Part shown: positions 1-64,000 of the stretch, in pieces
Layout: each line of letters opens with the position of its first letter
How positions within the stretch are numbered: position 1 is the first letter of the stretch
DNA from: Cinnamomum chago
Lineage: Eukaryota; Streptophyta; Magnoliopsida; Laurales; Lauraceae
Assembly: GCA_038049695.1 (NCBI GenBank)
Contig: CP142452.1
Span: 35,886,501-35,950,500, forward strand
Direction of reading: 5' to 3'
Length of the DNA: 64,000 nucleotides
Translations under genes and position numbers: made by a program
The notes under the pieces: model-generated
The model's input: the letters and a program-made list of their open reading frames with translations, nothing else
What the model was told of the DNA's origin: nothing
Database searches by the model: none

Positions 1-63
1 GCTAACTTACCCTCCGCTGTCGAAGCAGGAAGGAGAAGAACCATTGATGTAGGATCATTAGCA

Positions 64-1380
64 ATGCCCAGTATAGAGCTCCATCCACCTCGAGAAGTCC
101 TATGCATTAATCTCGGCCTGAGCTGGATAGACCCAATCATCTCTTACCTCAAAGATGACCAGCTTCCCGAGGACAAAAGTGAGGCTCACCGAATCAGACT
201 CAAAGCAGCCCGGTTCTGGTTGTCTCCCGAAGGTAAGCTTTACAAGAAGTCATTCACAGGCCTATACCTTCAGTGTGTTCATCCGAGCAGAGTCGAAGAC
301 TTCCTCTATGAGATACACGAAGGGATCTGCGAAAGCCATATTGGAGGAAGGTCACTAGCATACCAGGCTATCAGCCAGGGTTACTAGTGGCCGTATATAC
401 AGAAGGACGCGCAAGTATACGCCAAAAAATGTGAGAAATGCCAAAAATTCTCCCATTCCCTCCATCAGTCGGCGCAAGATTTGAGTCCGCTCTCCAGCCC
501 GTGGCCCTTCGCCCAATGGGGACTGGACATCGTGGGACCACTTCACCGAGCTCCGGGGAATAGAAGGTGGTTGATAGTAGCCACCGACTATTCCACCAAG
601 TGGATAAAGGCAGAACCATTGTCTTCCATTACGGAACAGACTCAGAATCTCGTATGGAAAAACATCATTACAAGGTTCGGCATTCCAAGAGCTTTGGTTT
701 CGGACAACGGGACTCAATTTGATTCCAACCTCTTCAAGAATTTCTTTCAAGAGCTCGGCATCAGGAACAACTACTCCACTCCAGCGTACCCGCAGAGCAA
801 TGGCCAAGCAGAAATCTCTAACAAGGTGGTACTCGATGGGCTGAAGAAGGGACCAGACCAAGCTAAAGGAAGGTGGGTAGAGGAGCTTCCAAGCGTCCTG
901 TGGGCCTACAGAACGACTCTGAGGCGCTCCACTTTGGCAACGCCTTTCTCCCTCGCCTATGGGATGGAGGTGGTCATTCCTCTAAAGATCGGCCTCCCGA
1001 CTTTGAGATCCGAACTCTTTGATCAAGGCCAGAATGAAGCAAATCGAGCTCGGGAATTGGACCTGGCCGACGAACGCAGAGAAGCAGCAGCAATCAGGTT
1101 GGCCGCCTATCAGTAGCAGTTCGCCAAAGGCTATAATCGGAAGGTCAGAGAGAGGAAATTCTCAGTTGGTGAGCTGGTTCTGAAGAAAACACTCTCGGGC
1201 GATAAGGATCCAAATCAAGGTAAGCTAGCACCGAATTGGCATGGACCATTCAAAGTGATTTCTACTACCGAACAGATAGCCTATAGGCTTGAAGACTTAG
1301 AAGGCCGACAGTTACCACGACCATGGAACGCGTCGCACCTCAAAAGTTCTATTTCTAATCTGTACCTGAAATTTTCAAGA
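64..1380 (+). pseudogene. Integrase portion of Tat-lineage pol (fossil)
   Basis: The stretch encodes the zinc-binding N-terminus (an HxxxC-type region near 250-470), the catalytic core (about 500-1,000) and the SH3-like C-terminal region (about 1,120-1,350). Recognisable core words are GLDIVGPL, DYSTKWIKAEP, SDNGTQFDS and YPQSNGQAE; the first D, second D and E of the retroviral DDE triad fall in these blocks. Near 1,160-1,330 the words KFSVGELVLKK, GPFKV and WNASHLK are typical of plant gypsy integrase C-termini. Integrase normally inserts the element's cDNA copy into nuclear DNA. The copy is broken and treated as a fossil. Confidence 0.8.
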
Positions 1381-1450
1381 TCAATGAAAGCAATCTTCAT
1401 TTTATTGTCATTAGAATTTGGTTGCGACTATCGGCAGTTCGGCGACAATG

Positions 1451-1750
1451 CCACTGATGAGATTGCCTTCGGGTCGGTATATATACCACTCAAGCATGAA
1501 GCCATTATGGCCACTGATGAGATTGCGTTCAGGTCTATATATATGCCACCCAGGCATGAAACCATTACGGCCACTGATGAGATTGCCTTCGGGTCGGTAT
1601 ATATACCACCTAGGCATGAAGCCATTACAGCCACTGATGAGATTGCCTTCGGGTCGGTATATATACCACCCAAGCATGAAGCCATTTCGGCCATCGAGAC
1701 TGCCCTGAGGTCAGTACATTTCACACAGGCACAAATCCATTTCGGCCAAA
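1451..1750 (+). repeat. 60-bp tandem repeat downstream of integrase
   Basis: Four near-identical units start at 1,451, 1,511, 1,571 and 1,631, an exact 60-bp period, and a fifth degenerate unit follows from 1,691. Each unit contains ccactgatgagattgcc and a palindromic ggtatatatacc core. Because 60 is divisible by three, every frame stays open through it. It lies between pol and the antisense ORF of the Tat element. Confidence 0.9.
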
Positions 1751-1767
1751 AAGGCCCCTCAGGTTGA

Positions 1768-2266
1768 TACATACGGGAGTCTTCCACTCAAAACGGTGTT
1801 CTAAAAGCCAGTGTATCACAAAATCAACCCTGGTTACGCACCAAACGCGTTGTGAATGGTACTAATATTACAGCTTAGCAAAAAAAAAAAAAAAAGGGAA
1901 AGACGCTGGGAGCCGTGAGAAATGAAGTGGTGGAACCGTGTCGAGCATAAGTGGCAGTGGAAGGGGATGTTACTATCTCAACCAAGTGTTTCAGCTCAGC
2001 CATACCCTCCAGTCCGGATCATAGACCAAGCCGAACTCAAACACTTGTGTGAAAAGCAATAAAAGCAAAGCAAAAAAAAAATAAAAAATAAAAAAGAAGA
2101 GAAGTTTAGTGAGGCAAAAATTCAATTGTATTGATATATTGGATATTACAATTGAGTCATTGCATCGGGAATTCCTTAACAAAAAAAAAAGATGGAAAAT
2201 ACATTATTGTATAACTAGTAGAGGCCTTCAAGAGTCGGGAGCAGGGGCGTTGGCGTCGACCTTAGG
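1768..2266. other. Spacer of Tat element, no gene seen
   Basis: AT-rich spacer between the 60-bp repeat and the antisense ORF. It contains A-runs near 1,880, 2,070 and 2,185. No coding or RNA feature was recognised. Confidence 0.5.
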
Positions 2267-4480
2267 CTAGGTCACGGGCTCTGTGATGACGTTAACTTTG
2301 GGAGTCGACGGGCCGGGGAAGTTCTGGGGATTCACGAAGGACGGGTGGTCCTCCGTAATCCCCACCTCTTTTAGTGCAGCGCGCCACGCCTTCTCCCAAG
2401 CTTTATTCCTCACCCGAAGCACCTTAGCCTTGTAATGAGACGTCGCCTGCTTTACTGCGTCTGTAAAAATGGCGTCGCCTTCAGCTTGAGCTTTGGCTTC
2501 GGCCTTGGTCGTTCTATACGTCTCGGCCCGTAGGTCATCCTTCAGCTTTTCTACTGAGGCTTCGAGTTCGGCAATTTTATTTTTCCCCGCCTCAGCCTCG
2601 GCCCTTGCATCCCCGAGCTCGGCCTCAAGCTCGCCCTTCAGCGCCTCCAGATTATTTGCCTTCTGGGTGCTGGCCTCCAGAGCTTCTTCAAGTTTTTTCT
2701 TCTCCTTATCAAGCTCGGCGATCAAGGGTCTCTGCTTATTGAATCTGTCGATGACCACCATCGACTTCTGCAGCGTCTGTTGAAAGGCAAAGAAGCAACA
2801 ATCAGCCGAGATGGAACACTTCGTAAAAAAAAAAAGGGGGAATTGATTGAAAAGTTTGGAAACTTGAAAACTCACCTGGAGGCTAGACTGCAGCCGCAAC
2901 GCCAACAGCTTCGGGTCACTGTACCTCTCATAGTGCTCCATGTCCGCCGGCAGGGCACACGCTTTGTCGAGCGTCTCGAGAACGAGAGAGTTGGGCCTCT
3001 TGTGGATGGTGTCTTCGGCTATTATAGCTCGCCCGTGGCAAGGACGAAGCTCATCCCCCAGGGAGCTGGCGGCAATGCTGCGCTTGAGCTCGCCCCCTCC
3101 TCTCTCGGTCTCTTCCTCGAGACGCTCCCACCTCGTCCCGCTTCGGTTGAGGACGGCCGAGTTTCTGGATGTGCGCTTGAACGAAGGCCTCCTCTCCCTC
3201 ATCAGCCGGGACCGTGATGGGCTCGTAAGCAGAGATCTCAGTGGCCTTCGAGACCATAGGCGGAGAGGAATCAGGGGCTTCATCCCCAAACGCCAGGGCC
3301 TTCAAGTCAGAGAACACCGGAATGCGCGGCATCTCTTCTGTCGAACTTGGAGAAGAGCGGCGGGGTCGTCTTATGAGAGGAGTCCCGCTAGACTCCGGCT
3401 CGGGGGTTGAAGCTTAGGTGCCGGATGCAACCCTGCTGGTGATCTCGGGCGCTATCCGAGAAGGACCTGCTTCGGCCTCGGGCTCGCTTCTCTCCAGACT
3501 CTCTCACAGTGGCTATTGAGGGTCTTCGGCTCTTTTGTAGTAGCCGCGGTACCTAGGCTCATAGCCCAAAAGCGCCCAGGCCGCTCTGTCTGAGAACTCC
3601 GTGCACCTTGAGATCTTCTGATGCCAGGCCTCGTTCTTCTTCCAGCCGACCTGCCTGGCGAACTGCTTCCTCTCCCGAGAAGCTGCATGGTCAAGAAAAG
3701 CATCAGTTCGGGAAAATAAAAGAAACAAGACGAAAGCAGAACCATAAAATATGATATTTACTTGGAACGGCCCCGAGGCGACGAGGGACTCCATATGCTC
3801 TGTCCTCTCCCCCAGTTGCCCGAGACGCACAAAAGGTCGTCTCCCGCATACTTGTTGGAGTCTTCGAGTGCCATGACGAAACTTTTTCGGTGGGGCTTGA
3901 CTCGGAGGTAATAAGTGTCCTCCCGAGACTTACAGATATCATAGACGTCCTCGATGTCGTAGACATCGAGGTCGATATCTAGGTGCCTGTTGAGCGCAGC
4001 CGTGCCCATAATGATCTTGTAGCCATTGGGCACCAGCTGGCAGGGGGTGATGGACCGGGCGCTAAGGCAAGCCCTAAGCAGAGGATCTAAGGGAAACCTA
4101 ACCCCCCCCCCCCCTCTATGATTGCTACAAGAAGGATGGGCATCCAGCCATCAGAGTACGAGCGGCTCACATGATCCACGGGATCCGCCCGCCCGACGAA
4201 GACGTCGTCCGATATTCCGTACGCTGACCTAAACCCCTCTATGGCTACTACGCTCTCTAACCAGTGGCTATATACCCCCATGTCTGATAAAAAAAAAAGA
4301 GAAGGGGAAGAGGAAGAACCAAAGGGAAAGCAATAAAGAACTAAGACTTGGGAGGACTTACTGACACGAAAGACCTAGAACGGAGACGGTCTCTGCTGTG
4401 AGTGCGTTGCACGTTGCTGAAGGCTCTGTTCTGGAATTCTTGGAAACGCTCTTTCGAAAATGAGAAGTAAGAAGGGGGAA
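2267..4480 (-). pseudogene. Antisense ORF of Tat element, putative gypsy-type transposon protein (fossil)
   Basis: Several minus-strand coding stretches lie here. The upstream one (about 3,760-4,280) has FRSAYGISDDVFVG, VSRSYSDGW and YLRVKPHRKSFVMALEDSNK, which resemble the N-terminal domain of the plant family 'putative gypsy type transposon' (PF04195). The downstream one (about 2,267-3,000) is strongly coiled-coil, rich in Glu, Lys and Ala (for example ELDKEKKKLEEALEAS), and ends with a conserved-looking KAWRAALKEVGI tail. The function of these antisense proteins is not known. Family membership is inferred from remembered motifs. The copy appears interrupted and is treated as a fossil. Confidence 0.6.
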
Positions 4481-4497
4481 GAAAGAGAAGATACAAC

Positions 4498-4507
4498 TAT
4501 TTATAAA
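4498..4507 (-). promoter_or_regulatory. Probable TATA box of the antisense ORF
   Basis: On the minus strand the sequence reads ttataaata, followed by a pyrimidine-rich leader (cttctctttcttccccc) before the antisense coding region. This is the layout of a plant RNA polymerase II promoter. No transcript evidence is available here. Confidence 0.4.
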
Positions 4508-4814
4508 AAGGAAGCGCCCATTGATGGCGCCATTTCCGAAACTCAAAAATGTCGCTTCAAAAGGCTGCACACGCACCTTGCGTGACAGCGTGGCGAACCA
4601 AATGACGACGCGTGTCATCGACGGTTTATCTCCCGCAATAATTAGGGCATGGCATTTACTGGCATTTACTACCCCCGGCGTGCGGAGAGAAGTTGGACAA
4701 AGGCCACGTGTCGACAGCTGACGTCAGGGCGGAAATCTCAGGTGGTTTTTCGTGATTATAGTTCCCAACCTCAAGGAATCCAGGATCCCAAGAAGTCGGA
4801 AGCTAGGGGCAATT

Positions 4815-5080
4815 GTGTGGGGCAATTCTTAATGTGCAAGTTAGCCCAGCAATAACGCCAGCTCTTATGCTCCATCCCGACCATGCGCATTTCGGCTTGG
4901 ACGCTTATGTGCTTGCCGAGACCAGCACTGATCGCTGCGATCTCGGCCGTATGCCTCATCTTGAATCGCGCACCTTGGCTGCAGCGGATGACAGACTGCC
5001 AACCGAGACAGGCGTAAATGCATTACAAATTAACGAAAGTCGGAATACTAATCTTCCCTCACTTTATGGCATGAGTTCTT
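4815..5080 (+). repeat. Start of the 3' LTR of the Tat element
   Basis: A purine-rich stretch (aagaagtcggaagctagggg) is followed by tgtggggcaattc, the usual polypurine-tract and LTR start of Tat elements. The sequence then becomes GC-richer than its surroundings (dinucleotides and words such as ccgagac, ctcggcc). No convincing LTR end or TATA box follows, so the LTR is probably truncated and 5,080 is approximate. Confidence 0.45.
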
Positions 5081-5930
5081 AAGAATATCCAAGTTGAGGA
5101 TTTCTTAGACTTATTGTCTCTTAACGAGAGATAGAGATTGTCTCTTAATGAATGAATGAGAGAGAGAGAGAGAGTTGTTGTGGAAGAGAGTTGGATCCAT
5201 GGTGTTGGGTGGAGATGATACTCCGTGGAAGCCGCCGTATGAATTCACATCCTTCAGAATCTAAGCAGAGATAGGTGCTACATACGGTCATCAACATGAA
5301 AATAAGCCTTCGTTGCCTCACCATTTCTATTTCTATAACATGTCACAACCTATCCACATGCAGATTTAAGAGAGAGAGAGAGAGAGAGATTTCTCTTGTA
5401 GGGAGGAAATCCATTGCATCAAGAAACTAATTTGATGCGGTGAGGGATACGATTTCAACAACCTTTTGATACCCTCCAAAGTCGTTTAAAGGCATAGCTG
5501 GCCAATATCTGACTTGCCGGCACGACCTGTATCAATCTGAGCATTAAAGAGGCCAGCATCATTTACTTCTACATATAAAGAATTAAGTAAACACTTGCTT
5601 ATCATGTGATGAATTATTCTTGGAAAGAATTTTGTACAGAGGGATAATATAAATATGAATTGATAACTAATGAATGAAGCGGAGCATTTTTTAAGCAAGG
5701 TAGAAGGATCCAATTAGAGTGGGTGTCACCCCCCCCCCCCCCCCCCCCCTCCCAAGCAGGGTAGAAGGATCCAATTAGAGTGGGTGTCACCACCACCACC
5801 ACCCCCCCCCCCCCCGCCCCCAAAAACAAACGCAGGAGCAACAATTCATACAATCAGTGTAGATGGTCACCAATATAACATATAATAATGTCAGAGCTAA
5901 TACAAGTTATAGAAAGATATTTACTCATAT
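5081..5930. other. Low-complexity DNA with microsatellites and a 59-bp duplication
   Basis: No gene seen. The stretch holds (ag)n runs near 5,155-5,175 and 5,368-5,390. A roughly 60-bp tandem duplication (units starting near 5,693 and 5,754; shared core gtagaaggatccaattagag) has each copy ending in a long poly-C run, the second through (cca)n. The poly-C tracts are prone to length and assembly error. Confidence 0.7.
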
Positions 5931-6994
5931 AAGGTTTAATTACAAAATGAGTTAGAGTCCTTGCAAGAGGTCTAGGGTTCAAGGATTGGTACCACCCTCT
6001 TCATCTTAAAATGAGTTAGAGTCTTACTAAGGGTCCAAAACTCCCAATGGTGGCCTACGAAAGATCATCTAATACTCATTATAACCGGGATGAGAAGCGA
6101 TGCACTCAAGGGCTAGACAAATGACATCACATTGATGTCCGCACTCCACTCATGAATCCCCTCCTTTGACAGACCCTCTAAGGCCGCCTCAGCCTCCTAC
6201 TAAACGAGGCCCTGATACCTGAGCACCAAATGCAACATCGTCATATTACAGTAATCTGGCAGGTAAATAAATATAAATAAATAGATGATATGGATCATAA
6301 CTAAATAGAGATAATCATAGATCATGTGACTAACAATAAACAGAAGACTAGGCATAAAGCATGAATAAATAACAACCTGACGAATCATATGAAGACAGAA
6401 TATCTATCTACACACTTAAACAACGTGGCACTACACATAGGCTATTATAATAAATGCAACCCAGGCGAACTCGGTCAGAATGAATGCAACCAAGGCGAAC
6501 CCAGTAACCTAGACAAAGCTAGTGTGGTGGTGTACGCCCACCTCCAGATCCGCAGATGGTAAATACATATGTATGCATAACCCTACCCATGGGAAGGTGT
6601 CCTAAATCGTTGGGGGCTAAATCGGCATAGTGGTGCCCGACTCACATGAAACATAAATCTTATAAAGATTACTTGCCTTAGCCCAAATGTCAACACAAAA
6701 ACCTCCTCAAGAATCCCACTCTACAGCTGAACCAATATCTACAAAAAGCCCCAAGAAATCCACTTCAAAATCACAATTTTTTACAACCAAAACCCCCATT
6801 TCAAAAATGGATTTGCATGTTAGGAAAACAAGCTCTTTATGAGCTAAAAGAACTCCATTGAATAGAAGAAGAAAAACCCTTACCTAAGCTTGCTAAACAA
6901 GAAACAAGGAGGAAGAAGAACAAGTTGTCCAGCTGAAATCCCCAAATTAATGGGTGCAATCGAAAGCTTGGAAGGAGAGGAAGAAGATGGTGTG
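5931..6994 (+). repeat. LTR fragment of the 'tgtcacgcccc' family
   Basis: Blocks match the solo LTR at 26,459-29,905: a 'cctgagcaccaaa...ctggcaggta' block near 6,218-6,265, a 'catagtggtgcccgactca' block near 6,615-6,645, and a 'cttgcctta' block near 6,672. The order is the same as in that LTR, so this is a diverged, end-trimmed copy in the same orientation. It abuts another LTR fragment at about 6,995. It is broken and old. Confidence 0.5.
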
Positions 6995-8460
6995 ATCAAA
7001 CTTGTCATAAAATGGGTCATTAACTACATTAAGTGGTCGCCAAGGCGCTTGAAGAGTCGGGGCCGTGCTGCGTCTTTTGGAATTCTTCTTGCGATGATTG
7101 CTGATAGATCTCCATGCTCCTCGATGTCGGATGACTATGCAATTTCAGACATTGGTTGCTATCAATGGGCCGGTGCCATCTGTCCTATCGATTTCTCGAT
7201 CAATCGGGCAGAAAGTGTGCTTTCTTGGTCGGCCGGTTGGTGATGTCGAAGCGATCGATAACGATTCCATACTTTTGATGGCGGATCCATGATGTTGACG
7301 AAGATCGACGGATTTCGTGTCTTGAAAATCAGATTCTTGAAAAACCACAGGGGCCGGACATCTCGAAATGCGAAAAGGGACCAAAAAACGGTCTTTCGGC
7401 GAAATCCGGCGACTCAAATCTCCGGGGTCGCCGACGACCATGGTGCAGGGTTGCCGGCGACCATGGGGACTTTTGTCCCTTTTAGTCGCCAGTTATCAGT
7501 CATTTCCCGGTTTTTTCTGATTCTTTTTTCTTCATTATTTTTTTTACATTTTTATACATATTTTGGCCTAATTTCCCTACAGAAGACTTGACGAGAAGCC
7601 TTGCATATTAGAGCACAAAGTTTCCGATTTTCCGAGAAAGCCGAAGATTTTGTCACATAGAATTGTCGATTTGCCGTCAGAAGCCAAAACTAGGTCAAAC
7701 TATGTAGGAATGACCTGAAATTTGAGGTGAAGCCTCCTAAGCAATAAATAAGGCCAACCATAGGCTTTTGTTTGAGTTTGAATCCGTGTGAGGTCTTGTC
7801 GCCAGTAGACTTGATTTTATCGTGAGGAATGTACTGTGCTTTGATGTACTGTCAATCGATGTCCGATTGACCTAGAATTTGACATGGCGCCTATTGGAGT
7901 CATTTTAAGACGATCCATTAGCTCCTATTTAGAAATCGTGGTCCTAGAGAGCTCCGCCACCGAGAGGCCTAATTTGGCTTCCAAGAGTCAAAGTTTGGTA
8001 AAATGTCGTCGAAATGACCTGAAACTTGACATATAACCCTTTGGAAGCATTTTGAAGTCACTCATGTGCTCTGTGTGATGAGTGATGGCCTCGGTGGTTC
8101 TCGCAGCCAAGAGGCTTGATTTTATTGCTCGAGGGTTGATGTGGGGTCGAACATTGTCATTTTGACCCGAAACTTGACATTGAGCCTTTTGGAGGTATTT
8201 TGAGACCATCCATAGGCTCAGATCGATGATCCGATGTCTTCAACGCTTTCATCGCAAGGAACTCCTAATCAGCTGCTGGAAGAGTGAAGCTAGGCAAAAT
8301 AATGTTGAAATGGCCCGAAACTTCATGTGTACTCTTCTTATGGCTGTTTTGAAGGATCTTGCAGTTTTTGTTCGATTCTGACAAGATTTGATACTTGAAG
8401 TAGCTTTGCCTGTTTGTGGTAAAATGCGGCTTCATGTAGCTTCTTGATGTCGAAGAGGCA
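6995..8460 (-). repeat. Truncated LTR, same family as 11,739-17,115
   Basis: From 'tcataaaatgggtcattaac' to the end at 8,460 this aligns by eye with 12,775-14,297 and 16,290-17,115. The right terminus 'gaagaggca' reads TGCCTC on the minus strand, matching TGTCTC at 14,297, so the LTR is on the minus strand with its 5' end at 8,460. About 1 kb of the left part seen in the other copies is missing. No partner LTR was found. Confidence 0.6.
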
Positions 8461-9446
8461 AAGTGATATTTTTTTGTGTCAACAACAAGTTTCTCTTATT
8501 TAATGTATTTGAAAATTCAAAATTAGACAATTCAATTTTTCACAATTTTCTTCCAACATCTGGGATCCACTTTCTTCCAATAATTGGAGATACGAGTAGC
8601 ACCAGTTCACCCCTGCAAAAGAAATTGTCAATTTATATAGAAAAAGGAACAAATATAATGCATTTTAAGTAAATAATTTCAGAAACAATTATTAAAACAA
8701 TTATTGGCTATCATTGATTCTTTTGCAAATGCCCACAATGATTCTAAGCATTCCGTATATTTGAAGGCGAAAATAAGGAATCAAATAATATTTCCAATAA
8801 GACAAATAACACCCAAATTATTCATCTATGTTAAATTATTAAATACATGAACTTTTAATATCGTCAATGCAAAACCAATAAAAGTACAAAAAGCTTCACC
8901 CTTCGCCTTAGTAAAAGAAAAATAGCCCTCCATTGTCTTCAACATCAGCATCTCCATGGATATAGCATTATTGATCTACGATGTTGTAGGAGGAAGAAGC
9001 CAAGGAAGAGGGGGTAGCATAGCTGTGGATTTCATTTCAGATACCTTTTCGGTTTGGCCTCCAAATGAAAAATTCCTGCCGATTTGGAAATTTCGGTGAA
9101 ACTTTTCGGGATTATCTTTCTGAAAAATATAAAAAACTATAAATATTTATATATATATATGCATAGAAAATAAGACTAATATTAGAATTAAGAACATGAG
9201 TCCATACATCTAATCAAATAGTAACATGACATGCATTATATAAATAAATAAAATAAACTAATAAATGTCTAATTTTCAACACAAAACATCGAGATAAATG
9301 TCATTCAAAACTGATTATATTAATAAAACTTAGCAACCATACTATCTAAAGCTTCAAAATATTCATCACAAGTCACAACCATGGAGTTCAAAATTACTAC
9401 ACCCCTCAACAAAAAGTCAAAAGTTCTCTCAAATGCTAAAGTCATA
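8461..9446. other. AT-rich DNA without a recognised gene
   Basis: No gene seen. AT-rich sequence with a (ta)n run near 9,150-9,160. It may be the body of the hAT remnant whose coding tail lies immediately to the right, but no transposase motif was recognised here. Confidence 0.4.
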
Positions 9447-9653
9447 TCAACTATCAACATTGTCATTATTTCCATCACCATCCTCATTTGCAACATTCAC
9501 TTGATTTCCCTCATCAAACTCCGTAACATCCCCATTTATGCAACCAACCTCCACATTCGCCCAATCTTGAACTTCCCCACTAATCATTAGGTCTGGTTCC
9601 TCAAAGACCCAATTTGCCAAAATATCAATGTTCTCTAAACTAATAGGGTTCGT
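9447..9653 (-). pseudogene. hAT transposase C-terminal tail (remnant)
   Basis: The minus strand reads TNPISLENIDILANWV, then FEEPDLMISGEVQDW and an Asp/Asn-rich end (NEDGDGNNDNVDS) before a TGA stop at 9,447-9,449. The pattern 'NPI.LE.ID...W..EE' followed by an acidic end is typical of the last residues of plant hAT transposases, just after the dimerisation domain. No dimerisation domain or ends of the transposon could be recognised, so this is a short relic. The call rests on motif memory and would change if a database search found another family. Confidence 0.4.
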
Positions 9654-9684
9654 AGCGTTTTTTTCTCAGTTCTTTTAATCATGG

Positions 9685-9845
9685 TTTAAAATTTCGGCCG
9701 ATACGTATTCGTATCTCCCCCACCGCGATGATATCTCACTATTATACCAGTCTTCGTATCGTCACATGCAATATAGCCATTTTCTCAGTTAAATATCGGT
9801 CATATCGGTTGTAACGGCCGATATGGGACCGGTATGGACCAATAC
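9685..9845. repeat. Cluster of ccgata/tatcgg words
   Basis: The words ccgatacg, tcgtatc, tatcggtcatatcgg and gccgatatggg recur within 160 bp, giving many overlapping short inverted repeats. Similar words (gtatcggaccgatacg) occur at 60,210-60,245. The origin is unknown. Confidence 0.5.
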
Positions 9846-9919
9846 GGACAAAATTTGGGGGGGAAATGGGAAAAATGGAAGATGAAGGAGATGATAAAGA
9901 AAAGGAAAGAAGAAAATAA

Positions 9920-10065
9920 CTCTTCCCCTCCTTTTTTTTCTCTTTTCCTTTCCTTTTTCTTCTTCCTCTTCTCTTGCCCTCCTTTTCTCTTCTCCTTTCT
10001 TTTTTCTTCCTCCTCTCCTTCTCTTCTTTCCCTTTCTTCCTCTCTTTCTCTGTTTCCCTCACCCC
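9920..10065. repeat. Polypyrimidine tract
   Basis: About 145 bp consisting almost only of C and T on the plus strand. Apparent Lys/Glu/Arg-rich reading frames on the minus strand are composition artefacts. Confidence 0.9.
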
Positions 10066-10588
10066 ACTCCCATTTATGTTGGCACAAATCAGTGAAACCA
10101 CAAAATGACCAAACCCTTTTTAGGGTTTTTGGTCTTTGTTTGACTCCCAAGTCCCATGGCCATGTGACTCTTCCACTACTCCACATAATAAGCCTCTCTT
10201 AAATGGCTCACATTTTTAACTATAATCATGCCTCCTCTTAAATGGTCCTCATAAATTTTATAATTTATGAATCCAAACCATTAATGCCCTCTCTAAAAGC
10301 CAAACTATTAAATGCCCCCTTTTAATTGCTCCACTCAAAATAAATCCCCCTCTTACATGGTCCTTCAATAAATTTTAATTAAATAATGATTTGGCCCAAG
10401 TCACATTGATTACTCATAAACATCAAAATAAAATATTTAAAAAATTCAAGTAAATATCAAAACCTTTTTATTTTACTAGTACCCTTCTAATACGATATAT
10501 TAATGAACATTTTTAAATCATTGAAAATAAACGCCCTTCTCTTAAATATAAGAAGTTTTTTTTTTTAAGTGATTGGATTTGGGGCTTT

Positions 10589-10717
10589 TTTTTCATTTTT
10601 GCTTACTTGGGTCAGTGGCCAAGTTGGAGAGGAGTAAAGCCACCCACTAGGGATCGATCCTTGGTGGGTGGGATGGGAGTGGGAGCCTTTATTACTAGGT
10701 CATCCCTAAGTTTCTTA
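10589..10717 (-). mobile_element. tRNA-type SINE with 13-bp target duplication
   Basis: A 129-bp segment is flanked by the perfect direct repeat gatttggggcttt at 10,576-10,588 and 10,718-10,730. Read on the minus strand it ends in an A-rich tail (aaaaatgaaaaaaaa) directly before the duplication, as expected for target-primed insertion. It holds a box-B-like ggatcgatcccta and, about 40 bp upstream, a box-A-like tgacctagtaa. Both boxes are imperfect and the B box is palindromic, so the strand rests mainly on the A-tail. Confidence 0.6.
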
Positions 10718-10849
10718 GATTTGGGGCTTTAGTTGAGCACTACTATAAGGATGAACCAAGGATAAAATACTAAAATTAATATATTCATCAGTTTCAGAAA
10801 AAGAAAAAAAAAACAACGAGACAGAATGTCGTGACTTAGGCAGACCGAT

Positions 10850-11738
10850 ATTTTGATTTATTATTGTTTCTAATAGAAAAAAATACTGGCATGAATATTT
10901 CGCGGAAGCTTGCGTGGTGATGCAACCTGAAGTCTGTGGCCCTTGGATTCCGTATCACAACCCAAAGCTTAAACATACGTGTATAGTATCATGATACATC
11001 ATCATTCTGGAATGAACCAAACACATAAGATTACATAGCGAAATAGTAAGCCAGGATATTTTATTGCCCAATATGTCCAAGTTACAATTACAAAAGTGCT
11101 TTAATTACAACCCCGGCCAAGAAAAAGAGTAACGGAAGCCAATACCACTACAACAGCCAAATTACAATTGCTTCCCCAAGATGATGGTATTAACTCCAGT
11201 ACCCAGCTTGATGTCTAGATAGCATCGCTGGCACAACCACCACACATTACCTGTGGCTCCGCGGCTAATTTCTCACGCTCTAGCTCAGGGCTAAGGGTCT
11301 TGGTACCTAGAACACCAAAGTATAGCTAAGTCAGGCACGACAGCTAAGGCAGTAATTGAAGATGAAAAGCATAATATGTTTGCAGAAATAATGAATATAA
11401 AGATAGGTACAATTAACTACAATATAATTAAAATCTACAGCTAAGCATAAGTACATGAGTAATATGACTGGCAATAGCAAATAAAGAGATAATGAATAAC
11501 AAAGCTAGACATCCTATACATCCTAACAAAATGGCAAATCCAAATATACCTATACTCTCTCAACCACGATTGTAACTACGGAGAGAGCAAGCGAATAAGA
11601 TCAAGTATAGTAATAATAGTAATAAGCCACACTCCTAGATGGGAGTTTATACGTGGCTATCAAGGAAGCTAGCAAGAGGGAAATCCACAAGTATAATATC
11701 AAGTAAAAAATCATCTGTAGCTAATAATAATAACATGT
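10850..11738 (+). repeat. LTR fragment of the 'tgtcacgcccc' family
   Basis: The block 'gaatatttcgcggaagcttgcgtggtg...agtctgtggccc' at about 10,900-10,945 matches 26,570-26,615. The segment 'gatgtctagatagcatcgctggcacaacc' near 11,210 matches 26,863-26,895 in the same order, at roughly three-quarters identity by eye. The start and the right part are missing. An LTR of another family begins at 11,739. Confidence 0.55.
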
Positions 11739-14297
11739 TGATGGCTCTTGTTCGTGGATCGTCTCGGGACTATCGGGGTCGGCGGACGTGAGAATCGGTG
11801 GGGTCCAACCCTTTCGTGACCGGAGACGAGTGAACCGCATTAATTTTTTTGTGTACAGGTATGTCAAATTTTATATTCTACTTAGAAATAACAAGTGGTG
11901 GTCCATATATACACCTTTTCAAGTAGAGTTTGGATGCGTGAAAAGCAAATTTCATTTGTTTCCTGTGAAAGGGGATGTTTTTGCCGTGAAAGACGATTTT
12001 GTGTTTTGTCGTTAAAGGCAATTTACAATTCTCATCAAAAGAAATGATAAGACTTGTGTTTTTTGTGTCTCTTTTAAAAATACAAATACAATGAGAAGAA
12101 AGAATTGGGAATCTGACTTCACAGGAGATTGCGTGGACTCATTTAAATTGATGGTCGCAAGTTATGTTTGGGCTTCGCAGTCATCCTTCAGATGATAACA
12201 GAGGATGCTTTTGACTCCCTTGGCTCGGCTTGAAACTTAAATTTTCAGAGAATAAGGATCAAGAAGAGATCTTATATCTTATAAAGATCTAAGTAGACGG
12301 GCTAAAAAGTCACGTGTAAGCCATGGAGATAGGAGGGGGCCATGGGTGTGGCCCCCCAAGAGTCTTCATTCACCTTGTACTGGTGGTCACTGCAACACTT
12401 TTTCAACGGAGAAGAGACCGTCGTTAGAGCGTCGTAGCAATGATGTAGAATTTTTATGGGATTTTGCACATCATCCTGCCTTGGAATGATGGAAATGACC
12501 TCCTTTTATAGACTATTGGTGGGCATGTGGAAATTTATGGGCAGTAATTGCAATAATGCTCCATGATAATAGGAGTTACACATTTTAATTTATGTTTTTT
12601 ATAACTCTTTTTTCTTGAGTTTTGATTGCCCTTTGGAGAATAATGGGCCTTTATTTGCATTTAACATTCATGATGGGAGGAGTTATGTGGTTTAATACAT
12701 TAATCGTTTTGATTTCTAACTCCTTTTTGGATTCTGATTGGGCCGTCCATGATAATGGGTAATTAACCACATTCATTTGTCATAAAATTGGGTCATTAAC
12801 CGCATTAAGTGGCCGCCGAAGTTCTTAAAGAGTTGCGGGACACACCGCGTCTTTTGAATTCTACCTGTGACGTAGAGTGCCTTGATCGCTGATGGATTTC
12901 TCATAATGATTGTCTTCCGATGATCATAAGATTTCAGATATTGATTGCTACCAATAGGCCGATATCACTTGTCATGTCGATTTCTCGATCGGTCAGATAG
13001 AAAGTTTACTTTTTTGTTGGCCGGTTGATGCTTTGACGACAAATCTATGTTGTTGTCAAAGATCGACGGATTTCATGTCCCAAAAATCAGATTTTCTAAA
13101 AATCACAGAGGCGAAATGGCTCGAAACGTGCAAAAGACCAAACAAATGGGTTTTCGGCGAAATCCGGAGACCCCGGAATTCCAGGGTCGCCGGTGACCAT
13201 GCATGACAGGTTTGCCCACTTGGTCACGTTTTTTTTTACCTTTTTTTTTTTTAATTTTCTTTTGCATATTTTTTGGCATGTTTGCTCAGTTTTTGGATTG
13301 ATTTCCCTATATAAAAAAAATTTGAAAAGAAGCCGTGCAAAACGGAGCCAAAGTTTCTGATTTTCCAGGAAAGATAAATACTTTTTCATGCAGGGGTGTT
13401 GAATTGCCGCTAGAATCCAAAACTGGGTCAAATGAAGTCGGAGTGACTTGAAATTTTGGGTGAAGCTTAATGGGCAAGAGATAAGACCAACTGCAGGCTT
13501 TTATTTTAGTTGTAAAGCCATGTGGGGTCATGTCGCAAATAAAATTGATTTTGTTGCGAGAAAGCCATCGCGCTTTGATGTAAGACCAAACAATGTTCGA
13601 TTGACTTGAAATTTGACAGGGAGCCTCTTGGAATCATGGTCCCGAGGGGCTCCACGGGAGACTTGATTTAACTTTCGAGGGGCTAAAGTCAAGTCATATG
13701 ATGTCGAAAAAGTCCCGAAACTTGACATGTAGCCCCTTCAAATCATTTTGAAACAATCCATGTGCTTTGTTTGATGAGTGATGGCCTCGACGGTCTCCGC
13801 TACCGGGAGGCCTTGGTTTTGCAGCTTGAGGGTTGATGTTTGGTCAAACTTTGTCAGTTTGACATGAAATTTGGCATAGAGCCTCTTAGGTGTAGTTTAA
13901 GATCATCCATAGGCTTTGATTGAAGACTTGATGTCTTCAATGTTGTTGTCGCCGAAAGGGCTAACTTCGTCGCTTGAGGAGTACAACATTTTGCATTTTG
14001 GGCAGAACGGTGTCAGAATAGCTTGGAATTTGATGTATGGCATTCTAGTGGCATTTTGAGGCCAACTGTATCCTTTGTTTTGTGAAACATGGTCTCCAGC
14101 TTCCTATTTACCTGCTGGAAGAGTGAATTTAGGCCAGATGATGTCGAGTGGCCCAAAACTTTGTGTGTGCTCTTCTTATGATTGTTTTGAAGGATTTTAA
14201 AGTTTTCGGATGGTTCCTACAAGACCTGATCCTTGAAGCGGCTTTGCCCATTGTGGTATGATGCAGCGTCATGTGACTTTTTTATGATTAAGAGACA
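11739..14297 (-). repeat. 3' LTR of the non-autonomous element
   Basis: It starts (minus strand) TGTCTCTTAATC at 14,297 and ends ...gagccatca at 11,739, about 2.56 kb. It matches 6,995-8,460 in its right half and 15,257-17,115 in its left two-thirds. Confidence 0.6.
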
Positions 14298-14319
14298 AAC
14301 CGACATTTTTTGTGTAAGT

Positions 14320-14930
14320 AGGAAAAAACCAGAATTTCTCAAATGTAAATCCAAAAGTGACGGAATAGGTTTTTTTAGTTTTTTTGAAAGATCACAAATG
14401 GATCTATCAAAGAGAGTAAATGGCCCACCTAATCCGAACGCAGGCTTAAGCATTTCTCCGAGCTTTTATTCAAAGAGGAAAGAAACCAAAATTTCTCAAT
14501 CCAAACGTGAGAGATCATAATTTTTTTTCAAAGGATTTTTTTTTCAAAAGTTTTGTGTTGTTTTTTATGAAAGATCACAAATGGATCCATCAAAGAGAAC
14601 AAGCGGCTCCCCCTAATCCGAACGCAAGTTCAAACATTTTTATGTGCTTTTATCGTAGAGGAAAGAAACCAAAATTTCTCAAATTTGAATCCAAAAGTGA
14701 GAGATCAAAGATTTTTTTGAAAGTTCTTGTTTGTTATGGTTTTTTTCAAAAGTTTTTTTTTTTGTTGAAATATCACATGGATCCATCAAAGAGAGCAAAT
14801 GCAACCCTCCCCCCCCCCCCCCCCCCCCCCCCCTAATCTGAATGCAAGCTCAAACATTTCTGCGAGCTTTTATCCGAAAAAGATGAAAGAAACCCAAATT
14901 TGAATCCAAAAGTAAGAAATTAGAAAAAAA
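14320..14930. repeat. Three ~190-bp tandem repeats in the element interior
   Basis: Three diverged units each contain the blocks 'ccaaaatttctcaa', 'tccaaaagtgagagatca', 'gatcacaaatggatccatca', 'taatc(c/t)gaa(c/t)gcaag(c/t)t' and 'gagcttttat', in that order. The third unit carries a run of about 25 C near 14,808-14,833. No coding capacity is conserved between units. Confidence 0.75.
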
Positions 14931-15236
14931 AAATTTAAAAATTCAATAACATCATAAATATGCAATTTGAACATGACAAGTGACATGGGAATTTGAAAAG
15001 TCACTTGATTGATAATAATTTTTATTTGAAACAAGGGAAAGGGTGAAATCAAACTCAGATTGAATTAGAAAACCCAATGAATCCCTTCTTAGGTTTTTTT
15101 TTATGTCAAATTCAACCAAGGCCACCTACTATGAAAAAGAAGTAAGGAAACTAGCAGAGAAGTATAAATATAGACATAATTAGAATATGACGTGCATATA
15201 TTTCTTTTCTAAGCATCATGTTATCAAATGAACGAG

Positions 15237-15256
15237 TCCCACCGGGTGTGCCAAAA
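15237..15256 (-). other. Primer-binding-site-like motif
   Basis: Immediately inside the right LTR the minus strand reads ttttggcacacccggtggga, a diverged form of the tTTGGCGCCCACCGTGGGG motif adjoining the 5' LTR of many plant gypsy elements. Confidence 0.45.
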
Positions 15257-17115
15257 TGATGGCACTTGTACGTGAATCGTTTCGGGACTATCGAGGTCAA
15301 CAGATGTGAGAATCCATGGGATCCACCCCTTTCGTGACCTAAGACAAGTGAACAACATCGATTTCTTTTTGTGTACGGGTGTGTGAAATTCCCTATTTTG
15401 ATTAGAAATAACAAACGTTGATTCGTATATCTACCTTTTCAAGCATAAAAGAAAATAAACTTTTTTTCTGATTACACGTGTTAAGAAAAGAGACATAATT
15501 TACAATTTGGATGCTGTGAAATGCGAATTTCATTTGTTTGCCATGAAAGGCGATGTTTTTTGTCATGAAAGGCGATCTTGTGTTTTGCCGTGAAAAGCGT
15601 TTTATAATTCTCATCAAAAGAAAAGACAAGGCATGTGATTATTGTGTCTCTTGTAAAAATAAAAATACAATAAAGAAAGAAAAGGGATTCTGACTTCACA
15701 AGAGATTGTGAGGACTCGTTCAGATTGACATACTATCGCAAGTCATGTTTGGGCTTCGTCGTCATCCTTTAAATGATAACAGTGTATGCTTTTGATTCTC
15801 TTGGGTAGGCTTGAACCTCGAATTTCTAAAGAATAAGGATAAAGGAGAGATCTTATATCCAATCACCTTGTAGTGGTTGTTGTTGCAAAACTTATTCGGC
15901 CGAGGAGAGATCGTCATTGGAGCGTCGTAGTAACGATGGCGGATTTTAATAGATTTTTGCGCATGCCCTGGAATGGTAGAAATGACCTCCTTTTATAAGC
16001 TTTTGGTGGGCATTAGGGGAGTTTATGGGCTTTAAATGCATTAACTGCATTAATGCACCACGATGGGAGGAGTTACATATTTTTAATTAATATTTTGTAA
16101 CTCCTTTTCTATCTCCATTTTCTTGAGTTTTGATTGGCCGTTGGAGAGTAATGGGCCATTATTTGCATTGAACCTTAATGATGGGAGGAGTTACATAGTT
16201 TAATACCATAACTATTTTGATTTGTAACTCCTCCTCCTTGGATTTTGATTGGGATGTCCATGATAAAAGGTAATTAACCACATTCATTTGTCATTAAAAT
16301 GGGCCATTAACCGTATTAAGTGGCCGCCAATGTGCTTAAAGATTCGCGGGCCACACTGCGTCCTTTGAATTCTACCATCAACGTAGGGAGCTTTGATCGC
16401 CGATGGATTTCTTATACCAATTATCCTCGGATGATTGTACAATTTTAGACATTGATTGTAGCCGGCGGGCTGATACCATCTCCTATTGATTTCTCGATTG
16501 GTCAGGCAAAAAGTACGCTTTCTTGGTTGGCCAGTCGATGATTTTGAGGTGTTTGATAATGAACCCACGATTTTGACGGTGAATCTGTGATGTTGTCAAA
16601 GAACGACGGATTTCGTGCTCCGAAAATCAGATTTTTAGAAAATCAAAGAGGTCAAATGGCTTGAAACGCAAAAATAACCTAAAAAATGGGTTTTCGGTAA
16701 CATCCACGACCCGAATTTCCAAGGTCGCCGGAAACCATGAGGTTTTTTCACCCGTTTGGTCACCTTTTCGGCATTTTTCTTATTTTTCTTTTTTACATCT
16801 TTTTCCTTGGTATTTCTATAGAAATTTTTGCCGGATTTCCCCACATAAAATTTGACAAGAAGCCGTGCAAAACGGAGGGGAAGTTTCTGATTTTCCGAGA
16901 AAGCTTAAGACTTTGTCGCGCTAGGGGTGCCGATTTTCTGCCAAAAACCAAAATTGGTTAAACGATGTTGGAATGACCTGAAAACTTGCAGTGAAGCTTC
17001 ATGGGCAAGAAATAGGACAAACCATAGGGTTTTGTTTGGATTTTGAAGCCGTTAGTGGTCCTGTTGCCAGTAGACTTGATTTTCTCGCGAGGAAGACGCT
17101 GCACTTTGGATGTCC
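15257..17115 (-). repeat. 5' LTR of the non-autonomous element, truncated
   Basis: Colinear with 11,739 to about 13,590. Homology stops abruptly near 17,115, after 'gcactttggatgt', and the last ~700 bp present in the sister LTR is missing. Confidence 0.6.
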
Positions 17116-18072
17116 CTTACCTTACAAGTCACACCCATGATATGTGGATCCCAAGGTGACTTCTTCTTCAATTATTTTTATTTTTATTTTTATTCTTTCT
17201 ATCAACGTGGCCCCCAAAAATCTAAAATCCCCTACAAAGGTGAAACAATGACCAAGAAATTATCATTTCATGTAGGAATTGGACATTGCAAGATGTGGGA
17301 CGTAATTCACACTAAATGAATGCATGAGATGTCACCATCTTAACTAATTTTCTTTAATTGTTCCCAAAAGAAAATTCATCATTTCATGTGTAAATCAAAA
17401 GATATGAGAGATTTGTGACCTTTCATGCTAAAGATAATGTTTCATGATCTTATGTGAAAATGTGGCTTTTCGAAGAATTTTGACTTGAAAGCACAGAATC
17501 ATATATTTAAATGAAATAGCACATGATTGGATGATTAAGTCCTTAATTACTTAAAATTTAATGATGAATATTCACAATTTTGAGGACTTATCACCGACTA
17601 CCACTTTGTGCCCGTCCACTGTCACTACCACCACTTCTAATCCTCCTCCTTAAAACCCTCTACTTCATAATCAAGGATAAGTAATGCGCAATTTCTTTAA
17701 GATGATGGAGTTGAAGGCAATGGGAGGTGAGAGGCTGGACAACTTTTTCTAGGGAAAAGGGTGAATCTTTCATGTACTTTTATTGGTTTTGTGCGTAGAC
17801 TATGGTTAGAACTTAATGTATAGGAATGGTTTGGACATTAATTGACTTATTTAATACACTCTTTGATGTTTTATTTTCTCTTTGATAGATAACATGCGTA
17901 GAGTCGATGCAAAAACGTGCAAAAGAATAATTGTTGTCATGGAATGCTTCAATAACTATTTCTGAAATTAATTGGTTAAATACATTATTTTTATTCTTTC
18001 TTAGGAATAGACTGACAACCTACTCTTGGGAAAGAGATGTAGATCTATTCGTACCTTGAAAGATGATCCATT
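17116..18072. other. AT-rich DNA, no gene seen
   Basis: No reading frame, RNA or repeat was recognised. It may be unique host DNA. Confidence 0.4.
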
Positions 18073-19640
18073 GTTGGAAGCAGGTGGGCCTTCTAGATAG
18101 TTTTTAAAAACTTTTAACCCACTTAACGCAGGGATCAAACACCCAAAAGGCCAAGACCTAAATCTCAAGATCTAAAACCCTAATCTCATATATTAAAATA
18201 AAAGATATATCAACAAGACAGATAAAAAACAAACAAGCACATGCAACAAGATCTACTAAAATAAATAGGTTGTAGATCTATACCTTTGGAGCATGGTTGA
18301 GCTCAAATCGAGAACTGGAAAACTTGATTCTGCGAAACCCTTTCCCAAATTAGATTTCCTTAGCCTTTGTGTTCTTCCATGCTACGCCCCTCTTGTGGAG
18401 AACTTTCCAAAGAGAATGATGTGATCTCTAAGGAGAAGAAACCCTAGGCACTCTAGAAGGAAACCAAAGGAGAGAAGAGGAGTAGATAGAGAAGGGCTTA
18501 TGAGAATGTGTGTAGAGATATCTAACCCTGTCCTCTTATTTATAATTTATGAAGCACCTCCTCTTTATCCAAAATTAGAAGTCTCACTTCTATTCTTAGT
18601 ATATGTCCTACTCTTCATTTCCTAAAGAGTTTCAATTGGGTTAGTAACTTTCTCTTCTTAGGGCCAGCATGAGGATCACTATGGATTCCATAGAAATCGG
18701 CTCCAACTAAAGATCTGGACCCCACATCTCATGTGAACTCCAGACCCACAGTTACTTGCAAATAACTCCACTATATAAATGCAATTGAGCTCGACTCTTA
18801 GGAATATTTACAAGAAGACCCTAATATTCCCAATTACTGAAAGTAGGCCCCTCCATCAATTATATCAATGGATCTATTGGAATAAATCTATCCAACCAAA
18901 TTGGGTCCATATCTTATTATCCTTGTCACCGAATTAATCACAATAATCATCAGTACCATCCAATGAACTCTTAATTAAGATGGGTGTACACTTACCAATA
19001 ATAAAATTAATTAATTGGCACAAGGGGATATTTTTCTCTTAGAGGATAGATTCCATTTTGAAAATTATATGTTCCCTTAGTCCCACTACCACATACCCAA
19101 GATACCGATGTGTTGACCTACGATTGGCCTCACTCATTGGTAACTCAAAGTAAATGCATAGTAAAAACTTGAGTCCATTAATCTTTTAGGACTAAAAGCC
19201 TGCTTGAGAATTATGAGAGCAGTCCTTAATCAATGACAGATTTGGATAAGGTGCTACTCATGGTCCTTTCAGTACATTTAATGTACTAGCATAACAATCC
19301 AGAGTCTTACACTCTGATTGTTGAGACAAACCAAATTATCTCATAGTGACTGCAGTGCTACGACCTTTTCAGATGAGATGCCCAGTCTCATCACTGGTTA
19401 TAAAAATAATTCAAGTATAAGATTTGTGATCAATGTCTCCTGTATGTGAATCTCATCCAAACACATTGATTACATTTAATATACTTGTAGGCTCCGGTTC
19501 ATCTCATGAACCATCATGTCATTTTATATTGGTTACGTACAATCATATAATAAAATATCATTCATCACATGAATAAAGCATGAAATTATAAATCAATTAA
19601 GGAGTAAATCAATTTATTCACATCATCCACTAGATTGAGG
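18073..19640. repeat. Probable Copia-type LTR or LTR fragment
   Basis: The stretch resembles long Copia LTRs of plants: 'gaccccacatctcatgtgaactcc', 'cactcattggtaactcaaag' and 'gagactgggcatctcatctg' (minus strand) are typical LTR words rather than genic sequence. There is no gag or pol on either side, so it is probably a solo or broken LTR. The termini and target duplication were not resolved and the borders are approximate. Confidence 0.35.
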
Positions 19641-19908
19641 GTTGTTTCGTCAAAAATAAAAAAGAATGGATTGTATTCATTTTTTAATGTTTTACAGAAA
19701 AATGCAAAAGTGGCTCGCACGTGTGTTTGGTCGTGCTTCAGAAAGTCACTATCACTTTTGTTAACATCGGTTCTGCTTGTCTCACATTCTGAGTGCAGAT
19801 GGTTTACAATTTTTAAACAACCCCCTCATTAGGCTTAGGAGATCAAATACAAAATAAAAAGTACAAAAGTACAACAAAATGAAGAGAGAGAGAGAGAGGC
19901 TACTGTCT

Positions 19909-20220
19909 TTAGAGAATTGCCCGCAAGGAAGTTAAAGAAGTCTGCCTTATAGTCTCCTTCGCCAATCTTTGTAATTCATCACACTCATGTAGAAGAAGAG
20001 TTAACAGTGATGCCTGCTTTAAAACAACGAGAACATCTCTGTTATTCTTCTCTGGTGTGAGAGTAACAAAGACTAGTTTTTGGAGACTGTCACCCAATCT
20101 TGGAATTAACTGCTGCCCGGTTCTCACCTTGAGAAAAGACGAGCGGTAAGTCTTTTGTGTGGAAAAGGGCAGAGTTTTTGGGCTTCTTGCACTGGATTTG
20201 ATGCTAGCCAGCCTTTCCAA
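19909..20220 (-). CDS. Unrecognised 103-residue ORF, possible orphan exon
   Basis: I do not recognise this product. The minus-strand frame has balanced, gene-like codon use. It reads as a basic N-terminus (SIKSSARSPKTLPFSTQKTY) followed by leucine-rich, helix-compatible sequence (LGDSLQKLVFVTLTP, VLVVLKQASLLTLLLHECDELQRLAKETI). The leucine spacing suggests stacked helices, as in ARM/HEAT or similar repeat proteins. No start context, promoter or neighbouring exon was found. A possible splice donor (aag/gtgaga) lies inside the frame near 20,133, so the frame could also be part of an intron-containing gene or a captured fragment. It stands between an LTR-like block and another LTR leader, so a transposon passenger or pseudogene is equally possible. 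Confidence 0.3.
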   Translation of the reverse strand: MERLASIKSSARSPKTLPFSTQKTYRSSFLKVRTGQQLIPRLGDSLQKLVFVTLTPEKNNRDVLVVLKQASLLTLLLHECDELQRLAKETIRQTSLTSLRAIL

Positions 20221-20640
20221 GTGTTCCTTTTATAGCCTTTGTGAGGCCTCAACCATCGGAAATCATGGAGGTAGTTTCGAAAAAATGCAGTTAATGGAGG
20301 TTGTAACTGTCTTTCTTGCAGATCCAGCGGCCACCAGAAGTGTAACCGCCCAGATCGTGGTTGATAACTGCACGACGACCATTGTAGAAGATGATTAGCG
20401 ACTGGTGGAATGCTTCTACAGTGCCCAGCGGCTAGGGCTTTAGTGGTGAGTGGCAATCGCAGTTTGCGTCCAGCACCCAGCAATTTGTGAGCTGAAGTGG
20501 CTGGTGAAGTCTTGTGTGCATTGACCGTTGAAATTCTGTCATTATGACTGGTTAACTCTAGCAGTCAGCAAAAATGATATTTTCTCATTATGGAAATGAG
20601 TATTTTACCTTGGAGAATGGAATATATTAATGAATGAATA
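20221..20640. other. No feature recognised
   Basis: Moderately GC-rich sequence upstream (minus strand) of the orphan ORF. Frames are open in places but show no recognised domain. Confidence 0.3.
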
Positions 20641-21110
20641 TTTTTGTTGTGTGCGAACAAGGAGATACAATCTAACACCCTGGACGCTGGAAACTTTTAA
20701 CTCATTGTTATTTTCAATTAACTTCAGTTGTGATTTTTCTTTTTAATTTATTGCAATTGGTTATTTTTATTTAGTTTTCTTTGGTTGCAACTTATTTTTC
20801 TAGATTAGGGTTTTTAGTATTAGGGTTTTGAGACTATGAATCTTTTAATTGGATATAAAGTTGCAATTATTTTCCAAACTGTTCATTAATTATTGTATAG
20901 GTTTTATTTAGGCTACAATTAGATTTTAATTAAGCTAGGTCATATGCGAACTACTACTATTCCCTGTGGACCGAGCTTGCACTCACGGGTCTTTTTACTA
21001 CATCTTGTGAACTTAGGGCAGTGGTCAGTTTTCCCAATTTTCTTGTGCATTTTTGTGCACCTTTGTGCTGCTAAAATTAACTATGAAGTTAAGCCATATT
21101 TTACACCTAA
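20641..21110 (+). repeat. LTR/leader-like fragment
   Basis: The words 'ttccctgtgga', 'cttgcactcacgggtctttttactacatcttgtgaactta' (20,960-21,015) resemble the conserved stretch near the 3' end of many plant LTRs ('CCCTGTGGATTCGACC...TACTACATC...GTGCACTTG'). No internal region follows, so this is a fragment at best. Confidence 0.35.
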
Positions 21111-22047
21111 TCACCTACCGTTACGCAAGAGTCAAATAAGCTAACCATGACATCAAACATAGAGTAGAATTTAAGAAAATCTTGGAAATCAAGCATGCAT
21201 GTAATGTAGCTCAAATTAACCACTTGCCTTGGTCATGTAGGCTCCAACACACTCTATCCAAAGATTCCAATCTAGTTTAAAACACCAAAGAACAAAACCC
21301 CATAAATCCTACCATAGAACCCTCAAAATCGAAAAACTAGAAAAGACAACAAACGTGACCTTGCATATTGGGGTGTATGAGCCCTAGGGCCCGCCCTTGC
21401 ATAATCTAGAAGATGGGAAAGTCATCTCACATGTAGGCGGTCTGATCAAAGTGATTTTAGTGGAGGGAGGGGCGGCCAAGCTTGGCATTGTGCACAAATG
21501 AGATCTTTAAAAAGGAAATATGATGACGTCGAACCGTGGAACAACAACAAGTTGAGCTTGATTTGAGGAAGAAATGAGCAAGGGCGGAGCTGAGTGGCTT
21601 AGCTGAATCTTTGCCAGAAATAGAGTAAAAAAATTGGAGGGAAAAAGGGGAAGCGAGCTCATAAAGGAGATGGTGGAGGTGGGGCCCACAACTTAAAATT
21701 GGAGTTTGGTCTATAACTTGAGTTCTGGCCTTGATGAGTTTGGTTCATGAAATCATTTTTAATCTCCAACGATTCAAAGGAGTCTAAGTTTCGAAAATTG
21801 CAAAAACCCGTACCCTTTCACAACAAGTCTGCATCAAAGTCTAGGCTTTCAAAACTTACCTAAAGACATCAAACTAGGTTCAAAGACTTTCAAAACTTTT
21901 CCAAAACTACTTAGATATTATTATAACCCTCAAACTAAATTGACTAAGCTTTAAATCCACTTAAATAACTGACAAATATAATTACTTAAATTCCAAATAT
22001 AATTAATTAGTACTACTACACATACTTAAGGGCCCGTTTGACACTTT
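21111..22047. other. No gene seen
   Basis: AT-rich sequence. Short frames show no recognised motif. Confidence 0.4.
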
Positions 22048-22437
22048 AGAGCATCTTCAAGAGAGAAGCCATATTTGGAGATGCCTCTTTGAAAATGAAG
22101 GCTTATATGGGAAGATTTGGCATATGTAATTTAACAGCCTTACATGGGCTACTCCGAGAGAGATGTCAAATTATTAGTTTATTATTTTATCCACATTTGC
22201 TTTATTACATATTTGTCGAATTTGTACCAAAGACTTCAAATGCAAGTATATTCATGACCATTATTTTATTCAAAAGAAAATTTTGACATTTGTTTTATGG
22301 TATACCAAATTTGGCATACCATCACAATTGCCAAATGCCGTGTAGGATTAGACAAATCTCTTAAAGACAAGGTCACATGTCATATATAGCCGTTGGGAGC
22401 TGACATGGACAAATGAAGTCTGTGTTGGAGTTGCTCT
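22048..22437. mobile_element. MITE, about 390 bp
   Basis: The left end reads agagcatcttcaagaga and the right end, reverse-complemented, agagcaactccaacaca. These are diverged forms of the common plant MITE terminus agagcatctccaacaca. The interior is non-coding, with 'gccgttgggagctgac' near the right end. A target duplication could not be confirmed; the flanks tta and tct/ttt are inconclusive, so a PIF/Harbinger or hAT origin is undecided. Confidence 0.5.
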
Positions 22438-22916
22438 TTCTAGATTAGTAAAAGTCAAGTAAAGCCTCCATTTTTCAGAGAAGGGTAACATCAATAGCAC
22501 TTTAATTAAAAATTTCCTCCATCTTTTTCAAAAAAATAGTCAAAAAGCAACCTCCTTTCTCTACTAAAAGACAAAAAAACTCAACTTTTCTATACAAAAA
22601 GTTAAAACTATTCCATACCAAAAAACTAAAAGTAAAATACAATCATAATCCCATTATATTTTATTTTCTCTTGATTTGATGCTTCACTACACTTTATTTT
22701 ACATGTAAAATTACCAAAGGGGCCCTAAGGGATGGGACCTTATGATATACATGTCATAAATGTGCCGAGCAATTTTTTTCCCTTTTCTTACAAAGTTGCT
22801 TATGAAAAACCTTTTTAATTCCTTTCCCTTTTCTTACAAAGTTTCTTATGAAAAACCTTTAAATTTTTATTTTTTATTTTTTTTTGCTAAGTTGGACACT
22901 TGGACTACTACTTTAA
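22438..22916. other. No gene seen
   Basis: AT-rich flank of MULE-1 with a local direct repeat (ttcccttttcttacaaagtt near 22,778 and 22,825). No coding or RNA feature was recognised. Confidence 0.4.
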
Positions 22917-23448
22917 GGGAAATTCTATATGCACCCACATCTATTGTTGAATACACCCACTTGCTGAGCTCACCACACTCATTCTATTTTTTGTCAAGGT
23001 TTTGGCAAGCCCACCCACCATAATACCCAAATCACCCTTACCACACCTAAAGACACAAATCACTCGTTCAAACCATCTCGTTACCCCGCCCAAAACGCAG
23101 TGATAATAGAGCAGTCATCTTCCTCCTCTTCTCCGCTTCTCCATTATGATTCTCGTGTGCCTCTCGTCACCATTATCATTCAGAATCTTGTAGGTGTCAG
23201 GTGAGCTCTTCTTCTTCTTCTTCTTCCTCCCTTCAAATTTATCCGTTTCATATATTTATCAGAAATCTAGGTTGTAATGTATGTATATAGAGTGTATGGA
23301 TGGCTTAATTTGTTAGAAATTTAGGTTGTAATGTTTGCAACAGATAGGGAAGTTAACAGGCCTAATTGAATGAGATGGATGGGAGGGAGGAAGCATAAAC
23401 CCTGTCTGAAGTTGAAAACCTAGAAAAAACTCGACGGAACTTCGCGAT

Positions 23449-23640
23449 CTGCTCGGCAATCCAGAACCGCGCAAGGTTTACTTTGCACGACGGTAGGATT
23501 CAGTCTAGGTTATATTTGGGCTGCCATTTTTCACCATGCATATAAGATTTGCACGGTTCCATCAAACCGTGAAAATAGAAAATGCGTTGTTTCATTGCGC
23601 TGTACAGAAACAATTTGCACCGTCCTTTTGAATCGAGCAG
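23449..23640. repeat. Palindrome array, MULE-1, PMD 5'-UTR intron
   Basis: A decayed array bounded by ctgctcgg (23,449) and cgagcag (about 23,634-23,640). It contains tgcacg, tgcacggttcc...aaaccgtg and tgcaccgtc words. It sits between a likely splice donor (gtgtcag/gtgagctc, about 23,200) and the acceptor just before the PMD start codon, the same place as in MULE-2. Confidence 0.65.
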
Positions 23641-23703
23641 GGAGAATTGTTGGACCTCCTTTTGTTCCTCTTAATGATTTTCATTGCTAATGATTTTGAA
23701 GGA

Positions 23704-25860
23704 ATGCCGAGAAGACCAGCTCGCCGTGGTAGTTCTTTGACGGCAGGTGGACGGAGTAGTTCTACTAGCCAAGCATCGACCTTGCGGACCAGGATTGGTG
23801 CTGCGACGTTGTATGGCCGAGGTGTGCACGCGAGTTCTTCGACCGCCGGCCATCAGTGGCCAACGGCGTCTAAACGAAGACGTCGATTGCAGTAGGATCC
23901 ACTATCAGATCTGGTAGAGGATGATGTACCTTCTTCATAGAATGATTCCACAGACGAGGAGGCACAATCATCCAATCCTCGAGGGCAGCAGGGGAGGCTC
24001 TCAAAGGTCATATTCCCGGTGGTCCGGAGGACCTATCTGTCCTTATCAGTGTTAGGACGCAAGTAGATGTGTCGATCTGGAATGGGGAGGCACACTTGCA
24101 TTCTTATTATGTTTTAATTAATCATTTTCAGATAAGATGGTTTGAAGTCTATAATAACAAATATTAATGAATATTTTACTTATAATGTGCAGGAATGTGA
24201 CCCTCTCAAATGTATCAATCATTGGTATAAGCTGAAGGAGTGGTTCATACCTCTGCGCGGGGATGGGGATGATCTTCATGTTCTTCGATTTTGTACTCTT
24301 ATTGAAGAGTCTGGATTGGCAGACCTAAAGCGTTTCTCCTACCGATATATCTCATGCCCTTTGGTATTAAGCTTTGTACAAAGATGGCAGCCTGAGACAA
24401 ATATTTTCCACATGCCATTTGGTAAAATGACGATCACCTTAGATGATGTTGGTACTCTCCTCAGCATCCCAGTAACAGGTATGCCTATCCACGCATCGAC
24501 AAGTATGGGATTTACTAATCAAGTAGATTTACTTGAGCATGGACTGGGTGTGGATAGGGCATCTGCTTCAGCTGAATTGAGAGCGGCGCATGGTGGGGTA
24601 GTTAGAATGGGGTGGATCAAACGGGTGTGCAACAATGTGGCTCCTGCATCGTCTGTTGAACAAGTAGAGTGTGCGGCAAGAGGTTATCTTCTGCGTTTGT
24701 TAGGGCCGATAAGTCATCGACTAGAGTCCCCATCTACTACCTATCTTTACTGATGGACTTGGGACGGGCCCGTCATTATGCATGGGGGGCTGCCGCACCG
24801 GCATATCTGTATCACCAGTTGGAGACCGCCACGAGGGCAGATGTGCGACAGATTGCTGGATATATGATGTTGGTCATGGTAAATGTGTACACTTTATATA
24901 TACATACACATATTCCCTCGTAATTGATCCTTTAAATTGTATAATTAATAATTGGTATAATTTGCAGGCTTGGGTGTACGAGCACTTTCCATTTGCCCAT
25001 CCTCCTGCACAGTGTGGATATACTGCTGGAATGCCTCTAGCGAGTCGTTGGAATCCTGGTCAAGATTCCTGGATTGCGGGGGAGAACATACAACTGATGC
25101 GTTAGAAGTTGGACACCCTACATCCGAGTGAGGTGAGCAACCAATAGAGGTGTTCATTTATATTTTACTATTACTTTTTACTATATTAATGTATTGTTCA
25201 TTTACTTCTCATAGGTGGCTTGTGATTCGTACACTGCTGCCAGGGCTCAGCATCCATTCCATCAGATGTCTTTCTTTTGTGGTTGCTTGAGATCGTTATA
25301 TGTTATTGAACCATACCACACACATATGCTTCTCCGACAGTTTGGCTTTATACAAACCATCCCACCCACACCACTCTCCCCCATTCGTGCATCTCGAAGA
25401 TCTACTACTGGAAAATATAAGGTTTCCTACAGATTTCTAGACCAGTACTGGGTTACGTGGGAGGATCATATCTTATCTGTAGCGAACCGTGACCATCGAG
25501 CGCAACATGCATGGGAGTGTGCATCCGACTACCTTGAGTGGTTTTGTAGGATTTCACACTCTCGAGTACAGAACCCCGATCGTTTTTCCCATTATGACCC
25601 TAATGAGGGTAGAGATGACACGACTCCAAGAACGGCGAGGGTGTACACTTTTTTCAAATATTATGTATCAAACTTTCCAAACTATCTTAAGTATTGACAC
25701 ATTTTATTGTTTGTTATAGATCCTTCGAGCGAAGGACCATCTTCGTGCCACGATTGCGCGAATGGAGCAGCCAGCTAATTTCTATTCCCAGGCATTGCAG
25801 ACCATGCTCGAGATCCTGGATGGTTTGCCGGTGACATACCGACGATGTATGCAGCCATGA
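23704..25860 (+). pseudogene. PMD (plant mobile domain) gene of MULE-1, broken
   Basis: Colinear with the MULE-2 gene. Exon 1 begins MPRRPARRG at 23,704. Later exons start after acceptors near 24,193, 24,969, 25,215 and 25,720, and the last stop is near 25,860. The PMD core is visible: KCINHWYKL, YRYISCPLVLSFVQRWQPETNIFHMPFGKMTITLDDVG split over one exon, then the WVYEHFPF, FHQMSFFCGCLR and YRFLDQYWVTWEDH blocks. Compared with MULE-2 it has stop codons in exon 1 (after RRRRLQ) and exon 3, a frame change in exon 2 near 24,700, and only one copy of the acidic repeat. PMD proteins occur as host nuclear proteins (MAIN, MAIL1) and inside transposons. This copy is a transposon passenger that no longer codes for a full product. 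Confidence 0.75.
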
Positions 25861-25959
25861 TTAGTTATGAAATGTGGCTGCGGATGGGTGTATATTTTGA
25901 GGATTTATAGGAACTGGTTGATATGTGCAGTCTTTTTTTGTTGAATGTTAGTGTACTTG

Positions 25960-28900
25960 TGTAACACCCCGAATCGTGGAGCTCATCAAAACCCAAGACA
26001 TTACTATAAGGAAATCAAGATCACTACATAAATCAAGTTATGACAAAGAACTGAGCAATGCTTCTAATTTATTTAAGGAATCAATTTGAAAAGAAGAGAA
26101 AGTGATAACAAGTCTGCTAACAACAATTCTTAATCCAAAAAGAACAAGTTCAACATTATTGAAAGAAAGTAATTCGTCTCTAAAATCCTTTATATCATTT
26201 CAATACGATTGTAACGCTCTCGCATCAACCACATAAATTGAAATCCAATGTTTGATCTCCAATGTTGCCAAGCTCCCTCAAATGACCCGCACCTGAAGTG
26301 GGGCAAACCACTTATCAGAAAACTGGTGAGCAATATTCTAAATACACGAATCACTTAATAACATAATCCAATAACAGAAATAATAAGAAGAACCCATGAA
26401 TTGATAACAGATGTCCTGTAGAATTTCTTTATCATTTAATGAGATTTCATATTCATCTTGTCACGCCCCCAAACCAGAACCTCGGGGCGCGAATGGGATT
26501 AATTATAATTATATTTTTCTCCCAGGATCCGCGTGTGTGAAGACAACACATTCCAACACACTCTGAATATTTTGCGAAAGCTTTCGTGGCGTTGCGACCC
26601 AGAGTCCGTGGCCATCGGATTCCACGTCACATTCAACCGCTAGCATATAGCTATTATATCAAAAACAATATCAGACTGGAATAAACCATCACAACCAGGT
26701 ATAGAGCTGACAGTAACAGAATAATCATTCCCACATGTGTTCAAGTTACAAATTTTCAATGTGCATTAATTAAAAACTCCCAAGAAAAGGCTAATAGAAA
26801 CCATACAATAACAAATTAATAACCACTACCCCACATGTGACGCAACTCTGATGTCAAGCTCAATGTCTACATGACATAGCCGACAAAACAACCAGTAGCT
26901 CATGGCTCCACAGCCAACAAAAAACACTCAGCTCGGGACGAAGAAACATGGACCTGAGTACCAAAAATAGTGGGCCAGACTCGACGGCCTGGCAGGTGGA
27001 TGAAAAGATAATAAACGCGCTGAAAAATCAAACATGTGATAATTCATATTATTTGATCAAAGGCTGCATATAATTAAAACGAGTGGAAAATCATGGATCT
27101 CTGACAAAACATGTATTCATTTAAGGCATGAGTAAAACATGAAGATCTAACAAAACATGTGTTCATTTACAACATCTGTAGAAGCATAAATATTTGACAA
27201 ATAGGGTGTTCATTTAAAACATGTGTGAACATAGAGATCTGGCAAAACAAGTGTCCATTTGAAACATATGTAAAAGCATGGATATTTGACAAACCGGGTA
27301 TTCATTTAAAGCATATAAGTGTACCAAGGAACGGGAAACAATATAACAATAACTGAATTTACCTTGGAAAACATTAAAACTTGTTTAAACAATAACTTTC
27401 ATAAAAGAAATGAATCATTTACTGGAAAACAAATAAGCAATATAAAACATGTAAGGTATCCAAGGAATCGGGAACTAGCAAGATGGCAACCACACGAAGC
27501 TAAGTCTCTATCACTGAAGTGACAGGAGCATATCGAGGCGTTGATCTCAGTCACACGAGGTGAGGAGATTCAACGAAATATACATATACATATAATAATA
27601 ATACGGGACGGGGCCACGGTGGCAAGCCGAGCATCGGGAACCGCGGTATCGAACCGGGTATCGGGAACCACGGGAGCGAGCAGGGTATCAGGAAGGGACC
27701 ACAGTAATAAACCGGGCATCGGGATCCAAACTACAGCTGACTGGATGGGAGGGGGATCTCCAAGTCGGTGGATCAAATCGACAAGGTCATCCAAGCTTAG
27801 TGGTGCCGACTCATAGGTCACATAATAGAAATCGGGACATTATGAAATACATATGATGCAATTGTACAAACGGGTGGGACGGGAGTGCTCAAGGCAAAAT
27901 TTTCACTTCATTTCGGGCAATGCACATCAGGGCTAGTAAAATGCTACAAGTACAAATTCAGTGCTTTCGGGAATTATAAAGCATAAATCATGAATTTCGA
28001 GAGTGCATATCAAAATTCGGGAACAATGGAATACAATTAAACTTTCGAAATTTAGGGACAAGTATCGGGATTCAAGATTAGTTCAAGGTAGATAGGGGTC
28101 CCGTATGTTGATTTCAATATAGATTTGGTACTCATTAAATTTTGGAAACATTTTGGGCTCCTTATACACCTTGGTAACTTCAAAGTCATCAATAAAATCT
28201 TTGGGATGAGATTTCTCCCTAACATGTTTCCAGGACGAGATTTTTATCCCTTAGATTCCAAAAAAATCCTTCTTATCCATTTCGTGAACATATGGTTCGA
28301 AACAGTCCTTTCTTTCTTCTCAATTCCCAAGAAAATGCTGGGAGGTAGGTCACCTATAGGTCACCAGAAGGCTAGCTGCCTGCCAGGTCGGCTAGCCGAC
28401 TGGTCACCTCCTGGTGACCGCCCCTACAGAAACAAGATTTTCACGTTACTGATATGCCGACCGACCCTGAGCGGTCACCAGGTCGGTGACCAGTCGGCTA
28501 GCCGATTGGTGACCTCCTGCTGATCACCCAGTCAGCGGGCAATTCAACTTTGGACTATTTTTTAGCCCCTTTTTCCTCCAAAACATTTCTCCTATAATCC
28601 ATCTCATTCCATGCAATAAAATGAGCTCAAAAGCACCTCCAATACATCATTCAACACTTCCATTCTCTTCATTTCACATTTCTCCATTCACATTCAATCA
28701 CAAGAGAGAGAAAAACTCATCTTAAATGAAAACCATTTGCAACTTTGACAACATAATACATGCATTTCCAAGATATGAACAAGAGAGAAATAGACTCATC
28801 AATAACTACATTTCGAAATCAATATTAATCATAGCAGAAGACAAGTATTAAAATCATCAAAACCATTAATGAAATCAAGCTTTTCTCCATAAAACATGTA

Positions 28901-31900
28901 ACTATTCAAAACAATCAATTCATCCACTTGCCTTGACCTCCAAGATAGCTAAACAAACTACTAATCACATTCTCAAGCCAATGATCTCCAAGCTACACAA
29001 AAGTCCCCAAAATAAACCATTACAAACCCTAAATTGGCAAATCAAGAAATAGAAAGAAAGAACTTTCAATAATGGAGATGAAGCTTCTCTAGGGTCACAA
29101 GAATACATATCTAGGAGATGAAGAAGATTGCTAACTTGGAAGGTCCTCTAATGGCAAGAGTTAGCTCAATGAGAGTCTCAATGTTGGTGGATTTCTCTTC
29201 TAATACCATCCATGGAAAGCTTGCAATGTGGAGAAGAAGAAGAAGGAACTCTTTTCTCTTTTTGACAAAGGTTGGTGGTGGATCGAGGAGGAAGAAAGCA
29301 AGAAGGAGGGGAAAGAAAACCCTAAGTTAGAAGCCATTTTTGAGCTGGAAAAAGAGGAAGGGGATAAGTGGAGGGAGAGCTCTCTTTATAAAGATAATAG
29401 AGATGGGACCCAAAACTAACTATACTTATCAAGCTAAAAGCATGTTTCTCGGGGTCTCGGATGAGTTCGACGAAGAAGGAAGAAATGATCGCTGAAATAT
29501 CTAGTTTCCAAAAAGTATATATTTTGAGGGTTTCGGAGACACTGAAAATAGTGTCCAGATTTTCATGTAAAAAGATTGTTTTGCCCCTAACATTAGAAAA
29601 GTAGGGTTTTTGGGTCTCGAACGAGGACGGGATCAACACGAAAGTTGTAGAGATTAACAAGATAAGTCAAATGGAGTCAAAATGAAAATTTTTGGGAATC
29701 ACAAAGAACTTATCCAAGCTAATCATGCAAAACAAGTAAGACCCTATGGTCACTGTCTAGGTTCACTGGCTCTCAAAACTCCCCAAAACTAGTGAAAAAT
29801 CATTCTAGCTCACAAATTCAACCAAACAAACACTAATACCCTTAGAGAAACAAATCCACAAATAAAATAACACTAATCCAGGAAATTAGGGGTCGGGGTC
29901 TCACACATCACTTGGTTTTAGTAAGTTCAATAGTCACCATTATGGAACCTTATAATTTCATTAAACTTTATCATGAGAGTTTCAGTGTTATCAATCCCTT
30001 CCAAATGAAGTCCTTTTCTATAAGTTATTCCAAACTCTCCCGTAAGAGATTGGTTCAATAATCACTGATTCAATCCCTGTCCACCTTATCACTCCGTACC
30101 CACAAGGGGTTCATTGATCAATCAATATTCAGAGTATCTATCTGTACAGATGTTCCAAATACGGTGTCACTGTCTTGAACCATGTTTATAATAAAATGTC
30201 CTAATTACATTAGGAAGTTAACATAATTCTTTTTATGTTTATTATGCATGTAGAAGAACTATTATAGTCATATTAATTATTTTGATGTAGGGCTAGTTCC
30301 ACATAATCGGGTTTAGATATATATGTATGCCCCACTCCAAATTCAGAATTTGGTACCCGCCTATGTGGCACTACCCTTATACTTTAGTACTAAGTCTTCA
30401 TTACAATTCCAATCATTCTTAAAAGCTTCAGAAGTAAAAGAATGATCATGGGACTTAATTATTTGTTTCAAAATCATGTACCATGGTTTAGGTTCCATAA
30501 ACATATATCTATATGAGGTAACTCTAAGTCATACAATTAATCAGGGCCTATACTAGAATTTTCAGAACCATGAACAGAATCTTAAATGGTTACCATTAGT
30601 TTATAATTTCTGTGATAGTAAAGGGTTGGAATGAAAATTTCTGCACATGATAAACATAAAAGAAATCTTTGAAAAGGTCAAGGAATAGCCTGGGTCCATG
30701 TTGAAAACATTCAACACAACAACTTAACAATGGGAATGACGATACAGTACTTTGCACAGTATCGTCATTCTCAGAAAAATGGTCTCACGCCTCCAACACT
30801 TTGAGGAAAGAAATGGTGGGTCCCTAGTGGCTAGATCTGCGTGGGTCCAGACCATCTTGGTCGCCCAATAGGGACCAAGAAGATTGCTGGTCCTGATCAT
30901 CGATCAGGTGGGCCACTGGGTCCCACAAGTCTAATCGACTTTGTGATATGAAGCCACTGCCGTCTGTAATTTCTTCTTCTTCTCTGTTTATTCATCTTTC
31001 TACAACTTGTTTCAAGAGATGGAGTCCACACCAATATGGATTTTCCCATTATATCATATCACATCATATAAAAGAAATTTCAGCAATTCGTAACAGTAAA
31101 CAGTATTATTCAAACAGCCATTAACAGGTCCACACATCCAGGCAAATGGTGTTTAGATGGTGGGGCCCTCCATGGTCCAACTCACCTGGGACCTGGTCCA
31201 CATTGGTCCCCCATCAGTGACCAAGCAAGTGACTGGTCTTGATCCTTGATCAGGTGGGCCAGTGGGTCCCACAACCCAATCCATTAAAAACCCAAAAATG
31301 CCGATGCAAGTGTTTTTAGATTTCAAGCCAGATGGGGCCCAGTTCTAAATGGGTCCACCTCCACTATGGTCGCCCAAGGGTCTACTTCCAGATCTCTGGG
31401 ACAGATCCATGATCAAGTGGGCCACATGACCCTACTATCCAAGTCGACAGATCCTGTCTCTGTCGATTTGGTTTAGGAAAAACCATCTTGCTACCTTGGA
31501 ACTTCATCAAATTCTTTCCTCTTTGAATGAGAAATTATCAAGACTCCATTATCACATCTAACAAAAAAATTAATCATTTTCTAATGCTACTTAGATATGA
31601 GGATTACAGATTCTGGGCAACACTCCCTCCCCCCCCCCCCACATGAAATTTTCAAGATTTGTCAGTAATCAGATTTCCATTCTCTTATGCCTTTTGGGTT
31701 ATAATCATGATTAACGAAAACACACAATAAACCCATATTTCTCTTTGTACTTGAAAATATTACGCACCTCCTCGTATAGCAGATTGTGGCACAGTTGATA
31801 TGAGGTCTTGAGTATTGCATCCACTAGATCTTCTGGCTTCTTCCTCCCCGAGATCCCTCTTTGTTGCTTCTCAAGAAAGTCCCTCTGCACTCCTTCCTCT

Positions 31901-32214
31901 CCTCTCCTCTTTAACTCAAAATGAAACAATCAGAAACTGCAGAAGGCAAATAAGGGTTCTTAAATTGTGTTTGGGATAAAATTCGATCTCTAATATTTGG
32001 GAAATCTCCCTGAGTATCAGAACGGAAACTTCCTCTCAAGGAGATGTCGTTCTAACAATACTATCCTCCGAAGGAGATGTCGTTCTAACAACCCAACAAT
32101 AAAGAGATTGCTATTGGGTTGTTAATAGGTCAGGATTAACCAATGTAGTATAACCCAACCCACATACCATATGGGTTGGATGAATCTGGGCTTGATCTGG
32201 CCCAGGTTAATACA
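25960..32214 (-). repeat. 3' LTR of the Tekay element, interrupted
   Basis: Matches 37,039-39,889 along its length except for the inserted solo LTR at 26,459-29,905. Net length is about 2.8 kb. Confidence 0.9.
26459..29905. mobile_element. Solo LTR inserted in the Tekay 3' LTR (fossil)
   Basis: The insert starts tgtcacgcccc and ends ggggtctcaca, so it has TG...CA termini. It is flanked by catct (26,454-26,458) and catca (29,906-29,910), a 5-bp target duplication with one difference. The intact sister LTR near 37,530 shows the empty site. About 3.45 kb with no gag or pol, so it is a solo LTR of a family with other fragments at 5,931, 10,850 and 63,192. Inside are short 'gcatcgggaacc'-type repeats (27,625-27,730) and a GC-rich palindrome cluster (28,345-28,535). 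Confidence 0.85.
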
Positions 32215-32228
32215 TACTCCCCCCCTTA
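32215..32228 (-). other. Polypurine tract of the Tekay element
   Basis: The minus strand reads ctaaggggggagta directly before the 3' LTR start, the usual plus-strand primer site of LTR elements. Confidence 0.75.
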
Positions 32229-34860
32229 GGAAATTTAGTCCTCCAAATCCGATACATACCTATAGGAAAATGGTGGGGGTACTTCTTCCTGACTTCGTTT
32301 GCTGCCTCCCAGGTAGACTCTAGCTGATTGTGATGCTCCCACGGAACTTTAACCAGTTTTATTGTCCTGTGCCGCAAAGTTCTCTCTTTGGCTTCTAGGA
32401 TTTTCACCGGCCGCTCCTCATATGACAAATCTGGCTGCACTTGGATCGATTTATAGATTATTACATGAGAAGGGTCGGGCTGATATATTTTTAGCATGGA
32501 AACGTGGAACAAATTATTCACTCCAGCTAGTTGAGCCAATAGTCCAAGGGCATAAGCGTTACCATTGCTGACACGCCCGATGATTTCAAATGGGCCAATA
32601 TACCATGGACTTAATTTCCCTTTCTTACCAAACCGCATAACTCCCTTAGTCGGAGAAACTTTAAGAAATACATAATCACCCACACTAAATTCCAGTTCCC
32701 TCCGGCGATTGTCCACATAACTTTTCTGCCTACTTTGAGCTGCTCTTAATATGTCCCTGATCTTCCGGATAATGGCGGTGGAAGTCTGAACCCAATCGAG
32801 GCCAAGCAGTCTCCCATCACCAACCTCTTCCCAGCAAATTGGAGATCAGCAATTTCGGCCATAAAGTGCTTCGAATGGTGCCATTTTAATACTGGAATGG
32901 TAGCTGTTATTATATGCAAACTCAACTAGTGGCAACTGTTCATCCCAATTGTCCTTAAAGTCTAAAGTGCATGTTCTCAAAATATCTTCAAGGGTCTAAT
33001 TCGTTCTTTCTGTTTGCCCATCGGTTTGCGGATGATACGCCGTACTGAAACTCAACCTTGTACCCAGAACAGCTTGCAGCTTCTTCCAAATATTTGATAC
33101 AAACCTCGTATCCCTATCCGATACAACAGAAGCAGGTACACCATGCAATCTCACAATCTCTTTCACATACCTTTGTGCTAAGTACTCCATAGATTTCTAT
33201 TTCTAATGGGGAGGAAGTGAGCTGATTTTGTTAACCGATCCACAATTACCCAAAATAATTTCATTGTTTCTAATGGTCTTTGGAAAACCTGACACAAAGT
33301 CCATTGAGATATGTTCCCATTTCCATTCAGGTATCGGTAATGGTTGAAGCAGCCCTCCAGGCTTCCTGTGATCGGCTTTCACTTGCTGACAAGTAAAGCA
33401 CCTACTCACGAATTCAGCAACGTCATTTTTCATGCCGACCCACCAAAATCTTATCTTCAAATTTTGGTACATTTTAGTACTCCCCGCGTGGATGGTGTAG
33501 CGCGTGCAATGCGCCTCCTTCATAATCTCATCTTTGATTTTTGGAATGTTGGGGACACAAAGCCTTTTCCTGTAGTATAATGTATCATTGGTGATAGTAA
33601 AATCTAGGTTGTTATCCATCCTGTTGAATATCTCCATTAATGCTGGATCATTTCTCTGCCGGTCTTTGATCCTTTGAATCAACTCGGGCTGGACTCTGAA
33701 GCTCCCCAACAACACCTTATGGTTGATTGACTAAAGATTTGCATTCAAGTCCTTGACCTCTTCCATTAACCTCTTCTCCGCTGATAACGAAGTCATCTGA
33801 GCAGATTTCCTGCTTAGAGCATCAGCCACTACATTTGCTTTACCTGGGTGGTAAAACATAGAGAAGTCATAATCCTTCAAGAATTCCATCCATCTCCTCT
33901 GTCATAGATTTAAATCTTTTTGCAAAAACATATATTTCAAGCTCACTTCAAATTCCTTGCCATACAAATAGTGCCGCCAGATCTTAAGTGCAAAGACTTC
34001 TACAGCCAATTCTAGGTCATGTGTGGCATAATTTTGTTCATGTGACTTCAACTTTCTAGAGGCATAAGCAATGACCCTGCTGTGCTGCATAAGCACGCAT
34101 CCTAAACCATGCAGTGATGCTTCACAGAATATCACATAACCTCCACAGCCAGAAGGGAGGGCTAAAACTGGAGATGTAGTTAGTTTATCTTCTAACATCT
34201 GAAAACTTGCCTCACATTTATCATCCCAAATGAACGGCATATTCTTCCGAGTGAGTTTGGTCAAAGGACCTGCTATAGAGGAAAAACCTTACACAAATCT
34301 TATATAGTAACCTGCCAACCCCAGGAAACTATGGATTTCAGATACAGTTGTCAGTTTCTTCCAATTGGAAATAGCCTCGATCTTGCTAGAATCCACAGAT
34401 AACCCTTTGCCTAAGATGATGTGGCCCTAAAAGCTCACTTGTTCTAGCCAAAAGTCACACTTATTCAGCTTAGCATAAAGCTGATTTTCTCTCAGCAGAT
34501 TAAGAGAAGTGCGCAAATGATCCCCATGTTCTTCTATTGACTTGGAATAGATAAGTATATCATCTATGAATACCACAACAAACTGGTCTAGGTAAGGTTT
34601 AAAAATCTGATTCATGAGCGCCATGAATACTGCTGGCGCATTTGTTAGCCCAAAAGGCATTACCAAGAACTCATAATGTCCATACCTAGTCCGAAAGGCT
34701 GTTTTTGGTATATCTTCTTGTCTTACCCTTAGTTGATGATATCCAGACCGGAGATCGATCTTTAAGAAATATTTTGCACCCTGTAGCTGATCAAAAAGTT
34801 CATCAATGCGTGGGAGCGGGTACTTATTCTTGATGGTCACCTGGTTCAACTAACAATAAT
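32229..34860 (-). pseudogene. Tekay pol: RT, RNase H, integrase, chromodomain (fossil)
   Basis: In minus-strand order: reverse transcriptase (about 34,850-34,430; [32 protein letters not shown] and the FIDDILIYS catalytic block), RNase H (about 34,264-33,900; [15 protein letters not shown]), integrase with H2C2 finger and core (about 33,715-33,000; [37 protein letters not shown]) and a C-terminal chromodomain region (about 32,716-32,210; KGKLSPWYIGPFEI, LESTWEAANEVRKKYPHHF). The C-terminal chromodomain and overall order identify the Tekay/Del group of chromoviruses, whose chromodomain is thought to guide integration to certain chromatin. The reading frame is broken in several places. Confidence 0.85.
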
Positions 34861-36890
34861 CAATACACATTCGTAAGGAGCCATCTTTCTTCTTAACGAA
34901 TAAGACTGGTGCTTCCCATGGTGAAACATTGGGCCTTATGAATCCTTTTTCCAATAATTCATGTAATTGTTCTTTGAGTTCTTTCAACTCGGCAGGTGCC
35001 ATACGATATGGACTTTAAAAATTGGTGCAGTCCTTGGTACCAATACTATAGCAAAGTTCACTTTCCAAACTGGTGGCAAACCAGGTAAGTCATCCTGAAA
35101 CACGTCAGGAAATTCTCTAACTATGGGAGTTTCTTCCAGTTTAGGCGTCTGCTTCTCTTCTGTAACGAAGGCTAGGTACCCATCACATCCACTCCTCAAT
35201 AATTTACAAGCCTTAATTGCTAAGATGACTGCCGTGTGTACTGACCTTCTCCTTCCTATTACACACACGTCGTCGAACCCTTCTAGATTAAAGCAGACTA
35301 GTTTGTTAAAACAATCTAGCATTGCTCTATACTTTGCTAGCCAATCCATTCCCAGTTTAATGTCAAAATCATTCATAGGTAACAATATCAGGTCAACTGG
35401 CATATTAGCTTCCCCTGTTGATAAGTGGGCATTCATAAAATATAGTGCAAGTGTTCATGTGTCCATCGGTAGGAGTTGATACTATAAATGTTTGATCTAG
35501 TGTAGAGGGTGGCTTATTCATTTTTGAAGCAAAAGTATGTGACACAAAAGAATGTGTAGAGCCAGAATCAAATAAAGTATAAGTGTTATTATTGGAAATT
35601 AGAATCATACCCTCCACAACATTATTGGCAGCCTGAGCTTCCTGTTGAGTAATAGCAAAGACCCTAGCATCGGGTTGCTGTTTCCTTTGATGCCCGCCAT
35701 GATTAGGTCGACCACGATTGAGGTTCTGCCCTCGAGGCTGGTTAGGCGGCCCCCTTGTCTGATTTTGCTGGTGCTGAGCATTGTACTGATTCATTGTTGA
35801 CGGATTCTATTGATTTGTCGGACGGGGATTGTCTTGGTACCTTTGTTGTTGATTCTGCTGTGGTGGTTATTCTCATTGCTGACGCCTATCCTTATCTTGT
35901 TTCTATGGGCAGTCTTTGATGAGGTGGCCAATCTGACCGCATGCAAAACACGCGCCTGTAGACCAATGGCATTCTTCTGTGCTATGGTTCCTACTACACC
36001 GCTGGCATTCTATCTTTTTATCCAGTTTCTGCTTCTTCAGTTACCCTGGTGGTCCCTCTTGATTCCTGTTACCCTAGCCAAGACTATCCCGTTCATTTGA
36101 GCGTTTGTTTCCTCCGATACAAAGGCTCTTTTTAAAGCAGCTGCAAAGGTCGCAGGTTCACCCAGTTTCACATCGTTCTTTATATCTGGTCGTAACCCCT
36201 GGATAAATTTGTTCCGTTTCATCTCATCAGTGGCTATTAATTCTTCTGCAAAGTGAGACAGCTCTGTAAATTTGTTGGAATACTTTGCTACGGTCATATC
36301 CCCTTGCGCCAAATTCTGGAATTCCCTCTTCTTTCTTTCTCTGATATGCTCCAGAATAAATTTCAGAATGAATTATTTCTTAAAGAATGCCTAAGTAATT
36401 TCATTTTCCTGACCTTCGAAGGTTTTCTTAGCGGCTTTCCACCACTCTTTCGCATCTCCTTCAAGTTTAAAGGCGCCAAAACTGCTTTCTGTCGGTCCGT
36501 GCACCCCATCACTTTAAATATTCCTTCCATGTGTTCCACCCATTTGTTAGCATCCCAAGGGTTGGTGGTTTCCTCAAAATACCTGGGTCGAAATTCATTG
36601 AACCATTTGTATAAGGTGTCTATTTCTCTGTCTCTACCTCCAATTACAGGTCCACTTCCCTCACCAAGAGTGCCTACTCGAAGATCATTGTTCCCACCTT
36701 GACATGCTGCCAAGGTCGCGATCTGCTCCTGTACCTGACTGTAAGCCATCATGAATGATGCGAACATCTGTCGAGGCAGTTCAGCTTGCCTCCCAACAAG
36801 GTTCAGTTTAATGCTTGATTGTTATTTAGGTTCGCATTCTCGTTCGGGTCATCATTGGTGTTATGGAAGTTCTCCTGGTTATTCATGTTC
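34861..36890 (-). pseudogene. Tekay gag and protease (fossil)
   Basis: Gag occupies about 36,890-35,900, with WVEHMEGIFKVMGC, KYSNKFTELSHFA and KFIQGLRPDIK typical of the plant gypsy capsid domain, followed by a nucleocapsid zinc-knuckle region. Protease follows (about 35,640-35,300) with the active-site block TLFDSGSTHSFVS and a later LGMDWLAKY. The stretch leads into reverse transcriptase. It is broken, like the rest of the interior. Confidence 0.8.
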
Positions 36891-37019
36891 CTTCCCCTAC
36901 AAAAATTCCACCACTTAGCACACAATCACAGACAATAAACTTCTATTATACCAATCTCCCCCTTATAACGTCCTCACAACGTATCCTAAGAGTTGCTAAG
37001 TCTTTTATATTGCCCAAGA

Positions 37020-37035
37020 CTATGCTCTGATACCA
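37020..37035 (-). other. Primer binding site, initiator Met tRNA
   Basis: Three bases inside the 5' LTR the minus strand reads TGGTATCAGAGCATAG, complementary to the 3' end of plant initiator methionine tRNA. This fixes the strand of the element. Confidence 0.9.
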
Positions 37036-37038
37036 CTT

Positions 37039-39889
37039 TGTAACACCCCGAATCCTGGAGCTCATCAGAACTTGGGACATTACTATAAGGAAATCAAGAT
37101 CACTACATAAATCAAGTTATGACAAAGAATTGAGCAATGTTTCTAATTTATTTAAGGAATCAATTTGAAAAGAAGAGAAAGTAATACCAAGTCTACTAAC
37201 AACAATTCTTAATCCAAAAAGAACAAGTTCAACATTATTGAAAGAAAGTAATCAGTCTCAAAAATCCTTTATATCATTTCAATACGATTGTAACGCTCTC
37301 TCATCAGACACGTAAATTGAAATCCAATGGCTGATCTCCAACGTTGCCAAGCTCCCCCAAATGACCTGCACCTGAAGTGGGGTAAACCACTTATCAGAAA
37401 ACTGGTGAGCAATATTCTAAATACACGAATCACTTAATAAAATAATCCAATAACAGAAATAATAAGAAGAACCCATGAATTGATAACATATGTCCTATAG
37501 AATTTCTTTATCATTTAATGAGATTTCATATTCATCTCTTAGTTTTAGTAAGTTCAATATTCACTATTATGGAACCTTATAATTTCATTGAACTCTATCA
37601 TGAGAGTTCCAGTGTTCTCAGTCACTTCCAAAGGAAGTCCTTTTCTATAAGTTATTCCAAACTCTCCCTTAAGAGATTAGTTCAATAATCACTGATTCAA
37701 TCACTGTCCACCTTATCGCTCCGTACCCACAAGGGGTTCATTGATTAATCAATATTCAGAGTATCTGTCTATACTGATATTCCAAATACGGTGTCACTGT
37801 CTTGAACCATGTTTATAATAAAATGTCCTAATTACATTAGGAAGTTAACATAATTCTTTTTATGTTTATTATGCATGTAGAAGAACTATTATAGTCATAT
37901 TAATTATTTTGATGTAGGGCTAGTTCCACATAATCGGGTTTAGATATATATGTATGCCCCACTCCAAATTCAGAATTTGGTACCCGCCTATGTGGCACTA
38001 CCCTTATACTTTAGTACTAAGTCTTCATTACAATTCCAATCATTCTTAAAAGTTTCAGAAGTAAAAGAATGATCATGGGACTTAATTATTTGTTTCAAAA
38101 TCATGTACCATGGTTTAGGTTCCATAAACATATATCTATATGAGGTAACTCTAAGTCATACAATTAATCAGGGCCTATACTAGAATTTTCAGAACCATGA
38201 ACAGAATCTTAAATGGTTACCATTAGTTTATAATTTCTGTGATAGTAAAGGGTTGGAATGAAAATTTCTGCACATGATAAACATAAAAGAAATCTTTGAA
38301 AAGGTCAAGGAATAGCCTGGGTCCATGTTGAAAACATTCAACACAACAACTTAACAATGGGAATGACGATACAGTACTTTGCACAGTATCGTCATTCTCA
38401 GAAAAATGGTCTCACGCCCCCAACACTTTGAGGAAAGAAACGATGGGTCCCTAGTGGCCAGATCCACGTGGGTCCAGACTATTTTGGTCGCCCAACAGGG
38501 ACCAAGAAGATGGCTGGTCCTGATCATCGATCAGGTGGGCCACTGGGTCCCACAAGTCTAATCGACTTTGTGATATGAAGCCATTGCCATCTGTAATTTC
38601 TTCTTCTTCCCTGTTTATTCATCTTTCTACAAATTGTTTCAAGAGATGGAGTCCACACCAATATGGATTTTCCCATTCTATCATATCACATCATATAAGA
38701 GAAATTTCAGCAATTCGCAACAGTAAACAGTATTATTCAAACAGTCATTAACAAGTCCACACATCCAGGCAAAGGGTGTTCAGATGGTGGGGCCCTCCAT
38801 GGTCCAACTCACCTGGGACCTGGTCCATCTTGGTCGCCCATCAGGGACCAAGCAAGTGACTGGTCCTGATCCTTGATCAGGTGGACCAGTGGGTCCCACA
38901 ACCCAATCCACTAAAAACCCAAAAATTCCCAAAAATGCCGATGCAGGTGTTTTTCGATTTCAGATGAAGGCCAGATGGGGCCCAGTTCTAAATGGGTCCA
39001 CCTCCATTGTGGTCGCCCAATGGTCTGCTTCCAGATCTCTGGGATAGATCCATGATCAAGTGGGCCACATGGCCCTACTATCCAAGTCGACAGATCCTGT
39101 CTCTGTCGATTTGGTTTAGGAAAAACCATCTTGCTGCCTTGGAACTTCATCAGATTCTTTCCTCTTTGAATGAGATATTATCAAGACTCCATTATCACAT
39201 CTAACCAAAAAAATTAATCATTTTCTAATACTACTTGGATATGAGGATTACAGATTCTGGACAACAACCCCCCCCCCCCCCCCCCCCATCATTTCCCCGA
39301 TCCTCATATAGAGAATGAAATTTTCAAGATTTGTCAGTAATCAGATTTCCATTCCCTTATGCCTTTTTGGGTTATAATCATGATTAACAAAAACACACAA
39401 TAAACCCATATTTCTCTTTGTACTTGAAAATATTACGCACCTCCTCGTATAGCAAATTGTGGCACAGTTGATATGAGGTCTTGAGTCTTGCATCCACTAG
39501 ATCCTCTGGCTTTTTCCTCCCTGAGATCCCTCTTTGCTGCTTCCCAAGAAAGTCCCTCTGCACTCCTTCCTCTCCTCTCCTCTTTAAATCAAAATGAAAC
39601 GATTGGAAACAATGCAGAAGGCAAATAAGGGTTCTTAAATTGTGTTTGGGATAAAACTCGATCTATAATATTTGGGAAATCTCCCTAGGTATCAGAACGG
39701 AAACCTCCTTCCAAAGAGACGTCGTTCTAACAATATTATCTTCTCAAGGAGATGTTGTTCTAACAACCCAACAATAAAGAGATTGCTATTGGGTTGTTAA
39801 CAGGCCATGATTAACCAATGCAGTCTAACCCTACCCACATACCATATAGGTCGGACGAATCTGGGCCTGATCTGGCCCAGGTTATTACA
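37039..39889 (-). repeat. 5' LTR of the Tekay element
   Basis: 2,851 bp, tgtaacacccc...ggttattaca on the plus strand. Long stretches are identical to the left LTR (for example 37,830-38,270 against 30,205-30,645). It contains a perfect 12-bp hairpin at 38,361-38,397 and a poly-C run near 39,268. Confidence 0.9.
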
Positions 39890-39965
39890 ACTTGTATGAT
39901 TTTGATCAAAATGGAATGAAATTGCTATATTCATTATTTTTGTATGTTATAATATATGATTGCAC

Positions 39966-40120
39966 GACCAACATGTTCTGATGGTATAGCAAACTACACG
40001 GCACTGTAATGCTGTGCAAATAAATAATGCATGGCATAATATATCCGTGCAAAGACAAAATGCACGGTACTTTCTCACCATGGAGTTTTTCTTTTGCACG
40101 GCATTGTTAATCCGAGCAGG
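39966..40120. repeat. Palindrome array, MULE-1, intergenic copy 1
   Basis: Units of TGCACGG...(C/T)CGTGCA type begin with tgcacgacc and end with tccgagcagg. The units are looser than in MULE-2. The array sits downstream of the PMD gene and is repeated at 40,341-40,500. Confidence 0.75.
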
Positions 40121-40168
40121 GGTAAAAAAAAATCACATAACATAATGACATATATTTTGCATCCATTC

Positions 40169-40545
40169 CGTGGTTGGGTGTATATTTTGAGGATTTATAG
40201 GAACTGGTTGATATGTGCAGTATGTTTTTTATGAATGTTGGATGGGTCATTTTTTTATGAATGTTGGTGTACTTGTATGATTTTGATCAAAATGAAATGA
40301 AATTGCTATTTTCATTATTTTGTAAGATATAATATATGACTGCACGGCCAACATGCTCTGATGGTCCAACAAACTACACAACACTGTAATGCTGTGCAAA
40401 TAAACACTGCATGGCGTAATATATCCGTGCAAAGGCAAATTGCACGGTACTTTTTCTCCATACAGTTTGTCTTTTGCACGGCATTGTTAATTCGAGCAAG
40501 GATCTAAAAAAAATCACATAACATAATAACATACATTTTGCATCC
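40169..40545. repeat. Second copy of a tandem duplication in MULE-1
   Basis: The segment starting 'ggttgggtgtatattttgagg' repeats 25,885-25,954 plus 39,895-40,168 almost word for word, including its own palindrome array (40,341-40,500). The Tekay element lies inside the first copy, so the duplication came first. Confidence 0.8.
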
Positions 40546-41728
40546 ATTTCATCAGCCATTCGTTAAAAAAACATGTATTGTGTTTGTTTACATCAAATTA
40601 GATATAAATATTCAATCGCTATCAAGATTAACCGACTCCTGTGTTGCGACATTATCTCTAATTAATTCTCTAAATTGCTCGATGATCTTAGCATATGGGA
40701 GTTTCCATCCGTCTACATTAGTATGATGGTGTCTAAACCAATTTGTAGCAATGAGAGGCATGAGAGCCTTCATTGTCATGAAGACCTGAACAAAATGGTT
40801 TCCATTGACAAAACCAATCGCGATAACTGTGTGAGACCTTGATGGAATCGGGGATGATCTCAAAGGCAGGAAAGTAAGGCACTCTGCAATGAAAGGTGGA
40901 CCAATACAATGTTATAATATGAAGATAACAAGTGACTTATGTCCGACATTATCATCCACTGATCAAATGAAGGATTACTTTCATAGTACGACAATGCGTA
41001 ATACATCTCCCTAACCCTTTTGACTCATTTAACAGTATATCCAAAGCATTCCTTGATAGAAATCCTCTCAACTCACGAAACAGTGCCGGTTTGAACTCAT
41101 ATTGCACGGTGTTCAAACTCTTTTCAAAAGAAGCATTTATTTCCGTAAAGAGCAACTCAAGCAAGGCATGGATAACCTGCTAGGACAAATCAAAGCTACA
41201 GTTCGATGTACCTAAGTGTCTCTTTAATTTTGCATGTGCACTCTTAGCCCTGTTCATAGTGACGTTTTCAAAGTGCATATGTCGATCTGTTCAAGCAGCC
41301 ACAAATTGCTCCTTATGCTTAATTAACCATGACTTCTTCACATAATCAATAGCACGTGGATACTCGTAGTAATTCCGTTTCAATGCACTTAGAAGTTGCA
41401 TGTAGTCATTTTCAGTGGGAGAGACTACCAACATGTTCCAACAAGAAATAAATGCATCCCATCTGTCGTTGGTCTAAAAAAACTTCTTACGATTTGCCAA
41501 GATGTTCTTAGAAATATGTCACATGCAGAATAAGTTTGCTGCATTTGGAAAAACAACATTGATTGCATTCATCAGCGCTAACTCTCTGTCTGTGACAATC
41601 ACACGGGGCAGAATGCATCAATCCATTAATTCCTTAAACCTCTCCAAATCCCTGCTGTAATTATGCACCCTCTCTGATTCAAGGTACACAAAAGCAACGG
41701 AGAACGTCAATTGAGTAGATGTGACACC

Positions 41729-43938
41729 TGTAAGTCCATGGGGATCCGAACCCTAGAGGGGGGGTGAATAGGGTGAGCTTCAATTATGACCAATTTTAAA
41801 CAATTTTAACTTCTTTAAAACAAACTAGTCACATGTGATGATTAATCATACAAGATGCGGAAGCTAACAAAAGAATCACCACAAAGCAATCACCATCACA
41901 CAAGTATTTATAGTGGTTCGGCCTCAATGCCTACATCCACTACCGGCTTGTGATCCAACACCCCACCGGATTTCCACTATTTATGCTTTTCAATAGGCTA
42001 AGCAATAACCTTTACAATATGCTTTTCAAGGCTAAGCAATAACCTTTACATTGATGTTTTTCAAGGCTTAACATCAACCTATACACTATGCTTTTAAAGG
42101 CTAAGCAATAACCTCTTCAACCACAAGGTTGGTTATCTCACTAATTAGTGTCTAACATACACTTGATGGAGATTCTATTAAGCTCATTACAATGCCTCTT
42201 AATTAGGCGGATATGGAAGTGAAATACAAATACACACTCACACTATGAATGCAAAGTTGAAAACAAATGAAGTGTGTGTGTGTGGTCCTCAATCATTTTG
42301 AAAATGAAAGTTCATAAATGTATGCCTAAGGCTTTTGAAAGTTTAAGCTCATAAAACATTTATGATTGAGGATGTGATGCAATCACATGTTAAAAGTAAC
42401 AACTTGTTAATGATATCAAAGTTACACAAGTTGTATGAAATGGATTAGCTCTAAACATGTGATGCATAGGGATGTCAATCAAATCATCAAGGAAGCTCAA
42501 AACACAAAAATAGATTTGATTGAAAAGAGGGGACAAATCATATGTAATTATAAGGACAACTTGAAAATGATTTACCAATCAAAGTAAGGCAAGTTGTGAA
42601 ACATTAAAACAATAATACACATATGATTTGTAATGATGTTGAATCCAAAACATAAGATACATTTGAAGGAGATTTTCTTATGATGGAAAAACAACACCCA
42701 AAGATTCAACAAAGTATATGAATCATGTTACATCTTTCATTAACATGATCTACTTAGATTTACCAATAAAGTACTACTTTGATGAATCAATGGTGATGTA
42801 TCCAAAACAATAGATCTATTCAAAATATAGAATATGCTAAGGATACAACATATCATATATTAACATGTTACAAAGATTTACCAATGATAGAACAAAACAT
42901 GAAAACATATGATTTGTAAAGAGGTTGAGTCCAAAACATAAGATAGTTTTGAAAGTGATTTTCTTATGATGGAAAACAACAACCAAAGATTCAACCAAGT
43001 ATATGGATCATGTTACATATGATTTCAAAGGTTTTTACATTAACATGATCTACTTAGATTTACCAAAGTTAAGTACTACTTGAATTGAATCATATGGTGT
43101 TGTATCCAAAACAATAAATCAACTCAAAACATAACACATGTTAAGGACACAACACAAACATAGTTTATCATGCTAGAAATGATTTACCAAAAATAAAACA
43201 AAGCATGAAAACATATGATTAAGAAAGGAAGAGCCTACTTGGTGGTTTAACTTCATTAATCCAAGCTTTAGCTTTCCTAAACTTCCCCTTCATCCCTTGG
43301 TTCTTTTCCCTTTTGATATGCCTCAATACCTCTCAAGGAGGGGTTAAAAATTCCCAACTTTTGGAAAGGGAAAGAACTCATTTTTATAGCCAAAACAGCC
43401 CAACGGCTAGTTTACCCGGTTGACCGGCCATGACAGGCCGGTTGACCGGCCAAGCACAACGGTCATAAAAAGAGCCGTTGTGCGAGCCCGGTTGACCTGC
43501 CCTGTGTGGCCGGTTAACCGGGCCTCTTGGCCGGTTGACCGGCCACACATGGCCGGTTGACCGGGCCTGCCCAGAATTTCCCATTTTTTTGGGTTTCTTG
43601 AAGATTTTCTTTGGGGATCTTTTGGGCCATTAAAATCAAGCATTTTCACATGTTTTAAATCATTCTAAGATGTATAAAAACATGAAACAAAAAGCCTAAA
43701 AGGATTCAAAGACTTTTAAAACAAAGGCTTGCTTGATTTCTTGAAAACTCTTTCTTAAAACAAATGCATCCAAGATTGAAAACAAAACATGCATAAATCA
43801 AAACTTTTACAACTCTTAAAAACCATGCATGTGTAAACCAAGATTTCAAGTTTATCTAAAACAATGCAAGTGTGTGTGAATCAAATGATGCTAGAATGAA
43901 ATGCATCCATCAAATTGCAACCTACAAAATTCCTAACA
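41729..43938. mobile_element. Solo LTR inserted in the MULE-1 transposase gene (fossil)
   Basis: A 2,210-bp insert with TG...CA termini (tgtaagtccatgg...attcctaaca) is flanked by the 5-bp duplication acacc (41,724-41,728 and 43,939-43,943). MULE-2 shows the empty site near 50,908. No coding sequence. The start 'gaaccctagagggggggtgaataggg' is a word seen at many plant LTR ends, and a Copia origin is likely but unproven. The interior has a roughly 290-bp tandem duplication (about 42,610-42,830 and 42,900-43,140) and a GC-rich palindrome cluster (43,407-43,575). Confidence 0.85.
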
Positions 43939-44744
43939 ACACCAACAATCTCAAGCAAGGGAAGTCGATATCTCTGAGTCTTGTACGTGGAATCCATTAT
44001 CAAAACTTCTGAAAATGCACGTAATAACTCAACAGATGATAGATGTGTCCAGAATAGGTCCATGATAACATATGTTGCGTCATTAATAGTGTGATACTCA
44101 ATGTAGTTGTTCTGCTCCAAATGCATCATGAGTTGTTGCATCTATGATCGACCGGCCATCTTTGTCACCCTAAACTTGTCACGAGCATTGTAGATACTCT
44201 TTATCGTAGTGATGTTGTGCACATCCCTTTCCTGCAATGTTCGACGGATGTTCATCGGCTTCACCAAACTCTTAGACATATCAATCAAAATGTTGATTTC
44301 TTCTTTAGAAAGCCTCCCAGCAAACTAGTGCCCCTCGAGATGTTGTGCGTTTGGATGATTGCGCACCCCCCAAACCACTGTTACCATCCAATCATCGTCA
44401 ATTGTCAACTTTCGGCCCTTCAAAGCAAAATGGCAACTACACTTCTTCGTTCCCGTTACCTTATTAGGAATTTTGTTTTTAAAGACCTTTGACGGACCAT
44501 CGTAACTACCACTCCTCTCACAAGAAAAAACTATTCTCGACTTCCTACCATTTTCACCAGCATCTGAAGTTTTGATTACAATTACCAAGCCGTGTTTCTT
44601 TTCAACATCCCTTGTCCATTGGATTAGGCCCTTTCGGCTTCTGAATATCGTGTCAATGGTGAAGACATTAGTATAATCCAAAAAGCACTCATTGGCACCG
44701 GTTGAATCAATCTCCTGAAAATATGATCAGAATTTCTTAGTTTA

Positions 44745-44940
44745 TCAATGCACGAGCCTTTACAACCGTGCAGTATTATACAACACGGTTTATATACGCC
44801 GTTCTTAATATATATGCTTGGTTTCGTGTGGCCGCAGTAATACTTTGCCCGGCATTATAGCGCTGTGCAATATAACTATGCACGGTCTTCACTAGTCGAG
44901 AATATCTTTAGTGGCACGGTTTTGGAATCCTGAGTAGGAC
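44745..44940. repeat. Palindrome array, MULE-1, transposase intron 1
   Basis: Decayed TGCACGG/CCGTGCA units (atgcacgag, aaccgtgcag, gcacggtt) lie between the exon-2 acceptor near 44,713 and exon 1 at 45,021, the same intron position as in MULE-2. Confidence 0.65.
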
Positions 44941-45387
44941 GCGAGAATTTTTTTTTTTTAAGGAAACGAAGTCAAAACATACATATACGTCCTCTTGGTA
45001 GATCGTTAACTGCTTATCCATATTGAGAATGCCTACTTTCAATGCACAATATGGTACAGGGGGATGAGTACTTCCAAGGTCGTTAAAGAAATGGAGGAGA
45101 CTTGATGATACTTCCAAGAGTTGAGGAAGATGATGAGGAAGGATATGAACATCAATGAGGATGAAGGATTGAAGATGAGCAATGATGAAAGAATGGATCA
45201 AAGGGAGAATGAAGAAGAAGAAGAGGATATGAGAGTAGAGAAAACGTAAAGCTCCATTGTAGAAGAACCAAAGGAAGATGAGAGGAGGTTGATGGTGAAG
45301 GGCGATTTTGTCCTTTCACTTGAGGGCATTTTGGTAATTTAACTGTGGGTGTGTTCAGGAAAACCCATGGTGCCCTGAGAATCAACT

Positions 45388-45454
45388 CTACTTAAAACTT
45401 GAAGATCTAGTTATTACTTTATGGCAAATTTGTCTACTAAATTCTGATGTAATT
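45388..45454. other. 67-bp host spacer between two MULEs
   Basis: It holds the right duplication of MULE-1 (ctacttaaa, 45,388-45,396) and the left duplication of MULE-2 (gatgtaatt, 45,446-45,454). It is the only host DNA between the two transposons. Confidence 0.8.
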
Positions 45455-45754
45455 GGGAAATTCTATATGCACCCACTAAGACTCCTGAATACACCCACTT
45501 GCTGAACTCACCACAACCATTCTAATTTTGGCTTGATTTTACTCAGCTCACCCACCATAATCCCCAAACTGTCCATCCAAGCTCACCATTCGTTCCATTG
45601 CCTGAATACATTCCCTCGTTCAGAGTTTTCAAATTTCTGGCCATTTCGGAGTCGTCGACGTTCTCCACTTCAGATCTCTCACACCCTCGTGGACGGTTGG
45701 TGAGCTGCGTTCCTTCTTCTTCGTCTTCTTCATCAGCAGGGACACTCAAACAGG

Positions 45755-46184
45755 TGAGAGCCCTTCTTCTTCTTCTTCTTCATAGGTTTATAATTTTCAC
45801 AAATTTGTTTAGGTTGTAATTTATGCATTAGAGAGTATAGTTGTGAGACCTCTGCAACAAATAGGGAAGAAGTCCGTAATGAAAACATGAATAGTTTCGA
45901 ACTCCAATGTTTTCCATTTTTGAAAACATGAATAGTTGTTCGCGATCTGCTCGGCAGTCCAGAGACGTGCAGGGATTTTATGCACGGTAAGTGTAAACCG
46001 TGCAGAATATATATGCACGGATTCATATTACAGTGCAAACAGATTTTGCACGGTTACATTGAGCCGTGCAAACAGAATTTGCACGGTACCATTTCGCCGT
46101 GCAGAACAATGTTGCACTGTCTATTTAAACCGAGCAGTACAACAAAATATGATAATCTCTTTTATTGGTTTTCATTTTTAACAG
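45755..46184 (+). other. Probable 5'-UTR intron of the MULE-2 PMD gene
   Basis: Donor ctcaaacag/gtgagagcc near 45,754 and acceptor catttttaacag/attggaag near 46,184, just before the ATG at 46,195. A (ttc)n run follows the donor. MULE-1 has the same arrangement. Inferred from splice consensus only. Confidence 0.55.
45946..46140. repeat. Palindrome array A, MULE-2, PMD 5'-UTR intron
   Basis: About six units of a 24-bp palindrome (TGCACGG, about 10 variable bases, CCGTGCA) separated by about 10-bp AT-rich spacers, giving a ~34-bp period. The array starts with ctgctcgg (45,947) and ends with ccgagcag (46,138), which are inverted copies of each other and one-base variants of the core. The loops differ in sequence while the 7-bp arms are kept. 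Confidence 0.85.
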
Positions 46185-46194
46185 ATTGGAAGAA

Positions 46195-48513
46195 ATGCCG
46201 AGAAGACCAGCTCGCCGTATTGGTGCCAGCTCACAGATGACAAGGGGACGGGCCAGTTCTTCTAGCGAGCCATCGAGAGTTCGGACGAAGATTGGTGTCT
46301 CAAGACCGCGTTCCCGAGGTGTGCATGCGAGTTCTTCGACAGCCGGCCGTCAACGGCCAACGGCGTCTGAACGAAGACGAAAAGTGCAACAGGATCCACT
46401 CCCGGAGCAGGTTGAGGAGCATGTTGACAGTTCATCAGAGGATGATTCCTCAGAGGAGGAGGCACAGCCGTCCAGTCCCCGTGCATCGGCACCAGGAGAA
46501 GAGCATGGTGACAGTTCTTCAGAGGATGATTCCTCTGAGGAGGAGGCACAGCCGTCCAGTCTCCCTGCAGGGGCACCAGGGGAGGATGATTCCCATTTCG
46601 AGGAGGGACAGCCATCCAGTCCTCCTGCTGCGGCGGCAAGGGAGGGTCCTATCCCCGGCGGTCCGGCCGACCTATCTGTCCTTATGAGTTTTAGGACACA
46701 CGTAGCCTTGTCCATATGGGACGGGGAGGTACAATTGCCTTTTTTAATGTTTTAATTAATCGTTTTTCAAATAAGATGTGTTGAAGTCTATAATAACAGA
46801 TATTAATGAAGATTTATACTTGTAATGTGCAGGAACGTGAGGCACTCAAATGTATCAATCATTGGCGAGGGCTGAAGGATTGGTACATACCTTTGCCCGG
46901 GGATGGGGCCGATATCCATGTTCCTCGGTTTCATGCTATTATAGAGGAGTCTGGATTGGCAGGTTTGAAGCGTCTTTCTTACCGATATATCTCCAGCCCT
47001 CTGGTATCCAGCTTTGTGAGGTGGCAGCCCGAGACAAATACCTTCCACATGCCATTTGGTGAGATGACGATCACCCTAGATGATGTGGGTACTCTCCTCG
47101 GCATCCCAGTAACGGGACTGCCTGTCCAGGCATCGACTAGTATGGGATTTACTGATCAAGTAGATTTACTTGAGCGTGGACTGGGCGTGGATAGGGCATC
47201 TGCGTCAGCTGAGTTGAGAGTAGCGCGTGGTGGGGTAGTGAGGATGGCCTGGATCAAACGGGTGTGCGGCGAGGTGAGTCCTGCGTCGTCTGTTGAGCAG
47301 GTAGAGTGTGCAGCTAGAGGCTATCTTCTGTATTTGTTAGGCTGCACACTCTTCGCCGATAAGCCAGCCACTTGAGTCCCCATGGCCTACCTACATTTAC
47401 TTATGGACTTGCCACGGGTCCGTCGCTATGCATGGGGGGCTGCCGCACTTGCATATCTTTATCACCAATTGGGGACCGCCACGAGGGCAGACGTGCGACA
47501 GATTGCTGGATATCTGACACTGCTCGCGGTAATACATATACATATACATGTTCCATCGTAATTGATCCTTTAAATTGTATAATTAATAATTGGTATCTTT
47601 TGCAGTCTTGGGTGTACGAGCATTTCCCATTTACCCGTCCTCCTGTCCAGTGGGGATATACCACTGGTATGCCTCAAGCGAGCCGCTGGAATGCTGGACA
47701 GGATTCTGGGATTGCGAGGGAGAACATAAAACTGTTGCGTGAGAGGCTGGATGACCTCCATCCGAGTCAGGTGAGCACCCATATGGGGTCCTTGGTATAA
47801 TGTTGCACTTTTTTTCAATGGACAAATTTTTATTATAATAATGAGTTCTTTCATTTACTTGCCACAGGTCCAGTGGGATCCGTATACTGGTGTCAGGGCT
47901 CATCATCCATTCCATCAGATATCTTTCTTCTGTGGTTGCTTGAGAGCGCTAGATGTTATTGAACCCTACCATCCACATAGGGTTCTCCGACAGTTTGGAT
48001 ATGTACAGACCATCCCACCCGCACCGCTCGCCCCCATTCGTGCGTCTCGGGGATCTACTGCTGGACAGTACAGGGTCTCTTACAGATTTCTAGACCAGTA
48101 CTGGGTTACTTGGGAGGATCATGTATTGTCGTTAGCGCACCGCGGCCATCGAGTGCAACATGCATGGGAGTGCTCACCCGATTACCTCGAGTGGTTTTTT
48201 AGGATTTCACACCCTCGAGTACAGAACCCCCAACGTCATTCCCACTATCACCCTAATGAGGGTATAGCTGACCCGACTCCAAGAGTGGTGAGTGTTTGTA
48301 CTTTATCGAAACAGTATGCATCCATTTGTTATACTTATCTTAGGTATTGACACAGTTAATTGTTTCTTACAGATCACTCGGGCGAGGGACCATCTCCGCG
48401 CTGCGATTGCACGAACGGAACAGCCTGCAGATTTCTATTACCGGGCACTCCAAACCACCCTCGAGATCCTGGATGGCTTGCCGGTGACGTACCGACGACG
48501 TACAGATACATGA
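46195..48513 (+). CDS. MULE-2 plant mobile domain (PMD) protein gene, with one premature stop
   Basis: Five exons fit consensus splice sites: 46,195-46,728, 46,833-47,528, 47,606-47,770, 47,868-48,287 and 48,373-48,513. Exon 1 gives a basic, Ser-rich start (MPRRPARRIGASS), then two near-identical acidic repeats (DSSSEDDSSEEEAQPSS) and a partial third. Exons 2-5 encode the aminotransferase-like PMD (PF10536): KCINHWRGLKDWY, YRYISSPLVSSFVRWQPET, MPFGEMTITLDDVGTLLGIPV, WVYEHFPFTRPP, HPFHQISFFCGCLR and YRFLDQYWVTWEDHVL. Host PMD proteins MAIN and MAIL1 are nuclear and act in silencing and genome stability; transposon copies have no proven role. In exon 2 a TGA at 47,373-47,375 replaces the AGA found in MULE-1, ending the product after about 358 residues inside the domain. 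The gene is therefore recently lost or makes a truncated protein. Confidence 0.8.
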
Positions 48514-48784
48514 TGGCATGAGGGTTTTTTGTTTTTTTTTGTTTTTGTCTTATTATTTTGTTAAGTCTGTATGGATGGGAAATTAATGTATGGATGTATG
48601 GATGGGTTTATCCATTTTTGCGATGTAAGAAGTTTTTTGGATATGTATGGATGGATCACCTGATTTTTTGATGTATCTATTTTTTTAATGGATGTTTTGA
48701 TGATACACTTTTTTATGTTTGAACTTGTATTTTTATATGGATATGTGTGTTATGTGTTTCCGTCCGAATAATTGGTAAAACACA

Positions 48785-48942
48785 CTGCACGGCCACCATG
48801 TTCCGAGCAAATACTGTATGCACGACACTTTATTACTGTGCAAATAGTTTATGCACGGCAACTTTATCCCGTGCATTATCCATTTGCACGGAACATATTT
48901 GCCGTGCAGAATACATTTGCACAGCCAAGTTTAACCGAGCAG
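48785..48942. repeat. Palindrome array B, MULE-2, between the convergent genes
   Basis: Units (tgcacggcc, tgcacgacac...gtgca, tgcacggcaac...ccgtgca, tgcacggaac...ccgtgca) end with ccgagcag (about 48,936-48,943). The array lies between the PMD stop (48,513) and the transposase stop (49,089). Short frames across it are not genes. Confidence 0.85.
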
Positions 48943-49088
48943 TTGTTAATAAAGTAATACCTTCTTTGGAATATTATGAATGAATTAATATACACAATAT
49001 AAACACATAAAGACCTCATCGAATTCATTGGCCATCCAATACAAAATATTTAATATGTTTCTTTACATCAAATGGAGAGTACACATAA

Positions 49089-52015
49089 TCAATCGCTGTC
49101 AAGATTGACCGACTCCTGCGTTGCGACGCTGTTTCCAATCAATTCTCTGAATTGCTCGATGCTCTTTACATATGGGAGCTGACATCCGTCTGCTTCAGGA
49201 TGGTGGTGTCTATGCCAATTTGTAGCAATGGGAGGCATGGGTGATTCGGGTTTCATGAAGACCTGAACAAAATGGTTTCCATTGACGAAACCAACCGCGA
49301 GCACTTTGTGAGAACTTGATGGAATCGGGGATGATCTCAAAGGCAGGAAAGTAAGGCACTGCTGCAGTGAAAGAAGGACCAATACAACGTTATAATATGA
49401 AGATATTAAGTGACCCATGTCCGGCATTGTCATCCATCGATCAAATGAAGGATTGCTTTCAAAGTAACACAATGCGTAATACAACTCCCCAACCCTGTCT
49501 TCTCCTCCATAGACCAGTGCATAATAATTTTGATGCCTCTGCAATTCATTGCTCAAATCCATTCTAACCTGCATCCATTTATCCTCGCCCAGGCCTAGGA
49601 GACCAGCTATCGCTCTGAATCCACAGTTACCATCAGCTGCAACATCCTTAATAGTGTGGATATAGGGGCCCAAAGACTGATGAAGCAAATGCAGAAACGT
49701 ACATGACCGAGTGCGACGGACAGTCATTTTCTCCTTATTCTTCGTTGCAACTGTATTGCTTAATCTAGCTGGAACGCTATCTTTTATCGACAGTGCGTAT
49801 TCAAAATTAGATGGTTCCCGACGCGTAGATCTATCCAACTTCTTTCTTTTTGATGATGACCGACCGCGGGTATTCAATTTTATGTCTGGTTCGATAAGAG
49901 AAGTAGATGAAGGACAACCGAGTTCTATAAGTTTTCTTAAAATTTGTATTTTACCCTTCTGATCACTACTTTGAAATCTCTTAGTGATCAACTCGAACTC
50001 TGAAGTTGTGGTCAACTCAAGGGCTTCGTTCACCATAGTGGCTTCTAAATTGAGCTTCCGCCAATAGTGGTGGACACTACTCAGTGGTATATGAGAACCT
50101 TCCCTTATGTACTCGGCAATTTCATGTGCACATGGCAAACCATGAGTCCGTCGGATTACGCACCCACATGACGTAGTATCTGGACCAATATGACTAGCCC
50201 TTAACGACTCATTTAACACTATATCAAAAGCATTCCTTGATAGAAATCCTCTCAATTCACGAAACAGTGCCGGTTTGAACTTATGTTGCACGGTGTTCAA
50301 ACTCTTTTCAAAAGAAGCCTTTATTTCTGTAAAAAGCAACTCTAGCAAGGCATGTATAACCTGCCAAGACAAATCAAAGCTACAGCTCGATGTGCCTAGG
50401 TGTCTCTTTAATTTTGCATGTGCACTCTCAGCTCTGTTAGTAGTGACGTTCCCAAAGTGCATATGCCGATCCGTCCATGCAGCCACAAATTGCTCCTTAT
50501 GCTTATTCAACCATGAGGTCTTCACATAATCAACAGCATGTGGATACCCGCAATAATTCCGTTTCAAAGCACTTAGCATTTGCGTGTAGTCGCTTTCAGT
50601 TGGAGAGACTACCAACGTGTTCCAACAAGAGATAAATGCAACCCATCTGTCGTTGGTCTCAAAACACTTCTTACAATTTGCCAAGATGTTCCTAGAAATA
50701 TGCCACCTGCATAATAAGTTTGCTGCATTCGGAAAAATAACATTTATTGCATTCATCAGCGCTAACTCTTTGTCTGTGACAATCACACGGGTCGTGATGC
50801 ATCCATCCATTAATTCCTTAAGCCTCTCCAAAGCCCATCTATAATTGGCCTCCCTCTCTGATTCAAGGTACACAAAAGCAACGGAGAACGTCAATTGAGT
50901 AGATGTGACACCAACAATCTCAAGCAAGGGAAGTCGATATCTATTAGTCTTGTATGTGGAATCCATTATCAAAACTTCTGGAAATGCACATAATAACTGA
51001 ATAGATGATGGATGTGCCCAGAATAGGTTCGTGATAACATCTCTATCATCGTTGCTAGTGTGATACTCAATGTAGTTGTTCTCTTCCAAATGCCTCATGA
51101 GTTGCTGTATTTGTGATCGACCGGCCATCTCTATCACCCTAAACTTCTGGCGAGCATTGTAGATACTCTTAATTGTAGTGGTGTTGTGCACATCCCTTTC
51201 CTTCAATGTTCGAAGGATGTTCCTCGGTTTCACTAAACTCTTAGACATATCAAACAAAATGTTGATTTCTTCCACAGAAAGCCTCCCGGCAAACGAGTGC
51301 CCCTCTAGATGCTGTGCGTTTGGATGATTGTGCACCCCACAAACCACTGTTAACATCCAATCGTCGTCAGTTGCCAACTTTCGACCCTTCAAACTAAAAG
51401 GGCAACTACACTTCTTCGTTCCCGTTGCCTTCTTAGGATTTCTCTTCTCGAATACCTTCGATGGACTCCTGTAACTACCACTTCTCTCACAAGAAAGAAC
51501 GACTCTCGGCTTCCGTCCATCTCCACCAGCATCCGAAGTCTTGATTACAATTACCAAGCCATGTTTCTTTCCAACATCCCTTGTCCATTGGATTAGGCCC
51601 TCTCGACTTCTGAATATCATGTCAGTGGTGAAGACATTTGTAAAATCCGAAAGGCACTCACTGGCACCGGTTGATTCAACCTCCTGCAAATATATCGCAA
51701 ATTTATAGATTAGCACTGCACACTCATTTATTAATTTTGCACGGTTTATATATGCGGTGCAAAATTATTCTGCACGGTTTATATAGGCAGTGCAAAATTA
51801 TTCTGCACGGTTTATATGGGCGGTGCAAAATTATATTGCACGGTATATATAGGCCGTGCAGAATAATTTTGCACTGTCTATATAGGCCGTGTAATATAAT
51901 TTTGCACGTCTTATAGAATGCCGTGCAGGACGCGAGAAAACAAAAACAAAAAACGAACGAAATGAAGTCAAAATGTATATACCTCATTTTCGTAGATCGT
52001 CAACTGCTTGTCCAT
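49089..52015 (-). CDS. MULE-2 transposase fused to an OTU cysteine-protease domain
   Basis: Two exons: exon 1 at 52,015-51,983 (MDKQLTIYENE) and exon 2 at 51,683-49,089, joined by a GT-AG intron; the product is 875 residues. Exon 1 is conserved in MULE-1, which supports the start, though in-frame sequence further upstream is also similar. Domains: FAR1/WRKY-GCM1-type zinc finger (about 30-135; C76, C103, H129, H131), MULE DDE transposase (about 245-435; D252 in LIMDSTYK, D315 in VTDKE, E430 in NRAESAH, and a CRWH motif at 336-339), SWIM finger (C517, C519, C529, H531), a basic linker (about 617-670; RGRSSSKRKKLDR) and an OTU domain (about 685-870; ADGNCGFRA with Cys698, and NGNHFVQVF with His815). 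All expected catalytic residues are present and there is no internal stop, so it may still be active. The protein should act in the nucleus on the element's ends. Why an OTU deubiquitinase-like domain is attached is unknown. Confidence 0.9.
51684..51982 (-). other. Intron 1 of the MULE-2 transposase gene
   Basis: Minus-strand donor gaaaatgag/gtatat and acceptor tttgcag/gaggttg. The intron is about 300 bp and consists mostly of palindrome array C. Confidence 0.75.
51716..51930. repeat. Palindrome array C, MULE-2, transposase intron 1
   Basis: The most regular array: about six units such as TGCACGG-tttatataggc-AGTGCA, 24 bp each, with AT-rich spacers of about 9 bp (aaattattc). Arms are conserved, and here the loops are similar too (tttatatagg). 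A simple reading is recent unit-by-unit expansion. Confidence 0.9.
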
Positions 52016-52382
52016 ATTGCAAATGCCTACTTTAAATATACAATGTGGTGTAGGGATAATTGTACTTCCAACTTCGTTCAATAAATGGAGGAGACTTGAT
52101 GATATATTAAAAAGAGTTAGAAGAAATGATGATGAAGGAGATGAAAATCAATGAGGAAGAAGGAGTGCAGAGGTGCAGTGAGAAGGGAATGGATAAAGGG
52201 ATAGGAGGAGAAGAAGAAGAAGAAGAGATGGAGACCCACTGCCGCTGGTGAACCAAAGGAGGAAGACGGATGTTGATGGTAAGGGCAATTTCATCCTTTC
52301 ACCCGAAGGCATTTTAGTAATTAAAAAATATTTAAGTTGTGGGTGTATTCATCACTTCCAGTGGGTGCGAATAGAATTTTCC

Positions 52383-52694
52383 GATGTAATTTCATCCAAA
52401 TTTCCATCTAATCAGAAGAAAAGGAAAAAAATCTGAATTTTCATCTTCAGTTGCTGTGTTCCCCAACGCAAGCGGGCCTACATTCTCCGCCTTGATTTCA
52501 AAGCAGTGGAGTGTCGACTGCACGAGAAGCAGGGGAGTCTCTAAATCAGGAACGAAGGCGATAGATCTCATTCTTGTCCGTCTCCGATCCGTCTCCTTTA
52601 CAATCGCCGATCAATAAAACAACAACAACAAAAGCGAGGAAGAAGAAGAAAAAGGAGGAGCAGCAAAAAGGAAAAGAAAGAAAGAGAGAGAAAG
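52383..52694 (+). promoter_or_regulatory. Upstream region and 5' UTR of the PMT gene
   Basis: 312 bp between the MULE-2 right end and the PMT start codon. The last 80 bases are purine-rich (gaggaagaagaagaaaaagg, aaagaaagagagagaaag), as is common for plant 5' leaders. No TATA box was confidently identified, so the promoter may now lie partly beyond or within MULE-2. Confidence 0.5.
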
Positions 52695-53481
52695 ATGGTT
52701 CATCTGAGGCTGTCCTCGGCTTTCAATTCGAGGTCGGGGCAGCTGATTTTGCTAGTTCTCCTTCTCATGATCGCCTCCTTCTACACCGGCACTCTCTTCG
52801 GTCACAACTCCTCTCCTTACATCCGTGAACAAGATCCCTCCTCCTCATCTCTCTCAGGTATGTATGCATGTATCTGGATATAATCTTCTTGCATCTTAAA
52901 GTACATTCCACTCTTTATCCAAGCTTCATAAATCTTTGACTTTAAGATCAGGATTTGACACGTTAAAGTAAAGATTTCCTAAGCCCTCCTTCATTGGGAA
53001 TTTAACTACAATTTCCAACCTAAATAGATTCCCCATTACAGAGAGAGATGGTGCGGTATATGAGCTAACCTTTTAGGGCTCACCTGGATTTGTGCCAACC
53101 ATGAAGGGCAGGAGGGATTGAAAGATCATGATGGGAACTAGGTATGTGCAAAAAATCATCCCCATCCAATCATCCTAGCCCCTTCATATTAACGGTCCAC
53201 GTTTGAAACTGTTGAAATAAGTTACCTCATTTCACACATCAAACTACTTTGGATGGGGAGTTTCTGCCCGTATCTAATATCCAATGATTTGTTAGTATTT
53301 TAAGAGAATCTATAAGACATCCACCTTTGTACTAGAATGTATAAGAGAGAGAATAGGATATGTGTATCATCGATAACAATAACATGTGTTACTGTTTCAT
53401 TAGCTAAAAGAGGGTTTTTTTTTTTTTTTTGAAAAATGCCCGTGGAGTTTTGTAGCGTACCTGTATATGTATATATATATG

Positions 53482-53529
<48 letters not shown>

Positions 53530-56500
53530 GCCTAAGAAACAGAGTGACATGTCGTGTTGTATTTGGAATAATCAGTCCTAAGTATAATTGCTGAACCAGT
53601 AGGAGAAGCAAGGTGTCGTGAAATAGTATCCAGAATCATCAGTTTTAAGTGGAATTGCTGAAGAAGTGCAATGATGTGCATGGAATGGTTGGTGAGGTCA
53701 ATTGATTGGATTCAGGGTTTTGGTTGATTTCGACCCTAGTGTTATGTGGAGAAGAATACACATACACCCCCCTAAGAGGAGTCTCTAGTGAGGTCAATGG
53801 ATTGGAGATAGGATTCTGGTTTACTCACATGCACATTTAGTGAACATTTCACCTAAGAGAAGCCCAATTTTATATAAAGTATATGCATGGACCAGCTTGT
53901 GTGGCCCAGCTGGGCGCTGTGATCAATCTACTATTTCCTTAATACTCACTACCCCCTTGAATTGGCACTTATCCCAATTTTACCCTCATCTAATCAGTAT
54001 CAAATGTCAGGTTGAACATGAAAAGAATTATATAGTAAAAAAAAAAAAACCATTAAACTTTGAGGCAAATAATTCCATAGTTTTTTTCCCCAAACCCTAA
54101 TCCTGTATGAGAACTTTCCATTCTCTCTCCCCTTGATGATTGGCATGCATCCATGTGGCCCCATGAGTTGGTCTATAGACAAGCAATATGCGAACTGCTC
54201 CAAGGTGAAAATTGTACATATTTGCATATTATATACATGTATGTATGTGCACATGTCTCTCTCTCTCTCTCTGTCTCTCTCTCTACATATATATATGTTG
54301 CTATTTCAATACGTTAAACCCCATTGTAACTACAACTTAAAAGTTGCTGGACATTTAATAGGGATAATTAAAGCTTAAAGGAACCCATTTCATTAGGGAT
54401 AACTAGAAACTTAAGACAACCCAAGTACATAGATGGGGATTTTTGAATGTTGGGCCCAATTATGAGAAATGCAATATGGTTATGAAAAACCCAATAGTGG
54501 GGCCTCCATGAATTGTTGTGTAAAAATCACTACAATCAAATTTAATAGATATTTTATGTTATTGGTCCTTACCAAATTTAAATCCAGCAGACATGAAATG
54601 TTCAATTTTTCTTATAGTGATCAATCTAATGTTGTGCCTAACTTCTATTAAAGTGAAGTGCAGTGAGGACCTATAAAAGATGGGGTCTTTTTTTTTTTAT
54701 TAGTTTGCATTTTTTATAATTGGGCCCGACCTACAAAACACCCCATCTATGTGGGGTTTTTTCTAAGTTTGGAGTTATCCCTTCATGGCTTCAATTCAAA
54801 AAGGAATGGCAACTAATCACTCATTACTTAAAAAGGAGAAAAAAGAAGGAACTTGTCTTAATTATATTACTTTTATTCCTTCAAAGTAGCACTCTTAAAT
54901 GTATCTGTTCTCTTATTTGTTGGAGGAAAGGGTGTTTTTGCTTTTGTAAACTCCTAGTCGTTTTCTAGCATTCCTCATATATATGATTGAGGGTCCATGT
55001 GGTAGCATAATAATTATGAGTGAAGGAAGGATCGGGTAGGGCGATGGTTTCCAAAATTTGTCCCAATCCAATCATCCCAGGCCTTGTTTTTAGGACCTTA
55101 AAGTTAGATAAAGTGATTTTGTTGTTTTATAAATCCAACAGTTTATGGTTTAATGAGTTTCAAATTAGGGTGTGCCCCAATTATTGGAGCATAGGTTTCT
55201 GTGAGGGTTGGGATTCATCATAGGTTGGCTGCATCAGAAGTTCATTCTTTTCAGAAAACAAGTAACTGGTTCTCTCTTGTAAATTCTCATATACATACAT
55301 ATATACACATATTAACACACATGCAAACACTTATAAAGGATTTAGGCCCTTGGGACCCTAAAAAACTTGTAAAATCTCAGATCCACTCCACCAGTAGGTG
55401 TTCAGATGCCGTAGACAGTCTTTTAATTGCTCCAAGAAGCAAGAATTAAGGTGCATAGAGCCTGCCAAAATCACACAGCAACCCAACTGAACTTGAACGC
55501 ATGTTTGGCTAGCGTTTAGTCACCTCAAAGAGTTGAAGATTTTCAGATCCACTCCAATAGATCTCTTCTTATGGAAGTCTCCTACGGGTTAGTATGTTTT
55601 GATACCAAGCTAAAATAGTGGTTGCTAAGAAATATAGGTCTTCTCCAAATATGTCAGAAAAAACCCTAGACTAAAAGAGAGGAGAAACAGAGAAGAATAT
55701 AAATTAGCAAGGAAGAATGAGATGGTTGTACCCGCTAGGGTTGAGTGATCCTCTTATTAATTAATTACTTAAACTTTCATAATTACTAAAAACCCCCCTG
55801 TAATGTTCCAAATTACATAAAACCACTTGGCGTTTATTGATTTATATATAAATCCTACGTCTTAACTCATGGCACTAAGAATCACTCAAGTGGGAGGAGT
55901 GTTCTAGATATTCGGCCAAGAGTAAAGCATCTAAGGCCGTGTCCAATGTTTCAGATGTGCTAGGGCTTCTCGTTTCTTCTAAATCATAGGCAATAAGAAT
56001 GGCTTGATACTCCATATGGTTGCCTTTACACTTCATATTTCGTCTCTTTTCTTTCTCTGAACTTGAGTTCTGCTGAGAACACTTCCATGGAGATTTTAGG
56101 TGTTTAAATTGGTTGTCCACATGTTATTTTTCCCTTTTATTCCATTACATTACTTTCTGCTCTGATTAGTTGAGGAAATATCTGATGGTGGTTCATCCTT
56201 TGAACTAGATTGCTTCTAATGTCATAATGGAGACTAAGCAGAGATAAGTGAAGAAAATTGAAAAAATGAATATCTACTTGAACGTGCATTTGTAGTCTTT
56301 TATTGCTTTTGAACCTTTTGCTTCTTTGGAATCTTAATGGTCCCTTTCCTGTTCCAATTTCAGGTGATTCACAGCTTAGAAATAGAGTTGCTAAGACGTT
56401 TAGAAGAACACCTGTCTCAATACCCCAAACTGGAATGAACATATGCCCATTGAAGTACAATGAGTATATCCCATGCCACGACTTATCTTATATAAAAGGG

Positions 56501-59500
56501 TTGCTTCCAAATTTAGATCTTTCTAGGAAAGAAGAGCTTGAAAGGCATTGCCCGCCACTTGAGAAGAGGTTATTTTGTCTGGTTCCTCCACCAGCAGATT
56601 ACAAAGTACCCATAAAATGGCCAACCAGTAGGGATTTTGTGTGGCGTAGCAATGTGAACCATACACATCTTGCTGAAGTAAAAGGAGGACAAAATTGGGT
56701 GCATAAGTGGGGAAAATTATGGTACTTCCCAGGTGGTGGTACTCATTTCAAGCACGGGGCCTCTGAGTACATTCAAAGGCAAGCTATTCTCTTGTGTTTT
56801 ACTGTAAAAGTTTCCTCATTAACTTGTATTGCATTCATATTTCAATAAACATTATATGGATGGTTTTTGTGTGTGCGTGTTTTTTTAAAAGATTTGACCC
56901 GCAATGAACTGTTGGACCTCACCTAGCCCCTAGTGGGCCCAAGTGCATAACTATCCTTGAGTTTATACTTAATAGAGAGCATTTGTGATAATTCTTTGTA
57001 CCAACTAGGTCCCTTTTTATCAGCTGCGGTAGGCGGGCAGGACATGTAATTGGTATTTTTATCTGTCAACTTAGCTATGGCTTCTAGGCTTCTGAGTGAT
57101 GGTGACTTAAGACTAAATAAATGCATCCAAGTTCAGTCCTATGTTCCCATGTGAGTAGTGGTTATGACTTTATATGTTTTGAAGATGTCTGTGACTCTTG
57201 GGTACATTTGTCCATTTCAGTTTGGTTTGGACCAACGGCAGAACCTAGTTACACATGTAAAAAATCTTGTCCTAGATTTTGGTCCATCCTGACTTTTTTG
57301 CCATTTCAGTCCATTTTGGTCCATTTTTTCCGAAATTGTTAATTTTTTTTTTATAGAAATAACTAAAGAACATGGGTCTTTTTTGTATTTTGTTTCATAA
57401 AATATATTCAAAGCTCTCAACTATATGCAAACTACAAAATAATTGCATGTCATATGATGAGTTGAGATTAGAAAATGCATGTCTAATTTCACGTTGTCAC
57501 TCACACCTAGCTTATAAATAAAAAAAAAACATATTGCACATGAAGATATAAAATATTGCATCACCATTAAAAAAAAAAAAATATGGCATCATTGATTGAG
57601 CATAATAAATTAAATGTGTATAACTTATGTTATTTTTTTTAAATTAACATTTCTCAAAATTGTTTTTTATCGGTCTCAAATTTTTCTATATTTCATTGTT
57701 TTATATTTTTTGAAATGAAACTCCAAAATGTATCACTGAAATTCCAAATTAGCCAAAGCATTTCAGTTTGGACTTAGGAGCCAAATCGAAATGGGGTCCA
57801 AAAAAAAGAAAAAGTCAACTGTGCTCCTGAGTCCCTAGTTGCTATGATACATTCATATGCATTTAAGAGGAATGAATTCATCCTCTTACTATATAATGTT
57901 TGCATTTTTTTCATCATTAAAAAAAATCATGTGTAAAAATGGTTGTTGGCGTTAATCTTTGCATAAAAAAACGGGCAATGGTGCATGACTTCCTTTCTTG
58001 GAGAGGCACCTCCCTTCCATGGAAACCACTAGGCAATGTGTAGCTAGTTGAACAGCTTATAACTTGTTTTATTTTCCTAATTGGTAATACTCATATTTTA
58101 TCCTTTGTCAACTGCAATTAGGGTACACAATTAATTAAAATGCTCACTTGTCTTGTGCAAAGATAATTCGCCATTTTTTTTTCCTCTTTTTTTTGGGATA
58201 ATTCACCGAACAGTATGGATTATTGATTTTAGGATGAGCGAAAGAGAGAAGACATAATCTGAGATAAAACAAATGAAAATAAGTGAGTGAATCCTCAACT
58301 CCCTGTAGTAAGTTCATCATGTTAGTGAACCCTTAAGGGAATCCTGAATTGACATGTAGAGGACACAAGTTGCAAGTATAAAACAACTAAACAAATAAAA
58401 AAAGAGAAATGGTTACCTCCATTCTAAAATGCACTCCAACCATGTTAACCTTGATGGAGAAGAAAAGATTGATGGATTGTTAACTTTAAGCCCTGAGCTC
58501 CTTGCACCTAATCTATCCAAATAACATTGATAAAAAATAGGGATTTAAAAACATTATTAGAATGACTATTAGAGGCTGGTAGAGAAAGTCTTAATATTTT
58601 TGTGTCCTTCAACATTGCTGCAGATATAAATATGTTCTAGTTGAGTAAGGGTGATCCATACCCCTTTGGATATTTTTTCCTTTCTTTTGATTCTTTTTTT
58701 AATTTCTAGGGGAATGGGTTCTTGGCTTGTGGGTGTTTTGGGTTGGGTTGGGGAGGACGGCAGTGTTGAGGGGTTGGGTTTGTCTTTTGTTAGATATGAT
58801 GGTGTATTTGTAATTAGTGAGTCAGTGAGGTACGTGTGCTTTTTGTAAATTGAATTATTTAGACAATAAAATGATATTACATTTGACTACCTCCTCTTCC
58901 TCTCTCTCTCCTTTATCTCCTCTCCTCTCATCGTCATTGTCTTCATCATCTCCACCATCAAAGCCTTATCCACTTAGACTGGGGTCACCTAAGAATTTTC
59001 TTCTCTTGTCTCCACTCTTCTAATCTTGATTTCAAGGGGAAAAGAGTTGATTTTAGACTTCTTGGTACTAGATCTAGTCAATTTGAAGGAAGAAAGTTGA
59101 TTGCATGATACGTCAACAGCCATACAAAAGGGGCTTCATAGTTCAAAACTCAAATGATCAGAGGTGCCTTGGTGCTTGGGATTTTATCATGTTTTTTAGT
59201 TAGTTTTTCAAGGTCATTTGGAGAGTGTTTCTCGAGAACTCTATTGGAAAATCATAGAAATTTCGGTTTGGACATATATAGGGTTGCTATTCTTAAATGG
59301 AGGGCTTTTAGTCATTTTTCCAGTGTCAAATAAGAGGAAGGCAACCTTTTCCTCATCTGAATACAGTTCGAAGGAGATTGGAGGCTCCTTTAAAGTTTTT
59401 TAAGGAATCTTCCCTTGCACATGCAAAATCTCAAAGGACTGTATTTTTGAATTTTAAGCTATGTTTCAGTTATTTATGGCATGGAATTCAGTCATTTCAT

Positions 59501-62500
59501 TATGTTGGGTCTATGCTGTAAGGTAGAGTTTGATACTCTCTTGTTTGGGTCAAGTCTCATTTTTAATACTTCTGTTTCTTTGGGATAGTGGGCATCCAAG
59601 GAAGGTTGTGCAACTCATTCTAGTGGATCTTGTGATATCTGGAAGGTGAATAAAGGTCATGATTCCATTTTTAGAGAGCAATTAGTGAGACTACAAACCC
59701 CAATTTGGAACTCTAACTATGGTTATGGGTTTCCTAAAGGCAACTCAGTTCATGGACAAGTTTTAAATTTCATGTGAATAGTTACTTGGAGTGGTCTCCG
59801 TCTCCAAAGGTCTTCTTGATGGGAAGGAGAATGTTAGCATATGTTGATGGGTTGGTCAAGCATAGTTAAGAATTTCATCTTGGACCCCGTTTCAGTTTGG
59901 CCTCAAAATAAAAATGTTACAAGTGATTGATAATCTTGCCAAAACATTTTAGAGTTATGTTTCGGGAAAAGAATATAAAAACTAAATATGTGTATATATT
60001 TGTATGCAAATACAAAACAAATATTAAAATTTAAAAATAGGATATAAATTGATATATTTAATTCATGCTCAACTCAAGAAAAGGACATTGCTCAAACAGT
60101 TGCGCAACTCATTGAAGTTCCTCACATTGATTTCATCTTCGAGGACAAACTAGTGACAATAGAGGATTGTGATCCACGAGTCCAAAGGTACGATACCCGG
60201 ATACTTGAACAAGCCCTATGTATCCGTATCGGACCGATACGACACTTGTATTGGTAGCTGATAGTGCACCGATACTTCTAGGGAACAAGTTTAATCATAT
60301 AGTTCTTTTAATATTTTTACTTCTTATCATAAAAAAAAATGTTAGAAAGAGATGAAAACAAAGATAATTTCATCGATTCAAAAGTGATCTAAAGAAGAAA
60401 TTAGGACACCCGCATCTGCATCTGTGTCCAAGATTCTCAAAAGTGAGGAGTCGTATCCTCGATCCCCGTTTCAGTGCCCGTATCCATATCCATATCCATA
60501 TCCATATCTGGGCATCATAGGTCCAAACCCAACAACTGATGCATTTAATGGTCAGATCACACATCCGTGCTAAAGTTAAACATTAGAAGAAACAATGCGT
60601 CCCTTCTACTTCTTAGTGGAAGACCATATCGAAGTCGAGAAGATTGAGCCAAGCCTTCAACTCATGCACAGAAGCCAAGGATCAAGTGACAATTCGGTAG
60701 TTCATACGATTGACTTTTGATCCTGGAGGACATCTATTGAACTCGAGGTTGAGTTCTCTCTAAAAAGGGGAGAAATTGATGCAAGACAGACCTATGGTCC
60801 CCATGGGTTGACCAGCCAATGGGCTAGCCGGTCCATCTCGACCAAACATCTAGGACTAGCCCATTCATTTATGTTATTTTTATATTAGTTAGAGCTTTTA
60901 ATTATGTTTTAAGTTGTTTTAGTGGGATGATTTAATCCTGATCATCAATGTGTTTGGATGGTCCGGATTAGTCCTAGGGTTATTTCTTTTCCTATATAAT
61001 CATGTAAAGCCTCTACGGCTAATGGGGATGGTTGATAATTAATGAAAATGAGTGCTTTTCGAATCTTTCCCAAGTTTTCTTCGAGTTCTCCTCGAGATTA
61101 GTAACGCCTTTGGATCGGAGTTTGGTGAAAGGCCATTTTTTCCCATATCTCTCCATCTTCTACCTTGCCTGCCCCACATCTTCCCCTCCATTCCGCATTA
61201 ATTCTACTAACTCAATAATGAAAATTTTTACTTCTATGTGGTTGAGATTGATGATTTTTCCTGATTTTCAAAAAATTATAAATTGTGGGCTTTTTTTGCA
61301 ATTTTCTTATAAAAAATTATATTTGATGGGCTCATTTTCTTTTACAGTGATATTTGGCTAGAGCCCTCTTTCCTATTAGAGTGCAAATTCGGTAGGGCTC
61401 ATTTTATACTAGAGTAAAATATGGATAGGCCTTTATTTCCTACTAGAGTGGAATTTGGTAGGGCCCATATATGAGTGGGACATTTATTTTAAACGGTTTA
61501 GATTTTTAATGGATGGGCCCTATTGTGGAGGCCCGGAGGGTACAAACTTGCTTTGAAATCTTTCATGAGATGTTCGGACTTTAAAAGTGTTGTTTAAAGG
61601 GGACAAGGGCATTCTTCCCTTTCTTTTTATCTGCGATTGAGCAGGGGAGGGACAAGAAGCAGGACGGCTGTAGTCTCTTCTGTGGATGTCAGGGAGCTGC
61701 GATAAGAGCCAGGGCTCGGTTTCCCACCAGGCACACTCAATTTCTTCCCCTATCTCCTATGTTTACCTTAGTTTTTCCTATTTTTTCTTTTCTTCTTCTC
61801 AGATTTCGTGTTTTCCTTATTTATCATAAAAGTACGTGATTAATCAAAATTACAGATTTTAACAGCATGAAGAGTAGGGTCATGGAGCTTAATGCTAATT
61901 GATGCAGCCTGAACTAAGAAACGTAGTCCAAATTGAAGCTATAAGCAGACCATTACTGTTAGAGCAAGAATTACAACTTTAAATGCCGGGAATGCGACAC
62001 TATGAGTGGTTGAGAAGAGAAGTCAGCAAAAAACTAATGTAGGTGTATCTGATGATCCATACATTGACCTAGCTGAACTCCTAAATTGTAATACTTAGAA
62101 ATTCTGAAGATCTATTATTACTTTGAAATATTACAATTATTTCACACCCAATAAAAAAAGATTATTCAATATCAACTGCCCAACAGTGAAGAAAAAAAGA
62201 GAAAGAAAAAATAAAATGACTAAAAGAAAAGCTGCTTAACAAACTCATCCCTTAATTTACTTTTTATTTTTGGTTTAAATTATTTGCTTTTAGAATATTT
62301 GTTTACATGGAATCTTATATCTTCATACTTGATCATGTATCTTTGTATTATTACTCTTTTGCATGTTTCAATGGTATTAGAAAACTGTTAATGCGCTTGG
62401 CAATTTTTGTGTGGCTTTAAAATTTGTGTGGCTCTGATATGGTCAAGCAGGTTAGGAAACATGACAACAAATGAGACAGGTGATCTTCTTTCGGCAGGGG

Positions 62501-62740
62501 TAGTTCAAGTTCTGGATGTTGGTTGTGGTGTTGCCAGCTTTGCAGCTTATCTACTTCCATTAGACATACAGACAATGTCTTTTGCTCCCAAAGATGGTCA
62601 TGAGAATCAGATTCAGTTTGCCTTAGAGCGAGGAATCAGTGCTATGATTTCTGTGTTAGGCACAAAGCAGCTACCATTTCCTGGAAACTCATTTGAAATG
62701 GTCCATTGTTCACGTTGTCGTGTTGATTGGCATGAGAATG
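52695..62740 (+). CDS. PMT: Putative SAM-dependent methyltransferase, PMT family (5' part; gene continues beyond window)
   Basis: Three coding exons join in frame: 52,695-52,857, 56,364-56,778 and 62,451-62,740, giving about 289 residues of a family that is usually about 600 long. Residues 16-36 ([21 protein letters not shown]) form one membrane segment after a short basic N-terminus, the type II signal anchor of Golgi PMT proteins. Then come the family blocks [54 protein letters not shown] and [18 protein letters not shown]. The SAM-binding motif I, VLDVGCG, is at residues 213-219, followed by [19 protein letters not shown] and [14 protein letters not shown]. Family members such as QUA2/TSD2 and QUA3 are linked to pectin homogalacturonan methylation; the substrate of this member is not known. 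It most resembles the PMT1/3/8/14 branch by memory. Intron 2 has a GC donor. The MULE-2 insertion lies 312 bp upstream of the ATG. Confidence 0.92.
53461..53527. repeat. (TA)n microsatellite
   Basis: Alternating gtatatatat units for about 67 bp inside PMT intron 1. Confidence 0.9.
54396..54781. mobile_element. Long-TIR MITE in PMT intron 1
   Basis: About 386 bp with terminal inverted repeats of roughly 75-79 bp. Both ends read gggataact..aaacttag, then acatagatgggg and gggcccaattat, and finish aaatgcaa, in the same order with a few indels. The interior is non-coding. Long TIRs with no coding capacity suggest a Mutator-type MITE. No clear target duplication was found. Confidence 0.65.
56779..62450 (+). 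other. PMT intron 2 (5.7 kb), GC-AG splice pair
   Basis: The exon junctions are fixed by protein continuity ([16 protein letters not shown]). The donor reads attcaaag/gcaagc and the acceptor gtcaagcag/gttagg. The intron is AT-rich and holds a CT-rich stretch (58,895-58,955), short (atatcc)n repeats (60,480-60,510), a gypsy 3'-end fossil (60,600-61,100) and no recognised second gene. Confidence 0.85.
60600..61100 (+). mobile_element. Gypsy 3' end and LTR fragment (fossil)
   Basis: A polypurine tract (taaaaaggggagaaa, about 60,761-60,775) is followed by tgatgcaagacag, the typical start of a plant gypsy 3' LTR, at 60,777. The putative LTR has a TATA-like cctatataatc near 60,991. The 180 bp upstream look like a decayed C-terminal pol or untranslated stretch. 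The right end is not resolved and the rest of the element is absent. Confidence 0.45.
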
Positions 62741-63191
62741 GTAGGCATACTATTAATTTGAATGTTTTGACCTGTAATGATATACATATTTTGTAGTTTT
62801 ATCCCTATAGAAGTTTAGACAAATATTGTCCATTCCATTCTTCTGCTTGTTCTTTTTTACAAAACTTCCTAGAGGAGCAGCACAAATTCACGTCACATCT
62901 TCTGGAATTTTGCACGATAATCTCTAGGGATGAGTTTCCTTGTTTAAACTGCTCTCTCTCTCTCTCATATATCAACTGATAAATGCTTGCATTGTACCTT
63001 TTTATGGGGATATGCTGAAGCTATTGAATCTCATAGTTCCTGGGCTGTCAGACAATGGCGGAAACAATTTCATCCATTGAAGTGAGAATCCGATTCACTA
63101 CAAGCAGATTTTCCAACTACCAGCCAAATTATTTGGAATGTCTATTGGAGGTTCCTTAATTTTCCCATTGACGAAGCCGAGTCTTTTCAGT
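62741..63191 (+). other. Start of PMT intron 3
   Basis: The donor gagaatg/gtaggc follows the codons for DWHEN. No exon 4 was recognised before the window ends, so the intron is at least 1.26 kb. A (ct)n run lies near 62,950-62,965. Confidence 0.75.
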
Positions 63192-64000
63192 TGTCACGCC
63201 CCCAAATTGGATCCCAAAATCACTCAATTTTGAGGCACGAGCCGCACGACATGTGGGGTCTTCCAAAGATGCCTATTTACCCACACATAGTTCTCATATG
63301 ATTCTGCATGTGAGGATCAATACAGGTTTCCTTCACAATTAAAAACACGATTCAGTGGAAGCTTATGTGACCAATAATAGCATTAAAATCCATGTACACG
63401 TAAAACATATATCATGACATATAGGACCTGTAATCTAAGCATAAACTAGTCCCAAAGAAATGCGGTGCGGAAGCATAGTCAAACAATTATTTCATGTCTC
63501 AGTTACAAAAAAATGCCAACTAAGGCTAAAACAACTAAAAAAAATAAAAGATAGCACAATCTCTAAGACTCTCCAGATGTTTTGACTCTCACATGGTCTA
63601 ATGTCTACATGACATCATTTGGAGTACACTTCGCTAGCCTAGACAACATCTCAGCCATCTTTGTCGCCGGGTCAAGGATATCGGCAGTGTCACCTATGAT
63701 GCCAAGTGTAGCAAGTTAGAGCAAGTAAGCAAATATAATTAACATAGTCATGTTGAATCAAATGTAAGAGAAAAGACAGGTAATTGTAAGAAATCCAATA
63801 AACATACCACTAAACACGATTGAGCAAGAAATATAGTTTACATCGAAGAATCATGTAAGACAAGCCTATACAAGTACATCTTAGCAAAATGACAATCCAC
63901 ACGACCTCAGTCTCTCAATTGCACAGATTTTTAGGTGGCAAGATTGTGGTGAGAGCTAGGAAAAATATAAATGAGGGTACCACAAGATTCCACCAAGGGA
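63192..64000 (+). repeat. LTR start of the 'tgtcacgcccc' family, runs off the window
   Basis: It starts tgtcacgcccccaaa at 63,192, as in the solo LTR at 26,459. The 'ctaatgtctacatgacat' block at 63,598 matches 26,865-26,880. It lies in PMT intron 3 (from 62,741), in the same orientation as the gene. The end is outside the window. Confidence 0.55.

Follow-up and report, generated by a model that had tools for sequence, protein, structure and literature searches.

Arrays of a 24-bp palindrome at three non-coding places in a Mutator-like element carrying a PMD gene

Why should a transposable element carry regular arrays of one short palindrome at three separate places, all of them non-coding? 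The question is raised by MULE-2, which lies in a window (the whole stretch of DNA analysed here) of 64,000 nucleotides from Cinnamomum chago, and whose arrays are built from the unit TGCACGG-N10-CCGTGCA. We describe the arrays and their host element, follow the motif through the host genome, and weigh what the arrays might do.

The element and its three arrays

MULE-2 is a Mutator-like element, having a MULE transposase domain (PF10551, E 5.8e-25), TIRs and a perfect 9-bp TSD, GATGTAATT, at 45446-45454 and 52383-52391. The TIR arms are 47 bp long and 79% complementary, so that they are clear rather than degenerate, and the TIR pattern (N5 spacing) has 100 forward and 83 reverse matches in the host genome against none for the control. 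CACTA/Spm elements have CACTA ends and a 3-bp TSD; that identity was rejected, given ends of GGGAAATTC and the 9-bp TSD. The features of MULE-2 are as follows.

45455-52382: MULE-2, whole element, TIRs starting GGGAAATTCTAT and GGAAAATTCTAT
45455-45501, forward strand: left TIR, with a pair of CACCCAC boxes at a distance of 22 bp (TGCACCCA and ACACCCA)
45939-45954, forward strand: lead-in TTCGCGATCTGCTCGG at the promoter-facing edge of array 1
45946-46138, forward strand: array 1, made of six units of 33 bp and lying within the predicted PMD 5'-UTR intron (45754-46184)
46195-48513, forward strand: PMD gene (PF10536), with a basic N-terminus (judged by eye) and acidic tandem repeats
48785-48942, forward strand: array 2, a run of five units in the stretch between the convergent genes
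49089-52014, reverse strand: transposase gene, with an AFT/FAR1-type N-terminal finger and the MULE domain
51716-51930, reverse strand: array 3, in which five units are clear (51738-51893) and others decayed
51921-51936, reverse strand: lead-in CTCGCGTCCTGCACGG at the promoter-facing edge of array 3
52336-52382, reverse strand: right TIR, laid out as the left (CGCACCCA and ACACCCA)

PMD is thus encoded within the element as a separate gene convergent to that of the transposase. Three PMD exon pieces matched PF10536 (E 8.8e-23, 2.1e-5 and 3.1e-10, the second with a bit score under the Pfam cut-off), and the acidic repeats correspond to DNA repeats at 46417-46645; the first exon piece had no PDB relatives at E up to 1. 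The transposase gene also has a SWIM-like motif (by eye) and a weakly OTU-like C-terminus, while its N-terminus matches AFT above the cut-off (PF08731, E 1e-6) and FAR1 below it (PF03101, 4.6e-5).

The first-pass annotation had placed arrays at these same three locations, where they are indeed present, and had given their period as about 34 bp; the measured period is 33 bp, made up of the 24-bp unit and a 9-bp spacer, with 34 bp in a minority. Allowing three mismatches, the motif has 33 matches in the window against 0.78 expected, a number reached by none of 100 shuffled windows. Array 3 would fill about two-thirds of transposase intron 1 (51684-51982), the splice sites of both introns being predictions from the DNA. 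Half-sites with at most one mismatch number 51 in MULE-2, of which 35 lie inside arrays. The approximate coding exons contain 15, and we estimate that about 12 would be expected in that coding length under equal base frequencies. The lead-ins of arrays 1 and 3 are similar and are oriented alike relative to their own genes. Variant caps, which had been noted previously, were confirmed for two arrays out of three: array 1 starts with CTGCTCGG and ends with CCGAGCAG, its first half-site being TGCTCGG and its last CCGAGCA, and array 2 ends with CCGAGCAG. The cap variants recur in the older element MULE-1 and at two further loci (L057 and L058).

MULE-1 had been described as carrying decayed arrays at the matching three positions, which is correct, and it proves to be a single element.

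22917-45387: MULE-1, one older collinear element split by insertions
23450-23639, forward strand: PMD array, decayed
39961-40498, forward strand: mid array, duplicated with 380-bp spacing
44749-44936, reverse strand: transposase-intron array, decayed

The inserted stretches span roughly 25.85-39.96 kb and 41.73-43.94 kb, and the TSD is imperfect (CTACTTTAA/CTACTTAAA). Between the two elements, array arms are 0.77-0.84 identical and loops 0.54-0.56. At either end of the PMD array the terminal unit retains its variant arm and a good part of its loop (arms 12/14 and loop 8/10 identical in the first unit, 12/14 and 7/10 in the last), which fits array edges that escape turnover; the caps may act as array boundaries.

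Distribution and conservation of the motif

The host genome contains 637 exact 24-bp units against one match for the reversed control, and units of other lengths are rare (14 with N8-9, control 0; 27 with N11-12, control 4). Coincidence of motif clusters with MULEs, which had been proposed as a check, was borne out in a sample from contig C1: at least 37 clusters were listed there, linkage was checked for 32 of the 37, and all 32 could be linked to MULEs, 16 through a TIR close by and 16 through homology. This bears on the idea that the arrays are enhancers, placed in the intergenic region and the two 5' introns, to which a transcription factor of the host would bind. In its favour, arrays 1 and 3 adjoin the two promoters, and the two gene arrays share a lead-in near TTCGCGTCCTGC at their promoter-facing edges; targets elsewhere would be expected of it, however, so the confinement of exact sites to MULEs or their vicinity in all 32 clusters counts against it. 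The argument covers clusters of exact sites, not single or looser ones, and we consider a host factor improbable.

The supposed constancy of position held for the gene-side arrays, which were found at 12 diverged loci: units adjoin transposase exon 2 at L036, L042, L059-L062 and L064, and the PMD start at L037, L039, L041, L057 and L058. For the mid-element array the comparison covers the MULE-2 family and MULE-1, both of which have it. One to three units persist in seven non-coding MULEs, which are 425-607 bp long and have paired TIRs, and perfect TSDs also occur at L038, L040, L046 and L048. Three other PMD loci, which may or may not be transposable elements, lacked arrays of this kind over the 1.4 kb taken from each; hence PMD alone does not imply arrays.

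Arms had been said to be kept while loops and spacers vary. Between families this is so: in units selected on the left arm alone, the right arm carries about 1.16 bits per position, loops 0.27 and spacers 0.16, and all seven arm positions are held, the final GG included. Half-sites are 17 bp apart in 56 of the 58 pairs under 45 bp. Within a young family the picture is mixed, for in the mid array arms vary less than loops (0.051 against 0.092), whereas in the intron array they are not slower (0.072 against 0.067); mid-array arms are about as variable as the flanks and intron-array arms change faster. We therefore rejected the young copies as proof of arm selection, and the case for selection relies on the comparisons between families, which support selection on what would be a binding site.

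That arms in the young family are not slower than flanks is also what a neutral minisatellite, expanding by chance inside one MULE lineage, would produce, and unit numbers do differ among arrays, with duplicated arrays at L035, L041 and MULE-1. We regard this explanation as highly improbable, given that the arms, the 17-bp spacing and the gene-proximal positions outlast loop change between families.

The first-pass annotation had also proposed hairpins, and units acting as RNA or DNA structures could serve as a source of small RNA or in splicing or replication. Every unit can pair with itself, and tandem repeats can yield siRNA, according to part of one account (PMC10398659). Compensation was nevertheless seen in just four of 145 changed arm cells among 588, a count that unit selection slightly lowers by disfavouring double changes; the paired fraction of arms (0.837) is no better than in shuffled arms (0.842), and the caps alter one arm only. 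The hairpin reading is thus unsupported and seems very unlikely. Arms without covariation are better fitted by independent half-sites on double-stranded DNA.

Candidate binders and proposed function

We give about an even chance to the reading that the arrays are strips of palindromic dimer sites for an element-encoded protein, with PMD as the likelier binder, working in the manner of the VANC proteins, which protect VANDAL MULEs from silencing or activate their genes. Such a DNA-binding protein would act in trans on copies of the element, non-coding ones included. Each 24-bp unit contains a pair of TGCACGG half-sites, inverted and spaced by 17 bp, which would suit a dimer, and the 33-bp period, close to three helical turns, would set bound dimers on roughly one face of the helix. 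As the arrays adjoin both promoters and occupy the middle of the element, the bound protein could prevent silencing or turn on the genes. Units would be added and removed by tandem duplication, with selection holding the arms.

The transposase might instead bind the arrays through its AFT/FAR1-type finger, for auto-regulation, for anti-silencing (as reported for MURA) or for titration. In yeast, TGCACCC/ACACCC is linked to Aft1/Aft2 (PMC6250833), and this sequence the boxes TGCACCCA and ACACCCA of the TIRs resemble; the array half-sites contain TGCAC too, and the non-coding MULEs retain TIRs and units alike. Against this, array arms hold all seven positions including the final GG where the TIR boxes read CACCC, and those boxes, instead of forming palindromes, are repeated directly at a distance of 22 bp. 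Since the CACCC boxes suit the AFT-like finger of the transposase, we lean towards the PMD protein for the arrays; the TGCAC common to both keeps the transposase a possible, if rather unlikely, array binder. We know of no report that PMD binds DNA. The passages on MAIN/MAIL1 to which we refer leave that matter unsettled. An Arabidopsis 'DOWN' motif, tried as a PMD site in the form CATGCAGTTT, was rejected, showing no enrichment in the window (nine matches with at most one mismatch, 6.4 expected), with none in MULE-2 and three in the MULE-1 mid arrays.

Relation to other transposon systems

No MULE feature of this kind had been thought to be described, yet target arrays of VANC21 and VANC6 in the non-coding regions of VANDAL MULEs are already published (PMC5735166). 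The likeness is close: dense tandem arrays of a short motif stand in introns and intergenic regions of a MULE that carries additional genes (PMC5735166, PMC10398659), gain and lose units, and have their motif concentrated in a TE family, and the accessory protein, VANC there and PMD here, has tandem peptide repeats. MULE-2 is not, however, a VANDAL. Its motif is a 24-bp palindrome instead of YAGTATTAY or AGTTGTCC/AGTTGTAC, and is constant across the diverged families sampled here where VANDAL motifs differ between related ones; its TIRs are clear, not degenerate; and its accessory gene is PMD (PF10536) in place of DUF1985/DUF287. YAGTATTAY has three unclustered matches in the window against 1.8 expected. 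A profile search of the accessory gene pieces matched PMD and not DUF1985, and PF09331 had no matches in the host genome, where controls were equally silent; kinship of DUF1985 and PMD is without support.

In Spm, TnpA works through repeated short sites that are subterminal, unlike the present arrays, which are internal at three fixed places. Spm TnpA and MuDR MURA are element-encoded proteins tied to loss of DNA methylation (PMC10398659). In the case of MURA it is the TIRs of non-autonomous copies that are affected, again in contrast to internal arrays. The SIRC repeat cassettes of Arabidopsis, as described in part of PMC10342631, carry no mention of palindromes at fixed places in autonomous MULEs. 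Ikeda et al. 2017 (PMC5418596) report fusions of PMD with transposases from Amborella and a number of grasses, and speculate on an anti-silencing role for MULE-captured PMD; MULE-2 shares the captured PMD and differs in that PMD is a separate convergent gene accompanied by arrays resembling binding sites.

We put forward tentatively, as a further proposal that we hold to be less probable than not, that PMD-MULEs own a sequence-specific anti-silencing system apart from VANC, in which a PMD dimer would dock on phased palindromes at both promoters and mid-element and so shield autonomous and tiny non-autonomous copies. If true, the VANC kind of system would have a second member that relies on another protein and another site, array-based sequence-specific anti-silencing would not be peculiar to VANDALs, and captured PMD proteins would gain both a DNA target and a function. 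It might also supply a new sequence-specific handle for epigenome editing. For work on transposon-captured PMD proteins, the palindrome array of PMD-MULEs offers a defined sequence on which binding and methylation can be assayed.

Palindrome arrays in MULE-2 and its older relative

The palindrome TGCACGG-N10-CCGTGCA, in which two 7-bp half-sites (arms) flank a loop, has 33 matches in the 64-kb window at up to three mismatches, against 0.78 expected, a number reached in none of 100 shuffles. As the first-pass annotation described, its arrays are present at three places in MULE-2, an element with terminal inverted repeats (TIRs) ending at 45455 and 52382 and a perfect 9-bp target site duplication (TSD), GATGTAATT:

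PMD array (array 1): in the putative 5'-UTR intron of the PMD gene (PF10536), with splice sites predicted from sequence rather than transcripts
Mid array (array 2): between the convergent genes of MULE-2
Transposase intron array (array 3): in putative transposase intron 1, about two thirds of which it fills, with splice sites predicted in the same way

The period is 33 bp and not the approximately 34 bp originally proposed, which is the minority step (41 versus 11 left-to-left steps). Among 51 half-sites in MULE-2 (up to one mismatch), 35 lie inside arrays and 15 inside approximate coding exons. The PMD and transposase arrays have a similar lead-in, resembling TTCGCGTCCTGC, ahead of the first unit on their promoter side (45939-45954 and 51921-51936); at up to four mismatches it is found in MULE-1, MULE-2 and the host loci L001, L036, L037, L040, L043 and L057-L061. 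The PMD coding region also contains tandem repeats of 84 and 60 bp (46417-46645) that encode acidic, serine-rich peptide repeats, and the transposase C-terminus (49092-49730, minus strand) has an OTU-like DGNCGFRA motif, for which Pfam returns otubain only, below cut-off (E 0.21).

MULE-1 is a single older element (22917-45387), collinear with MULE-2, split by insertions at approximately 25.85-39.96 kb and 41.73-43.94 kb, and with an imperfect TSD (8/9 bases alike). Decayed arrays occur at all three homologous places, and the earlier statement to that effect therefore holds. MULE-1 unites two fragments, one with PMD at 23-26 kb and one with transposase at 40-45 kb, and MULE-2 is inserted about 60 bp past its right end.

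Distribution in the host genome and association with MULEs

The host genome (1.06 Gb) contains 637 exact units, against one match for a reversed-pattern control; these are not independent events, because inheritance within the young family of close MULE-2 copies is included. Units with other loop lengths are few (14 for N8-9, control 0; 27 for N11-12, control 4). The palindrome formed between units, CCGTGCA-N9-TGCACGG, has 397 matches (control 1) and its N10 form 32 (control 0). A transposase DNA query returned 985 candidate places, of which the 40 scored were all 98-100% identical. The intron array, with at least three units, was present in 30/30 loci cut out (one being the window itself) and the mid array in 29/30, the latter not being found in L024 within the stretch fetched. 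L035 has a second stretch of intron-array units, approximately 0.2 kb from the first.

Association with MULEs was surveyed on part of one contig, C1, where 100 exact sites (50 units and 50 inter-unit palindromes) were listed in 37 clusters. As a measure of proximity, 16 clusters have a strict TIR match no more than 8 kb away, against 0.13 under random placement; those read were L038, L043, part of the 21.88 Mb cluster (L003-L005) and parts falling in L007, L023, L024 and L026. Sixteen of the remaining 21 were read (L001, L002, L036, L037, L039-L042, L057-L064) and all are homologous to these MULEs in transposase, PMD, TIR or other non-coding sequence, the link for L001 and L063 being non-coding homology to L040 (with TIRs and TSD) and to L037/L039/L041. 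The other five clusters are at 24.04, 28.73, 57.93, 62.39 and 69.67 Mb; at the first two, sites are spaced 2.8-2.9 kb apart, as in the young family. Among the 32 C1 clusters covered by TIR proximity or reading, none was found outside a MULE.

Comparison of diverged families covered arrays beside the PMD start and transposase exon 2. Units adjoin transposase exon 2 in L036 and L042 (69-82% amino acid identity by piece) and the PMD start in L039 and L041 (40-61%); L037 is homologous to the PMD exon, its PMD start being read by eye, and the same placement recurs in L057 and L058 (PMD) and in L059-L062 and L064 (transposase). L036/L037 and L039/L062 may each be two ends of one element. In L041 the units form an alternating 66-bp higher-order pattern, suggestive of recent dimer-wise expansion.

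One diverged family of non-coding MULEs (L038, L044-L053; 355 candidate places, 40 scored) carries TIRs and 33-bp units; its TIR likeness to the older PMD-MULE clade suggests that it may depend on that clade. In a sample of ten of its loci (L044 being the L038 place again), each contains one or more unit-like matches when four mismatches are allowed, as do nine when two are allowed, the best match in L049 having three. By script, paired TIRs lie 425-607 bp apart in L038, L045-L048, L051 and L052 and 911 bp apart in L040, and no pair was found in L002, L049, L050 or L053. TSDs are perfect in L038, L040, L046 and L048, with one mismatch in L047 and L052, two in L051 and four in L045. Transposase and PMD queries matched none of twelve loci (L002, L038, L040, L045-L053), and paired TIRs enclose one to three units per short element and five in L040 (up to three mismatches). 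Units are thus kept where the element's genes are absent, which suggests a factor acting in trans.

Arm conservation and the probable mode of recognition

The suggestion that arms are kept while loops and spacers vary is upheld between families. With only the left half-site used as anchor (89 anchors in 18 arrays), right arms carry 0.73-1.49 bits per position (mean ~1.16), against 0.27 for loops and 0.16 for spacers. With MULE-1 and MULE-2 units in register, arms and loops are 0.77 and 0.55 identical in the PMD array and 0.84 and 0.56 in the mid array (0.84 and 0.54 for the second copy of the MULE-1 mid array). In 13 arrays, 56/58 left-to-right half-site pairs under 45 bp are spaced by 17 bp, and 39/48 right-to-left pairs under 43 bp by 16 bp.

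Within the young family the suggestion stands only in part. Diversity (pi) in arms, loops, spacers and flanks is 0.051, 0.092, 0.114 and 0.053 for the mid array (28 copies, L024 and L035 excluded) and 0.072, 0.067, 0.093 and 0.025 for the intron array (29 copies, L035 excluded), such that arms fall below loops in the mid array but not in the intron array. The arrays are CpG-rich; CpG-site pi is 0.031 (mid) and 0.139 (intron) in arms and 0.083 and 0.066 in flanks, and without CpG sites the intron array gives 0.052 for arms, 0.067 for loops and 0.022 for flanks. Young-family arms are therefore not slower than flanks. Changes in young copies are mostly recent, but the result still counts against a simple selection story.

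Selection on a hairpin had also been proposed. Among 588 arm pairs from 84 units, 443 are consensus on both sides, 140 have a one-sided change, four a compensated and one an uncompensated double change; the unit filter works slightly against double changes (9.7 expected, five seen). The paired fraction is 0.837, no better than the 0.842 of shuffled arms. One-sided changes dominate and pairing is at the shuffled level; half-sites therefore vary independently, a pattern that would be expected of a protein dimer on double-stranded DNA.

Candidate binding proteins and relation to known systems

At its N-terminus the transposase has a match to AFT above cut-off (E 1e-6) and one to FAR1 below it (4.6e-5), both being fingers of the WRKY-GCM1 type. 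Each TIR (45455-45501, 52336-52382) has two CACCCAC boxes 22 bp apart, reading TGCACCCA (or CGCACCCA) and ACACCCA. The WRKY-GCM1 assignment of FAR1 follows a published description (PMC6000157), and yeast Aft1 has been linked to TGCACCC and Aft2 to ACACCC (PMC6250833). The AFT-like finger and Aft-type boxes thus make the transposase a plausible binder of the TIRs. It is also in play as binder of the arrays, whose half-sites share the TGCAC core of the TIR boxes; these half-sites, however, have GG rather than CC at their end and form palindromes, suggesting a different binder. PMD is the only other gene recognised in the element, and its protein, with a basic N-terminus followed by acidic tandem repeats (by eye), is a candidate.

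In Arabidopsis, the anti-silencing protein VANC21 causes loss of DNA methylation, and VANDAL21 carries its binding motif, YAGTATTAY, as tandem arrays in introns and in non-coding sequence between genes and at the termini; the VANC6 motif differs, and VANC proteins contain tandem peptide motifs (PMC5735166). An arms race with RdDM has been described in work that also names TnpA and MURA (PMC10398659). MULE capture of PMD has been reported, with speculation on anti-silencing (PMC5418596), and DNA binding by MAIN/MAIL1 is left open in passages of PMC7156037 and PMC9899485. By title and abstract start, no report of palindrome arrays in PMD-MULEs was found in the open-access literature. These MULEs are not VANDALs by motif, protein or TIRs. 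The arrays are a genuine cis feature, conserved and associated with these MULEs, and by analogy most likely work like VANC target arrays.
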